DNA of 35,859 bases, taken from IMG/VR virus record IMGVR_UViG_3300043446_004321, positions 1 through 35,859 of that record, one strand, 5' to 3'. The stretch's first letter is position 1. Every line of letters starts with the position of its first letter. The stretch comes from a virus. A program made the translations under genes and the position numbers. This document shows positions 1-35,859 of this stretch, piece by piece. The notes below the pieces were generated by a model. That model had not been told where the DNA came from, did no database searches, and saw nothing but the letters and a program-made list of their open reading frames with translations.

Positions 1-6
1 AAACAT
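1..6 (-). CDS. Start of a gene running off the left edge
   Basis: Only the first two codons (ATG TTT, read on the minus strand) are inside the window. The start is convincing because an AAAGGAG ribosome-binding site lies 7 bases upstream, preceded by a hairpin leader and a sigma70-like promoter. The product cannot be told. Its leader resembles the one in front of the Hsp20 gene near 15.3 kb, so the two genes may share regulation. Confidence 0.6.
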
Positions 7-34
7 ATGGTTCTCCTTTAAAAGCAAGTTTACT

Positions 35-62
35 ATAGGACCCGACCTATTCAGCGTCCTAT
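35..62 (-). promoter_or_regulatory. 5'-leader hairpin with GGTCGGG loop (copy 1)
   Basis: A perfect 7-bp stem (ATAGGAC/GTCCTAT) encloses a 14-base loop containing GGTCGG. It lies between a promoter and the AAAGGAG site of the left-edge gene. A second hairpin with the same stem length, loop length and GGTCGGGTC core but different, still complementary, stem bases precedes the Hsp20 gene. That covariation suggests a conserved cis-acting RNA element. Confidence 0.5.
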
Positions 63-67
63 GCAGT

Positions 68-97
68 ATTATATATGAAAAAAATACCAGAAATCAA
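68..97 (-). promoter_or_regulatory. Sigma70-like promoter for the left-edge gene
   Basis: Read on the minus strand there is TTGATT, an 18-base spacer and TATAAT. The start of transcription would fall just before the hairpin at 35-62, so the hairpin would form the 5' end of the message. Confidence 0.5.
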
Positions 98-163
98 TGG
101 TTTTTTCTAGTGTGCAAACACTAAAAACATAACTACTAGATCAACATAAAAGGAGACACTACA

Positions 164-784
164 ATGTTAGATATTTTCCGAGGCATAGACCGGGTCATGA
201 TGGCCAAATTGGTTGCCCTACACATAGCGGTGATTGTGATCAGCAACGCACTGGTTTCAATTCCAGTGGAAATTTTGGGAGTGAAGTTGACCTGGGCGGC
301 ATTTACATTTCCCCTGGTAATTTTGGCCACTGACCTAACAGTACGTTTGTTGGGCAAACACATCGCCAGAGCCACTATCGCAGCCGCATATCCCTTGGCA
401 ATCATTGGCAGTATTGCTGTGGTGCTAGCCGAAGGTGCACCACAAAGTGTTGCCTTACGTATTGGCTTTGCGTCGGCCACTGCCTATTTGATTGGCACCA
501 TGCTGGATGTCTATGTGTTCCAATGGGTACGAGAAAAGTTTACCAAACAATGGTGGGCGGCTCCTGCGTTGTCAATGGTGGCAGCAAACTTCATTGACAG
601 TTACACATTCTTCTCTGTGGCATTCTATCAAAGCGCCAATGAATACATGGCAGCAAACTGGAGCGAAATCGCAATGAGTCAAAGTTGGCTCAAGATTGCA
701 GTTGGTTTTATTTTGTTCTTGCCCGCTTATGGTGTTCTGTTGAACTACCTTAAGAAGCGATTGGCCGATACAGAACAGGGTTAA
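164..784 (+). CDS. yhhQ: VUT-family queuosine precursor transporter (YhhQ/QueT-like)
   Basis: A 206-residue polytopic inner-membrane protein. The order of its segments matches E. coli YhhQ along the whole length: the SNALVSIPVEILG segment, TWAAFTFPLVILATDLTVR, the GTMLDVYVF block, WWAAPALSMVAANFIDS, and the C-terminal FFLPAYGVLLN-like block. YhhQ takes up 7-deazapurines (preQ0/preQ1) used for tRNA queuosine; in phages such bases can also be used for DNA modification, but no deazaguanine biosynthesis or DNA-insertion gene is visible in this window. The start has a strong AAAAGGAG site. A small GCAA-loop hairpin (108-123) lies in the upstream leader. Confidence 0.88.
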   Translation: MLDIFRGIDRVMMAKLVALHIAVIVISNALVSIPVEILGVKLTWAAFTFPLVILATDLTVRLLGKHIARATIAAAYPLAIIGSIAVVLAEGAPQSVALRIGFASATAYLIGTMLDVYVFQWVREKFTKQWWAAPALSMVAANFIDSYTFFSVAFYQSANEYMAANWSEIAMSQSWLKIAVGFILFLPAYGVLLNYLKKRLADTEQG

Positions 785-789
785 ATACT
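781..789 (+). promoter_or_regulatory. T4-like late promoter TTAAATACT
   Basis: The motif overlaps the stop codon of the transporter gene and directly precedes the small basic protein gene. It matches other TAAATAC copies at 1062 and 1662 in front of the next two genes, giving each plus-strand gene here its own late promoter. Confidence 0.5.
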
Positions 790-804
790 CACAAGGAGAT
801 GTTT

Positions 805-1029
805 ATGTTAAACAAAATCAAGGAATTCTTTTTTGGTAAGCCAGTCGCACCAGCGCCCGAGGCACCATACAAGGTTGAAGCGCCTGTTGTGCAGGAGTCC
901 GTACCGGCTGCACCCGCAAAGGAGGTGACTTCTGAAACTGCTTCTAAACCTGCCAAAGCCAAAAAGGCTTCCGCCGAAAAACCACCGGCAGCGCGAAAAC
1001 CCAGAGCCAAAAAAACGCCTGCAAAATAA
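805..1029 (+). CDS. Small Ala/Pro/Lys-rich basic protein
   Basis: A 74-residue protein. Start 805 is preferred to the ATG at 799 because AAGGAG at 793-798 leaves proper spacing only for 805. The first 10 residues may form a short amphipathic helix (MLNKIKEFFF). The rest is low-complexity: Pro/Ala/Glu in the middle, then a Lys/Ala/Pro C-terminus like histone H1 or AlgP tails. This composition suggests nucleic-acid binding or a disordered linker. No family can be named. It ends at a strong terminator. Confidence 0.7.
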   Translation: MLNKIKEFFFGKPVAPAPEAPYKVEAPVVQESVPAAPAKEVTSETASKPAKAKKASAEKPPAARKPRAKKTPAK

Positions 1030-1031
1030 AC

Positions 1032-1053
1032 AAGCCCCGCAAGGGGCTTTTTT
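1032..1053 (+). terminator. Rho-independent terminator
   Basis: AGCCCC and GGGGCT form a 6-bp GC-rich stem with a GCAA tetraloop, followed by six T. It sits 3 bases after the stop codon of the small basic protein. Confidence 0.9.
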
Positions 1054-1061
1054 ATTGTCCA

Positions 1062-1070
1062 ATAAATACT
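1062..1070 (+). promoter_or_regulatory. T4-like late promoter ATAAATACT
   Basis: It lies right after the terminator and 19 bases before the start codon of the DUF4337-like gene, with an AAGGAG site between. It closely matches T4 late promoters. Confidence 0.6.
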
Positions 1071-1088
1071 AAAAAGAAGGAGTCAACC

Positions 1089-1634
1089 ATGGCAGAACAA
1101 AAACAACTATCACGCAGTGAACGCGAAGCACTGATCAAAGACAAAGCAGGATGGGTTATCGTTGTGCTGGCCGCACTACTGGCCATCAACACATACCTGG
1201 GCAACGGCAACTCAGGCAAGGTATTGAACAACACCATTGATGCCAACAATACCTGGGCATTTTACCAGGCCAAATCAATCAAAGGCACACTGGCAGAAAT
1301 GGCACTGGACGATGCTATGGCTCGCCGGGACACAGCCAAAGTAGCCGCACTCAGCAAGAAAATTGCAAGATATGAGTCAGATCCCGAAACAGGCGAAGGC
1401 AAAAAAGAACTCATGGCCAAGGCCCGTGCTTTGGAAGCAGATCGTGCTGTGGCCAAATCACGCAGTCCGTGGTATACATTTGCAGGCTCCCTGTTTCAAA
1501 TTGCCATTGTGTTGTTATCGGCTAGTATATTGGCTGTGAACAACAGATTATATGTGGCCAGTTTATGGGTAGGCGGCAGCGCCATGATTCTCATGAGTCA
1601 AGCCATCTGGCTTTGGATACCTGCTATACTCTAA
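1089..1634 (+). CDS. DUF4337-like membrane protein
   Basis: A 181-residue protein with a charged cytoplasmic N-terminus, one transmembrane segment near residues 21-37, and a periplasmic or coiled-coil middle that starts with the typical NNTWAFYQAKSIKG block. This is followed by a charged helical stretch (about 75-122) and two more transmembrane segments to the C-terminus. The WAFYQAKSIK signature and topology fit the DUF4337 family, whose function is unknown. A good AAGGAG site precedes the start. It has its own late promoter, so a virion or late membrane role is possible but unproven. Confidence 0.75.
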   Translation: MAEQKQLSRSEREALIKDKAGWVIVVLAALLAINTYLGNGNSGKVLNNTIDANNTWAFYQAKSIKGTLAEMALDDAMARRDTAKVAALSKKIARYESDPETGEGKKELMAKARALEADRAVAKSRSPWYTFAGSLFQIAIVLLSASILAVNNRLYVASLWVGGSAMILMSQAIWLWIPAIL

Positions 1635-1661
1635 CCCAAGTTAATTCAACACCAGTGTACT

Positions 1662-1692
1662 GTAAATACTTTGACCCGCCGGCGTAGCGGGT
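1662..1692 (+). promoter_or_regulatory. Late promoter followed by a leader hairpin
   Basis: GTAAATACT (1662-1670) is followed by a 6-bp stem ACCCGC/GCGGGT (1674-1692, loop CGGCGTA). With T4 spacing the transcript would begin at about 1674, exactly at the hairpin. A GGAG ribosome-binding site and the start codon at 1708 follow. 5'-terminal hairpins can protect mRNA. Confidence 0.5.
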
Positions 1693-1707
1693 TGGAGTAT
1701 TACAAGA

Positions 1708-2487
1708 ATGGATCCATTAACACTGTTTGCCTTGGCCAATGGCGCAGTTCAGGCTGTCAAAAAAGGCTGTCAACTTTACAAAGATATCAAGGGCGCGGCT
1801 GGCGATGTCAAAGCCGTGCTCAAGGATCTTGACGACCAATTTCACAGTGCCTACGAAGCCAAAGGCAAAACACCCACAGTTGAACAACGCAATCAGTTTG
1901 TCAAAGAAAAAAATCGTGTTATCGAACTAAACAAACAACAGGGCGACGTTGCAGGCATCTATACCGAACTTGGAGACAAATTAGGCGAGTACTATGACAA
2001 TTATTACAAATGCATTGCTATCTTTGAACAGCAGGAAAAACATGATCAACATGAAATTTATCAAGGTGATGCCAGTCTGGGTAAACGTGCCTTACAGCGT
2101 GTACTGATGCGTAAACAACTGGAGCAAATGGGCACAGAACTGAGAGAGACCATGGTGTACCAATCACCTCCTGAACTAGGGGCACTGTTCAGCGAAGTTG
2201 AAGAAATGATGAAAATCATGGGGGTACAGCAAAAGATTTTGATTGCCCGACAGTTAAAAGAAGATCATGCCAAAGCGGTGCGTAGACGTAGACGCATGGA
2301 TGCTGTCTGGGCCAACGCTATCTGGGGAGTAGCGGGGATAATTATTTCCAGTGCCATTGGCCTTATGTTTGCTTTTGTTATCCAGGACCGAATTGAAAAA
2401 TATCCTCAATTGGGCACAGATATCATACCCAAGTCTGAGGCACAGCGACGATACGATGCCTTGCCCAAGAAGTATATAGGAAGATAG
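1708..2487 (+). CDS. Coiled-coil membrane protein of marine T4-like phages
   Basis: A 259-residue protein of unknown function. An N-terminal amphipathic region (MDPLTLFALANGAVQAVKKG) is followed by a long, highly charged helical region (about 40-190) likely to form coiled coil. A basic cluster (VRRRRRMD, about 190) precedes a single transmembrane segment near 203-225 and a short tail. The basic run before the helix suggests an inner-membrane protein with most of its mass in the cytoplasm. It reads like a conserved gene of aquatic T4-like phages, but a name would be guesswork. Confidence 0.7.
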   Translation: MDPLTLFALANGAVQAVKKGCQLYKDIKGAAGDVKAVLKDLDDQFHSAYEAKGKTPTVEQRNQFVKEKNRVIELNKQQGDVAGIYTELGDKLGEYYDNYYKCIAIFEQQEKHDQHEIYQGDASLGKRALQRVLMRKQLEQMGTELRETMVYQSPPELGALFSEVEEMMKIMGVQQKILIARQLKEDHAKAVRRRRRMDAVWANAIWGVAGIIISSAIGLMFAFVIQDRIEKYPQLGTDIIPKSEAQRRYDALPKKYIGR

Positions 2488-2628
2488 TCAATGTCTATGA
2501 GTGATCCAGTAGGCCAACCCCAGCGCCACTGCTCCTGAGAACACAAGAATTAACAAGGTAACGCCCAGTACTTTTCCAACTGGCGTTTCGTTTATAAGAT
2601 CATTTAGTTCTTCAAAAATACTACTCAT
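2488..2628 (-). CDS. 46-residue single-pass membrane protein
   Basis: A short gene found by reading the gap. The N-terminus (MSSIFEELNDLINETPVGK) is acidic and soluble, followed by one transmembrane helix (about residues 20-42) and a WITHRH tail. A late promoter (TTAAATAC, 2634-2641) ends 5-6 bases before the ATG, so the message would be almost leaderless; no ribosome-binding site is seen. It converges with the preceding plus-strand gene with no gap. Function unknown; a holin-like or membrane-anchoring role is only a possibility. Confidence 0.6.
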   Translation of the reverse strand: MSSIFEELNDLINETPVGKVLGVTLLILVFSGAVALGLAYWITHRH

Positions 2629-2633
2629 AGAAA

Positions 2634-2641
2634 GTATTTAA
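2634..2641 (-). promoter_or_regulatory. T4-like late promoter (leaderless gene)
   Basis: TTAAATAC on the minus strand. With the T4 spacing of six bases from the last A, transcription starts at 2629, one base before the ATG of the 46-residue gene. Confidence 0.5.
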
Positions 2642-2672
2642 ATTTGCTTGCTTAAAATAAAAGCACATACAT

Positions 2673-3395
2673 ATGAGTAAATACGCCATGATAGAAATAA
2701 TCGCAACCTTGGTAATGACACACATTACCATTGTTTGTGTCACGCTGTATTTGCATCGTGGCCAAGCACACCGAGGCATAGAGTTTCATCCTGTGTTAGA
2801 ACACTTTATGCGAGCCTGGTTATGGCTCACCACAGGTATGGTAACCAAGCAATGGGTAGCCATACATCGCAAACATCATAGACACAGCGACCAGCCAGGG
2901 GATCCACACTCACCACATGTGTATGGAATTGGTCGAGTATTTTTCAAAGGAGCATGGTTGTACAATGACGCGGCAAAAGATCAAACAATGGTTGATACAT
3001 ACGGTAGTGGTACTCCTGCTGATTGGTTGGAGCTTCACTTATACCAGCCTCACAGTAGACTTGGCATTGGCCTTCTCCTTGTGCTCAACACCCTAGTATT
3101 CGGCTGGTGGGGTCCAGTGATATGGGCAGTACAAATGATCTGGATTCCATTCTGGGCTGCTGGCGTGATAAACGGAATAGGACACTGGTGGGGGTATAGA
3201 AATGGCCAAACTAAAGATCGTAGTCGTAATATTGTGCCTTGGGGTATTGTTATTGGCGGTGAAGAACTGCACAACAATCACCACTTGGAACCAGCGAGTG
3301 CCCGCCTCTCTAAAAAGTGGTGGGAGTTTGATATAGGCTGGATGTGGTTGACTGTGTTTAGAACACTAGGGCTTGCCAGACTTCGCAACGCCTAG
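2673..3395 (+). CDS. Fatty-acid (acyl-CoA/acyl-lipid delta-9) desaturase
   Basis: A 240-residue integral membrane di-iron desaturase. All three histidine boxes are present: HRGQAH (H28, H33), HRKHH (H65, H68, H69) and HNNHH (about H200-H204). Four or so hydrophobic helices surround them. Such enzymes insert a cis double bond into fatty acyl chains using O2 and reducing power; the electron donor would come from the host. It is shorter than typical bacterial DesC (about 300) but has the full catalytic core. The likely phage role is to change host membrane fluidity during infection. No strong ribosome-binding site is seen upstream. Confidence 0.87.
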   Translation: MSKYAMIEIIATLVMTHITIVCVTLYLHRGQAHRGIEFHPVLEHFMRAWLWLTTGMVTKQWVAIHRKHHRHSDQPGDPHSPHVYGIGRVFFKGAWLYNDAAKDQTMVDTYGSGTPADWLELHLYQPHSRLGIGLLLVLNTLVFGWWGPVIWAVQMIWIPFWAAGVINGIGHWWGYRNGQTKDRSRNIVPWGIVIGGEELHNNHHLEPASARLSKKWWEFDIGWMWLTVFRTLGLARLRNA

Positions 3396-3396
3396 T

Positions 3397-3714
3397 TTAG
3401 GTTGTTGCAGAATTTTTAGAATCAGTCAACTGTTTTCTTAGACTGTGATAATCTTCCAAGGTAGAGATAGCAGGAACTTCGGATCGAGCATAGGCCGGTG
3501 GAATAGTTTGCCATTCCGCTTCACTCACACCCGACACAATCATGGCAGTGTATTCATGACCATCACTGGTGTGCAATTGTACTCGTTCAAAACTGTTGGG
3601 ATTTTTAGCCACGCTCAACAAAGCATGTGCTAAATTTCTCAAGGCCACAGGATCTGCAACTATGTGTAGGTCCTGTTGTGGTTCACTGTGTGGATATACG
3701 TGTAGTCGTGACAT
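3397..3714 (-). CDS. Conserved phage protein, unknown function
   Basis: A 105-residue soluble acidic protein (MSRLHVYPHSEPQQDLHIVAD...). The ATG at 3714 shares a base with the TGA of the polymerase gene upstream (TGATG), so it is translationally coupled to it. A TTG three bases earlier could also initiate. The block SFERVQLHTSDGHEYTAMI suggests a small alpha/beta fold, but no motif identifies it. The tight coupling hints at an accessory role with the polymerase; this is inference only. Confidence 0.7.
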   Translation of the reverse strand: MSRLHVYPHSEPQQDLHIVADPVALRNLAHALLSVAKNPNSFERVQLHTSDGHEYTAMIVSGVSEAEWQTIPPAYARSEVPAISTLEDYHSLRKQLTDSKNSATT

Positions 3715-5390
3715 CAATCAATGTGTGCTATTTCTTGCAATCGCATGCGTTTGCTTTTGTATACTTTAACACATTCTGAACTGTTGGTAAAGTCCAATCG
3801 GCCCTTTCCCCACAATATCGGTTGATCTGCAAATGAAATAGCATGAGGCAATATCACATCAAGATAACGTCCATTGCCGGTGCCCAGTGTAGCAAAGGTT
3901 ATGTAGTCTTTGGCACCGCTTTTGAACACACGATAGTTGGCCACTAGGCCCAGAAACTCTACTTCTCCGGGTCGTCGAATTTCGGTACAGGCTGGAATAA
4001 ATCTGCCGCTGGTCCAGCGTCCAGTACGTGCCAGTTCTTCACACTCGCCACCTTCCAGGGGCGCATGCACAGCGCCGGCTAACTTGGCTTCTTGCCAGTA
4101 TACCCAGTGCGCATAACTGCCTTCACAATGCTTCAAACAGGCCTGCCAAAATTTCTTAGGATTGTGTGCTTTTTGATAGGCCAATGCCCAAATCAATCTG
4201 CCAAGATTGGTAGCATGGGCGCGGCAAAGACCAAAGTGGCTGAGTTCTCTCAGTGCGGCCAGCACACTGTCTCGTTTGGGATGGTCTCCGACCAACTGCA
4301 TGAACTCATAGATTTTTTCTTCGTTGCGTTTGGCAAATGCTCGTCGCCACATGTCTGCGGTGTACATGTCGCACTCCAAGATGTCGGCTATCATGGTTAT
4401 AGCATCATCTTCAAATACCACTGTGTCGTGTTGTATGGTATCAGCACTCCAATCCTGGAACGCACTGGCTCGCCTACGACCTTGCGTGGCCACTGGGCGT
4501 ATCAAGGCTGTGGCCAAGGTACAGTCACTACGGCTTTTTACTTTGAGTGCTCTAAACAAGCGTTTCATAGCCGGTGATTCGCCCTGAGTCACGCCCAGTA
4601 CATCACCACGACCCAGTAAGTCGCTGGTGGCTTCGTCGTACTCAGGATAGTCAGTTAGTGGTCGTTGATCAATTTCCCACAGTTGACTCAGGCCTCGATT
4701 GGCCAAGATATCAATTTTGAAATGCTCAAGATCTTCTGTTTCGTATTTGTCCAACAGGATTTGATTTTCACCGTTGATCAGGCTCCGGGGCACAGCACGA
4801 TCAAAAATCAGTATGCCGCCGCAATGTTTTGAGATACAACGTTTTTTGCCCATGAGTTTGGCCGCCACTCGTTCTGCTTCGGCTATTTCTTCTGGAGGCA
4901 ACACTTGATTAAATTCAAATCCGCGCCGGAGTGTGCCTTTGGCTCCTAATCTTTTTGCCGCTTCTCGTTTGGCGGATTTTTCTTTGTACATCACATAGTT
5001 TGACACTCGCGCACTTTGTCCGGGCCAGCGTCGGAATATGCGATTCATCACAGTTTCTTGTTGCCAGTGCGGGAAGTCCAAATCGATATCAGGAAGATCA
5101 TCGCGTTTGGGATTCATGAAACGTGCTATGGGAATGTTCTCTGCCACAGGATCTAAATCGCTGATGCCTAGTAGCCAGCACACCAGACTTGAGCCTGCTG
5201 ATCCTCTGGTGATGTGCGGTATGTCTGTGGTGAGATCCAGGATTTCTCTCACTCGTAAAAAATGCCGAGAAAAGTTTTGATCTCTTATTAGTTCTAGTTC
5301 TTCTGCCAGTCTGTCTGCGTAGCGTGGGTCTTGGGGTAGTGGTCTTCTAAATTGTTGTACAAGTTGTTCAAGTTCTCTATATCTGTCCAT
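3714..5390 (-). CDS. dnaE: Compact C-family DNA polymerase (DnaE-like core without PHP domain)
   Basis: A 558-residue protein matching the polymerase core of bacterial Pol III alpha. Landmarks in order are RGSAGSSLVCWLLGISDLDP (nucleotide-binding palm segment), PDIDLDF (two catalytic aspartates, like PDFDVDF in E. coli), HFKIDILANRGL (third catalytic aspartate, like KFDFLGL), TQGES-AMKRL, and a fingers region with DMWRRAFAKRNEEKI and SHFGLCRAHATNLGRL. A short OB-like C-terminus follows. It starts at the palm: the N-terminal PHP domain (about 270 residues in E. coli) and the C-terminal tau-binding region are missing, so it is about half the normal 1,100-1,200 residues. It could be a replicative or, like DnaE2, a translesion polymerase. 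Confidence 0.85.
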   Translation of the reverse strand: MDRYRELEQLVQQFRRPLPQDPRYADRLAEELELIRDQNFSRHFLRVREILDLTTDIPHITRGSAGSSLVCWLLGISDLDPVAENIPIARFMNPKRDDLPDIDLDFPHWQQETVMNRIFRRWPGQSARVSNYVMYKEKSAKREAAKRLGAKGTLRRGFEFNQVLPPEEIAEAERVAAKLMGKKRCISKHCGGILIFDRAVPRSLINGENQILLDKYETEDLEHFKIDILANRGLSQLWEIDQRPLTDYPEYDEATSDLLGRGDVLGVTQGESPAMKRLFRALKVKSRSDCTLATALIRPVATQGRRRASAFQDWSADTIQHDTVVFEDDAITMIADILECDMYTADMWRRAFAKRNEEKIYEFMQLVGDHPKRDSVLAALRELSHFGLCRAHATNLGRLIWALAYQKAHNPKKFWQACLKHCEGSYAHWVYWQEAKLAGAVHAPLEGGECEELARTGRWTSGRFIPACTEIRRPGEVEFLGLVANYRVFKSGAKDYITFATLGTGNGRYLDVILPHAISFADQPILWGKGRLDFTNSSECVKVYKSKRMRLQEIAHID

Positions 5391-5422
5391 CTGTTGCTGC
5401 CTTTGGTGTTGCTTTAGGCAGA

Positions 5423-5430
5423 TATTTATA
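5423..5430 (-). promoter_or_regulatory. T4 consensus late promoter TATAAATA
   Basis: A perfect TATAAATA on the minus strand, 33 bases upstream of the polymerase start codon. A 6-bp inverted repeat (CTGCCT/AGGCAG, 5397-5421) overlaps the predicted transcript start and would partly form in the leader. Confidence 0.7.
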
Positions 5431-5464
5431 GACTAGGATTTGACAGGATAAAGTTTTGGAGAGA

Positions 5465-6127
5465 CTATTTTGTTGCAAACAACTGATCCACAAAGTCCAG
5501 CAACAGCGTATGGTGTTGACCTCTGTGGTAACGGCCTCGCATCCAGGAATAACTGTCATACCAAAATTCTTCGCTTTCAGGATGACAACCAATCAAGCCA
5601 ATGTTGTTTTGTACAATAGCCATGGCATCGCCATTCATGTAAGTGGCCACAGTCTTAAACCTGTTGCGATCGCCTACCAAGGCACAGCCATCGTAAAAAA
5701 ACATTTTCCATGGCTCAACATTTCCGTAACGGTCCCGCCATAGCACTGGCAAGTTCTTGGCATGTGGGCGACGTGTGTCTGTTCCTGGACGACGAATATA
5801 TTGTACAGCATCTACACCGTCTAGGATGTTGAGATATGCACTTCCGGCCCAATATGCGCCCATGCATATACCCAGATATCTTCCGCCGCCAGCAACAAAT
5901 TCACGCACACGTTCGGCACTGTGTTTGAATAACTTGTCAAAGGTGTCAGCATCACCTATACCGCCGGGCACAGCAATCATGTCTACATCATCAAAGAAAA
6001 CATCTTCCAGGGGATTACGACCAAAGATTTTGAACTTGTAGTAGTCGCCCAGTGCTCGCATCAGCCCATTGCCACTTTGAACGCTACATCTGGGATCATG
6101 CAAGAATAGAGCAATTGTGGGTTTCAT
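5465..6127 (-). CDS. Class I glutamine-amidotransferase-like (BPL_N domain) protein
   Basis: A 220-residue cytoplasmic protein with a flavodoxin-like fold. It has the oxyanion loop PGGIGDAD, the nucleophile elbow GICMGAYWAG with its Cys, and GCHPESEE with the His and Glu expected of the triad. This arrangement resembles the biotin-protein-ligase N-terminal family (BPL_N) more than true glutamine amidotransferases. The substrate is unknown. It sits 3 bases downstream of a 51-residue gene and is probably cotranscribed with it. It could act as a small hydrolase on host metabolites or peptides; that is inference. Confidence 0.75.
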   Translation of the reverse strand: MKPTIALFLHDPRCSVQSGNGLMRALGDYYKFKIFGRNPLEDVFFDDVDMIAVPGGIGDADTFDKLFKHSAERVREFVAGGGRYLGICMGAYWAGSAYLNILDGVDAVQYIRRPGTDTRRPHAKNLPVLWRDRYGNVEPWKMFFYDGCALVGDRNRFKTVATYMNGDAMAIVQNNIGLIGCHPESEEFWYDSYSWMRGRYHRGQHHTLLLDFVDQLFATK

Positions 6128-6130
6128 GTT

Positions 6131-6286
6131 CTACTCAGTGTTATTTTTAACAGTTTTTTTGTGTGACTCAGGACCAGTTTCTTTGGCTTTTTGTACCGCT
6201 CGATCACGAGCAGGACTAGATCTATAAGGAGTAGGTGGGGCTGGGGTGTGGGGGTAACGATAGGGTTTTCTTTTGAACCAACTCAT
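6131..6286 (-). CDS. Small Pro/Lys-rich protein
   Basis: A 51-residue basic protein starting MSWFKRKPYRYPHTPAPPTP, rich in Pro, Arg, Lys and Ser and probably disordered. The ATG at 6286 is chosen because a late promoter (6292-6299) puts the predicted transcript start exactly on its A; longer in-frame starts would run through that promoter and through the pstS terminator. Function unknown. Confidence 0.55.
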   Translation of the reverse strand: MSWFKRKPYRYPHTPAPPTPYRSSPARDRAVQKAKETGPESHKKTVKNNTE

Positions 6287-6291
6287 GCAGA

Positions 6292-6299
6292 TATTTATG
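6292..6299 (-). promoter_or_regulatory. T4-like late promoter CATAAATA (leaderless gene)
   Basis: CATAAATA followed by TCTGC and ATG. With T4 late-promoter spacing the +1 base is the A of the start codon. The same TAAATATCTG(C/T)ATG string occurs at 24136-24147. Confidence 0.6.
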
Positions 6300-6311
6300 G
6301 GGCACATGCTC

Positions 6312-6336
6312 AAAAAAATACCCCAAAAATGGGGTA
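6312..6336 (-). terminator. Rho-independent terminator after pstS
   Basis: Read on the minus strand, ATACCCC and GGGGTAT form a 7-bp stem with an ATTTTT loop, followed by a T tract. It lies about 50 bases after the pstS stop codon. Confidence 0.85.
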
Positions 6337-6383
6337 TCTGCTGGTTACGAGTTCCAGCCACACTCCATCATTGTGTGCGATTT

Positions 6384-7385
6384 TTATTTGATCTGGCTCC
6401 AAACCCGCTCACGAATTTGCCGGGTCAGACTGTCAGGCAGCGGTACATAGTCCAATTCCTCTGCGGCCTTTTTACCATTGCGAAACGCCCAGTCAAAAAA
6501 CTTCAGTGCTTCTGCACTGGCTTTTTTGTCCACTGGATCCCGATACATGATGATAAAACTGGCTGTGCTTATAGGCCAGGCCGCGTCGCCCCGTTGGTCC
6601 ACAATGCTCACGCCCATGCCCGGTACCGAGAACCAATCTGCGCCAGCAGCCGCGGCAGCAAATGTCAAATCGTCTGGGCTGACGTATCGGCCTGACTTGT
6701 TTTGTAACTGTAAGAATGTTAGATTATTCTTTTTCACATAAGCATATTCCACATAGCCAATTGAACCTTTGATACGTTGCACATTTGCGGCTACACCTTC
6801 GTTGCCTTTGCCACCCACAGAGGTTGGGGCAGGCCATTTGATTACAGCGCCTTTGCCAACTTTTTCGGCCCACTTGGCACTGACTGCACTCAAGTAATCA
6901 GTCCAGTTGAATGTTGTGCCCGATCCGTCAGCGCGATGTATCACTGTGATTGGTAAATCTGGTAACTTTTTGCCAGGATTGAGTGCTGTCAATCGTGGAT
7001 CGTTCCATTTGTCAATTTCACCTAGATAAATTTCAGCCAAAACAGCACCTGTTATGCGCAACTCGCCGGGACGGAATCCTTCCAAGTTTACAATGGGCAC
7101 AGTACCACCAATGATGGCTGGAAATTGCACTTGCCCATTGGCGGCCAACTTGTCACCAGCCACAGGGGCATCACTGGCACCAAAGGTCACTGTGCGGGCA
7201 TCAATTTGACGGATACCGCCACTGGATCCAATTGATTGATAGTTCAAAGTTTGCCCAGTTTCTTTGTAATATAACTCAGCCCATTTGCTGTAGATGGGAT
7301 AGGGGAATGTTGCACCAGCACCTGTGATTTGTGCCTGAGCGGATAGTGTTAGAAAACACAAAATTGCCACTAATAATTGTCTCAT
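6384..7385 (-). CDS. pstS: Periplasmic phosphate-binding protein PstS
   Basis: A 333-residue protein with a Sec signal peptide (MRQLLVAILCFLTLSAQAQ, cleavage probable after AQA). The mature part matches PstS from its first residues (ITGAGATFPYPIYSKW), with the phosphate-binding loops IGSSGGI, FGASDAP and HRADGSGTTFNWTDYL. It captures phosphate for the host PstCAB transporter; the other Pst genes are absent here, so it must work with host permease. The start at 7385 is set by a perfect AAGGAGG site. An apparent Pho box lies upstream. Phage pstS genes are known from cyanophages, where host PhoB induces them under phosphate starvation. Confidence 0.95.
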   Translation of the reverse strand: MRQLLVAILCFLTLSAQAQITGAGATFPYPIYSKWAELYYKETGQTLNYQSIGSSGGIRQIDARTVTFGASDAPVAGDKLAANGQVQFPAIIGGTVPIVNLEGFRPGELRITGAVLAEIYLGEIDKWNDPRLTALNPGKKLPDLPITVIHRADGSGTTFNWTDYLSAVSAKWAEKVGKGAVIKWPAPTSVGGKGNEGVAANVQRIKGSIGYVEYAYVKKNNLTFLQLQNKSGRYVSPDDLTFAAAAAGADWFSVPGMGVSIVDQRGDAAWPISTASFIIMYRDPVDKKASAEALKFFDWAFRNGKKAAEELDYVPLPDSLTRQIRERVWSQIK

Positions 7386-7407
7386 AAAACCTCCTTGGTT
7401 AGACAAT

Positions 7408-7414
7408 TATTTAG
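7408..7414 (-). promoter_or_regulatory. TAAATA-type -10 element of pstS
   Basis: CTAAATA lies 6 bases downstream of the Pho box and 22 bases before the pstS ATG. It can serve as the -10 of a PhoB-activated promoter and equally as a late promoter, so pstS may have two modes of expression. Confidence 0.45.
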
Positions 7415-7420
7415 GCCGTT

Positions 7421-7442
7421 TTATGTTACAATTGTGTTACAA
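7421..7442 (-). promoter_or_regulatory. Pho box upstream of pstS
   Basis: Two tandem 11-base units on the minus strand, TTGTAACACAA and TTGTAACATAA, differ at one base. The 7+4 architecture and the TGT-A core match the PhoB binding site (CTGTCAT plus an AT-rich tetramer, repeated). It overlaps the last codon of the upstream gene and is placed just before a TAAATA -10 element, as expected for PhoB activation. Confidence 0.7.
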
Positions 7443-7733
7443 AGATTCAGAAAAATTTGACAGCAAATTGAACTTGCTTCCTGTGCCCAAAACACAGGCA
7501 ATTTCATCATAGATTTCCAGCAAGGTCCAAGACTTGGTTGTGTTGTTGGTCAATAACATGATCAAACCTCGATCTTGAGTACCCAACCACACAGGTTTTT
7601 CTTTATATTCCTTTGCCACTGTTTCCAGTATTCGGGCAGCCGAATCACAGTAAACAGGTTTTTTGATAGTGACTTGAGCGTTGACTATGGTGCCGGTCAA
7701 GCAGAATAGGAACGCCAGTGCCCATGATCGCAT
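7437..7733 (-). CDS. Small exported (periplasmic) protein
   Basis: A 98-residue protein with a clear signal peptide (MRSWALAFLFCLTGTIVNAQ). The mature part has two Cys residues that could form a disulfide, and a segment (VTIKKPVYCDSAARILETV) seen in proteins of aquatic phages as I recall them. It has an AAGGAG site and a late promoter upstream. Function unknown. Its last codon overlaps the Pho box of pstS. Confidence 0.75.
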   Translation of the reverse strand: MRSWALAFLFCLTGTIVNAQVTIKKPVYCDSAARILETVAKEYKEKPVWLGTQDRGLIMLLTNNTTKSWTLLEIYDEIACVLGTGSKFNLLSNFSESL

Positions 7734-7751
7734 GCTGGCTCCTTAAAATAT

Positions 7752-7759
7752 TATTTATT
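7752..7759 (-). promoter_or_regulatory. T4-like late promoter AATAAATA
   Basis: Minus-strand AATAAATA, about 20 bases before the start codon of the exported protein, with an AAGGAG site between. Confidence 0.5.
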
Positions 7760-8048
7760 GACCAATCAGCATCCTGATCAGGCCCACACTATCAATGCTG
7801 ACTAGCAAGATGTAGTTAGCCAGCATACCAAACGATCCACGTGTGTAACTAGCCCAAGCATACATAGCACAACCACTGATCCAAATAGGGTAAAGTACAA
7901 TGAGAGGGGGATTAGGTACAGTGGCAGCCATCGTAATACTGCACCCAATAGACACAGCCCAAGCCAGTACCTCCACGATGAACCTAAAGGGGTGAGTTTT
8001 GTAATCACTGCGGATCCAATCAAAGATGTTGACTAGTATATTGTTCAT
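7755..8048 (-). CDS. Small multi-pass membrane protein
   Basis: A 97-residue protein with a soluble N-terminus (MNNILVNIFDWIRSDYKTHP) and about three hydrophobic segments (roughly 22-42, 48-66, 72-95). It overlaps the end of the UvdE gene by 29 bases, so it is expressed with it. The pattern is one I associate with a conserved membrane protein of T4-like aquatic phages. A holin role is possible from size and topology but unproven. Confidence 0.7.
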   Translation of the reverse strand: MNNILVNIFDWIRSDYKTHPFRFIVEVLAWAVSIGCSITMAATVPNPPLIVLYPIWISGCAMYAWASYTRGSFGMLANYILLVSIDSVGLIRMLIGQ

Positions 8049-9051
8049 AAAGTTGTTCGCTGGCTAGGTTCTTGCCCTTGGCTTCGACCTGTATATCAAA
8101 CTGGTCTGCAAAGCCCAGTGCCCATGAATTCACAGCACGATTCCAACAGAAGTCACTGTGTGCCCGAAGTTGTTGCTTTTTAAAACCTCTAGCAAGAAGA
8201 CTATCCAAGTCGGGTCGAACTCCTGGATCATGATCAACCAAAAGATCTTCGCGGCTAGTAGAAAAGTGAAGAGTAGGACGCACACCACGCCAAGACTCAA
8301 GAACCCGCTGGACACGAGAATCCTCAGGTGTGATATATTCTCCTGTTTTGACCCAGTGGTGGTGAATATCCAGAACAAGAGCACAATGCTCAGCCACAAG
8401 CAAACTAATATCGAGACCATTTGATACCTCGTCATTTTCGATAGTTATGAGGTTGCGAGCCTCGGGACTCAATCGCTTGAGTGTTTGCAAAAACTTAGCA
8501 GGGCCGCCTTTGCCCGACAGGTGTACGTTGATCTTGAATCCATGATCATGCCAGGTTTTGCCGTAACCCATCCACCGTGCCATGTCAGCATGATATTCAA
8601 ATTCCAGGATGCTTCGCTCCACAATCTCATCAGACTCACTTGCCAGTACACAAAATTGCCCTGGATGGAAGGAAAGCCGAACGCCAAGACGGCGAGCAGC
8701 CTCGCCAACCGGCTTGAAAATATTTTCGCAGTGGTCTTGTATTTCACGTCGTTGCCACCAATCTATCCATGAGGGTTCAGTGTAGCCCTGTAGCATTTCC
8801 GAACCCAGCCGCACCATTCTACGACCTTCGGGTAAGGTGGCCACACGCTCGATCAATCGCACAGCGGCAGCCGCATTGTGGTTCATAATGTCCCACTGCC
8901 GTTGTTCAGCCTCGTGTGCATGCTCGCGGAGCCAGCGCATGGTAGTTGATCTGCCGTTTAGGTCACGGTCCTTGGCATTGACTTTCATGCCCCCACATTC
9001 TGCGGGATCATTGAGCCATTTGCAACAAAAGCCAATTTGGGGTGTAGTCAT
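8020..9051 (-). CDS. uvsE: UV DNA damage endonuclease UvdE
   Basis: A 343-residue TIM-barrel nuclease that nicks 5' of UV photoproducts and so starts an alternative excision repair. Matches in order: IGFCCKWLND start, RLSFHPGQFCVL, HADMARWMGYGKTWHDHGFKINVHLSGKGG, LITIENDE, LVLDIHHHWV, RPTLHFSTSRE, RAHSDFCWNRA, and VEAKGKNLA. The His, Glu and Asp residues of the metal centre are in these blocks. The start at 9051 is chosen because the family begins there and because a consensus promoter puts the transcript start on that ATG. The phage would repair sunlight damage independently of host UvrABC. Confidence 0.93.
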   Translation of the reverse strand: MTTPQIGFCCKWLNDPAECGGMKVNAKDRDLNGRSTTMRWLREHAHEAEQRQWDIMNHNAAAAVRLIERVATLPEGRRMVRLGSEMLQGYTEPSWIDWWQRREIQDHCENIFKPVGEAARRLGVRLSFHPGQFCVLASESDEIVERSILEFEYHADMARWMGYGKTWHDHGFKINVHLSGKGGPAKFLQTLKRLSPEARNLITIENDEVSNGLDISLLVAEHCALVLDIHHHWVKTGEYITPEDSRVQRVLESWRGVRPTLHFSTSREDLLVDHDPGVRPDLDSLLARGFKKQQLRAHSDFCWNRAVNSWALGFADQFDIQVEAKGKNLASEQLYEQYTSQHL

Positions 9052-9057
9052 GCAGTA

Positions 9058-9086
9058 ATTATACTGGCATTTGAATATTTTGTCAA
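9058..9086 (-). promoter_or_regulatory. Consensus sigma70 promoter of the UvdE gene
   Basis: TTGACA, exactly 17 bases, TATAAT on the minus strand: perfect consensus. The ATG begins 7 bases after the -10 element, so the mRNA would be leaderless. This predicts early expression by host RNA polymerase. Confidence 0.85.
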
Positions 9087-9120
9087 CAAAATTGATTGGG
9101 AATAGAATACCCCTAACGGT

Positions 9121-9130
9121 GATAAATACC
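9121..9130 (+). promoter_or_regulatory. T4-like late promoter GATAAATACC
   Basis: It lies 22 bases upstream of the small gene at 9153 with a GGAG site between. It faces away from the UvdE promoter, so this 100-base gap holds an early promoter one way and a late promoter the other. Confidence 0.6.
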
Positions 9131-9152
9131 TCAAAGACTTTTGGAGACAAAC

Positions 9153-9386
9153 ATGTTCAAAACCACCGTATTAGTTCCGTATTCTTGGCCTTATCCTGAT
9201 TTGGATGCGTTAGTGCAGGCAGGTAAAACCGATGGCGTCGTGGTTGAGCAAGGACAGCAAAACGGCAAATTGTCTTATGTCCGCACATGGGCCGATTCAG
9301 CCACTGCACAACAGTACATAGATGCTGGGATAGCCCACTACGGAGCAGATCAAATAACCTATTCAATTGAAGAAGTTATTGTCTAA
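9153..9386 (+). CDS. Small conserved protein, unknown function
   Basis: A 77-residue soluble protein (MFKTTVLVPYSWPYPDLDALVQ). Start 9153 is preferred to the in-frame ATG at 9141 because a GGAG site at 9143-9146 precedes it properly. The order beta strand, helix, strand pair, helix (SATAQQYIDAGIAHYG) and strand suggests a ferredoxin-like or ABM-type fold. It converges with, and overlaps by 11 bases, the amidinotransferase gene. No function can be assigned. Confidence 0.65.
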   Translation: MFKTTVLVPYSWPYPDLDALVQAGKTDGVVVEQGQQNGKLSYVRTWADSATAQQYIDAGIAHYGADQITYSIEEVIV

Positions 9387-10290
9387 TCAAATCCAGCGTT
9401 ACGCAATGAAAACCACCTCCCAGTGTGCGTGAATGGCGTAGTTCAAGCGGTATCACTGTAAATTTGTAACTCTCTAAAGTCTCAATCAAATCAATTTGAT
9501 TTCGATCACAAATCACCGTGTGCGGATCGACCACCAACATGTTCATGGCAATCCATTTTGAAGCATATGGGTATTGTGTAAATCCCTGTGCTACCACATC
9601 ATTCACCCAGATTTTATGCCATCCCTCAAATGCCATGGGCACCGTATCAAATGTCACACGGTTGGCATTGAGCATGACCAAGCCTTCACGCAAGGGCACA
9701 ATGGTTGAATCAATGTGTACTCCTGCGTAAAAGTTACAAAGTTCAATGCTGGTGTTGTTTGGCAAGTTGGCCAGCAACCAAAGATAAGCGGCTCGGTTAC
9801 CACTGGCGCTTTCAAGGAACAACAATCGATTTTCTCCTAGCCGCAATATGTTGGCCGCATCAAGCACTAGGCCTTGATTCCTGGGCATGTGGATTACATT
9901 GGCATCTTTTAACACTTCGTGGTAACATTGAAGTTCCATGTCTCTACAGGGATACATCATAGGCGGATCAATCACTGTGTTACCAAGTACTAGGAGTCTG
10001 TCGCGTGGACAATAATTGTACATGCCGTCATGTGTTTGAAAATTGAGTGGATCTGGGCGAACAACTTCTACACCCAGGCTCATAAGGGTCGTTGCTAGAT
10101 TATCCAAATCTTCGTTGGCTTCTTCAATTATCCATTGGGGCACAGGCCCACGTGGAACCGGAGTTTGGTGCCAGGTTGTTTTTTGTGACTCTTGGGCAAA
10201 CACTGGATCTGTTACGGGCCAGTTAGCATCTGTGGCCGATCCCACAATCACTCGTTTCAATGGACTCCATTCATTCCAACTGTAAATCAT
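9376..10290 (-). CDS. Amidinotransferase (glycine amidinotransferase-like)
   Basis: A 304-residue pentein-fold enzyme. Family landmarks are CPRDRLLVLGNTVI, GLVLDAANILRLG, the active-site His block AGVHIDSTIVPLR, SKWIAMNMLVVD, and the nucleophile block TLGGGFHCVTLDL with the catalytic Cys. These match L-arginine:glycine amidinotransferase and the StrB-type enzymes, which move an amidino group from arginine to an amine. The acceptor cannot be told. The start is placed at 10290, where ATGA overlaps the end of the oxygenase gene; an ATG two codons earlier is also possible. It forms an operon with an oxygenase and a nucleotide-sugar dehydrogenase. Confidence 0.85.
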   Translation of the reverse strand: MIYSWNEWSPLKRVIVGSATDANWPVTDPVFAQESQKTTWHQTPVPRGPVPQWIIEEANEDLDNLATTLMSLGVEVVRPDPLNFQTHDGMYNYCPRDRLLVLGNTVIDPPMMYPCRDMELQCYHEVLKDANVIHMPRNQGLVLDAANILRLGENRLLFLESASGNRAAYLWLLANLPNNTSIELCNFYAGVHIDSTIVPLREGLVMLNANRVTFDTVPMAFEGWHKIWVNDVVAQGFTQYPYASKWIAMNMLVVDPHTVICDRNQIDLIETLESYKFTVIPLELRHSRTLGGGFHCVTLDLIRQ

Positions 10291-10805
10291 AACCATCCTG
10301 TTATTTGCAAAGTGTATCTGGGTTCCGGGCCAAGATTGGCGGCCATGTGTGGTACATCATACTGCCATTCTACCACGTCACCGGCCTGCCAATTTACCTT
10401 GGCTATATCTGCTGTTTCCGAATAATGACCCGGTTTCCAGTTTTCTAAAAAAACAACGGCTCGGTGTATACGGTGTTCTTGACCTTGAAGATTAAACAAG
10501 TCAATGTATCGCAGGTACAAGTCACTGTGAGTAGGCAATACTGTGCCAGTGTTCATTCTGTAGTAACTGGTACCAATGTCTTTCCAACCTAACTGTTGGT
10601 ATATGTTTATAAATTGTTGATTCCACGACGGTTGAGGACTACGCATGTCGCACATGTCTCCAGTGAACCTATTGGCATAACCTTGTGCAGTCCAACGTTG
10701 AATACTTTCGGTGTCATTGAAAGGTTCATTAACATAGGTCAATGTTTTGAACTCGTCATCCCAGAACCGAGGAATGTGGTACTTAATGATTTTTTGTGTT
10801 GCCAT
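10287..10805 (-). CDS. 2OG-Fe(II) oxygenase / Asp-Asn beta-hydroxylase-like protein
   Basis: A 172-residue jelly-roll protein. The segment YYRMNTGTVLPTHSDLYLRY supplies an H-x-D pair. Later blocks are AVVFLENWKPGHYSE, WQAGDVVEWQYDVPHMAANLGPEPR with the distal His, and the Arg that would bind 2-oxoglutarate. This is the H-D-H-R layout of small non-heme iron oxygenases, close to aspartyl/asparaginyl hydroxylase-like families. The target may be a sugar, amino acid or peptide. It overlaps the dehydrogenase gene by 23 bases and shares ATGA with the amidinotransferase gene. Confidence 0.75.
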   Translation of the reverse strand: MATQKIIKYHIPRFWDDEFKTLTYVNEPFNDTESIQRWTAQGYANRFTGDMCDMRSPQPSWNQQFINIYQQLGWKDIGTSYYRMNTGTVLPTHSDLYLRYIDLFNLQGQEHRIHRAVVFLENWKPGHYSETADIAKVNWQAGDVVEWQYDVPHMAANLGPEPRYTLQITGWL

Positions 10806-12021
10806 AAGGTATTATCGTCAGGCCTTCTATTACAGGTAGTTTACGCCAAGGATCTACAATCACACAGCCTCTTGGAATGGCACAGTAAGGCATGGTATCT
10901 GTTGGCTCGCCGGTATAGTCATAGGTTACCTTGCGATTGTGAGCCCACAATATCACAGCAGGCATGGTCAATTCGTCAATCACATCAGTAGGATCATCCG
11001 CAAGTGGATCTAGATACTGCACTGAGAATCCTGCTTGTTTCACATAGTGACCAATCAAGGTACTATATGACCCGACGCAATAAGGCACATCGGGCTTGTA
11101 GGCTTTGCCATGAATCACAATATTCATACTGTGTTGTTGGGCTTGATCTATCAAAAACATAGCCAAGTTGCGAGCTTGAATTTCTCTAGCATGCATCACA
11201 GTGTCAAACAAGTCATAACCAAGATTGTATTCTTGGGCCAGCCAGCGTAGTGCAATGTTGTCTCTGGGATGGCAAGCACCTGCGTCGCCCATGCCTGCGG
11301 TCATGTATTTTGGTCCCATGATGCGCATGGTAGAACGTGACAGCGCATTGGTCACCACATCAACATTGATATTGCCAATCTTCATAGCAAAATCTTGAAT
11401 CATGTTGACCAGACCAATTTTGGCTGAAATAAATGTGTTGTAAAAAATCTTGATTGCTTCACACTCGTCCCAGGTGCCAATTTCATAGCGTGGATTGTTT
11501 TGCATCACTGTGTCATACAACGCACGTAGTTCACCGGCCAAGGCCGTGGGGTTGCCATCTTCGGTGCCAATCATGATCATCTCGGGGTTGACCATATCCC
11601 ACTTCACTGACCCCATGGCAATTAGATAAGGATTGTACAAGAACTGATGTTGACGTGCCAGTCTAGGCACAAACTCGCGACGTGTGGTTCCGGGTAGTAC
11701 AGTTGAAATTAACACAACCTTTTTGCTTGACCGGGCGTGAGTATTGATTTTGTTGATGGCGTCTATAACTGCATCGTAACCAAAGTTTCGAGGTTCCAGG
11801 TGTGAACTAGGGGCGGCACCATCGTATCCTTCAGCATGTGGGGTTGGTACAGCAATAAAAATCCACTCACTTTCGTTGACCAATTCATCAATGTCACAAA
11901 CTTTTATTAAGTCACTTTGGCGTGGGTAAATATCGTATCCTCTCACTTCGTGCTTTTCGGCCAGGACTTCAGCACAATCAAGGCCCAGTTTACCAAGCCC
12001 GATAAAACCAATTTTTGACAT
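10783..12021 (-). CDS. UDP-glucose/GDP-mannose dehydrogenase family protein
   Basis: A 412-residue NAD-dependent nucleotide-sugar dehydrogenase. The N-terminal Rossmann motif is GFIGLGKLGLDCAEVLAE. It is followed by FIAVPTPH, STVLPGTT, NPYLIAMGS, the central helix with CEAIKIFYNTFISAKIG, and the catalytic Cys block MGDAGACHPRDNIALRWLA. The C-terminal domain begins near HGKAYKPDVPYCVGSYS. It would oxidise a UDP- or GDP-sugar to the uronic acid. The start is at 12021, where the family's Rossmann strand begins and AAAGG precedes; its first base is separated by one base from the divergent gene at 12023. Confidence 0.88.
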   Translation of the reverse strand: MSKIGFIGLGKLGLDCAEVLAEKHEVRGYDIYPRQSDLIKVCDIDELVNESEWIFIAVPTPHAEGYDGAAPSSHLEPRNFGYDAVIDAINKINTHARSSKKVVLISTVLPGTTRREFVPRLARQHQFLYNPYLIAMGSVKWDMVNPEMIMIGTEDGNPTALAGELRALYDTVMQNNPRYEIGTWDECEAIKIFYNTFISAKIGLVNMIQDFAMKIGNINVDVVTNALSRSTMRIMGPKYMTAGMGDAGACHPRDNIALRWLAQEYNLGYDLFDTVMHAREIQARNLAMFLIDQAQQHSMNIVIHGKAYKPDVPYCVGSYSTLIGHYVKQAGFSVQYLDPLADDPTDVIDELTMPAVILWAHNRKVTYDYTGEPTDTMPYCAIPRGCVIVDPWRKLPVIEGLTIIPYGNTKNH

Positions 12022-12022
12022 T

Positions 12023-13321
12023 ATGAGTGTACCTTTAGATAGATTATACAATTTCTTGAGCGACGTTTGCAATCGTAGTGACTTGTTAATTTATCGTTTT
12101 TTACCACATGGTTCAAGAAAACTTCAGGACCTGCAATGGCTGGAGGGCAAACCATATGATTGGTTTGAGTTTCAAACAGCACATAACTTGATATTCCACG
12201 ATCAAGAACTATTGCATTACGATTTTTATAGTGAAAATGACATTTTGACTGAAGTACAAAAACGACAGTATTGGCGTCACGAATCTGACACCGTACTTCG
12301 TGCTTATGCTGTTGAATGGCACAAAATAATTACACAGATGCATCTTCGTTCAAGAATTAAATTTCCAATCAGTGTACACGATCAGGTGTTGTTGTGTCAC
12401 TCAGAAAAAAACAGTGGTGAACTAACACGTTATGAACAGAATGATTTTATTGGTGTATACTATTGGAGTCATGCACTTATTGCGCGAGATTGGTTTAGAT
12501 ATGCAAAATTAGACTCAAACCTCACAGTGAAGTTTGATCAAATTACCAAAGATTTTTTGATCTACAATCGTGCCTGGAGTGGTATTAGAGAATATCGATT
12601 GAGATTTATAGAACTACTATTAAATCAAAATTTGCATCTTGTGTCTAAAGTCAATTTCAATCCCGTTGACACAGAAACGCACTATACCAACCACAAGTTT
12701 GCAAATGACCAATTTAAATTAACTTGTACAGATATCGAAAATTATATCCCTACAACACATGTCGATGCCAGTGCCAGTGCAGACTATAACAGCCAAGACT
12801 ATGCTCAATGTGCAATAGAAGTTGTACTGGAAACGCTGTTTGATGACCAAAGACAGCACCTGACCGAAAAAGCATTGCGACCTATTGCTTGCGGGCGTCC
12901 ATTTATTATTGCATCTACACCTGGTTGTTTGCAATATCTCCGAGACTATGGTTTTGAAACTTTTGACGGATTGATCAATGAATCCTATGACACAATTCAA
13001 GACCCCGACGAACGATTGCATGCCATAACGGCGGAGATGAAACGAATTAGTATGCTGGCGTCCGATCAAAAGAGAAAATTATGGCAAGAGTTGTATGAAA
13101 TTTCTGCAAGAAACAAACAATTGTTTTTTTCCGATCAATGGCACGACAAAATTGTATCAGAGTTCAAAAACAATTTTGATTCTGCTATTGCTCGTGTGAC
13201 TTTTACAAACAAAAGTTGGAACAAAATAAAAAAACTAGTTCCCGACTACAACGACAATCTCCTTTGCAATGAAAATGATTTGGAAAAATTCAATACATGG
13301 TTGGCTGCTAAACAGTCTTGA
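12023..13321 (+). CDS. Possible glycosyltransferase-like protein
   Basis: A 432-residue cytoplasmic protein, visibly more AT-rich than its neighbours. The recognisable part is a C-terminal block at about residues 270-330 (LTEKALRPIACGRPFIIAST, then a GF-TFD-L-NESYD segment ending in DPDERL). This resembles the TEK...P...G.PF motif of fucosyltransferase- or exostosin-like GT-B enzymes and a group of aquatic-phage proteins. The N-terminal 250 residues are not recognised. No ribosome-binding site precedes the ATG. Its base composition and divergent position suggest separate acquisition. It may work with the sugar dehydrogenase, but that is inference. Confidence 0.55.
   Translation: MSVPLDRLYNFLSDVCNRSDLLIYRFLPHGSRKLQDLQWLEGKPYDWFEFQTAHNLIFHDQELLHYDFYSENDILTEVQKRQYWRHESDTVLRAYAVEWHKIITQMHLRSRIKFPISVHDQVLLCHSEKNSGELTRYEQNDFIGVYYWSHALIARDWFRYAKLDSNLTVKFDQITKDFLIYNRAWSGIREYRLRFIELLLNQNLHLVSKVNFNPVDTETHYTNHKFANDQFKLTCTDIENYIPTTHVDASASADYNSQDYAQCAIEVVLETLFDDQRQHLTEKALRPIACGRPFIIASTPGCLQYLRDYGFETFDGLINESYDTIQDPDERLHAITAEMKRISMLASDQKRKLWQELYEISARNKQLFFSDQWHDKIVSEFKNNFDSAIARVTFTNKSWNKIKKLVPDYNDNLLCNENDLEKFNTWLAAKQS
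12043..12072 (-). promoter_or_regulatory. Possible promoter of the dehydrogenase operon
   Basis: TTGCAA, 18 bases, TATAAT on the minus strand, lying inside the first codons of the divergent gene. The -10 is perfect and the -35 fair. Confidence 0.4.
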
Positions 13322-13664
13322 GCCGTGTGCCGTCCCAGTCTGGTCCTGGCGAAGTTTGCTGGTACTCCTGTGCACGTTTGAGTAAGTCTGTGTAAAAAGT
13401 GTCAAGTTCGCCGCCCCAACGTCCCATTAGGCCTGCTACTGCCTGTTCGCAATAGTTCCAATGTTGTTGCCTATACGCCTCCATGAGATCTGCGTGAATT
13501 TTTTTGTAAGCATCCAAGGTCACAAATTCATCAGGAGATAACTTTTGTACCAGACAGTATGCTGTGACTGTGTGATCACTGTCAGCAGTACGGAACGTAT
13601 CTAGTTCAAGTTTGATATAATGATCTGGTAAATTTTTTGCTGAGTCGCCAAATATAATGTTCAT
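13308..13664 (-). CDS. Conserved aquatic-phage protein, unknown function
   Basis: A 118-residue soluble protein. The N-terminal strand MNIIFGDSAKN, the middle LELDTFRTAD and the C-terminal helical part HWNYCEQAVAGLMGRWGGELDTFY are features I associate with a small protein widespread in T4-like aquatic phages. Its role is unknown. An AAAAGGAAATG site precedes the ATG. Its end overlaps the plus-strand gene by 14 bases. Confidence 0.75.
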   Translation of the reverse strand: MNIIFGDSAKNLPDHYIKLELDTFRTADSDHTVTAYCLVQKLSPDEFVTLDAYKKIHADLMEAYRQQHWNYCEQAVAGLMGRWGGELDTFYTDLLKRAQEYQQTSPGPDWDGTRLKTV

Positions 13665-13675
13665 TGCATTTCCTT

Positions 13676-13683
13676 TTAAATAT
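13676..13683 (+). promoter_or_regulatory. T4-like late promoter TTAAATAT (near-leaderless gene)
   Basis: With T4 spacing the transcript would start one base before the ATG at 13689. The same bases form the ribosome-binding region of the divergent gene on the other strand. Confidence 0.5.
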
Positions 13684-13688
13684 GTATC

Positions 13689-14480
13689 ATGAGTTTAGCA
13701 TTTGATTTAATTTCTGATTTACATATTGAAACTTGGCCCACTGAGTTTGATTGGACCTATCAGGCCACCAGCCCTGTGTGTGTGGTTGCTGGAGACGTCA
13801 CTCGCGATCCAGATACATTGATACGCACTCTAAGACATCTAGGTAAATGTTACCAGGCAGTGTTCTATGTTGACGGTAACGATGAACACTACACACAGTT
13901 AGAAAACTTGTCACTGAGTTACAGCACCATTACCAAACAGTTGCGGCGCATACCCAATGTGGTGTACCTACAAGACAACGTGGTAATTGTGGACGGCGTG
14001 GCCATCCTGGGTACCAATGGTTGGTGGGGTTTTGACTTTGATCTTGGAATAGATGCTCACCAATCAGCGGCGTGGGCTCAAGAAAGATACAACATCAGCG
14101 AGGCTGCCACCAAAAGCATAGCCAGAATGAGCACCACCGATGCTACCTACATGGTTTCCAGTGTGGCCAAATTGCAAACACACAAAGATGTGCAAAAAAT
14201 TGTCATGGTCACTCACACTGTGCCCGATCCGTCACTGATTGCCCACGACATTGAACTGGAAGGTACTATGAGATTCAACACCATGGGCAACAGGCTAATG
14301 GCGCAGGCCTTGGCCGCAGATACCGAAAACAAACTGCATACCTGGTGCTTTGGTCACTATCACGGATCAGTTGACCAGGTGAGATGTGGAATACGATTCG
14401 TCAACAACTGTCGGGGCCGAGGTGATACACCTTATGCCAAAGCGGTGTATTATCCTCAACGAATCGTAGTAGATTTTTAA
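13689..14480 (+). CDS. Calcineurin-like metallophosphoesterase
   Basis: A 263-residue enzyme with all metal-binding motifs of the family in order: SDLH (D-x-H), VAGDVTRD (GD), VDGNDEHY (GNDE in place of the usual GNHE), MVTHTVP (the H of motif IV) and FGHYHGS (GHxH). Such enzymes hydrolyse phosphomono- or diesters, cyclic nucleotides or nucleic-acid ends; the substrate cannot be told. The Asp for His change in GNHE is worth noting because that His normally helps catalysis, although a His follows two residues later. No ribosome-binding site is seen. Confidence 0.85.
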   Translation: MSLAFDLISDLHIETWPTEFDWTYQATSPVCVVAGDVTRDPDTLIRTLRHLGKCYQAVFYVDGNDEHYTQLENLSLSYSTITKQLRRIPNVVYLQDNVVIVDGVAILGTNGWWGFDFDLGIDAHQSAAWAQERYNISEAATKSIARMSTTDATYMVSSVAKLQTHKDVQKIVMVTHTVPDPSLIAHDIELEGTMRFNTMGNRLMAQALAADTENKLHTWCFGHYHGSVDQVRCGIRFVNNCRGRGDTPYAKAVYYPQRIVVDF

Positions 14481-14788
14481 ACTGCGCCTTCGGGCTCAAC
14501 TCTGATCTGCAACGGATAACTTTGGGCCCGCGCCAACATGGTAACTTCAATGCCTTTTTGTTCAGCAATTTCATAGGGCAACACTGCCACACATGCGGAT
14601 CCTGCTTCGTGAATGTCACTGGTAATTGTTTGTGCAGTTTCTGCTGTGTAGTCAAAATACTGCATCAAGGTTTCAACCACAAATTCATATGTTGTTTGAT
14701 TGTCGTTGAGATATACAACACGGTACATGGGTGGTTCTTTCAAATGCTCTGCAGGTTTTATTCGTGTTCTTGTATCGCTTTGTGCCAT
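14477..14788 (-). CDS. clpS: ClpS-like adaptor protein
   Basis: A 103-residue protein. After a flexible N-terminus it has the ClpS core: YRVVYLNDNQTTYEFVVETL (host form: NDDYTPMEFV), SDIHEAGSACVAVLPYEIAEQK (host form: VHxxGxxxCGxxTxExAExK), and ARAQSYPLQIRVEPE. ClpS binds N-degron substrates and hands them to ClpAP. The phage copy could redirect host proteolysis. It overlaps the plus-strand phosphoesterase gene by 4 bases. A late promoter and a 9-bp inverted repeat lie upstream. Confidence 0.9.
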   Translation of the reverse strand: MAQSDTRTRIKPAEHLKEPPMYRVVYLNDNQTTYEFVVETLMQYFDYTAETAQTITSDIHEAGSACVAVLPYEIAEQKGIEVTMLARAQSYPLQIRVEPEGAV

Positions 14789-14807
14789 TTCAATTCCTTG
14801 TTGTTAG

Positions 14808-14828
14808 GTAGGGGCACTGTGCCCCTAC
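14808..14828. repeat. 9-bp inverted repeat between Hsp20 and ClpS genes
   Basis: GTAGGGGCA and TGCCCCTAC are perfectly complementary around a 3-base loop. There is no T tract on either strand, so it is not a standard terminator. It overlaps the predicted late transcript start of clpS and may be a processing site, an attenuator for the upstream operon, or a leader hairpin. Confidence 0.6.
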
Positions 14829-14830
14829 TG

Positions 14831-14837
14831 TATTTAC
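14831..14837 (-). promoter_or_regulatory. T4-like late promoter GTAAATA for clpS
   Basis: Minus-strand GTAAATAC about 43 bases before the clpS ATG. An AAGGA site precedes the start codon. Confidence 0.5.
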
Positions 14838-14846
14838 GCTATTATA

Positions 14847-15299
14847 TCAAGAAGCGTAGGTGATAGCAATGGTCTTTGGCTTGGCTTCCTCAGGCAGTTC
14901 ACGTTTCAAGTGAACGCTGAGAATACCCAGTTCAAGATGCGCATGGCTGATTTCCACATGATCTGCAAGTTGAAATTCTCTACGAAAATCTCTATTGCTG
15001 ATACCTTTGTGCAAATAGGTAGGCACAATTTTTTCACTGTCGGTCTGATACTCTTTGCCTTCGATGATCAAGAAGTTTTTGTCCTTGGTCACAGAAAGAT
15101 TATCAAGCCCAAACCCTGCCACCGCAAGACTGATTGTAAATTCGTCTTCATTGACTTGTACAATGTTGTAGGGTGGGTAATTTGTGCTGGATTGTTGCGC
15201 TGTTACACGCATGAGTTCATCAAACATGTTATCAAAACCGATACCAAATTTGGTGATTGCAGGCAGGTCAAAAGACCGAAGTGTGAGAGTTTTTGTCAT
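14847..15299 (-). CDS. Hsp20 family small heat-shock protein
   Basis: A 150-residue IbpA-like chaperone. A short N-terminal arm (FGIGFDNMFDELMR) is followed by the alpha-crystallin domain (YPPYNIVQVNEDEFTISLAVAGF through GKEYQTDSEKIV, then GISNRDFRREFQLADHVE and LELGILSVHLKRELP). The C-terminal I-x-I motif (KTIAITY) is present, so it should oligomerise normally. Hsp20 genes are common in T4-like aquatic phages and may keep proteins soluble during infection. It has an AAAGGAG site and a structured leader shared in form with the left-edge gene. Confidence 0.93.
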   Translation of the reverse strand: MTKTLTLRSFDLPAITKFGIGFDNMFDELMRVTAQQSSTNYPPYNIVQVNEDEFTISLAVAGFGLDNLSVTKDKNFLIIEGKEYQTDSEKIVPTYLHKGISNRDFRREFQLADHVEISHAHLELGILSVHLKRELPEEAKPKTIAITYAS

Positions 15300-15333
15300 T
15301 TGTTTTCTCCTTTATTAAGCAAGATGACTTTTA

Positions 15334-15361
15334 GTGTAGACCCGACCATCGGCATCTACAC
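15334..15361 (-). promoter_or_regulatory. 5'-leader hairpin with GGTCGGG loop (copy 2)
   Basis: A perfect 7-bp stem (GTGTAGA/TCTACAC) with a 14-base loop containing GGTCGGG. It shares the 9-base core GGTCGGGTC with the copy at 35-62, while the stems differ but stay complementary. It lies 34 bases upstream of the Hsp20 ATG. Confidence 0.55.
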
Positions 15362-15364
15362 AGT

Positions 15365-15397
15365 TATTTATTATACACGATTCATTGGTTCTATCAA
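15365..15397 (-). promoter_or_regulatory. Hsp20 promoter (sigma70-like and late elements overlapping)
   Basis: TTGATA, 16 bases, TATAAT on the minus strand; the -10 runs straight into AATAAATA, a late-promoter match. Both would start transcripts at the leader hairpin, allowing expression throughout infection. Confidence 0.5.
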
Positions 15398-15634
15398 ACG
15401 ATAATTGGACAAATAGTATCGGAATTGGGTGTTTTTTGGACTCCAAGTCATGGCAAAAAACACGTAGTTTTTTTCGTCATCAAATGTTACCCGTTTGGTG
15501 TATTTGACGTTTTTTACATTGTAGGGTATTTGATAACGATCTGACCAAGCATGTAGTTCTTGGGTCAGTAACTGATTTACATAGGCTGCGGCCTGACCAC
15601 CCGCACCTGTTGGCAGGGTGAATTCAATGTACAT
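15371..15634 (-). CDS. Conserved small phage protein, unknown function
   Basis: An 87-residue soluble protein beginning [21 protein letters not shown]. It appears to have an N-terminal strand and helix, then a beta-rich half (KYTKRVTFDDEKNYVFFAMTW). Its ATG overlaps the stop of the bS21 gene (TGATG), so the two are translationally coupled. Charge and size suggest a small partner protein, but nothing points to a specific job. Confidence 0.75.
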   Translation of the reverse strand: MYIEFTLPTGAGGQAAAYVNQLLTQELHAWSDRYQIPYNVKNVKYTKRVTFDDEKNYVFFAMTWSPKNTQFRYYLSNYRLIEPMNRV

Positions 15635-15858
15635 CAGTAGAGTTTTTGGGGAAGTTGTTGTTCTGCTAGTTTTTTGCGCCAGCGATTACGTGCGGCACTG
15701 GCTTTGAGTTTGCGAGCAGTGGTGGGTTTGGTGTAAAATTCACGGTCACGAAGTTCGTTCAACAGGCCAGTTTCCTGGATCTTTTTTTTGAATTTACGTA
15801 GTGCCTGATCCACGCGACCATCTTGCACTAACACTGATCTACCTCTAAGTTTTTGCAT
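15634..15858 (-). CDS. rpsU: Ribosomal protein bS21 homolog
   Basis: A 74-residue basic protein with the bS21 layout: [37 protein letters not shown], then a basic tail ending QKLY. It is the small-subunit protein near the mRNA exit and anti-Shine-Dalgarno region. Phage-encoded bS21 is known from aquatic phages and is thought to replace host S21 on ribosomes and so favour phage messages. Its start overlaps the end of clpX by 14 bases, and a late promoter lies within the clpX 3' end. Confidence 0.93.
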
Positions 15859-17053
15859 TTGCTTCCTTTAATTCTCTAGGGGTATTTACCTGGTCTGCAT
15901 CAATAACCACGCGGTTAACTCCTTGTTTGCGATAGCGAGCCAAATAGAACATGTGAGGCAACAGCACACGTTCCAGTTCTGAATGCAGTCCACGTGCTCC
16001 AGTTTTGTGATAAATGGTGCGGTCAGCAATCATTTCCAGGGCCTCGGCTGTAAATTCCAATTCAACCTTGTCCTGTTCAAACAACCAAGAATATTGTTCA
16101 ACATAACTGTGTTTGACATCCAACAAAATGCGAATCAGATCTTCTTTGTTCAGTGCGGTCAGTGCCACCCAACTAGGAAAACGTCCCACAAACTCTGGAA
16201 TCATACCAAATTTGATCAAGTCTTCTGGAGTGGTTTGATCAAGGTGTGTTTCGGTATCGTCTTTGATTCTGGCACCAAAGCCAATTGACGTTCCACGTAT
16301 GCGGTTTTTGACCACATTGTCTAGGCCCACAAAAGCACCGCCAGCAATAAACAAAATATTGGTGGTATCAATTTCAATCATTTCACCTGACGGGTGTTTG
16401 CGATTGCCAGTGGGAGTGACTCTGCACCGTGTTCCTTCAACCAATTTGAGCAAGGCCTGTTGAACACCTTCGCCTGACACATCTCTCGTGATACTGGCAC
16501 TTTCGGATCTGCGACTGATTTTGTCTATTTCATCAATAAACACAATTCCACGCTGTGTTTTGGCAATATCTCCGCCGGCGGCCGCAAACAGCCTAGAAAT
16601 CAAACTTTCTACATCGTCACCTACATATCCTGCTTCGGTCAAACTGGTGGCATCTGCTATCACAAATGGTACATCCAAATATCGTGCCACTGTACGAGCC
16701 AACAAGGTTTTGCCCGAACCTGTTGGACCCAGCATGAGAATGTTGCACTTTTCAATTTCAACGCTGGGATCAGGATTGGAAATGCGTTTGTAATGATTGA
16801 CCACTGCCACACTCAAGACCTGTTTGGCTCGATCTTGGCCAATTACGTATTGGTCAAGATGTTGCTTGATCAACTCAGGATCAAGTTCGATTGTCGGAGC
16901 CTGTTTAGTGATGTGATCGTCAGTGAGCAACGTTTCACACAGTTCAACACATTCATTGCAGATCGCCACATCCTCGCCAACAATGAGTTTGGCAACTGCA
17001 TCTTTGTGTTTACCGCAAAAACTACAGGTATTAAGTGATTCGTCAGATTTCAT
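15845..17053 (-). CDS. clpX: ClpX, ATP-dependent unfoldase
   Basis: A 402-residue, full-length ClpX (E. coli 424). The zinc-binding domain has C10, C13, C32 and C35. The AAA+ part has Walker A GPTGSGKT (109-116), pore loop GYVGDD, Walker [10 protein letters not shown], the RKH loop (GNRKHPSGE), the ClpP-docking IGF loop ([10 protein letters not shown]) and sensor 2 GARGL. All parts needed to unfold substrates and dock to ClpP are present; no clpP is seen here, so host ClpP is the likely partner. The ATG overlaps the stop of the upstream membrane-protein gene (TAATG). It clusters with ClpS, Hsp20 and bS21. Confidence 0.95.
15883..15889 (-). promoter_or_regulatory. Internal late promoter before rpsU
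   Basis: GTAAATA(CC) inside the last codons of clpX, 25 bases upstream of the bS21 ATG, with AAAGGA between. It lets bS21 be made late without ClpX. Confidence 0.5.
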
Positions 17054-18588
17054 TAGGATTGCTTTGTTTCTAAATAGTGTGCTACTTGTTCTCTTTCGCT
17101 GTCGCTCAACAAGTCTGGGTCATATTCACCTGTACTTATTTTGTTTATCAAGTGTTCGATATATGCTGTGTCATAAGTGTAACTGTCACTGAGACTTTTG
17201 TCAACTACAATCCAGTCTGTGCCATTGTATTTGTACAGTCGGTTGGGCATGCTATCTACCCTCACAAAGGTATCACCTTTGTTGGCCTGTGCAGGAAATT
17301 CAATGCCAAAACCACTGTGACTTTGTCTGCCGACTGTGTTGTCTGCTACAAGACCCATCCAAGGCAGTTCAGTGATTTCTCCGCGCAGATATTTGTAACG
17401 TTGATTCTTTATGGTATCGTCGGGGTTGGCTGCCTTCCATTTTTTTATGGCAGCCTTGATTTCGTCGTCGTATTCTTCGTCTTCTACCTCTTGATCAGAC
17501 GGTGTTAAGTAATCCCCGGGACGCTCTGCGTCTGGTATTTTGTCAAAACTGCTGACCAGACGTTCGTCGTCGTACACATGTAGATCAGGCGTTACTAGTT
17601 CAATGGGTTCCTCACCATTGACATTGTCAAGCACATCGCAGGATTTATTGGGACAGAACAAACCAATGCCCGGAGCGTCTATCAAAGGCGTACCACACTT
17701 GTAACAGGGTATGGGATCATCAGGCGGCTCTGGCACTGAGGCCTTGATTTGTTCTATTTGTTCTTCAGTCAAGGGACCATCGTCGGGTTCGTATTCGGGT
17801 GGGCTCTCGTCGTGTACGAATCCGCCTGTGCCTTGTCGTGCCCATTCAAATTGTTTGTTGGCGGCTAAAATTAAAGTCAAGGCCAGTGGATCAAACACCA
17901 GCACAATCATAATAATGACTAAACGTACAGCACGTTCTAAAACATTGGCGTCGGGATTTTCACCGTACACAAGAGCCGCAATGTACTTGATAGGACCTAC
18001 TTCCGACTCAACCTTGCGGAATTCGGCCGCAAGTGGTGCTCGTTCTTCATTTAAACTGGTGATTTTTTTCTGTTCTGCTTCAATCTCGGCCAATAATCTA
18101 CCACGTTCTTTTTGCTGACTTCTGCGAATAGCCACGGCCTTGTCAGCACCTTTTTCATCTGTTGACCGGCCCATGACCTGATCCACAGCCTCGTCCATTT
18201 GTTTGAGCGCCCGCCGATTGGCATCTATGTTTTCTTTTGATATTTTAATCTTTTCATCATAGATTGCTACCTTGGCCACAGCATCACCCGACACCAAACT
18301 TTGATCAGAGTGTGCTTTTGACAAGTATCCAAAGATACCCATTGATGTCAGCAACATAAGAAATGCCACAGCAGGTATTAGATACAGTTTGAATATCACG
18401 CCGGCACGTTTCCAGTTGTTGTGGAGCCATACTGTGGCCACGATCTTGCCAAGTTCAAGGCTGGCACCCATGATGATCACAGGAACAGTGGCCGCTGAAA
18501 AGATAGCAGTGAGACCTGCCACTGAGTAATATGCGGCCACTACACTCAGCAATAGAGCAGTGGCCAAAATACCGAAACCAAATATCAT
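17053..18588 (-). CDS. Membrane protein with coiled coil and zinc ribbon
   Basis: A 511-residue protein. Two or three transmembrane helices lie in the first 90 residues, then a charged coiled coil (about 105-200, with IDANRRALKQMDEAVDQV and RGRLLAEIEAEQKKI). Another transmembrane segment is near 222-243, and then a long acidic cytoplasmic part containing a zinc ribbon (CYKCGTP...FCPNKSCD, about 290-315). The N-terminal half resembles a conserved membrane protein of aquatic T4-like phages of unknown role. A late promoter ends 8 bases before the ATG (near-leaderless). It is coupled to clpX by TAATG, so it might present substrates to ClpX at the membrane; that is inference. Confidence 0.75.
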   Translation of the reverse strand: MIFGFGILATALLLSVVAAYYSVAGLTAIFSAATVPVIIMGASLELGKIVATVWLHNNWKRAGVIFKLYLIPAVAFLMLLTSMGIFGYLSKAHSDQSLVSGDAVAKVAIYDEKIKISKENIDANRRALKQMDEAVDQVMGRSTDEKGADKAVAIRRSQQKERGRLLAEIEAEQKKITSLNEERAPLAAEFRKVESEVGPIKYIAALVYGENPDANVLERAVRLVIIMIVLVFDPLALTLILAANKQFEWARQGTGGFVHDESPPEYEPDDGPLTEEQIEQIKASVPEPPDDPIPCYKCGTPLIDAPGIGLFCPNKSCDVLDNVNGEEPIELVTPDLHVYDDERLVSSFDKIPDAERPGDYLTPSDQEVEDEEYDDEIKAAIKKWKAANPDDTIKNQRYKYLRGEITELPWMGLVADNTVGRQSHSGFGIEFPAQANKGDTFVRVDSMPNRLYKYNGTDWIVVDKSLSDSYTYDTAYIEHLINKISTGEYDPDLLSDSEREQVAHYLETKQS

Positions 18589-18594
18589 AGATCT

Positions 18595-18915
18595 TTATTT
18601 ACCGGGTGGTTGCACCTGCTGAACAGCATGTTTAATGGCTACCCAAGTACCAAATGCAGGATCTGGCACTTCAAACCACACACGTTCTTTGGAGCCGGGC
18701 ATGGCCCAAATAGAAGAGGCGCGGTCCAGTCTGCGTTTGACATGACTTTGACTGCGCCAGTTTGACCCAAACTGTGCTCGCGCTTCTCTCATGATGGCGT
18801 ACCATTGATCAGTCGTGGACAGTTCAAAATATAATTTGTGCATGGGCAAGGCCGTTTTTCCAAGAGAATCAAGGGATTGAAGCATATAATTAGAGGCTTC
18901 TATATTGATAGACAT
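18595..18915 (-). CDS. Conserved phage protein, unknown function
   Basis: A 106-residue soluble, mildly basic protein. An N-terminal helical part (MSINIEASNYMLQSLDSLGK) precedes HKLYFELSTTDQWYAIMREARAQFG and a basic stretch SQSHVKRRLDR. The residue YF-E-STTDQWYAIM region suggests a compact alpha/beta domain. AAAGGA precedes the start. No family is recognised. Confidence 0.65.
   Translation of the reverse strand: MSINIEASNYMLQSLDSLGKTALPMHKLYFELSTTDQWYAIMREARAQFGSNWRSQSHVKRRLDRASSIWAMPGSKERVWFEVPDPAFGTWVAIKHAVQQVQPPGK
18596..18602 (-). promoter_or_regulatory. T4-like late promoter GTAAATA (near-leaderless gene)
   Basis: It overlaps the stop codon of the upstream gene. Predicted +1 is two bases before the ATG at 18588. 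Confidence 0.45.
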
Positions 18916-19147
18916 TTACATTCCTTTATCACTGAAGTTTCCAAATGGGCATACACTGGGTATCAGCCAGTTTTGATCTGTTGCCAGATCTCGGTCAGTG
19001 TCTCAGCCTTGTGGACTTTAGATCTACATGCCACGGCAGTGTCGGGCCCGGGTTATCGAATCACCCCGCTCACTCCATTAGATAGCCACCATCTCCTTGC
19101 TCATGCACAACAACATTATACAAGGCCATGGTGGCTGTGTCAATGAT
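18916..19147. other. 232-base gap without a clear gene, rich in inverted repeats
   Basis: No reading frame with a start and ribosome-binding site covers this stretch. It holds a string of short perfect inverted repeats: ACTGG/CCAGT (7-base loop), GATCTG/CAGATC (4-base loop), TGTGGA/TCTACA (7-base loop, one G-T pair), TGCC/GGCA and GGGT/ACCC. All three minus-strand frames show fragments of plausible peptide broken by stops. It may be a structured RNA or a decayed small gene. A tRNA could not be folded. Confidence 0.4.
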
Positions 19148-19705
19148 TTATTCGTCTTTGAAGTCTACAACATTGCCATTTGCATCGGCGCAGATGATAC
19201 GTACTGTGTTGCCTTCCGAATCTTGGATTTCAATTGGTCCCCAGATCCACCATTCGGTTTCATCTAGGTACCAGGCGTCTTCTTTGCGTTCTTCCAATTC
19301 CCAAACGCTGTTTTCGTCAATGAACTCTTGCAGTTCTTCTTGCTCTTCTTCGGAGAGATCCTCATACTCAATGTCGTACCAGCAACCACCGTCATCCATG
19401 CTGATCAATTCCACTTCTTCAATGTTGTTGTAAGAACAATCCAACATGTTGATGGAATCTTTGTCGGTGCTTCCGCCGGGCACCATTGTAAACTCAAACT
19501 CCGGCGGCTTGCCATCCGTGGTAAACACTTTCCATTCGCCCCAACGGAAACCGTTGTTGACAATCAATCTACCGTCACCTTCTCGGCGCACCCAGTATTC
19601 TATTTCTGAAACATTTTTCTTGTGGTAAGTTCTCACAGTCCACTCAGTGAGTTCAGGCTGAGGTGTGGGCTCAGCATCGGCGTCGGGTCCAAAAGGCCAT
19701 GTCAT
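19148..19705 (-). CDS. Acidic, Trp-rich phage protein, unknown function
   Basis: A 185-residue, strongly acidic protein. The N-terminal half is beta-rich (ELTEWTVRTYHKKNVSEIEYWV, then WGEWKVFTTDGKPPEFEF). The C-terminal half is helical and acidic (YEDLSEEEQEELQEFIDENS) and ends in another beta region. No Cys cluster or catalytic motif is seen. AAGGAG precedes the start. It lies downstream of another acidic Trp-rich gene and the two may be functionally related. Confidence 0.7.
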   Translation of the reverse strand: MTWPFGPDADAEPTPQPELTEWTVRTYHKKNVSEIEYWVRREGDGRLIVNNGFRWGEWKVFTTDGKPPEFEFTMVPGGSTDKDSINMLDCSYNNIEEVELISMDDGGCWYDIEYEDLSEEEQEELQEFIDENSVWELEERKEDAWYLDETEWWIWGPIEIQDSEGNTVRIICADANGNVVDFKDE

Positions 19706-19715
19706 AGTTGTCTCC

Positions 19716-20840
19716 TTAGTTGGTAAATTCTACAGGCTCATTGCAAACTGGGCAAATCATTTCGTGATTTGTGTCGAATGTTTCATCGACCATGCCCGAC
19801 CAATCACACTTGGTGCAATTTACCTTTTCTAATTTATCGATTTGTTCTGCACTGACTGCTTCCATGGGAAATTCCTCATAGATTCTATCCAGTTCATCAC
19901 GCAAGAACTGCTCGTCGGGATCGTAGGCAATACCACGCCATTCTTTGATCTTGACTTCATCAGCAGTGTCATAATCTGCTTCTTCGGTCCAACCACTAAC
20001 CCAACGAGTACCTGTCCACAGGGCACGATGTTCCCATGAGTTGCGGCCTGCTGTTTTGATCATGTACTGACCTACTTGCACAGGACGAATTTTTTTAGGG
20101 AACCAGTCAGTCATGGTATACTCAATGTCATCCATGTTGGTGTACTTTTGGAATGTGTTTGAGTTTTTAACTAGGTAAAACGCCATGTCACTGCCTTTGC
20201 CATTGGTATCGCCGCCCCAGTTGTCAATGTCTTCGCCATCATATTGCACTCTAGTAATGATGTCATTGCCATCAAACTCGTCATAACACAGGGTCAACTT
20301 GCCTGGGTTGAATGGTTGTTTGAGTTCAATGTGGCCTTCAAAGAATGTGCCCTTTTCACTGCTTACACCCAAGAATACCACTGTGCCAGGAGGCTGGCTA
20401 CCAATCCAAACTTCTTCACCACCGCCCCATTCGGGTTCAGGATTGTCTGTGTCATCCCCGTAGCCCGAAATATCATCTAGATTTTTTTCATACACAGTTT
20501 CTTCGTTTTCGTCAAGAATCTGAAGTGTTCCTGCGCTACGATCAACACCGTGAATATGTCCTAGATCATCGCAGTCATAATAACTGCCCGGTGGGAACGG
20601 CCACATTTCTTCGGGAATGTTGTGATCTTCTGCGTAATCTGAGTCCCAGGCAAAGTCACTGAGATCCAGTCTACGACGTCTGAAATAGTCCCAAATCTTT
20701 CGATCCACGGTGCCCATGATGTACTCGCCACCGTAACCCCAGATTTGAATCTTGTAGGTACGCGGGGTAAACTTGAGTGCTTCAATCAGTCGGTCATGTT
20801 CGGGATTGGCCGCTTCTACTGTTGTGGCTTTTTTTGGCAT
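19716..20840 (-). CDS. Large acidic phage protein with C-terminal zinc finger
   Basis: A 374-residue acidic protein. After an N-terminus MPKKATTVEAANPEHDRLIEAL it has a basic-acidic region (WDYFRRRRLDLSDFAWDSDY) and a long beta-rich central part. The C-terminus is a likely zinc finger with C-x-x-C pairs (NCTKCDWSG ... ICPVCNEPVEF). The zinc finger suggests nucleic-acid or protein binding. Its start is coupled to the upstream Bax-inhibitor gene (TAATG). No homolog of known function is recognised. Confidence 0.7.
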   Translation of the reverse strand: MPKKATTVEAANPEHDRLIEALKFTPRTYKIQIWGYGGEYIMGTVDRKIWDYFRRRRLDLSDFAWDSDYAEDHNIPEEMWPFPPGSYYDCDDLGHIHGVDRSAGTLQILDENEETVYEKNLDDISGYGDDTDNPEPEWGGGEEVWIGSQPPGTVVFLGVSSEKGTFFEGHIELKQPFNPGKLTLCYDEFDGNDIITRVQYDGEDIDNWGGDTNGKGSDMAFYLVKNSNTFQKYTNMDDIEYTMTDWFPKKIRPVQVGQYMIKTAGRNSWEHRALWTGTRWVSGWTEEADYDTADEVKIKEWRGIAYDPDEQFLRDELDRIYEEFPMEAVSAEQIDKLEKVNCTKCDWSGMVDETFDTNHEMICPVCNEPVEFTN

Positions 20841-21532
20841 TAGTCGTCCTTGTTTGAGATTCCAAATAACTGGAGCAGGTTGATGAATAGGTTGATGAAG
20901 TCAAGGTACAGAGTCAACGCACCTGACACTTCATCACCATAGGTGGCTGATTCACTGGAGATCATTTCTCTAATGGTCTGTGTGTCATAGGCTGTAAGTG
21001 CCAAAAAGATAATGATTGCCAGGGCGGAGATTGCCATCTGCATCACGGTGCTGCCAATAAAAATGTTGATAATACTGGCAATACAGATAGCAATCAAAGC
21101 CACAAATGCGTATTTGCCCACTGAGTCAAGACTTTGTTTTGTAAAGTATCCGTATGCACTCATGGTGCCAAACAACACAGCCGCACCCATGAAAGCAGTA
21201 AAGATTGATCCCATGGTATAGATCACAAAAATCATTGCAAAACTCAACCCCATCAAGGCCGCAAACACATGCAATGCTGTGATGGCCACTGGCGGCGATG
21301 GATTATTGGCCAGTATAGGAGTGACCACAAACACAGCCACCAACGGTGCAAAAACCACAAGCCATTTCATAATGCCGGTAAAGAAAAACTGTACCAGTTC
21401 ATGATTCATACCCACCAGCATGCTGACAATCATACTGGTAATCACAGCCAGCATCATGTGCCCATATACTCGGCCCATGGCTTGGTTCACCGCAGATGCA
21501 TCGCGGTATTGGTCAAATGTAGTTGAGTACAT
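20840..21532 (-). CDS. Bax inhibitor-1 / YccA-YbhL family membrane protein
   Basis: A 230-residue protein with seven predicted transmembrane helices. The family signature appears in MGRVYGHMMLAVITSMIVS, the YTMGSIFTAFMGAAVLFGTMSAYG block and the C-terminal ALTAYDTQTIREM...ALTLYLDFINLFINLLQLFG. Family members form pH-sensitive calcium leak channels or protect membrane proteins from proteolysis (YccA inhibits FtsH). A phage copy could inhibit host quality control of membrane proteins or keep cells alive until lysis. It is coupled by TAATG overlaps on both sides. Confidence 0.92.
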   Translation of the reverse strand: MYSTTFDQYRDASAVNQAMGRVYGHMMLAVITSMIVSMLVGMNHELVQFFFTGIMKWLVVFAPLVAVFVVTPILANNPSPPVAITALHVFAALMGLSFAMIFVIYTMGSIFTAFMGAAVLFGTMSAYGYFTKQSLDSVGKYAFVALIAICIASIINIFIGSTVMQMAISALAIIIFLALTAYDTQTIREMISSESATYGDEVSGALTLYLDFINLFINLLQLFGISNKDD

Positions 21533-21990
21533 TACTCTTTCTCCTTCTTGGTTAATTCTGCTACCATTAAAAAATGGTCATATGCCAGACGCACTGCTGA
21601 GTTGGTCAACAACTTGTCTGCTTCCTCTTGCAAGGCCTGAACACCAGCCTCAGCAAGTGCTCTAGCACTTTCAGTATGTAGCGCAAACATGTCATCTCCA
21701 AATGCCCGTTGCAAGTTCTGCCAGGCTTCGCGCTGTTCCTCTGTAATGGGTCTGTGTTTGGGTCGCATCTCACTGGCTTTTAACAAAGCGGTACTCATGG
21801 CATCTTCGGCCACGCGACTGGCCGCAATCAAGGCCGCGTAGTTGGGATTGATATTGAACCGAGTGCTATGCCCGCCAGGATAACACATCACAAGATGCGA
21901 GCCTTTGCCCATTGAATTGAATAATTCACTGTCGTATTCGCTCACAGGCACGTACCTGCGACCAACTCGTTTGTAAAATACTTCTTTCAT
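21532..21990 (-). CDS. Conserved phage protein, unknown function
   Basis: A 152-residue protein. The N-terminus (MKEVFYKRVGRRYVPVSEYDSELFNSMGKGSHLVMCYPGG, read in parts) looks like a small beta domain, followed by mostly alpha-helix. The start shares ATGA with the upstream stop, and its own TAA overlaps the next ATG. A segment like this is familiar from aquatic phages. No function can be assigned. Confidence 0.7.
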   Translation of the reverse strand: MKEVFYKRVGRRYVPVSEYDSELFNSMGKGSHLVMCYPGGHSTRFNINPNYAALIAASRVAEDAMSTALLKASEMRPKHRPITEEQREAWQNLQRAFGDDMFALHTESARALAEAGVQALQEEADKLLTNSAVRLAYDHFLMVAELTKKEKE

Positions 21991-22409
21991 TGAGATGTTC
22001 TATCTACTTTGGTGTTCGTTAACCCTGCCAACATTTGAAACTGGTCCCAGGCATCTTTTACTGCGGGACGATTTTCCAACTCTGAGTCGGGCAACACAGT
22101 TTCCAGCCAGTAGTAAGGCATGCGCCTGGGTTTCCATCCAAATTTTCGTGGTTGATGCAGTCGACCTGTTTCCCAAAGTTCGATACTTACGTCACGGAAC
22201 CGTTGTTCGTCTTCGTCAGTATAGTTACCCCACTCCATCTCTTGGCTGATAAATGAGCCGCCATTGTATCCAAGCCAAATAAACTTCCACTGATCGTCAT
22301 CTCGTGGATCAAAATCTGTGCGAGCCACAATGACCAAAACATCATCCATGTCCACATGACCTTCCACAAGGTCACGTACACAACGGCTGTAACTAAGTCC
22401 GATTTTCAT
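21987..22409 (-). CDS. Conserved phage protein, unknown function
   Basis: A 140-residue protein starting MKIGLSYSRCVRDLVEGHVD. The central WKFIWLGYNGG and the C-terminal RKFGWKPRRMPYYWLETV are distinctive aromatic-rich blocks, suggesting a compact alpha/beta fold. It is joined by ATGA overlaps to the genes before and after. The uniform coupling of this operon implies coordinated expression, probably early. Function unknown. Confidence 0.75.
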   Translation of the reverse strand: MKIGLSYSRCVRDLVEGHVDMDDVLVIVARTDFDPRDDDQWKFIWLGYNGGSFISQEMEWGNYTDEDEQRFRDVSIELWETGRLHQPRKFGWKPRRMPYYWLETVLPDSELENRPAVKDAWDQFQMLAGLTNTKVDRTSQ

Positions 22410-22540
22410 TTTGAAGGCTCATTTTTGGTGTCTACTTTCTTTTCAATAGGCGGAGGAAAGTATGGTTCAATCACATAGTGGGTGGCTGTCCACCAACCAA
22501 AGGCTGTGATCATGCCTGCTACAAATATTTCAAGTACCAT
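22406..22540 (-). CDS. 44-residue single-pass membrane protein
   Basis: A short gene with an N-terminal transmembrane helix (MVLEIFVAGMITAFGWWTATHY), then a Pro/Lys-rich tail (EPYFPPPIEKKV). Its ATG lies inside the end of the upstream gene, and its TGA overlaps the next ATG (ATGA). Short proteins of this shape with a GWW motif and PPP recur in aquatic phage genomes as I recall. Function unknown. Confidence 0.7.
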   Translation of the reverse strand: MVLEIFVAGMITAFGWWTATHYVIEPYFPPPIEKKVDTKNEPSK

Positions 22541-22757
22541 CGGTGTGCCCTAGTGTCGAGGGAGCATGATCCAATCTAGCACTGAATTCTTCATCATACA
22601 GATATGCGTCGTCATCATCAATAACCACGGCAAGATCACAGTGCCGCAAGGCATAGTCCACAAAGTTATGATCTGCATCATACACCCTAAAATAATAATT
22701 TCCGTCAAAGCAGTCAATGATATGACCACGGAGACCTTTGGCTGATTTGGGTTTCAA
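22530..22757 (-). CDS. Small acidic phage protein (TTG start)
   Basis: A 75-residue protein beginning with a TTG codon; an AGGAG site 8 bases upstream supports that start. TTGA overlaps the stop of the ligase-like fragment. The sequence (KGLRGHIIDCFDGNYYFRVYDADHNFVDYALRHCDL, read in parts) suggests a small SH3-like or beta domain, with an acidic DDDDAYLYDEE stretch. Function unknown. Confidence 0.65.
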   Translation of the reverse strand: MKPKSAKGLRGHIIDCFDGNYYFRVYDADHNFVDYALRHCDLAVVIDDDDAYLYDEEFSARLDHAPSTLGHTDGT

Positions 22758-22950
22758 ACTTTTTCTCCTGCTTCAAAGTCACGGAATCTCAAGAATCGTG
22801 GGAATCGGAGACTGTATGTCCCGTCTTGGTTTTGGGTGACTGCGTCGGCCTGGATTTCAACCAAGTGACCAAGTAACTGATCCCGATTGGTCCAATACTC
22901 ATCACGATCGCTATCGCTAAGGCCGCTACCAATAAAATTATTGTTTCCAT
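22754..22950 (-). pseudogene. Displaced second copy of the DNA-ligase C-terminus
   Basis: About 60 codons that encode GSGLSDSDRDEYW and TQNQDGTYSLRFPRFLRFRD, matching the last 55 residues of the ligase encoded 2-3 kb away. Nearly all codons differ at silent positions while the protein is conserved, so both copies were long kept as coding ligase ends. No good start codon lies in frame, and a promoter sits where the rest of the ligase gene would be. It is best read as the original 3' end of a ligase gene, left behind when a cassette inserted. Confidence 0.65.
22789..22950 (-). CDS. Possible overprinted 53-residue membrane protein
   Basis: An ATG at 22950, in a different frame from the ligase-like fragment, opens 53 codons coding a hydrophobic helix (METIILLVAALAIAIVMSIG) and a basic, polar tail. 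The ATG is 7 bases after a TACAAT -10 element, the same spacing as for the leaderless UvdE gene. No ribosome-binding site is seen. It may be a leaderless gene that arose by overprinting on the displaced ligase end, or a chance frame. Confidence 0.35.
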   Translation of the reverse strand: METIILLVAALAIAIVMSIGPIGISYLVTWLKSRPTQSPKTKTGHTVSDSHDS

Positions 22951-22956
22951 GAATAT

Positions 22957-22985
22957 ATTGTAGCAAATAGCGAAAAAATAGTCAA
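22957..22985 (-). promoter_or_regulatory. Sigma70 promoter with extended -10
   Basis: TTGACT, 17 bases, TACAAT, with TGC before the -10. It shares ATTTGCTA(T/C)AATA with the promoters at 27094-27122 and 27306-27334. It would drive the small-gene operon down to about 18.6 kb. Confidence 0.75.
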
Positions 22986-23008
22986 GAGAAAGCCCACCGA
23001 AGTGGGCT
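22983..23008 (-). terminator. Terminator after the putative injected protein gene
   Basis: AGCCCAC and GTGGGCT form a 7-bp stem with a stable TTCG loop on the minus strand, followed by TTTCTCTT. It ends the gene at 23018 and touches the -35 of the next promoter. Confidence 0.75.
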
Positions 23009-23017
23009 GTGTTTTGA

Positions 23018-24136
23018 TCATTTTTGGGTAAGTTTGTCTATTGTGGCCAGTGCGTCTGGGCTGGCTTCGGGCAACACGCCTTTTGGTCCGTGCTTGCCTA
23101 AATTGTGTTGTATTGATGCTTTACGAGCATTAGCAAATCCGCCGCCTACGGTGCCTTTGCGACCAGTTCTATCTGTTTTACGCAAGTCATCTGGTCCATG
23201 TTGAGTTCTGCTACCTAATCTATCGTAGTTGGGTGCTCGTCCTCCGTGATTACCACCACCACCGCGTAATGCTCTCATAGCATCGCCCATGTTCTTAAAT
23301 GTGCCTTCAACATCGCCACCGTGATAGCCATCTTTGTCTACAAACGACACAGTGATTTCGCCGGTGCGTAGATTGTGTTCTATCCTACCGTCAGCGTAGA
23401 AACCGCCTTCGCCATCATCATACCAATAAGTTTTTACTCCTGGTTCAGACTGGGTTTCGTCTGGATACCATCCGCTATAACTGCCACTCAGTGTATCCAA
23501 TGCTTTGTCAAAGTCGCCTTGGCCTTCCGCCACACCTTGTTCTTCCAATTGCCATTCAGAGTCTGAACTAACAACTTTGTAATGACCTGGCTTGACCATT
23601 TGAATTAAGTATTGGTCATCTTGGTCATCCGTGAGCATCAACGAATAATTAATTTTACTATAGGGTCTGTTCCAGCGTTTTAGTATAACACTGTCATCAC
23701 TGACACGAACAACATGGCCCATTTGTCCAGGAACTTTCCAGTCTACTTTGTTGCCGGCTTGTAATAATTGTTTTACAGATTGTAGAATCTTACTACGGTC
23801 ATCATTGCCCCAAGGATCATCACCTTTTTTCTTAGGTGGTGCAGGTGGCTTAAAATTTCCTCCTGGTGCAAACTCACGCAGTCCCTGTGCGTTAACAATC
23901 TTGTATGTGCCATGTGGGAATACAACGTTGTCAAACTTTGTGCCCATACCATGCTTTAATGTTACGCCTTCAGCATTGCTTGAACGAACTTCAAATGTCT
24001 CGCCTGGCAACAAGTCTAACATTCTTGGTGCTTGAATAATTTGCACGAGTTGACCTGGCTGTGCGATTTCAGAACCTTCCGCCACACCTTGTTGAGCGGC
24101 CTCTACTATATCGATCATTTCGCGTAGTGTTTTCAT
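23018..24136 (-). CDS. Putative capsid-targeted (injected) phage protein with VAE-G processing sites
   Basis: A 372-residue protein. Start MKTLREMIDIVEAAQQGVAEG resembles the T4 capsid-targeting sequence MKTYQEFIAEA, which prohead protease gp21 cuts after Glu at [I/L]-x-E. Here IVE-A (E12) and VAE-G (E20) are candidate sites. QGVAEG recurs at 200-205, which would release two mature parts, about 21-204 (Pro/Lys linker KPPAPPKKK and two SH3-like segments) and 205-372 (Gly/His/Arg-rich, basic). The basic C-terminus fits DNA binding in the head. The gene's late promoter is TAAATATCTGT directly before the ATG. Its function after injection is unknown. Confidence 0.6.
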   Translation of the reverse strand: MKTLREMIDIVEAAQQGVAEGSEIAQPGQLVQIIQAPRMLDLLPGETFEVRSSNAEGVTLKHGMGTKFDNVVFPHGTYKIVNAQGLREFAPGGNFKPPAPPKKKGDDPWGNDDRSKILQSVKQLLQAGNKVDWKVPGQMGHVVRVSDDSVILKRWNRPYSKINYSLMLTDDQDDQYLIQMVKPGHYKVVSSDSEWQLEEQGVAEGQGDFDKALDTLSGSYSGWYPDETQSEPGVKTYWYDDGEGGFYADGRIEHNLRTGEITVSFVDKDGYHGGDVEGTFKNMGDAMRALRGGGGNHGGRAPNYDRLGSRTQHGPDDLRKTDRTGRKGTVGGGFANARKASIQHNLGKHGPKGVLPEASPDALATIDKLTQK

Positions 24137-24141
24137 ACAGA

Positions 24142-24148
24142 TATTTAG
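24142..24148 (-). promoter_or_regulatory. T4-like late promoter CTAAATA (leaderless gene)
   Basis: With T4 spacing the transcript start is the A of the ATG at 24136. The string TAAATATCTG also occurs before the genes at 5390 and 6286. Confidence 0.6.
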
Positions 24149-24227
24149 TCCAAAATCATAAATAATAGTGTAGTTCGCGATACTGGAAATATCCAACTAC
24201 TCTATGATTGTAAAGGAATCACAGCAA

Positions 24228-24857
24228 ATGTATTTACACAACAAATATACCAATTGGTATTATAACATCATCGATCGTGCTAAAAATCGCACAATTGACG
24301 CTTACATCGAGCGGCATCATATTATACCCCGAAGTTTAGGCGGAAGCAACGAAGCATCTAACATTGTAAAACTCACCGGGAGAGAACACTTTATTTGTCA
24401 TTGGTTGCTTACTAAAATGACGCAAGGCGAGGCCCGAAGCAAAATGGTATATGCTCTTCGCAGAATGGAACATGTCAGTGATGATCATCAACATGGTCGT
24501 TATAGCACACGAATTACCAGCAAAGTGTTTGAGCGCAACAAAGCAGAATGGGCAAAAATACATAGTCAAACTATGACTGGTCGCACAAACTGGCGTAAAG
24601 GTGTCAAAACGGGTCCGCAAACGCAAGAACATCGACTCAAAAATAGTTTGGCAAACAAAGGCAAACGTTTAGGAGTTTCTCCGGGCAATAAAGGCAAGCC
24701 CCAACCCGAACATATCAAGGATAAAAAGAGAAAACCCAAACCATTGGCCACTTGTCCGCATTGCGGCAAAACCGGAGGCATATCTGCTATGACTCGCTGG
24801 CACTTTGATCGTTGCTTACTTGTCGTCCCGGAAACGCAGGAATCGGGGAAATCTTAG
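24228..24857 (+). CDS. HNH homing endonuclease with NUMOD-like repeats
   Basis: A 209-residue protein. The HNH core is IERHHIIPRSLGGSN, NIVKLTGREHFICHWLL (His-His, Asn, His). Next comes a basic middle with NUMOD3-like repeats (RTNWRKGVKTG, NSLANKGKRLGVS) for DNA binding, and a C-terminal zinc finger (CPHCGKTGG ... HFDRC). Start 24228 has AAAGGAA upstream; the ATG at 24204 lies before that site. It is the only plus-strand gene here and its last 42 bases overlap the ligase 3' end. Its position next to a duplicated ligase end suggests a mobile cassette. Confidence 0.85.
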   Translation: MYLHNKYTNWYYNIIDRAKNRTIDAYIERHHIIPRSLGGSNEASNIVKLTGREHFICHWLLTKMTQGEARSKMVYALRRMEHVSDDHQHGRYSTRITSKVFERNKAEWAKIHSQTMTGRTNWRKGVKTGPQTQEHRLKNSLANKGKRLGVSPGNKGKPQPEHIKDKKRKPKPLATCPHCGKTGGISAMTRWHFDRCLLVVPETQESGKS

Positions 24858-26171
24858 GCTATACCCACCATCTTGATTTTGAGTAATCGCATCACACATG
24901 ATCTCGGCAGTTTGTCCAATCACTTCATCTTTTGCTTGCCAAAACTCATTTCGTTGATCATCAGTTAGTCCGGAACCTACATTGACTCGGATATGACATC
25001 CGTGATCAGTTCCTTCGCAAATCAATGCTCCAAGGCGTCCTGTGTTTTTACCTGTGCCTTCTTCGACCCCAACAATAGTTAAATCATAACTTTTTGTAGG
25101 TTTCCATTTCATCCAGAAATCTGACCGTTTGCATTGATATGGAGCATCTACGGCTTTGATCATAATGCCCTCGTAGCCTTGGGCAACACAATCTTGGGCA
25201 TAGCGTTCCATGATGTCATGCCCTTCAGCAGTGTCCAAATCCACTTCCAGCCCCTTGACAATACGGATAAATGTATGCTCTTCGTCAATCTTTCCGCGGG
25301 CTCGGTCCAAAATATCAAACCGTTTGTACTGTTGAGCATTCCAATGACCACGTTGGAAGTCATCCAAGGGCATGATGTCAAAAATGTTGTAAATCATGCC
25401 AGAGGTTTCAGCATCTGATTTACGATGCGCCTGCTTCATGAGTTTCTGGAAACTCTCTCCTGTGACTTCTCCGTCCAATACAAAGCGACCACCTGAACCT
25501 AGATAGGCTTGAAACACTTCTCTGTGTCGCATGATGTCACGGGCAATTTCTGGAAAGTTTGCAAACTCTTTGCCATTGCGACTGAACAAGGACACATTCA
25601 TACCTTGCACAACTGCCAGCACCCGCACACCATCCAACTTGGGTTCAAGACGTTTGATGCCTGTGAGTTTCTTGGGTTGATCTGTGGAGTCCTGGGCCAG
25701 TTGACATGAAAACACAGGAATAGCCCATTCTGTGTTCTTTAAAATTTTGTTGAGAGTTTTTTCTGAAATACCACAGCGTAGATCTTTGATCAGCACACGG
25801 CGGCAAACCATGTTCCACTCGTCGTCGTTGAAATACTCTGCACATTCAGCAATGGCTTCTCTGGCACCGTTGCCTGTGACACTGCGTGTGCGAAGTGATT
25901 CCAGCAAAGCCCAGAACTTGGGCCAGTCATTGGGACGATCAGTGTGTTTCATCACTTCAAACACTTGTTTGATGTGGAAAGTGTAGAAAGGATTGTAGGC
26001 TTGATAACAGTTAAACAAAAAAGCCTGGGCATCTGATGAGCCAAGTCGGGCGGCCATCAGTGCCTTTTCAATGGTTTTTTCTTTGTGGATCCGGCTGTCA
26101 CTTGATTCCAGATCGCGTATCCAACCTGAACTCACGGTACCGCCAAACCTTTCTTCTGTATAGTCAATCAT
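24816..26171 (-). CDS. ATP-dependent DNA ligase (T4 gp30-like)
   Basis: A 451-residue ligase (T4 gp30 has 487). The active-site motif is EPKLDGVRVL (K-x-D-G, AMP-accepting lysine), then GRFVLDGEVTGESF (motif III), FDIMPLDDF, GYEGIMIKAVDAPY (motif IV), and WMKWKPTKSYDLTIVGVEEG (motif V), with a C-terminal OB fold ending TQNQDGGYSLRFPRFLRFRD. It seals nicks in replication and repair. The final 42 bases overlap the HNH gene on the other strand, and a second copy of its C-terminus lies at 22754-22950. Ten bases separate it from the upstream gene. Confidence 0.95.
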   Translation of the reverse strand: MIDYTEERFGGTVSSGWIRDLESSDSRIHKEKTIEKALMAARLGSSDAQAFLFNCYQAYNPFYTFHIKQVFEVMKHTDRPNDWPKFWALLESLRTRSVTGNGAREAIAECAEYFNDDEWNMVCRRVLIKDLRCGISEKTLNKILKNTEWAIPVFSCQLAQDSTDQPKKLTGIKRLEPKLDGVRVLAVVQGMNVSLFSRNGKEFANFPEIARDIMRHREVFQAYLGSGGRFVLDGEVTGESFQKLMKQAHRKSDAETSGMIYNIFDIMPLDDFQRGHWNAQQYKRFDILDRARGKIDEEHTFIRIVKGLEVDLDTAEGHDIMERYAQDCVAQGYEGIMIKAVDAPYQCKRSDFWMKWKPTKSYDLTIVGVEEGTGKNTGRLGALICEGTDHGCHIRVNVGSGLTDDQRNEFWQAKDEVIGQTAEIMCDAITQNQDGGYSLRFPRFLRFRDDK

Positions 26172-26181
26172 ATTTACTGGT

Positions 26182-26625
26182 TTACCATGAAGAGTTATAA
26201 AACACTTTTAAACCCAAGAACAACTCTGCTCGGGCGTTCTTGATGAATTCAAGATCTTGTTCTTTGTAGAAGTCATCTGCACCATCGCCAAAGAAGAAAC
26301 CTTGAGTGCTTGGCAACTGGCCGTGCGTTACTACACGTTCCAGTTCGTCTAGGTCCTCCCAAGTGAGTTCAAGTTCAACACCGTTGAACATTGCACCGTC
26401 ACCAAACGGACTGTCGGGCGCTGACCCAGGCCGGCCTTTGTTTTCCCACAGTCGTTCCATCCAGCCATGCAGGTTAGGATGCTTGCGCCAGTAAGCAAGT
26501 TCACGTGGCTTGACCACAGTGGGGTTTACACTTTCTTTGAGTTCTGGATCCCACTCGGCACCTTCGTAAAATTCATTTTGCTGACCTGCCTTGGCGGCAG
26601 TGTATGCATACATATCAAGACCCAC
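26182..26625 (-). CDS. MGLDMYAY-type conserved phage protein
   Basis: A 147-residue soluble acidic protein. The start is a GTG (26625) with AAGGAG spaced 6 bases upstream; translated, it begins MGLDMYAYTAAK, the same opening seen in small proteins of many phages as I recall. Blocks YWRKHPNLHGWMERLW and LTWEDLDELERVV are typical. It overlaps the 55-residue gene upstream by 11 bases. The family has no known function. Confidence 0.8.
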   Translation of the reverse strand: MGLDMYAYTAAKAGQQNEFYEGAEWDPELKESVNPTVVKPRELAYWRKHPNLHGWMERLWENKGRPGSAPDSPFGDGAMFNGVELELTWEDLDELERVVTHGQLPSTQGFFFGDGADDFYKEQDLEFIKNARAELFLGLKVFYNSSW

Positions 26626-26782
26626 TTTTGACTCCTTGTTGATGACGATATTCACGTTTGAGCCAGTATTTGTATCTGGCAAAATATTCTTGCATGGTGT
26701 ATTTGGGCACGGACTGGCCAAAGGTGGCCATTTCGTCCAAATGGGCGTACCACATCTCTTGTAACCAATGTCTAAATGTCAC
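26615..26782 (-). CDS. 55-residue basic phage protein (GTG start)
   Basis: A short gene read from the gap between two larger genes. GTG start at 26782 shares bases with the upstream stop (GTGA) and has GGAGG 5 bases before. The product starts TFRHWLQEMWYAHLDEMATF and has a basic aromatic C-terminal part (ARYKYWLKREYRHQQG). Similar short proteins with Y-W-K/R-R-E-Y-RHQ are common in aquatic phages as I recall. Function unknown. Confidence 0.75.
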   Translation of the reverse strand: MTFRHWLQEMWYAHLDEMATFGQSVPKYTMQEYFARYKYWLKREYRHQQGVKSGS

Positions 26783-27063
26783 GCGGCCTCCAACATACTG
26801 GCAGGCACATTGTAACGACCCTGCGGAGTGTTCACCAGCACAAACTTGATCTTGATTTTGTCAACTGTGCCAGTATAGGTACGGCCGTTGCGACTGCTGG
26901 TGAACTTCACTGTGTCACCAACCTTGAATGCACGTTTGTTCTGCCGAGCAAGGTTGGCCCTGGCAAACTTGATTGCATCTACCATGCTTTGAATTTCAAT
27001 GTTGGTCCATTGGCCAAACATGATGGCATGATTGACTTGTTGAATGTCGGTGAGTTGTTGCAT
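26779..27063 (-). CDS. Conserved phage protein with SH3/KOW-like C-terminus
   Basis: A 94-residue protein starting MQQLTDIQQVNHAIMFGQW, with AAAGGAG 5 bases upstream. The first half is helical (about 1-50). The second half (FKVGDTVKFTSSRNGRTYTGTVDKIKIKFV, read in parts) looks like a small KOW/SH3 barrel often used for nucleic-acid binding. It is driven by a good sigma70 promoter and probably expressed early. No function is known. Confidence 0.8.
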   Translation of the reverse strand: MQQLTDIQQVNHAIMFGQWTNIEIQSMVDAIKFARANLARQNKRAFKVGDTVKFTSSRNGRTYTGTVDKIKIKFVLVNTPQGRYNVPASMLEAA

Positions 27064-27093
27064 TGAGGGCTCCTTTGGTGTCTGTATGTGTGT

Positions 27094-27122
27094 ATTATAG
27101 CAAATTGGGAATTTCTGGTCAA
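27094..27122 (-). promoter_or_regulatory. Sigma70 promoter with extended -10
   Basis: TTGACC, 17 bases, TATAAT, with TGC before the -10 (TTTGCTATAATACA). It overlaps the stop of the upstream 52-residue gene and drives the gene at 27063. Confidence 0.85.
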
Positions 27123-27277
27123 TCCACGTAATAATGCACAGCCTGTGACAATGCAGACAACCGTTCCATGATGTCCCTGTACACTTGACCACATTCTGCC
27201 AGTTGATCCCCACTGCAAGAGGATTCGTCTAGCATGGTTTCAACTTCGGCTAGTTTGGCAAGAATTGCTTCACGCAT
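27119..27277 (-). CDS. 52-residue acidic phage protein
   Basis: A short, mostly helical protein starting MREAILAKLAEVETMLDESS and ending AVHYYVD, with two Cys residues in CSGDQLAECG. AAGGAG lies 6 bases before the ATG and a strong sigma70 promoter about 30 bases upstream. Function unknown; expression is predicted early. Confidence 0.7.
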   Translation of the reverse strand: MREAILAKLAEVETMLDESSCSGDQLAECGQVYRDIMERLSALSQAVHYYVD

Positions 27278-27305
27278 GATCAACTCCTTATCATGAACAT
27301 GCTGT

Positions 27306-27334
27306 ATTATAGCAAATGATCAATTATTGGTCAA
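27306..27334 (-). promoter_or_regulatory. Sigma70 promoter with extended -10
   Basis: TTGACC, 17 bases, TATAAT, with TGC before the -10. The last 15 bases (ATTTGCTATAATACA) are identical to the promoter at 27094-27122. Confidence 0.85.
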
Positions 27335-27342
27335 CTCAAAGG

Positions 27343-27367
27343 AAAACCCTGCTCTGGGCAGGGTTTT
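27343..27367 (-). terminator. Terminator after the outer-membrane protein gene
   Basis: AAAACCCTGC and GCAGGGTTTT form a 10-bp stem with a 5-base loop; T tracts lie on both sides so it could act in both directions. Confidence 0.8.
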
Positions 27368-27376
27368 GTAGCACTA

Positions 27377-27419
27377 GAGTATTACTTTTTAACGTTAATA
27401 CTTGAGTATTACTTTTTAG
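27377..27419. repeat. 15-base direct repeat spanning a stop codon
   Basis: TAAAAAGTAATACTC (minus strand) occurs twice, with its TAA first as the stop codon of the outer-membrane protein gene and again 27 bases on. It looks like a tandem duplication at the gene end. Confidence 0.7.
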
Positions 27420-27964
27420 AAACTAAAGCCAACGCCTACACCGTATGCGTTTTCTTTGATGTCCTGATAACTCTTGCTGAAGTTCACGTTGAGTGAAACA
27501 TTCTTGGCCACTGGATATGAGTATGTGCCAAAAGCAACGGTTTGATGAGTCATGTTGGCTTCGGTACTGCCCAAACGTGTCTTGATACCGCCCAACAAAT
27601 AACCACCCACGCCAGGAACTGGTACGCCAGTGGTAATGCCGGCCAAGGTGTAACGGAAGTCACCGTTCTTGGCGCCGTTCAAGCCATTGTCAAAGCCCAT
27701 GCCAACGAATGGTGTGAAGCCTGCAATGTTCTTGCCAACTGTGGTCTCAAGGCTGTTGTACATACCACCGTTTGATGACACGCTGGTGCGGCTTTGAACG
27801 CCCAATTGCAAACCAGCAACTTCTTTACCAGCACGAACATATTGTGCTGTGCTTGCGGCATAACCGCTGTTGCTCTTGACGTGGTCAACGTCGACAGATA
27901 CGTAATCGGCTGCGAAAGCAGTACCGGTGATGGCCAAAGCCAAGATTGCGAAGATTTTCTTCAT
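27416..27964 (-). CDS. Small outer-membrane beta-barrel protein
   Basis: A 182-residue protein with a Sec signal peptide (MKKIFAILALAITGTAFAA). The mature part consists of alternating hydrophobic strands with Gly-rich turns (YVRAGKEVAGLQLGVQS, TPFVGMGFDNG, YLLGGIKTRLG) and ends GVGVGFSF, with a terminal Phe as in outer-membrane assembly signals. This predicts an 8-strand barrel in the host outer membrane. A sigma70 promoter suggests early expression. Phage barrels such as Lom alter host surfaces or block superinfection, so a receptor-masking role is possible; no direct evidence. Confidence 0.8.
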   Translation of the reverse strand: MKKIFAILALAITGTAFAADYVSVDVDHVKSNSGYAASTAQYVRAGKEVAGLQLGVQSRTSVSSNGGMYNSLETTVGKNIAGFTPFVGMGFDNGLNGAKNGDFRYTLAGITTGVPVPGVGGYLLGGIKTRLGSTEANMTHQTVAFGTYSYPVAKNVSLNVNFSKSYQDIKENAYGVGVGFSF

Positions 27965-28008
27965 TTAGTTTTTTCCTTTTAAAAGTAGAATGACAAAAGT
28001 CAATCTGT

Positions 28009-28037
28009 ATTATATATGCGTGTTTACACTAAGTCAA
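28009..28037 (-). promoter_or_regulatory. Sigma70 promoter of the outer-membrane protein gene
   Basis: TTGACT, 17 bases, TATAAT on the minus strand. The leader of about 40 bases carries an AAAAGGA site. Confidence 0.8.
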
Positions 28038-28068
28038 CACAAAATCAACCTCAAAATTGCCAATTTGA

Positions 28069-30108
28069 TCAGGTTACCGGCACAACAACCGGAATTGGTG
28101 CCACTTCGGGATTGTCGGGAATTTGATTGGTGTTGTACATACTGGCCACACTCAATCTTGCTGTGTTGCGACCTTCACGCATGGCTCCCACAATGGCCTG
28201 GCCACCCAGAGTTGCGGTGTCAGCAACGTTTTCCAAAAACTCGGCCGCATCGCCTGAGGCTGTGAGCAGTCCGTAGTAGCCTAGATTTTGTGCAAAGGCG
28301 TAGATACTGTTCTTGTCTCCTGGCTGTAACAGGAAGTAGTCAATGCCGGCCTGACTTGTGTACTTGGCACTGAGGTTCATGAGGTTGGCCATGTAGACCC
28401 AGGCTGTGTTGAGTGTGGTCACATAAGGACTGGCACTGAGTGCGGCAATGGCTGTGTTGGCATCTGCTATATGGCTGATGGCCTGACCTTCGTTGGCTGC
28501 TGATGCAATGCCTGAGTAGGCTGTGTTAAGTGCGGCCAAACTGCCAGCAGTTTGAAGTGCATTGATGGCTGTGGTGGCTGTGTTTAATTGCGCGGCAAAA
28601 TTGTCACTGTCCAGCGCCAACCCTATCACATCATAGGTAGTAACCGTTCCATTGGGTCCGGTGCCTGTGGCCATGGTAGTTGAAATGTAGTCAGTTACAG
28701 AGGTGTCAACTGGTGTGGTCTGTGCCTGTATCAATGGCAGGTCAGCCATGGTGCTGAGACCTCCCAGGGTTGTGGGTGTCCAGTAGGCTGTGTTGTTGAT
28801 GTCTACGCCAGCCGGAACATCTTGGCTGGCACGATAGTATGCGGGCACCGGCGCACCTGTGTTGACCACAGCGTTGGCCAAATAAGGCTGTGCCACATTC
28901 CAAGGGTTATTGGTATTGCCCAAAATCGCATTGGCCAACTGTGGCAATGAGGTGGTGGGTATGTTGTTGATCTGTTGCAGGGCCACTTGAATGGCCTTGT
29001 TGGCAGTGGCCTCAGCCGGTGGGATGATCTTGCCCAGTTCATCACAGCCCGACGCAGTGGGCAAATAACTGTTGACCACTGGAGCAATGCTGGAATTGAC
29101 AGCACCAGTTGAGTTAAAAATAGGTATGGGCCCATTGACGCTGGGTGTTTGCAATGAAGCATAACTCAATGGAAACATTTTTACCGGGTTCAAGAGGTCT
29201 GCTAAAGATGTGATGTTGGGAGTGGTCACTTCCAGAATGTCCAATATTTGTGTTAGATCATCACCTGAGATCATGTCCATGGCCGAGTAGGCTACCCGTT
29301 GAAGTTTATCAAACTGATTGGGTGTTAGGCCGTTGGCATTGTTTAGTCCCACACGGTTGTCATTGACCAAGTTGGCAATGTCAGTTTTGGTCATGCCCAG
29401 GGCTATCATTGCACTTTGAAGTGCAGTCACAGTACGACCGTTGATGCCAGCCCTGGCCGAAATTTGTTGTATAAGTCCTGCTGGCGTGCCATACAAATCC
29501 AGTTTGTCCATGTTCCAGAGATTGCCTTGATTGGCCAAATCGATAGCAAAATTATTTAAGTCAGTGCTGACACTGGCTATGTTGGCAGTCACAAGGTCGT
29601 CCATGTTAGTAAACGTTGGACCTAGATACTGATTGGCATTGACAGAACTGTTGATAAATTTGTTTGTGGTCGATAGGTAACCTTGCACTGCCATAAAACC
29701 TTGACAGAATCGACCAGCATCACCGTTGCCAAGATAAGCCGCACAGGTCTGTTCGATCAACATTGAAAAACCAGATGGATCAATGGTACTGCCATCTGCT
29801 GTACCAAAATAATTGACCAAGTATTCACTTTCGAGATAAGGATAATTGCCCACAGGTGATTCTGGTATGCTATTGCCCAAGGCAGGACAAACTGTGGCAC
29901 CAATGGTCAACAGACTGGTCAAGGTTGATTCTGTGGCAAAAGATTTGCTCTTGTATGCAGTCACTGCCGCAAAAAAATTCTGCATCACAGTGGTGGCATT
30001 GAATGTGGCCAGGGCGGCAGCCAATGCAGTGGGAAAAGGTTTCAAACCTTGATTTTGCAACAGCGAGGTGGCCGCGGTGAGTTGTAACGGTGTTGTGATA
30101 CTAGCCAT
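28069..30108 (-). CDS. Large virion structural (probably tail-associated) protein
   Basis: A 679-residue protein, rich in Ala, Thr, Asn and Gly and low in charge, as typical of virion proteins. It starts MASITTPLQLTAATSLLQNQG. The sequence alternates helical and Asn/Thr-rich segments, with no enzyme motif. It is coupled by TAATG to the PAAR gene upstream. Similar long, low-charge proteins sit beside PAAR genes in aquatic T4-like phages, so a role at the baseplate, spike or tail is likely. Not proven. Confidence 0.7.
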   Translation of the reverse strand: MASITTPLQLTAATSLLQNQGLKPFPTALAAALATFNATTVMQNFFAAVTAYKSKSFATESTLTSLLTIGATVCPALGNSIPESPVGNYPYLESEYLVNYFGTADGSTIDPSGFSMLIEQTCAAYLGNGDAGRFCQGFMAVQGYLSTTNKFINSSVNANQYLGPTFTNMDDLVTANIASVSTDLNNFAIDLANQGNLWNMDKLDLYGTPAGLIQQISARAGINGRTVTALQSAMIALGMTKTDIANLVNDNRVGLNNANGLTPNQFDKLQRVAYSAMDMISGDDLTQILDILEVTTPNITSLADLLNPVKMFPLSYASLQTPSVNGPIPIFNSTGAVNSSIAPVVNSYLPTASGCDELGKIIPPAEATANKAIQVALQQINNIPTTSLPQLANAILGNTNNPWNVAQPYLANAVVNTGAPVPAYYRASQDVPAGVDINNTAYWTPTTLGGLSTMADLPLIQAQTTPVDTSVTDYISTTMATGTGPNGTVTTYDVIGLALDSDNFAAQLNTATTAINALQTAGSLAALNTAYSGIASAANEGQAISHIADANTAIAALSASPYVTTLNTAWVYMANLMNLSAKYTSQAGIDYFLLQPGDKNSIYAFAQNLGYYGLLTASGDAAEFLENVADTATLGGQAIVGAMREGRNTARLSVASMYNTNQIPDNPEVAPIPVVVPVT

Positions 30109-30389
30109 TATCCCGCTCTCACATCACCACTGCCACCGGCACGAGCATGTCCACAGGTGTCCGGACACCCAGTAAAAACTATAGGAATGCCGCCGGCTCG
30201 CACCGAACCATTGCCGCCTGTGGTAGTGGCGGCCTGATGTGGAGGGTGGGGTCTGCCCCAAGGTGCATGCGAACTCACAGGATTGCCGTTTACAGTGACT
30301 GGTCTACCATTTACACGCACAGAAGCGATGCCGCCAGAGACCACACCGCCTGCGCTGTTTGCATCACCATCTCGTTGTAGTCCTGGCAT
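30108..30389 (-). CDS. PAAR-domain tail spike tip protein
   Basis: A 93-residue Gly/Val-rich protein made of short beta repeats (GGIASVRVNGRPVTVNGNPV; GGNGSVRAGGIPIVFTG) with His/Cys residues (HPPHQ, CPDTCGH) able to bind a metal at the cone tip. PAAR proteins, such as T4 gp5.4, sharpen the central spike that pierces the host outer membrane. The ATG is 1 base after the next upstream gene's stop. Confidence 0.9.
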   Translation of the reverse strand: MPGLQRDGDANSAGGVVSGGIASVRVNGRPVTVNGNPVSSHAPWGRPHPPHQAATTTGGNGSVRAGGIPIVFTGCPDTCGHARAGGSGDVRAG

Positions 30390-30390
30390 T

Positions 30391-30690
30391 TTATCCCAAT
30401 ATAAGTTTTTTGTCTGGAACTTTGATGCCTGTGGTTGCTTCGATGTATTTCATTTTGACCGCGTCTTCAGCATAGGCATAAAGTGATATGCTGTTGATAT
30501 TTAGTTGGATTTCCCGCTTGATATCTGCGGTAAACAAACTGGGTACCAAGCCCATGCCTTGTGGCCCTGGAGCCACGCTTACAGGATCACTGACAGTGAT
30601 CCAGTCTATACCTGTTTTTTCAACACGAGCAATGAGTTCTTCTCCTGAATTGAGTTTGAATGTGTATACTTGATTTTGTTCGATTTGCAT
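30391..30690 (-). CDS. Conserved T4-like phage protein, possible Sm-like fold
   Basis: A 99-residue protein. MQIEQNQVYTFKLNSGEELI followed by strands up to ITVSDPVSVAPGPQGMGLVPS resembles an Sm-like small barrel, and the tail (KMKYIEATTGIKVPDKKLILG) is a conserved motif in T4-like aquatic phages as I recall. It lies 1 base from the PAAR gene and may be structural or a small regulator. Function unknown. Confidence 0.7.
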   Translation of the reverse strand: MQIEQNQVYTFKLNSGEELIARVEKTGIDWITVSDPVSVAPGPQGMGLVPSLFTADIKREIQLNINSISLYAYAEDAVKMKYIEATTGIKVPDKKLILG

Positions 30691-30691
30691 T

Positions 30692-31363
30692 TTAAACTTT
30701 CTGTAAAATATATTGATAATTAATCACTTTGACATCGATGTGTTTTTGAAACATGTTAACAAAAGCATCAATTGACATTTTGGGACGATCCAAGGAATCC
30801 ACAGCGGCTTTCCAAAGATAGTCATCAAAAATCATGTAACCATTCTTTTTCAACAGGCCAAATGCCATAACAGCATCTGCCAAGACCTCGTCTGCGCTGT
30901 GACTACCGTCTACATACACAAAATCAAATTGCGCATTTTGTGTGATCAACTCTGCCAGGGCATAAAAACTCAAAGTAGGCATGAGTCGAATGGTCTGGCC
31001 TGGCCGCTTGGACTGACTGGTATTGTGACAAAATATCTCTTCGATGATTCTGTTTTTGGGCGGACGTTCGTTTCTAAAAGCACTGAGCGCATCATGCGCA
31101 AATGGATCTATGCAAGTGATTGTGCCAGTGTCGGCCAGCAAATTTTCCAACATCCAACAGGTACTGCGACCTTCGTGACAACCAATTTCCAAGATAGATT
31201 CAGGAGGTGATTCCATCTGTGCTTTGACATATTCAAAATTCACCAGCCCGTTTGAAAACCAGTCGGCTGTGAAAAATTTGTTGGTTTCAAGGTCTGGTAT
31301 GTGAGTCTTCAACCAGTCCATGGTCATAGCACTGGGATCAAACAAGGCGTTTTCTAAGTTCAT
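30692..31363 (-). CDS. SAM-dependent methyltransferase (Methyltransf_24-like)
   Basis: A 223-residue class I methyltransferase. The SAM-binding motif is SILEIGCHEGRSTCWML, followed by acidic ITCIDPFAHD, the VDGSHSADEVLAD block after FDFVYVDGS, and FDDYLWK. This layout matches small-molecule or sugar methyltransferases of the type found in capsule or antibiotic clusters. The substrate is unknown. A good TAGGAGG site lies inside the end of the glutaredoxin gene, which it overlaps by 26 bases. Confidence 0.85.
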   Translation of the reverse strand: MNLENALFDPSAMTMDWLKTHIPDLETNKFFTADWFSNGLVNFEYVKAQMESPPESILEIGCHEGRSTCWMLENLLADTGTITCIDPFAHDALSAFRNERPPKNRIIEEIFCHNTSQSKRPGQTIRLMPTLSFYALAELITQNAQFDFVYVDGSHSADEVLADAVMAFGLLKKNGYMIFDDYLWKAAVDSLDRPKMSIDAFVNMFQKHIDVKVINYQYILQKV

Positions 31364-31559
31364 TAAACCCTCCTACCAATTCTTCATCTAAAAAGATTTG
31401 TGGTAACGTGCGAGCGTTTGGTACAGCGGCCAACAGGTCTTCTTTGTCCCAGCCATTGTTGATATTGCGTTCTTCGTACTCAATGCCTCGTGACTCCAGC
31501 AATGCCTTGGCCTGTGTGCAATAAGGGCACTGATCTTTTGACCATACAATGGCTTTCAT
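31338..31559 (-). CDS. grxC: Glutaredoxin
   Basis: A 73-residue thioredoxin-fold protein with the dithiol active site CPYC (C11, C14), the cis-proline TLPQIF, and the GGFNEL end of the glutathione-binding helix. It supplies electrons to the phage ribonucleotide reductase, whose genes are just upstream in the same operon. The ATG shares bases with the preceding stop (ATGA). Confidence 0.93.
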   Translation of the reverse strand: MKAIVWSKDQCPYCTQAKALLESRGIEYEERNINNGWDKEDLLAAVPNARTLPQIFLDEELVGGFNELRKRLV

Positions 31560-32020
31560 TGTTGTTCTCCTTGTAGTTGTGATGTGTCGTAGGTTTTGAA
31601 AAAGATGTCTTTCTTGATAGGACCGTAGTCGCCTGTGCCATGACGAACAATAAAGTCTTCGCCTGAACGATAATTCAAGGGCTCACCCCAACTGGTGTTT
31701 ACCACGCCGTCATGATCGGCCAATTTGGCTGTTTTCATGATTCTTTTAGGTGTAGCGGTGCCATCTCCATGATCATCGTATAGCCCTGCAAATTTAACTG
31801 GGCTAATGGGATAACGTTCGCCTTTGGGTCCGGTCATGATATAAAATCCAGCAGGATGATTTACAGGGCCTTCCAGTGTATCCACGGTACCTGAATCTTG
31901 AGCCACTTGATATTTGACTGGCACAGGTTTTTTAAATGTGGCAAAACTGCCAGTGCTGAACCAGGCATCGTCCACACGTGGTGCGATGTCTTTGATCGTT
32001 TTTTTAATATCGTCGTTCAT
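31556..32020 (-). CDS. Conserved protein between nrdB and glutaredoxin
   Basis: A 154-residue protein with two similar halves. Each has a segment like HPAGFYIMTGPKGERYPISPVKFAGLY or SGEDFIVRHGTGDYGPIKKDIFFKTY (read in parts), that is, a G-D/E-R-Y/P-I ... F-x-x-Y domain repeated twice. Such repeated beta domains occur in many bacteria and phages without known function. Coupled by ATGA to both neighbours. It may have an RNR-related or unrelated role. Confidence 0.7.
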   Translation of the reverse strand: MNDDIKKTIKDIAPRVDDAWFSTGSFATFKKPVPVKYQVAQDSGTVDTLEGPVNHPAGFYIMTGPKGERYPISPVKFAGLYDDHGDGTATPKRIMKTAKLADHDGVVNTSWGEPLNYRSGEDFIVRHGTGDYGPIKKDIFFKTYDTSQLQGEQQ

Positions 32021-33126
32021 AGTTCTGGTAGTTCCTCATAGTCAATCGAATCACTCATCACACCAATAACATAGTTGGTGCTTTCATTTTCTTGTAGAGC
32101 AGTTTGTTTCTTGCTGGTATCCACGTGCTTGGTAAACCAAGGTATGGGTGTCGAACGTGGATGATCCTCAGTGTACTTAATACCAATCTCTTTGAGTGCA
32201 TTAAATGCTGTGAAGTCCACAAAGTCTTTTAAAATCTGTGCGTTTAGGCCAATCACTGGGCCTTTCTGGAACAGGTAGTCGGCCCAGGCTTTTTCTTCAC
32301 GTATCACATCCAGGTACATTTGGTACACTTGGGCCTCGCACTGGGCTTTGGCAGCGGCAAAGCGCGGATCTTCTTTGACCACTTGATTGATCAACCATGC
32401 AGTCCACTCTTTGTGCAACATTTCATCTTGCAGGATCAATTGAATGATGTTGCCGTTGCCGATAAAGATCTTGTTTTCTACCATGGCCAGGCTGGTGGCA
32501 AAACTCACCATGAAGCGGAACGCTTCTAGTGCATAACTTGCGTTTAATGCCAACCAAATTGCTTGAATGTGTCCTTCTTCAGGCGAGTTGTTGGGGTCGC
32601 CATCTGCTTCTTTGATGCAGTTAAACTTATGTAAGTCATCGTAATACTTGCCCACGCTCGATGCCATGGCAACAATTTCTTCAGTGTCATGAATGGTGTT
32701 AAACACATCCTTGGGCACGTTGTAGATGTTGCGAATGATGTGGCTGTAACTGCGACTGTGAATGTTGGTTTCAAAGAATGTCCAGTTGTACACAAGACTT
32801 TCTAGTTCAGGAATGGAAATCACAGGTGTGAAGATCTGGCTGGGTCCACGACCTTGCAAACTGTCCAAGGCCGTTTGCCGCAACAAGTTTGATGTAAAGA
32901 TATGACGTACTGTGTCCGACGCATCTTTGAAGTCTTGTGCATCTTTGGTCAGTGATATTTCTTCAGGTACCCAAAAGAAACCGCGGGCCTCTTGTTCATA
33001 TTTGACCAGTTTGTTGTACTTGACTTCTTCAAATCTTTGTACCGTTACTGGGCCTGCTGGATCCAGGAACATCTTTCTAGCAAGATAGTCTGTTTTTGTT
33101 TTTAAGTTATATTGTTCTTTGCTCAT
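32017..33126 (-). CDS. nrdB: Class Ia ribonucleotide reductase small subunit NrdB
   Basis: A 369-residue di-iron tyrosyl-radical protein. The metal and radical region reads FFETNIHSRSYSHIIRNIYN: the E-x-x-H iron ligands and the radical Tyr (Y122 in E. coli) in RSYSHI. Later ligands appear in FIGNGNIIQLILQDEMLHKEWTAWL (E and H) and in the first helix as KDASDTVRH. It pairs with the NrdA encoded upstream to make dNTP precursors. The C-terminus IDYEELPEL would bind NrdA. It begins 1 base after the 53-residue gene. Confidence 0.95.
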   Translation of the reverse strand: MSKEQYNLKTKTDYLARKMFLDPAGPVTVQRFEEVKYNKLVKYEQEARGFFWVPEEISLTKDAQDFKDASDTVRHIFTSNLLRQTALDSLQGRGPSQIFTPVISIPELESLVYNWTFFETNIHSRSYSHIIRNIYNVPKDVFNTIHDTEEIVAMASSVGKYYDDLHKFNCIKEADGDPNNSPEEGHIQAIWLALNASYALEAFRFMVSFATSLAMVENKIFIGNGNIIQLILQDEMLHKEWTAWLINQVVKEDPRFAAAKAQCEAQVYQMYLDVIREEKAWADYLFQKGPVIGLNAQILKDFVDFTAFNALKEIGIKYTEDHPRSTPIPWFTKHVDTSKKQTALQENESTNYVIGVMSDSIDYEELPEL

Positions 33127-33127
33127 T

Positions 33128-33289
33128 TTAATCGTTCCAATGTCTTATCACACCTGCTACAATAAACAGGTTGGTTATTATATAGCATAACACAATTGCT
33201 GTTCTAATCAAAGCAATTAGATCAGACTCGCGGTCTGTGGCCCCAGACTTGTCGCCCAGGGCCTTGGCCCATATTCGCCACAACTTCAA
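33128..33289 (-). CDS. 53-residue single-pass membrane protein (TTG start)
   Basis: A short gene starting with TTG, which overlaps the stop of the isocitrate lyase gene (TTGA) and ends 1 base before nrdB. It begins [19 protein letters not shown] and then has a transmembrane helix ([23 protein letters not shown], read in parts) and VIRHWND. A small protein of this pattern recurs in aquatic phages near RNR genes as I recall. Function unknown; coupling ties it to the aceA-nrdB operon. Confidence 0.75.
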
Positions 33290-34494
33290 TGAAATTGATC
33301 CGCTTCAGTTGAGGTTTTGTTTGCCACAGTGCTGGTAGCGCCAACTGCTTCACTGATCAAATCAAAGTATCCAACACCTACTTCGCGTTGATGTTTGACT
33401 GTGGTGAAGCCACGTTCTTGAGCCGCAAACTCGCGCTGTTGCATTTCTGAATAGCCGGCCATACCACGAGCCCGGTAGGCTTCGGCAAGTTCAAAGGTGG
33501 CAAGGTTTACACTGTGGAAACCTGCCAGTGTAATAAACTGGAACTTGAAGCCCAACTCGCCTAGTTCACGCTGGAAGGTTTCGCATTCTTCCTCTGACAA
33601 GAACTTGCGCCAGTTAAAACTGGGTGAGCAGTTGTAGGCCAGCAGTTGGTCTGGGAACTGTGCGTGTATGGCGTCGGCAAACTTTTTGGCTTGCTTGATA
33701 TCAGGAGTTGATGTTTCAAACCAAAGTAAATCAGCGTAAGGAGCATAAGATAGCCCGCGAGCAATGCAAGCATCGATGCCGTTACGGAACTTGTAAAAAC
33801 CTTCTTCAGTGCGTTCATTGATGATAAAGTCCTTGTCTAGTGGGTCATGGTCTGATGTAATCAGTGTGGCTGATTCGGCATCTGTTCTAGCCATGATCAC
33901 TGTGTCTACACCTGCAACATCTGCTGCCAGTCGTGCGGCGTTCAGTGTGCGAATCATTTGTCCTGTGGGAATAAGAACCTTACCACCCAGGTGTCCGCAT
34001 TTCTTTTCGCTTGACAGTTGATCTTCAAAGTGTACTCCAGCCGCGCCGGCTTCAATCATGGCTGCCATCAGTTCGTAGGCGTTAAGTGCGCCACCAAAGC
34101 CGGCTTCGGCATCAGCAACAATAGGCAAGAAGTAATCTGTTTCTACTTGGCCTTCTGAGTGTTCAATTTGATCGGCACGGCGGAACGCATTGTTAATACC
34201 CTTGACAACTTGTGGTACACTGTTTACTGGATACAAACTTTGATCTGGGTAGGTTTGATTGGCTGTGTTGTTGGCGGCAGCCACTTGCCATCCACTGAGA
34301 TAGATGGCCTTCAAGCCAGCCTTGGCATGTTGTACTGCCATCTGGCCGTTGTAAGCGCCCAGTGTGTTGATATAAGGCTCCGTGGCTAGAAGTTCTCGTA
34401 GTTTGTTTGCTCCACGACGTGCCAAGGTGTGTTCAATTTGCACTGACCCTTGCAGTTGTCGTACTGTATCTGTTGTATAATTGCGTTTTTTCAT
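33286..34494 (-). CDS. aceA: Isocitrate lyase
   Basis: A 402-residue enzyme (E. coli 434) that splits isocitrate to glyoxylate and succinate in the glyoxylate shunt. The catalytic loop is [15 protein letters not shown] with the base Cys. Other family blocks are [56 protein letters not shown], and the C-terminal [10 protein letters not shown]. All expected active-site residues are there. AAAGGA precedes the start, 9 bases after the nrdA stop. In the same operon as nrdA and nrdB, it is an auxiliary metabolic gene of the host's carbon metabolism. No malate synthase is present. Confidence 0.95.
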
Positions 34495-34503
34495 TTTGGT
34501 CCT

Positions 34504-35859
34504 TTAAAGTTTGCATGCTTCACAATCCTCACCCTCAAGATCAAAGTCAATGATTTCAAGTGGTGCGGCTTCTTCTTGTTGTTTGACGCCTTGTTTGTTG
34601 ATTAGGCTGTAGTAGAAAGTTTTCAATCCCCAATAGTGTGATTGCATCAAGTTCTTGGCAATCAATGTTGTTGGCACTTTACGATCAGCAAAGTGTGCTG
34701 GATTGTAGAATGTGTTGGTGCTAATGCTTTGATCAACATAGGCTGCCAACACAGCCGCAGTTTTCAAGTAGCCATCACAATCTTTCTGGGCCCACATCAG
34801 TTGATATCGGTTCTTGAGTTTATGATAGTCAGGCACAACTTGTGTAAGGCTTCCTGCTTTGCTTTCCTTGACTGTAATAAGCGACATAGGCATTTCAATG
34901 CCATTGGTGCTATTAATAACCACACTGGAACTTTCAACAGGAGCGATAGCCATAAGTGTGGCATTGCGCACACCATAACTACGCATTTCTGCACGTAGGC
35001 CTTCCCAGTTCAGTTCAGGCGTAAAGTCCACGAGTTCGTTGACCCCGGTGGCACGTCGCTCCCAAGGAAAGACACCACGACCATACCAGGTCCGGTCAGA
35101 ATCTTTGCAACGGCCTCGCTCTTTGGCAAGTTCGACCGTGGCCTCAGTGAGGTAATAGGCCTGGTGCTCCATCCACGACTTAACCTCGGCCAAAGCGTCT
35201 TTGTCACCGTATTGCAATCCGCGCTTGGCATGCCAGTAAGCAAGGTTAGTAATGCCGATACCAAGCGGCTGGATTTCGTCATTCGAAAGCTGCGATTGGA
35301 TCGAGAGGAAGTCTTGGTAGTCGAGTATGTTACAGAGACTGCGTTGCAGAATTCTACAAGCGCGGCGCATATCTTCAGGATTTCTAAAGGCACCCCAGTT
35401 GATTGAGCCAAGGGTGCATAGGGCGATGCGACCTTTGTCATCATCAAGTCGCTTGAAAGGTTTTGTAGGTAAGAGGATTTCACAGCAAAGGTTACTCTGA
35501 TAAATGGTGTGATACTCAGGGTCAAACGGACCTTGGTTCATCACGTTGTCAATGAACACTAGATAAATGCGACCAGTGTCTGTTCGCTCCTTAAGAATAC
35601 CTGACTTGAAGACTTCTTCAGCAGACATAGTTTTTTTCCGGAGATCAGTTCGTGCTTCATAGCGGACATAAAGATCTTCAAAAAGTCTAGTGTTCCGGTA
35701 AAATGCTTCGTAGAGATCGGGTACCTCATTGGGGTCAAAGAAAGTGATATTCTCTTTGTTCTTGAAACGACGCCAAAAGAAAGCAGACAGAACCACCCCG
35801 TAGTCCATGTGTCGAACTCGCGTTTCTTCTGTTCCTTGATTGTTCTTGAGCACAATGAG
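34504..35859 (-). CDS. nrdA: Class Ia ribonucleotide reductase large subunit NrdA (partial)
   Basis: The C-terminal 451 residues; the N-terminus lies beyond the right edge. The catalytic triad is in QSNLCCEILLPT (Asn, Cys, Glu, host SNLCLEI), the second active-site Cys in GRIALCTLGSINWG, and the radical-transfer Tyr pair in LKTFYYSL. The C-terminal redox pair is EDCEACKL. It reduces ribonucleoside diphosphates to deoxy forms with NrdB; glutaredoxin 3 kb downstream can recharge it. Together with the aceA and nrdB genes it forms one operon. Confidence 0.95.
   Translation of the reverse strand, partial: LIVLKNNQGTEETRVRHMDYGVVLSAFFWRRFKNKENITFFDPNEVPDLYEAFYRNTRLFEDLYVRYEARTDLRKKTMSAEEVFKSGILKERTDTGRIYLVFIDNVMNQGPFDPEYHTIYQSNLCCEILLPTKPFKRLDDDKGRIALCTLGSINWGAFRNPEDMRRACRILQRSLCNILDYQDFLSIQSQLSNDEIQPLGIGITNLAYWHAKRGLQYGDKDALAEVKSWMEHQAYYLTEATVELAKERGRCKDSDRTWYGRGVFPWERRATGVNELVDFTPELNWEGLRAEMRSYGVRNATLMAIAPVESSSVVINSTNGIEMPMSLITVKESKAGSLTQVVPDYHKLKNRYQLMWAQKDCDGYLKTAAVLAAYVDQSISTNTFYNPAHFADRKVPTTLIAKNLMQSHYWGLKTFYYSLINKQGVKQQEEAAPLEIIDFDLEGEDCEACKL

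Follow-up and report, generated by a model that had tools for sequence, protein, structure and literature searches.

Organization of the DNA ligase locus

The analysed window is the whole stretch of a virus record, 35,859 bases long, and it carries phage-family genes. Positions 24816-26171 of its minus strand encode an ATP-dependent DNA ligase of 451 amino acids with the Pfam DNA_ligase_A_M and OB domains (phrog_114, E = 5e-95). The nucleotidyltransferase domain spans residues 173-357 and the OB domain residues 371-448. The C-terminus of the ligase is present twice, at the end of this gene and in a headless remnant that begins at 22754 on the same strand. BLASTP aligned ligase residues 398-449 with the translated fragment (22754-22966) at 33 of 52 identical positions (63%, E = 6e-24). 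The fragment matched phrog_114 (ATP-dependent DNA ligase) with an E value of 1.3e-11 and the OB-fold family PF14743 just at the cut-off. Over codons 399-449, the DNA identity of the two copies is 59.5%, and a different codon is used for 21 of the 33 identical residues. The preliminary description had reported two copies that differ at most silent sites; both were found at the positions it gave, and the codon counts agree with it. Of 399 loci searched with a ligase-tail profile, the window alone gave two copies. The ligase reading frame is continuous and requires no splicing. An intron was dropped as an explanation since Rfam gave no match across 22400-26400.

Between the two copies lie an HNH homing endonuclease gene (HEG) on the plus strand and one gene of 372 codons on the minus strand, here called the cargo gene (Table 1). 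The last 42 bp of the HEG overlap the end of the ligase gene. The start at 24228 was preferred over that at 24204, as it is better placed behind its Shine-Dalgarno sequence. The HNH protein contains the motifs HHIIPRSLGG..N and REH..CH and a zinc-finger-like C-terminal CPHC...HFDRC, and its Pfam HNH_5 and HNH matches were below the cut-off. The gene belongs to a homing-endonuclease family and is free-standing, that is, not located within an intron; DNA cleavage and preferential inheritance are only inferred. The cargo product had been named a putative injected protein, but no family match backs that name. Relatives of the cargo near an HEG were found in L174 and L334 only.

The HEG is preceded by a leader with two hairpins. 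Hairpin 1 (24170-24200) has the form GTAGTT-CGC-GATA...TATC-C-AACTAC, and hairpin 2 surrounds the Shine-Dalgarno sequence. In an alignment of 22 distinct leaders, standard pairs occupied 95% of the cells, and 36 cells were compensatory vs 9.2 in shuffles. Two-hairpin leaders stand before both HNH and GIY-YIG HEGs. Rfam gave no match to the leader in this region of the window. Hairpins that sequester the Shine-Dalgarno sequence are known from HEGs of T4, and the two-hairpin HEG leader may be a new RNA family.

Table 1. Features of the ligase locus in the analysed window
Feature	Position	Strand	Evidence or remark
Native downstream gene p75	22530..22757	-	same order in L049, L082 and L057
Remnant: native 3' end of the ligase gene, displaced, codon 398/399 onwards	22754..22932	-	79-89% nucleotide identity to nine relatives; DNA alignments of relatives end at 22932
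Promoter-like TTGACT-17-TACAAT directly 5' of the remnant	22957..22985	-	10/12 matches, best of 13 sites; consensus match only
Terminator-like hairpin behind the cargo gene	22991..23008	-	number of hairpins in the region not above chance
Cargo gene, 372 aa (MKTLRE...QGVAEG protein), function unknown	23018..24136	-	no family match
HEG leader: late-promoter-like CATAAATA, hairpin 1, hairpin 2	24157..24227	+	22 leaders, covariation
HNH HEG, convergent with the ligase	24228..24857 (ORF opens at 24204)	+	phrog_655 homing endonuclease, E = 3e-50
Foreign replacement tail of the ligase, codons 353-451 (motif V and OB domain)	24816..25115	-	95% nucleotide identity to L262/L399; groups with DDK-type ligases
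Native part of the chimeric ligase, codons 1-352	25116..26171	-	groups with L003/L005/L010 (SH-aLRT 96); 79-84% protein identity to them

Origin of the ligase fragment

For comparison, 80 ligase relatives were fetched from IMG/VR. The gene order in the close relatives is p144, p179 and the ligase, followed by subsets of p75, p44, p140, p152 and a Bax-inhibitor-like gene. In the window, the genes located 3' of the fragment are those located 3' of the ligase in these relatives. The ligases of the relatives share the fragment-type ending, for example ...LLGHLVEIQADAVTQNQDGTYSLRFPRFLRFRDFEAGEKV. In nine relatives without an HEG, the ligase end is 79-89% identical in nucleotide sequence to the fragment and 57-63% identical to the window's own ligase tail. 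The DNA alignments of dozens of relatives end at 22932, which corresponds to the TT of codon 398; at this point the inserted and native sequences have at most two bases (TT) in common. Taken together, the identity to the relatives, the shared ending, the downstream genes and the stop of the alignments at 22932 led us to conclude, from sequence comparison, that the fragment is the displaced native end of the ligase gene.

The preliminary description had predicted that in phages without the HNH gene the fragment would continue in frame into the ligase. In such relatives its sequence indeed forms the in-frame C-terminus of the ligase, and the genes 3' of it are those found in the window. Relatives with both ends, or a grouping of the fragment with an unrelated protein, would have refuted the proposal. 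None of the relatives has both ends, and the fragment groups with ligase tails. The proposed extent of the fragment had to be corrected: native remnant DNA starts at 22932, and 22933-22966 is not ligase sequence.

Another possibility is that the remnant has been retained as a functional small gene, or that an alternative frame within it encodes a small membrane protein. It contains no stop codon, a promoter-like site lies directly upstream, and a hydrophobic alternative-frame ORF, METIILLVAALAIAIVMSIG, opens with an ATG at 22950. The ligase frame offers no good start codon or Shine-Dalgarno sequence, so expression of the remnant as part of a ligase is improbable, and a similar alternative frame occurs within the intact ligase of L015. 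The start of p75 overlaps the stop of the remnant, and the Shine-Dalgarno sequence of p75 lies inside it. These features of the next gene are a plausible explanation for the retention of the remnant and suffice without any product of its own, which we regard as very unlikely.

Chimeric structure of the ligase gene

From codon 353 onwards, the window ligase is about 95% identical in nucleotide sequence to the L262/L399 contig, vs about 63% upstream of this point. Its tail ends with RFRDDK, as in L229, L227, L334, L196, L249 and L181. Diagnostic residues agree with the native set up to approximately residue 357 and with the DDK-type set at residues 360-451. In a tree of codons 1-352, the window ligase falls inside a native clade of 12 rows (SH-aLRT 96). 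In a tree of codons 353-451, it joins L399 (SH-aLRT 86) within the DDK group (SH-aLRT 92), and the fragment is placed among the native tails. The AU test rejected a grouping of the N-terminal part with L399 (p = 0.0035). The tail as native was rejected only marginally (p = 0.043), and the test of the fragment with the DDK group carried no information (p = 0.50), probably owing to the star-like shape of the short native clade. Judged by these alignments and trees, the ligase is shown to be a chimera of native codons 1-352 and foreign codons 353-451. On the same grounds, the foreign tract covers approximately 22933-25115, and 46 native codons (353-398) are missing. The exchange had been placed at the GSGL motif; the foreign tract begins some 46 codons earlier, at codon ~353 (position ~25115).

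Internal duplication, in which the genome's own ligase 3' end gave rise to a second copy that diverged later, would fit the location of both copies within 2 kb. This explanation was already refuted by the incongruent trees. The AU test rejected the fragment and the tail as one clade (p = 0.0099). Moreover, the remnant resembles the tails of other phages (79-89%) far more closely than its supposed source (59.5%), and the tail itself is 95% identical to L262. We attach practically no weight to it.

The breakpoint falls where the nucleotidyltransferase domain ends, so the whole OB domain was exchanged. In an AlphaFold model of the chimera, the exchanged OB domain has pLDDT values of 80-93 (mean for the protein, 77.9), and the best matches of the model among solved structures are DNA ligases. 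When the foreign tail was searched for as a DNA pattern, only the L262/L399 contig matched. This contig stops inside the ligase gene, so it is unknown whether an HEG follows its tail, and a donor carrying this HNH gene was not found.

HEGs at the 3' end of other ligase genes

Convergent HEGs that overlap the ligase stop by 16-48 bp were also found in L229/L227, L334, L335 and L321, which make up four further contigs or contig pairs. By our reading, these HEGs are GIY-YIG-like, with a weak SegE match in L334. In L229, L334 and L335, their C-terminal region shares 66-80% identity with the HNH protein of the window. All ligases overlapped by a convergent HEG have tails that end in DK, and no GEK-type stop is overlapped. 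In L334, a protein with the N-terminal motif of the cargo protein follows as well; the ligase-HEG-cargo order recurs there. In the near-identical pair L008 and L015, more than 1 kb of upstream sequence agrees completely, whereas the ligase tail has been swapped and the divergence continues beyond it; a GIY-YIG HEG is located downstream of the ligase in L015 and is absent from L008. The AU test rejected their tails as sisters (p = 0.0039). A second ligase tail was not found in these loci, and among the 399 loci only the window keeps a remnant at the ligase.

The window is one uncultivated contig without reads, and a chimeric assembly of two phages is therefore not formally excluded. It is highly improbable in our view, since native genes in native order stand on both sides of the cassette, the ligase-HEG-cargo order recurs in L334, and similar scars are found in unrelated contigs.

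Displaced ends of other genes beside HEGs

A translated search matched the flanks of 184 distinct HEGs against one another. This duplication scan of HEG neighbourhoods revealed four more displaced gene ends: the 3' end of a 5-aminolevulinate synthase (ALAS) gene, the 3' and the 5' end of ahpD, and the 3' end of a capsid gene. Relatives with an uninterrupted gene are available for two of the four (L376/L378 and L358); none was checked for L361 and L152. In L376/L378, an aminotransferase-family gene, which we read as that of ALAS, is followed by a GIY-YIG HEG and then by the old tail. L402, in which the gene is uninterrupted, matches the remnant and the DNA downstream of it at 97.8% identity. 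In L358, the order is ahpD, an HNH HEG, a gene for a 642-aa cargo protein and the old ahpD tail. This old tail is 83-87% identical in nucleotide sequence to L353, L360 and L372, and the new tail is at most 73% identical to any relative. The gene located behind the remnant stands immediately behind ahpD in L372. L361 is the mirror image: the old ahpD 5' end comes first, then an HEG, and last an ahpD gene whose 5' end is new. In L152, the last 20 residues of a protein that we read as capsid-like recur downstream with silent changes, past an HNH HEG and further genes.

The L358 case came from the 800 control ORFs, as its HNH gene had escaped the HEG search. Inspection, without a formal test, assigned the other control hits to tandem paralogues, repeats, HEG paralogues or the L152 cassette. 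The duplications in L104 were rejected as repeats, and the hits in L403, L321 and L427 as HEG or other paralogues. None of 10 HEG neighbourhoods from cultured phages contained a displaced gene end; two small ORFs beside two HEGs in PVA8 look like paralogues, not gene ends. A scan of genome contigs with the L376 HEG gave one distant match only.

Proposed mechanism

We consider it probable that a homing-endonuclease cassette invaded the ligase gene and brought a diverged foreign 3' end that restores it, with cutting and transfer being inferred. The preliminary description had likewise proposed that a cassette with a replacement 3' end displaced the native one, and the relatives without the HNH gene and the position of the fragment in the tree support this. 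In this scheme, the HNH enzyme would make its cut near codon 398 of a ligase allele that lacks the cassette. On the upstream side, resection would extend back to about codon 353, and a donor phage with an HEG next to its DDK-type ligase would serve as the repair template. On the downstream side, the end would be joined illegitimately, with no more shared sequence than TT. Since the DNA identity of the foreign and native tails is only about 60%, the foreign one should resist the enzyme. The chimeric ligase would work since the exchanged OB domain is complete. The staggered junctions (codon 353 upstream, 398/399 downstream) fit double-strand-break homing with co-conversion, not site-specific integration, and are the footprint expected of break-induced homing. 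Flank co-conversion is an established signature of homing (PMC2988022).

That the HNH enzyme drives the event was inferred from the recurrent association and the parallel cases at other genes, and has not been shown. The homing reading is weakened by the marginal AU support for a non-native tail, the presence of a ligase remnant in the window only and the lack of a donor with the HNH gene. The HEG could be a passenger, merely adjacent to a donor tail that was swapped in by ordinary or illegitimate phage recombination. Tails do vary among relatives without an HEG too, and the RHKRFRGFEPGEKL tail is found on the diverged ligases of L010, L012, L027, L043, L080 and L081. Against a passenger role, HEGs recur at the same ligase 3' end, and displaced ends recur beside HEGs of different families, with the remaining control hits explained by tandem paralogues, repeats and HEG paralogues. 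We thus judge this alternative unlikely, though it deserves more attention than the others.

Integrases at tRNA genes restore the 3' end of their target. The cassette had been likened to integrating elements that restore a gene end; here, too, a substitute 3' end is supplied and the old one is displaced. The likeness does not extend to the details: the cassette proteins gave no integrase- or recombinase-like match, no long direct repeat was found at the two cassette junctions, and the junctions are staggered. In addition, 46 native codons were lost, and the new tail of 99 codons is strongly diverged. A site-specific integrating element hence retains next to no credibility, and invasion by a homing cassette remains our preferred explanation.

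Relation to known systems and significance

The HEG in the cassette is of the free-standing, Mob-like phage type. HEGs of the T4 Mob/Seg type are described as lying between genes, where alleles of the neighbour are exchanged through homologous repair (PMC2988022). The cassette shares with them the enzyme family, a late-promoter-like leader regulated by hairpins, a conserved neighbour gene and the co-conversion of flanks. Unlike them, it lies inside the target gene, supplies that gene with a new end and leaves a remnant of the old one. Phage HEG islands are similar in that HEGs near conserved genes bound exchanges and in that common C-terminal domains are shuffled onto different nuclease domains (PMC10448857). 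In the passages searched, these two papers (PMC2988022, PMC10448857) describe no carried gene end, and the second describes no gene-end replacement that displaces the native end.

Among known systems, the mobile-ORF elements of fungal mitochondria come closest; they replace the C-termini of atp6 in Allomyces macrogynus and of atp6, atp9, cox2 and nad3 in Glomus (PMC3630166). In these elements, the resident C-terminus gives way to a foreign one that travels with an endonuclease ORF, and the native end is found downstream (PMC3630166). The phage cassettes resemble them in the endonuclease ORF beside the gene, the foreign C-terminus fused in frame, the diverged native C-terminus downstream that matches close relatives, and the independent involvement of several genes. 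By this analogy, the cassette appears to work alike. It is not classed with the fungal elements because the replicon differs, being a phage and not a mitochondrial genome, and because cutting by the phage enzyme is only inferred and has not been demonstrated. Furthermore, the fungal elements mainly use LAGLIDADG enzymes encoded by fused or co-directional ORFs, whereas the phage cassettes use HNH Mob-like or GIY-YIG enzymes, the phage HEG is convergent with the ligase, cargo genes are present, and one case concerns a 5' end (L361). A fungal precedent was found in the literature and a phage one was not; only open-licence literature was covered, and a phage precedent may exist. As far as we could find, replacement of gene ends by a homing cassette is known only from fungal mitochondria.

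On balance, we lean towards the view that phages carry recurrent gene-end-swapping homing cassettes, in which HEGs of several families cut conserved coding sites and are accompanied by a diverged, cut-resistant 3' or 5' end and optional cargo, with the native end left as a scar. The start of the remnant marks the predicted cut site at each target gene, and a displaced gene end beside an HEG is a simple signature for finding more cases. Those at ligase, ALAS, AhpD and capsid genes suggest a wider use of the principle known from fungal mitochondria. Such cassettes would explain how HEGs invade conserved coding sequence without an intron or intein, as the missing gene end is brought along. If this view is true, homing drives with recoded rescue would have a natural counterpart in these cassettes, which would also offer a general way for chimeric phage proteins to arise and for cargo to be inserted.

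RNA leader shared by homing endonuclease genes

A two-hairpin RNA leader was found upstream of homing endonuclease genes (HEGs) of both the HNH and the GIY-YIG type. Besides the window, it occurs in L015, L229, L334, L376, L403, L439 and others (L-numbers denote the phage and virus contigs compared with the window). Both stems show covariation, with 36 compensatory cells versus 9.2 in shuffles. A comparison of the leader with Rfam gave no match.

Features of the window and of the compared contigs
Feature	Location	Strand	Remark
Two-hairpin RNA leader	window 24157-24227	+	conserved; preceded by late-promoter-like site
Hydrophobic ORF, 53 aa, METIILLVAALAIAIVMSIG...	window 22789-22950	-	alternative frame
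Cargo-type protein genes	window 23018-24136; L174 5007-5726; L334 4546-4890
Aminolevulinate-synthase-like 3' end, displaced	L376 2986-3877		directly 3' of GIY-YIG HEG
ahpD, 3' end displaced	L358 6226-9554		by HNH cassette with 642-aa cargo
ahpD, 5' end displaced	L361 2411-3784		by a different HEG
Capsid-like protein gene with repeated end	L152 1382-6884
Homing endonuclease and late sigma factor gene 3' end	L484 (Sinorhizobium phage phiM7) 5004-6207
Plus-strand genes overlapping small convergent ORFs	L487 (Vibrio phage PVA8) 937-1782 and 4995-5748

Displaced gene ends, HEG geometry and cargo proteins

Displaced ends were also observed at other genes. For the aminolevulinate-synthase-like gene of L376, L402 represents the empty site, and ahpD is hit in two phages, at the 3' end in L358 and at the 5' end in L361. 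The final 20 residues of the capsid-like protein of L152 are found again, with silent differences, about 4 kb downstream, past an HNH HEG and additional genes.

Among cultured phages, the homing endonuclease of phiM7 is convergent with the late sigma factor gene, with a 3'-end overlap of 32 bp, which is the geometry of the window HEG at the ligase gene. In PVA8, each of two plus-strand genes, at least one of them HEG-like, overlaps a small convergent ORF; these ORFs are 54% identical to each other.

The cargo-type proteins of the window, L174 and L334 share the N-terminal motif MKT(L/F)R..I......QGVAEG, and in all three phages their genes are divergent to a HEG. No HEG lies near the remaining cargo-protein relatives.

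Exchange of ligase tails

The hydrophobic ORF of the window starts directly after the promoter-like site and overlaps the ligase remnant, the displaced native 3' end.

A third type of ligase tail, RHKRFRGFEPGEKL, was identified in L010, L012, L015, L027, L043, L080 and L081. Because this tail is common to ligases from differing N-terminal lineages, the exchange of ligase ends is more widespread.
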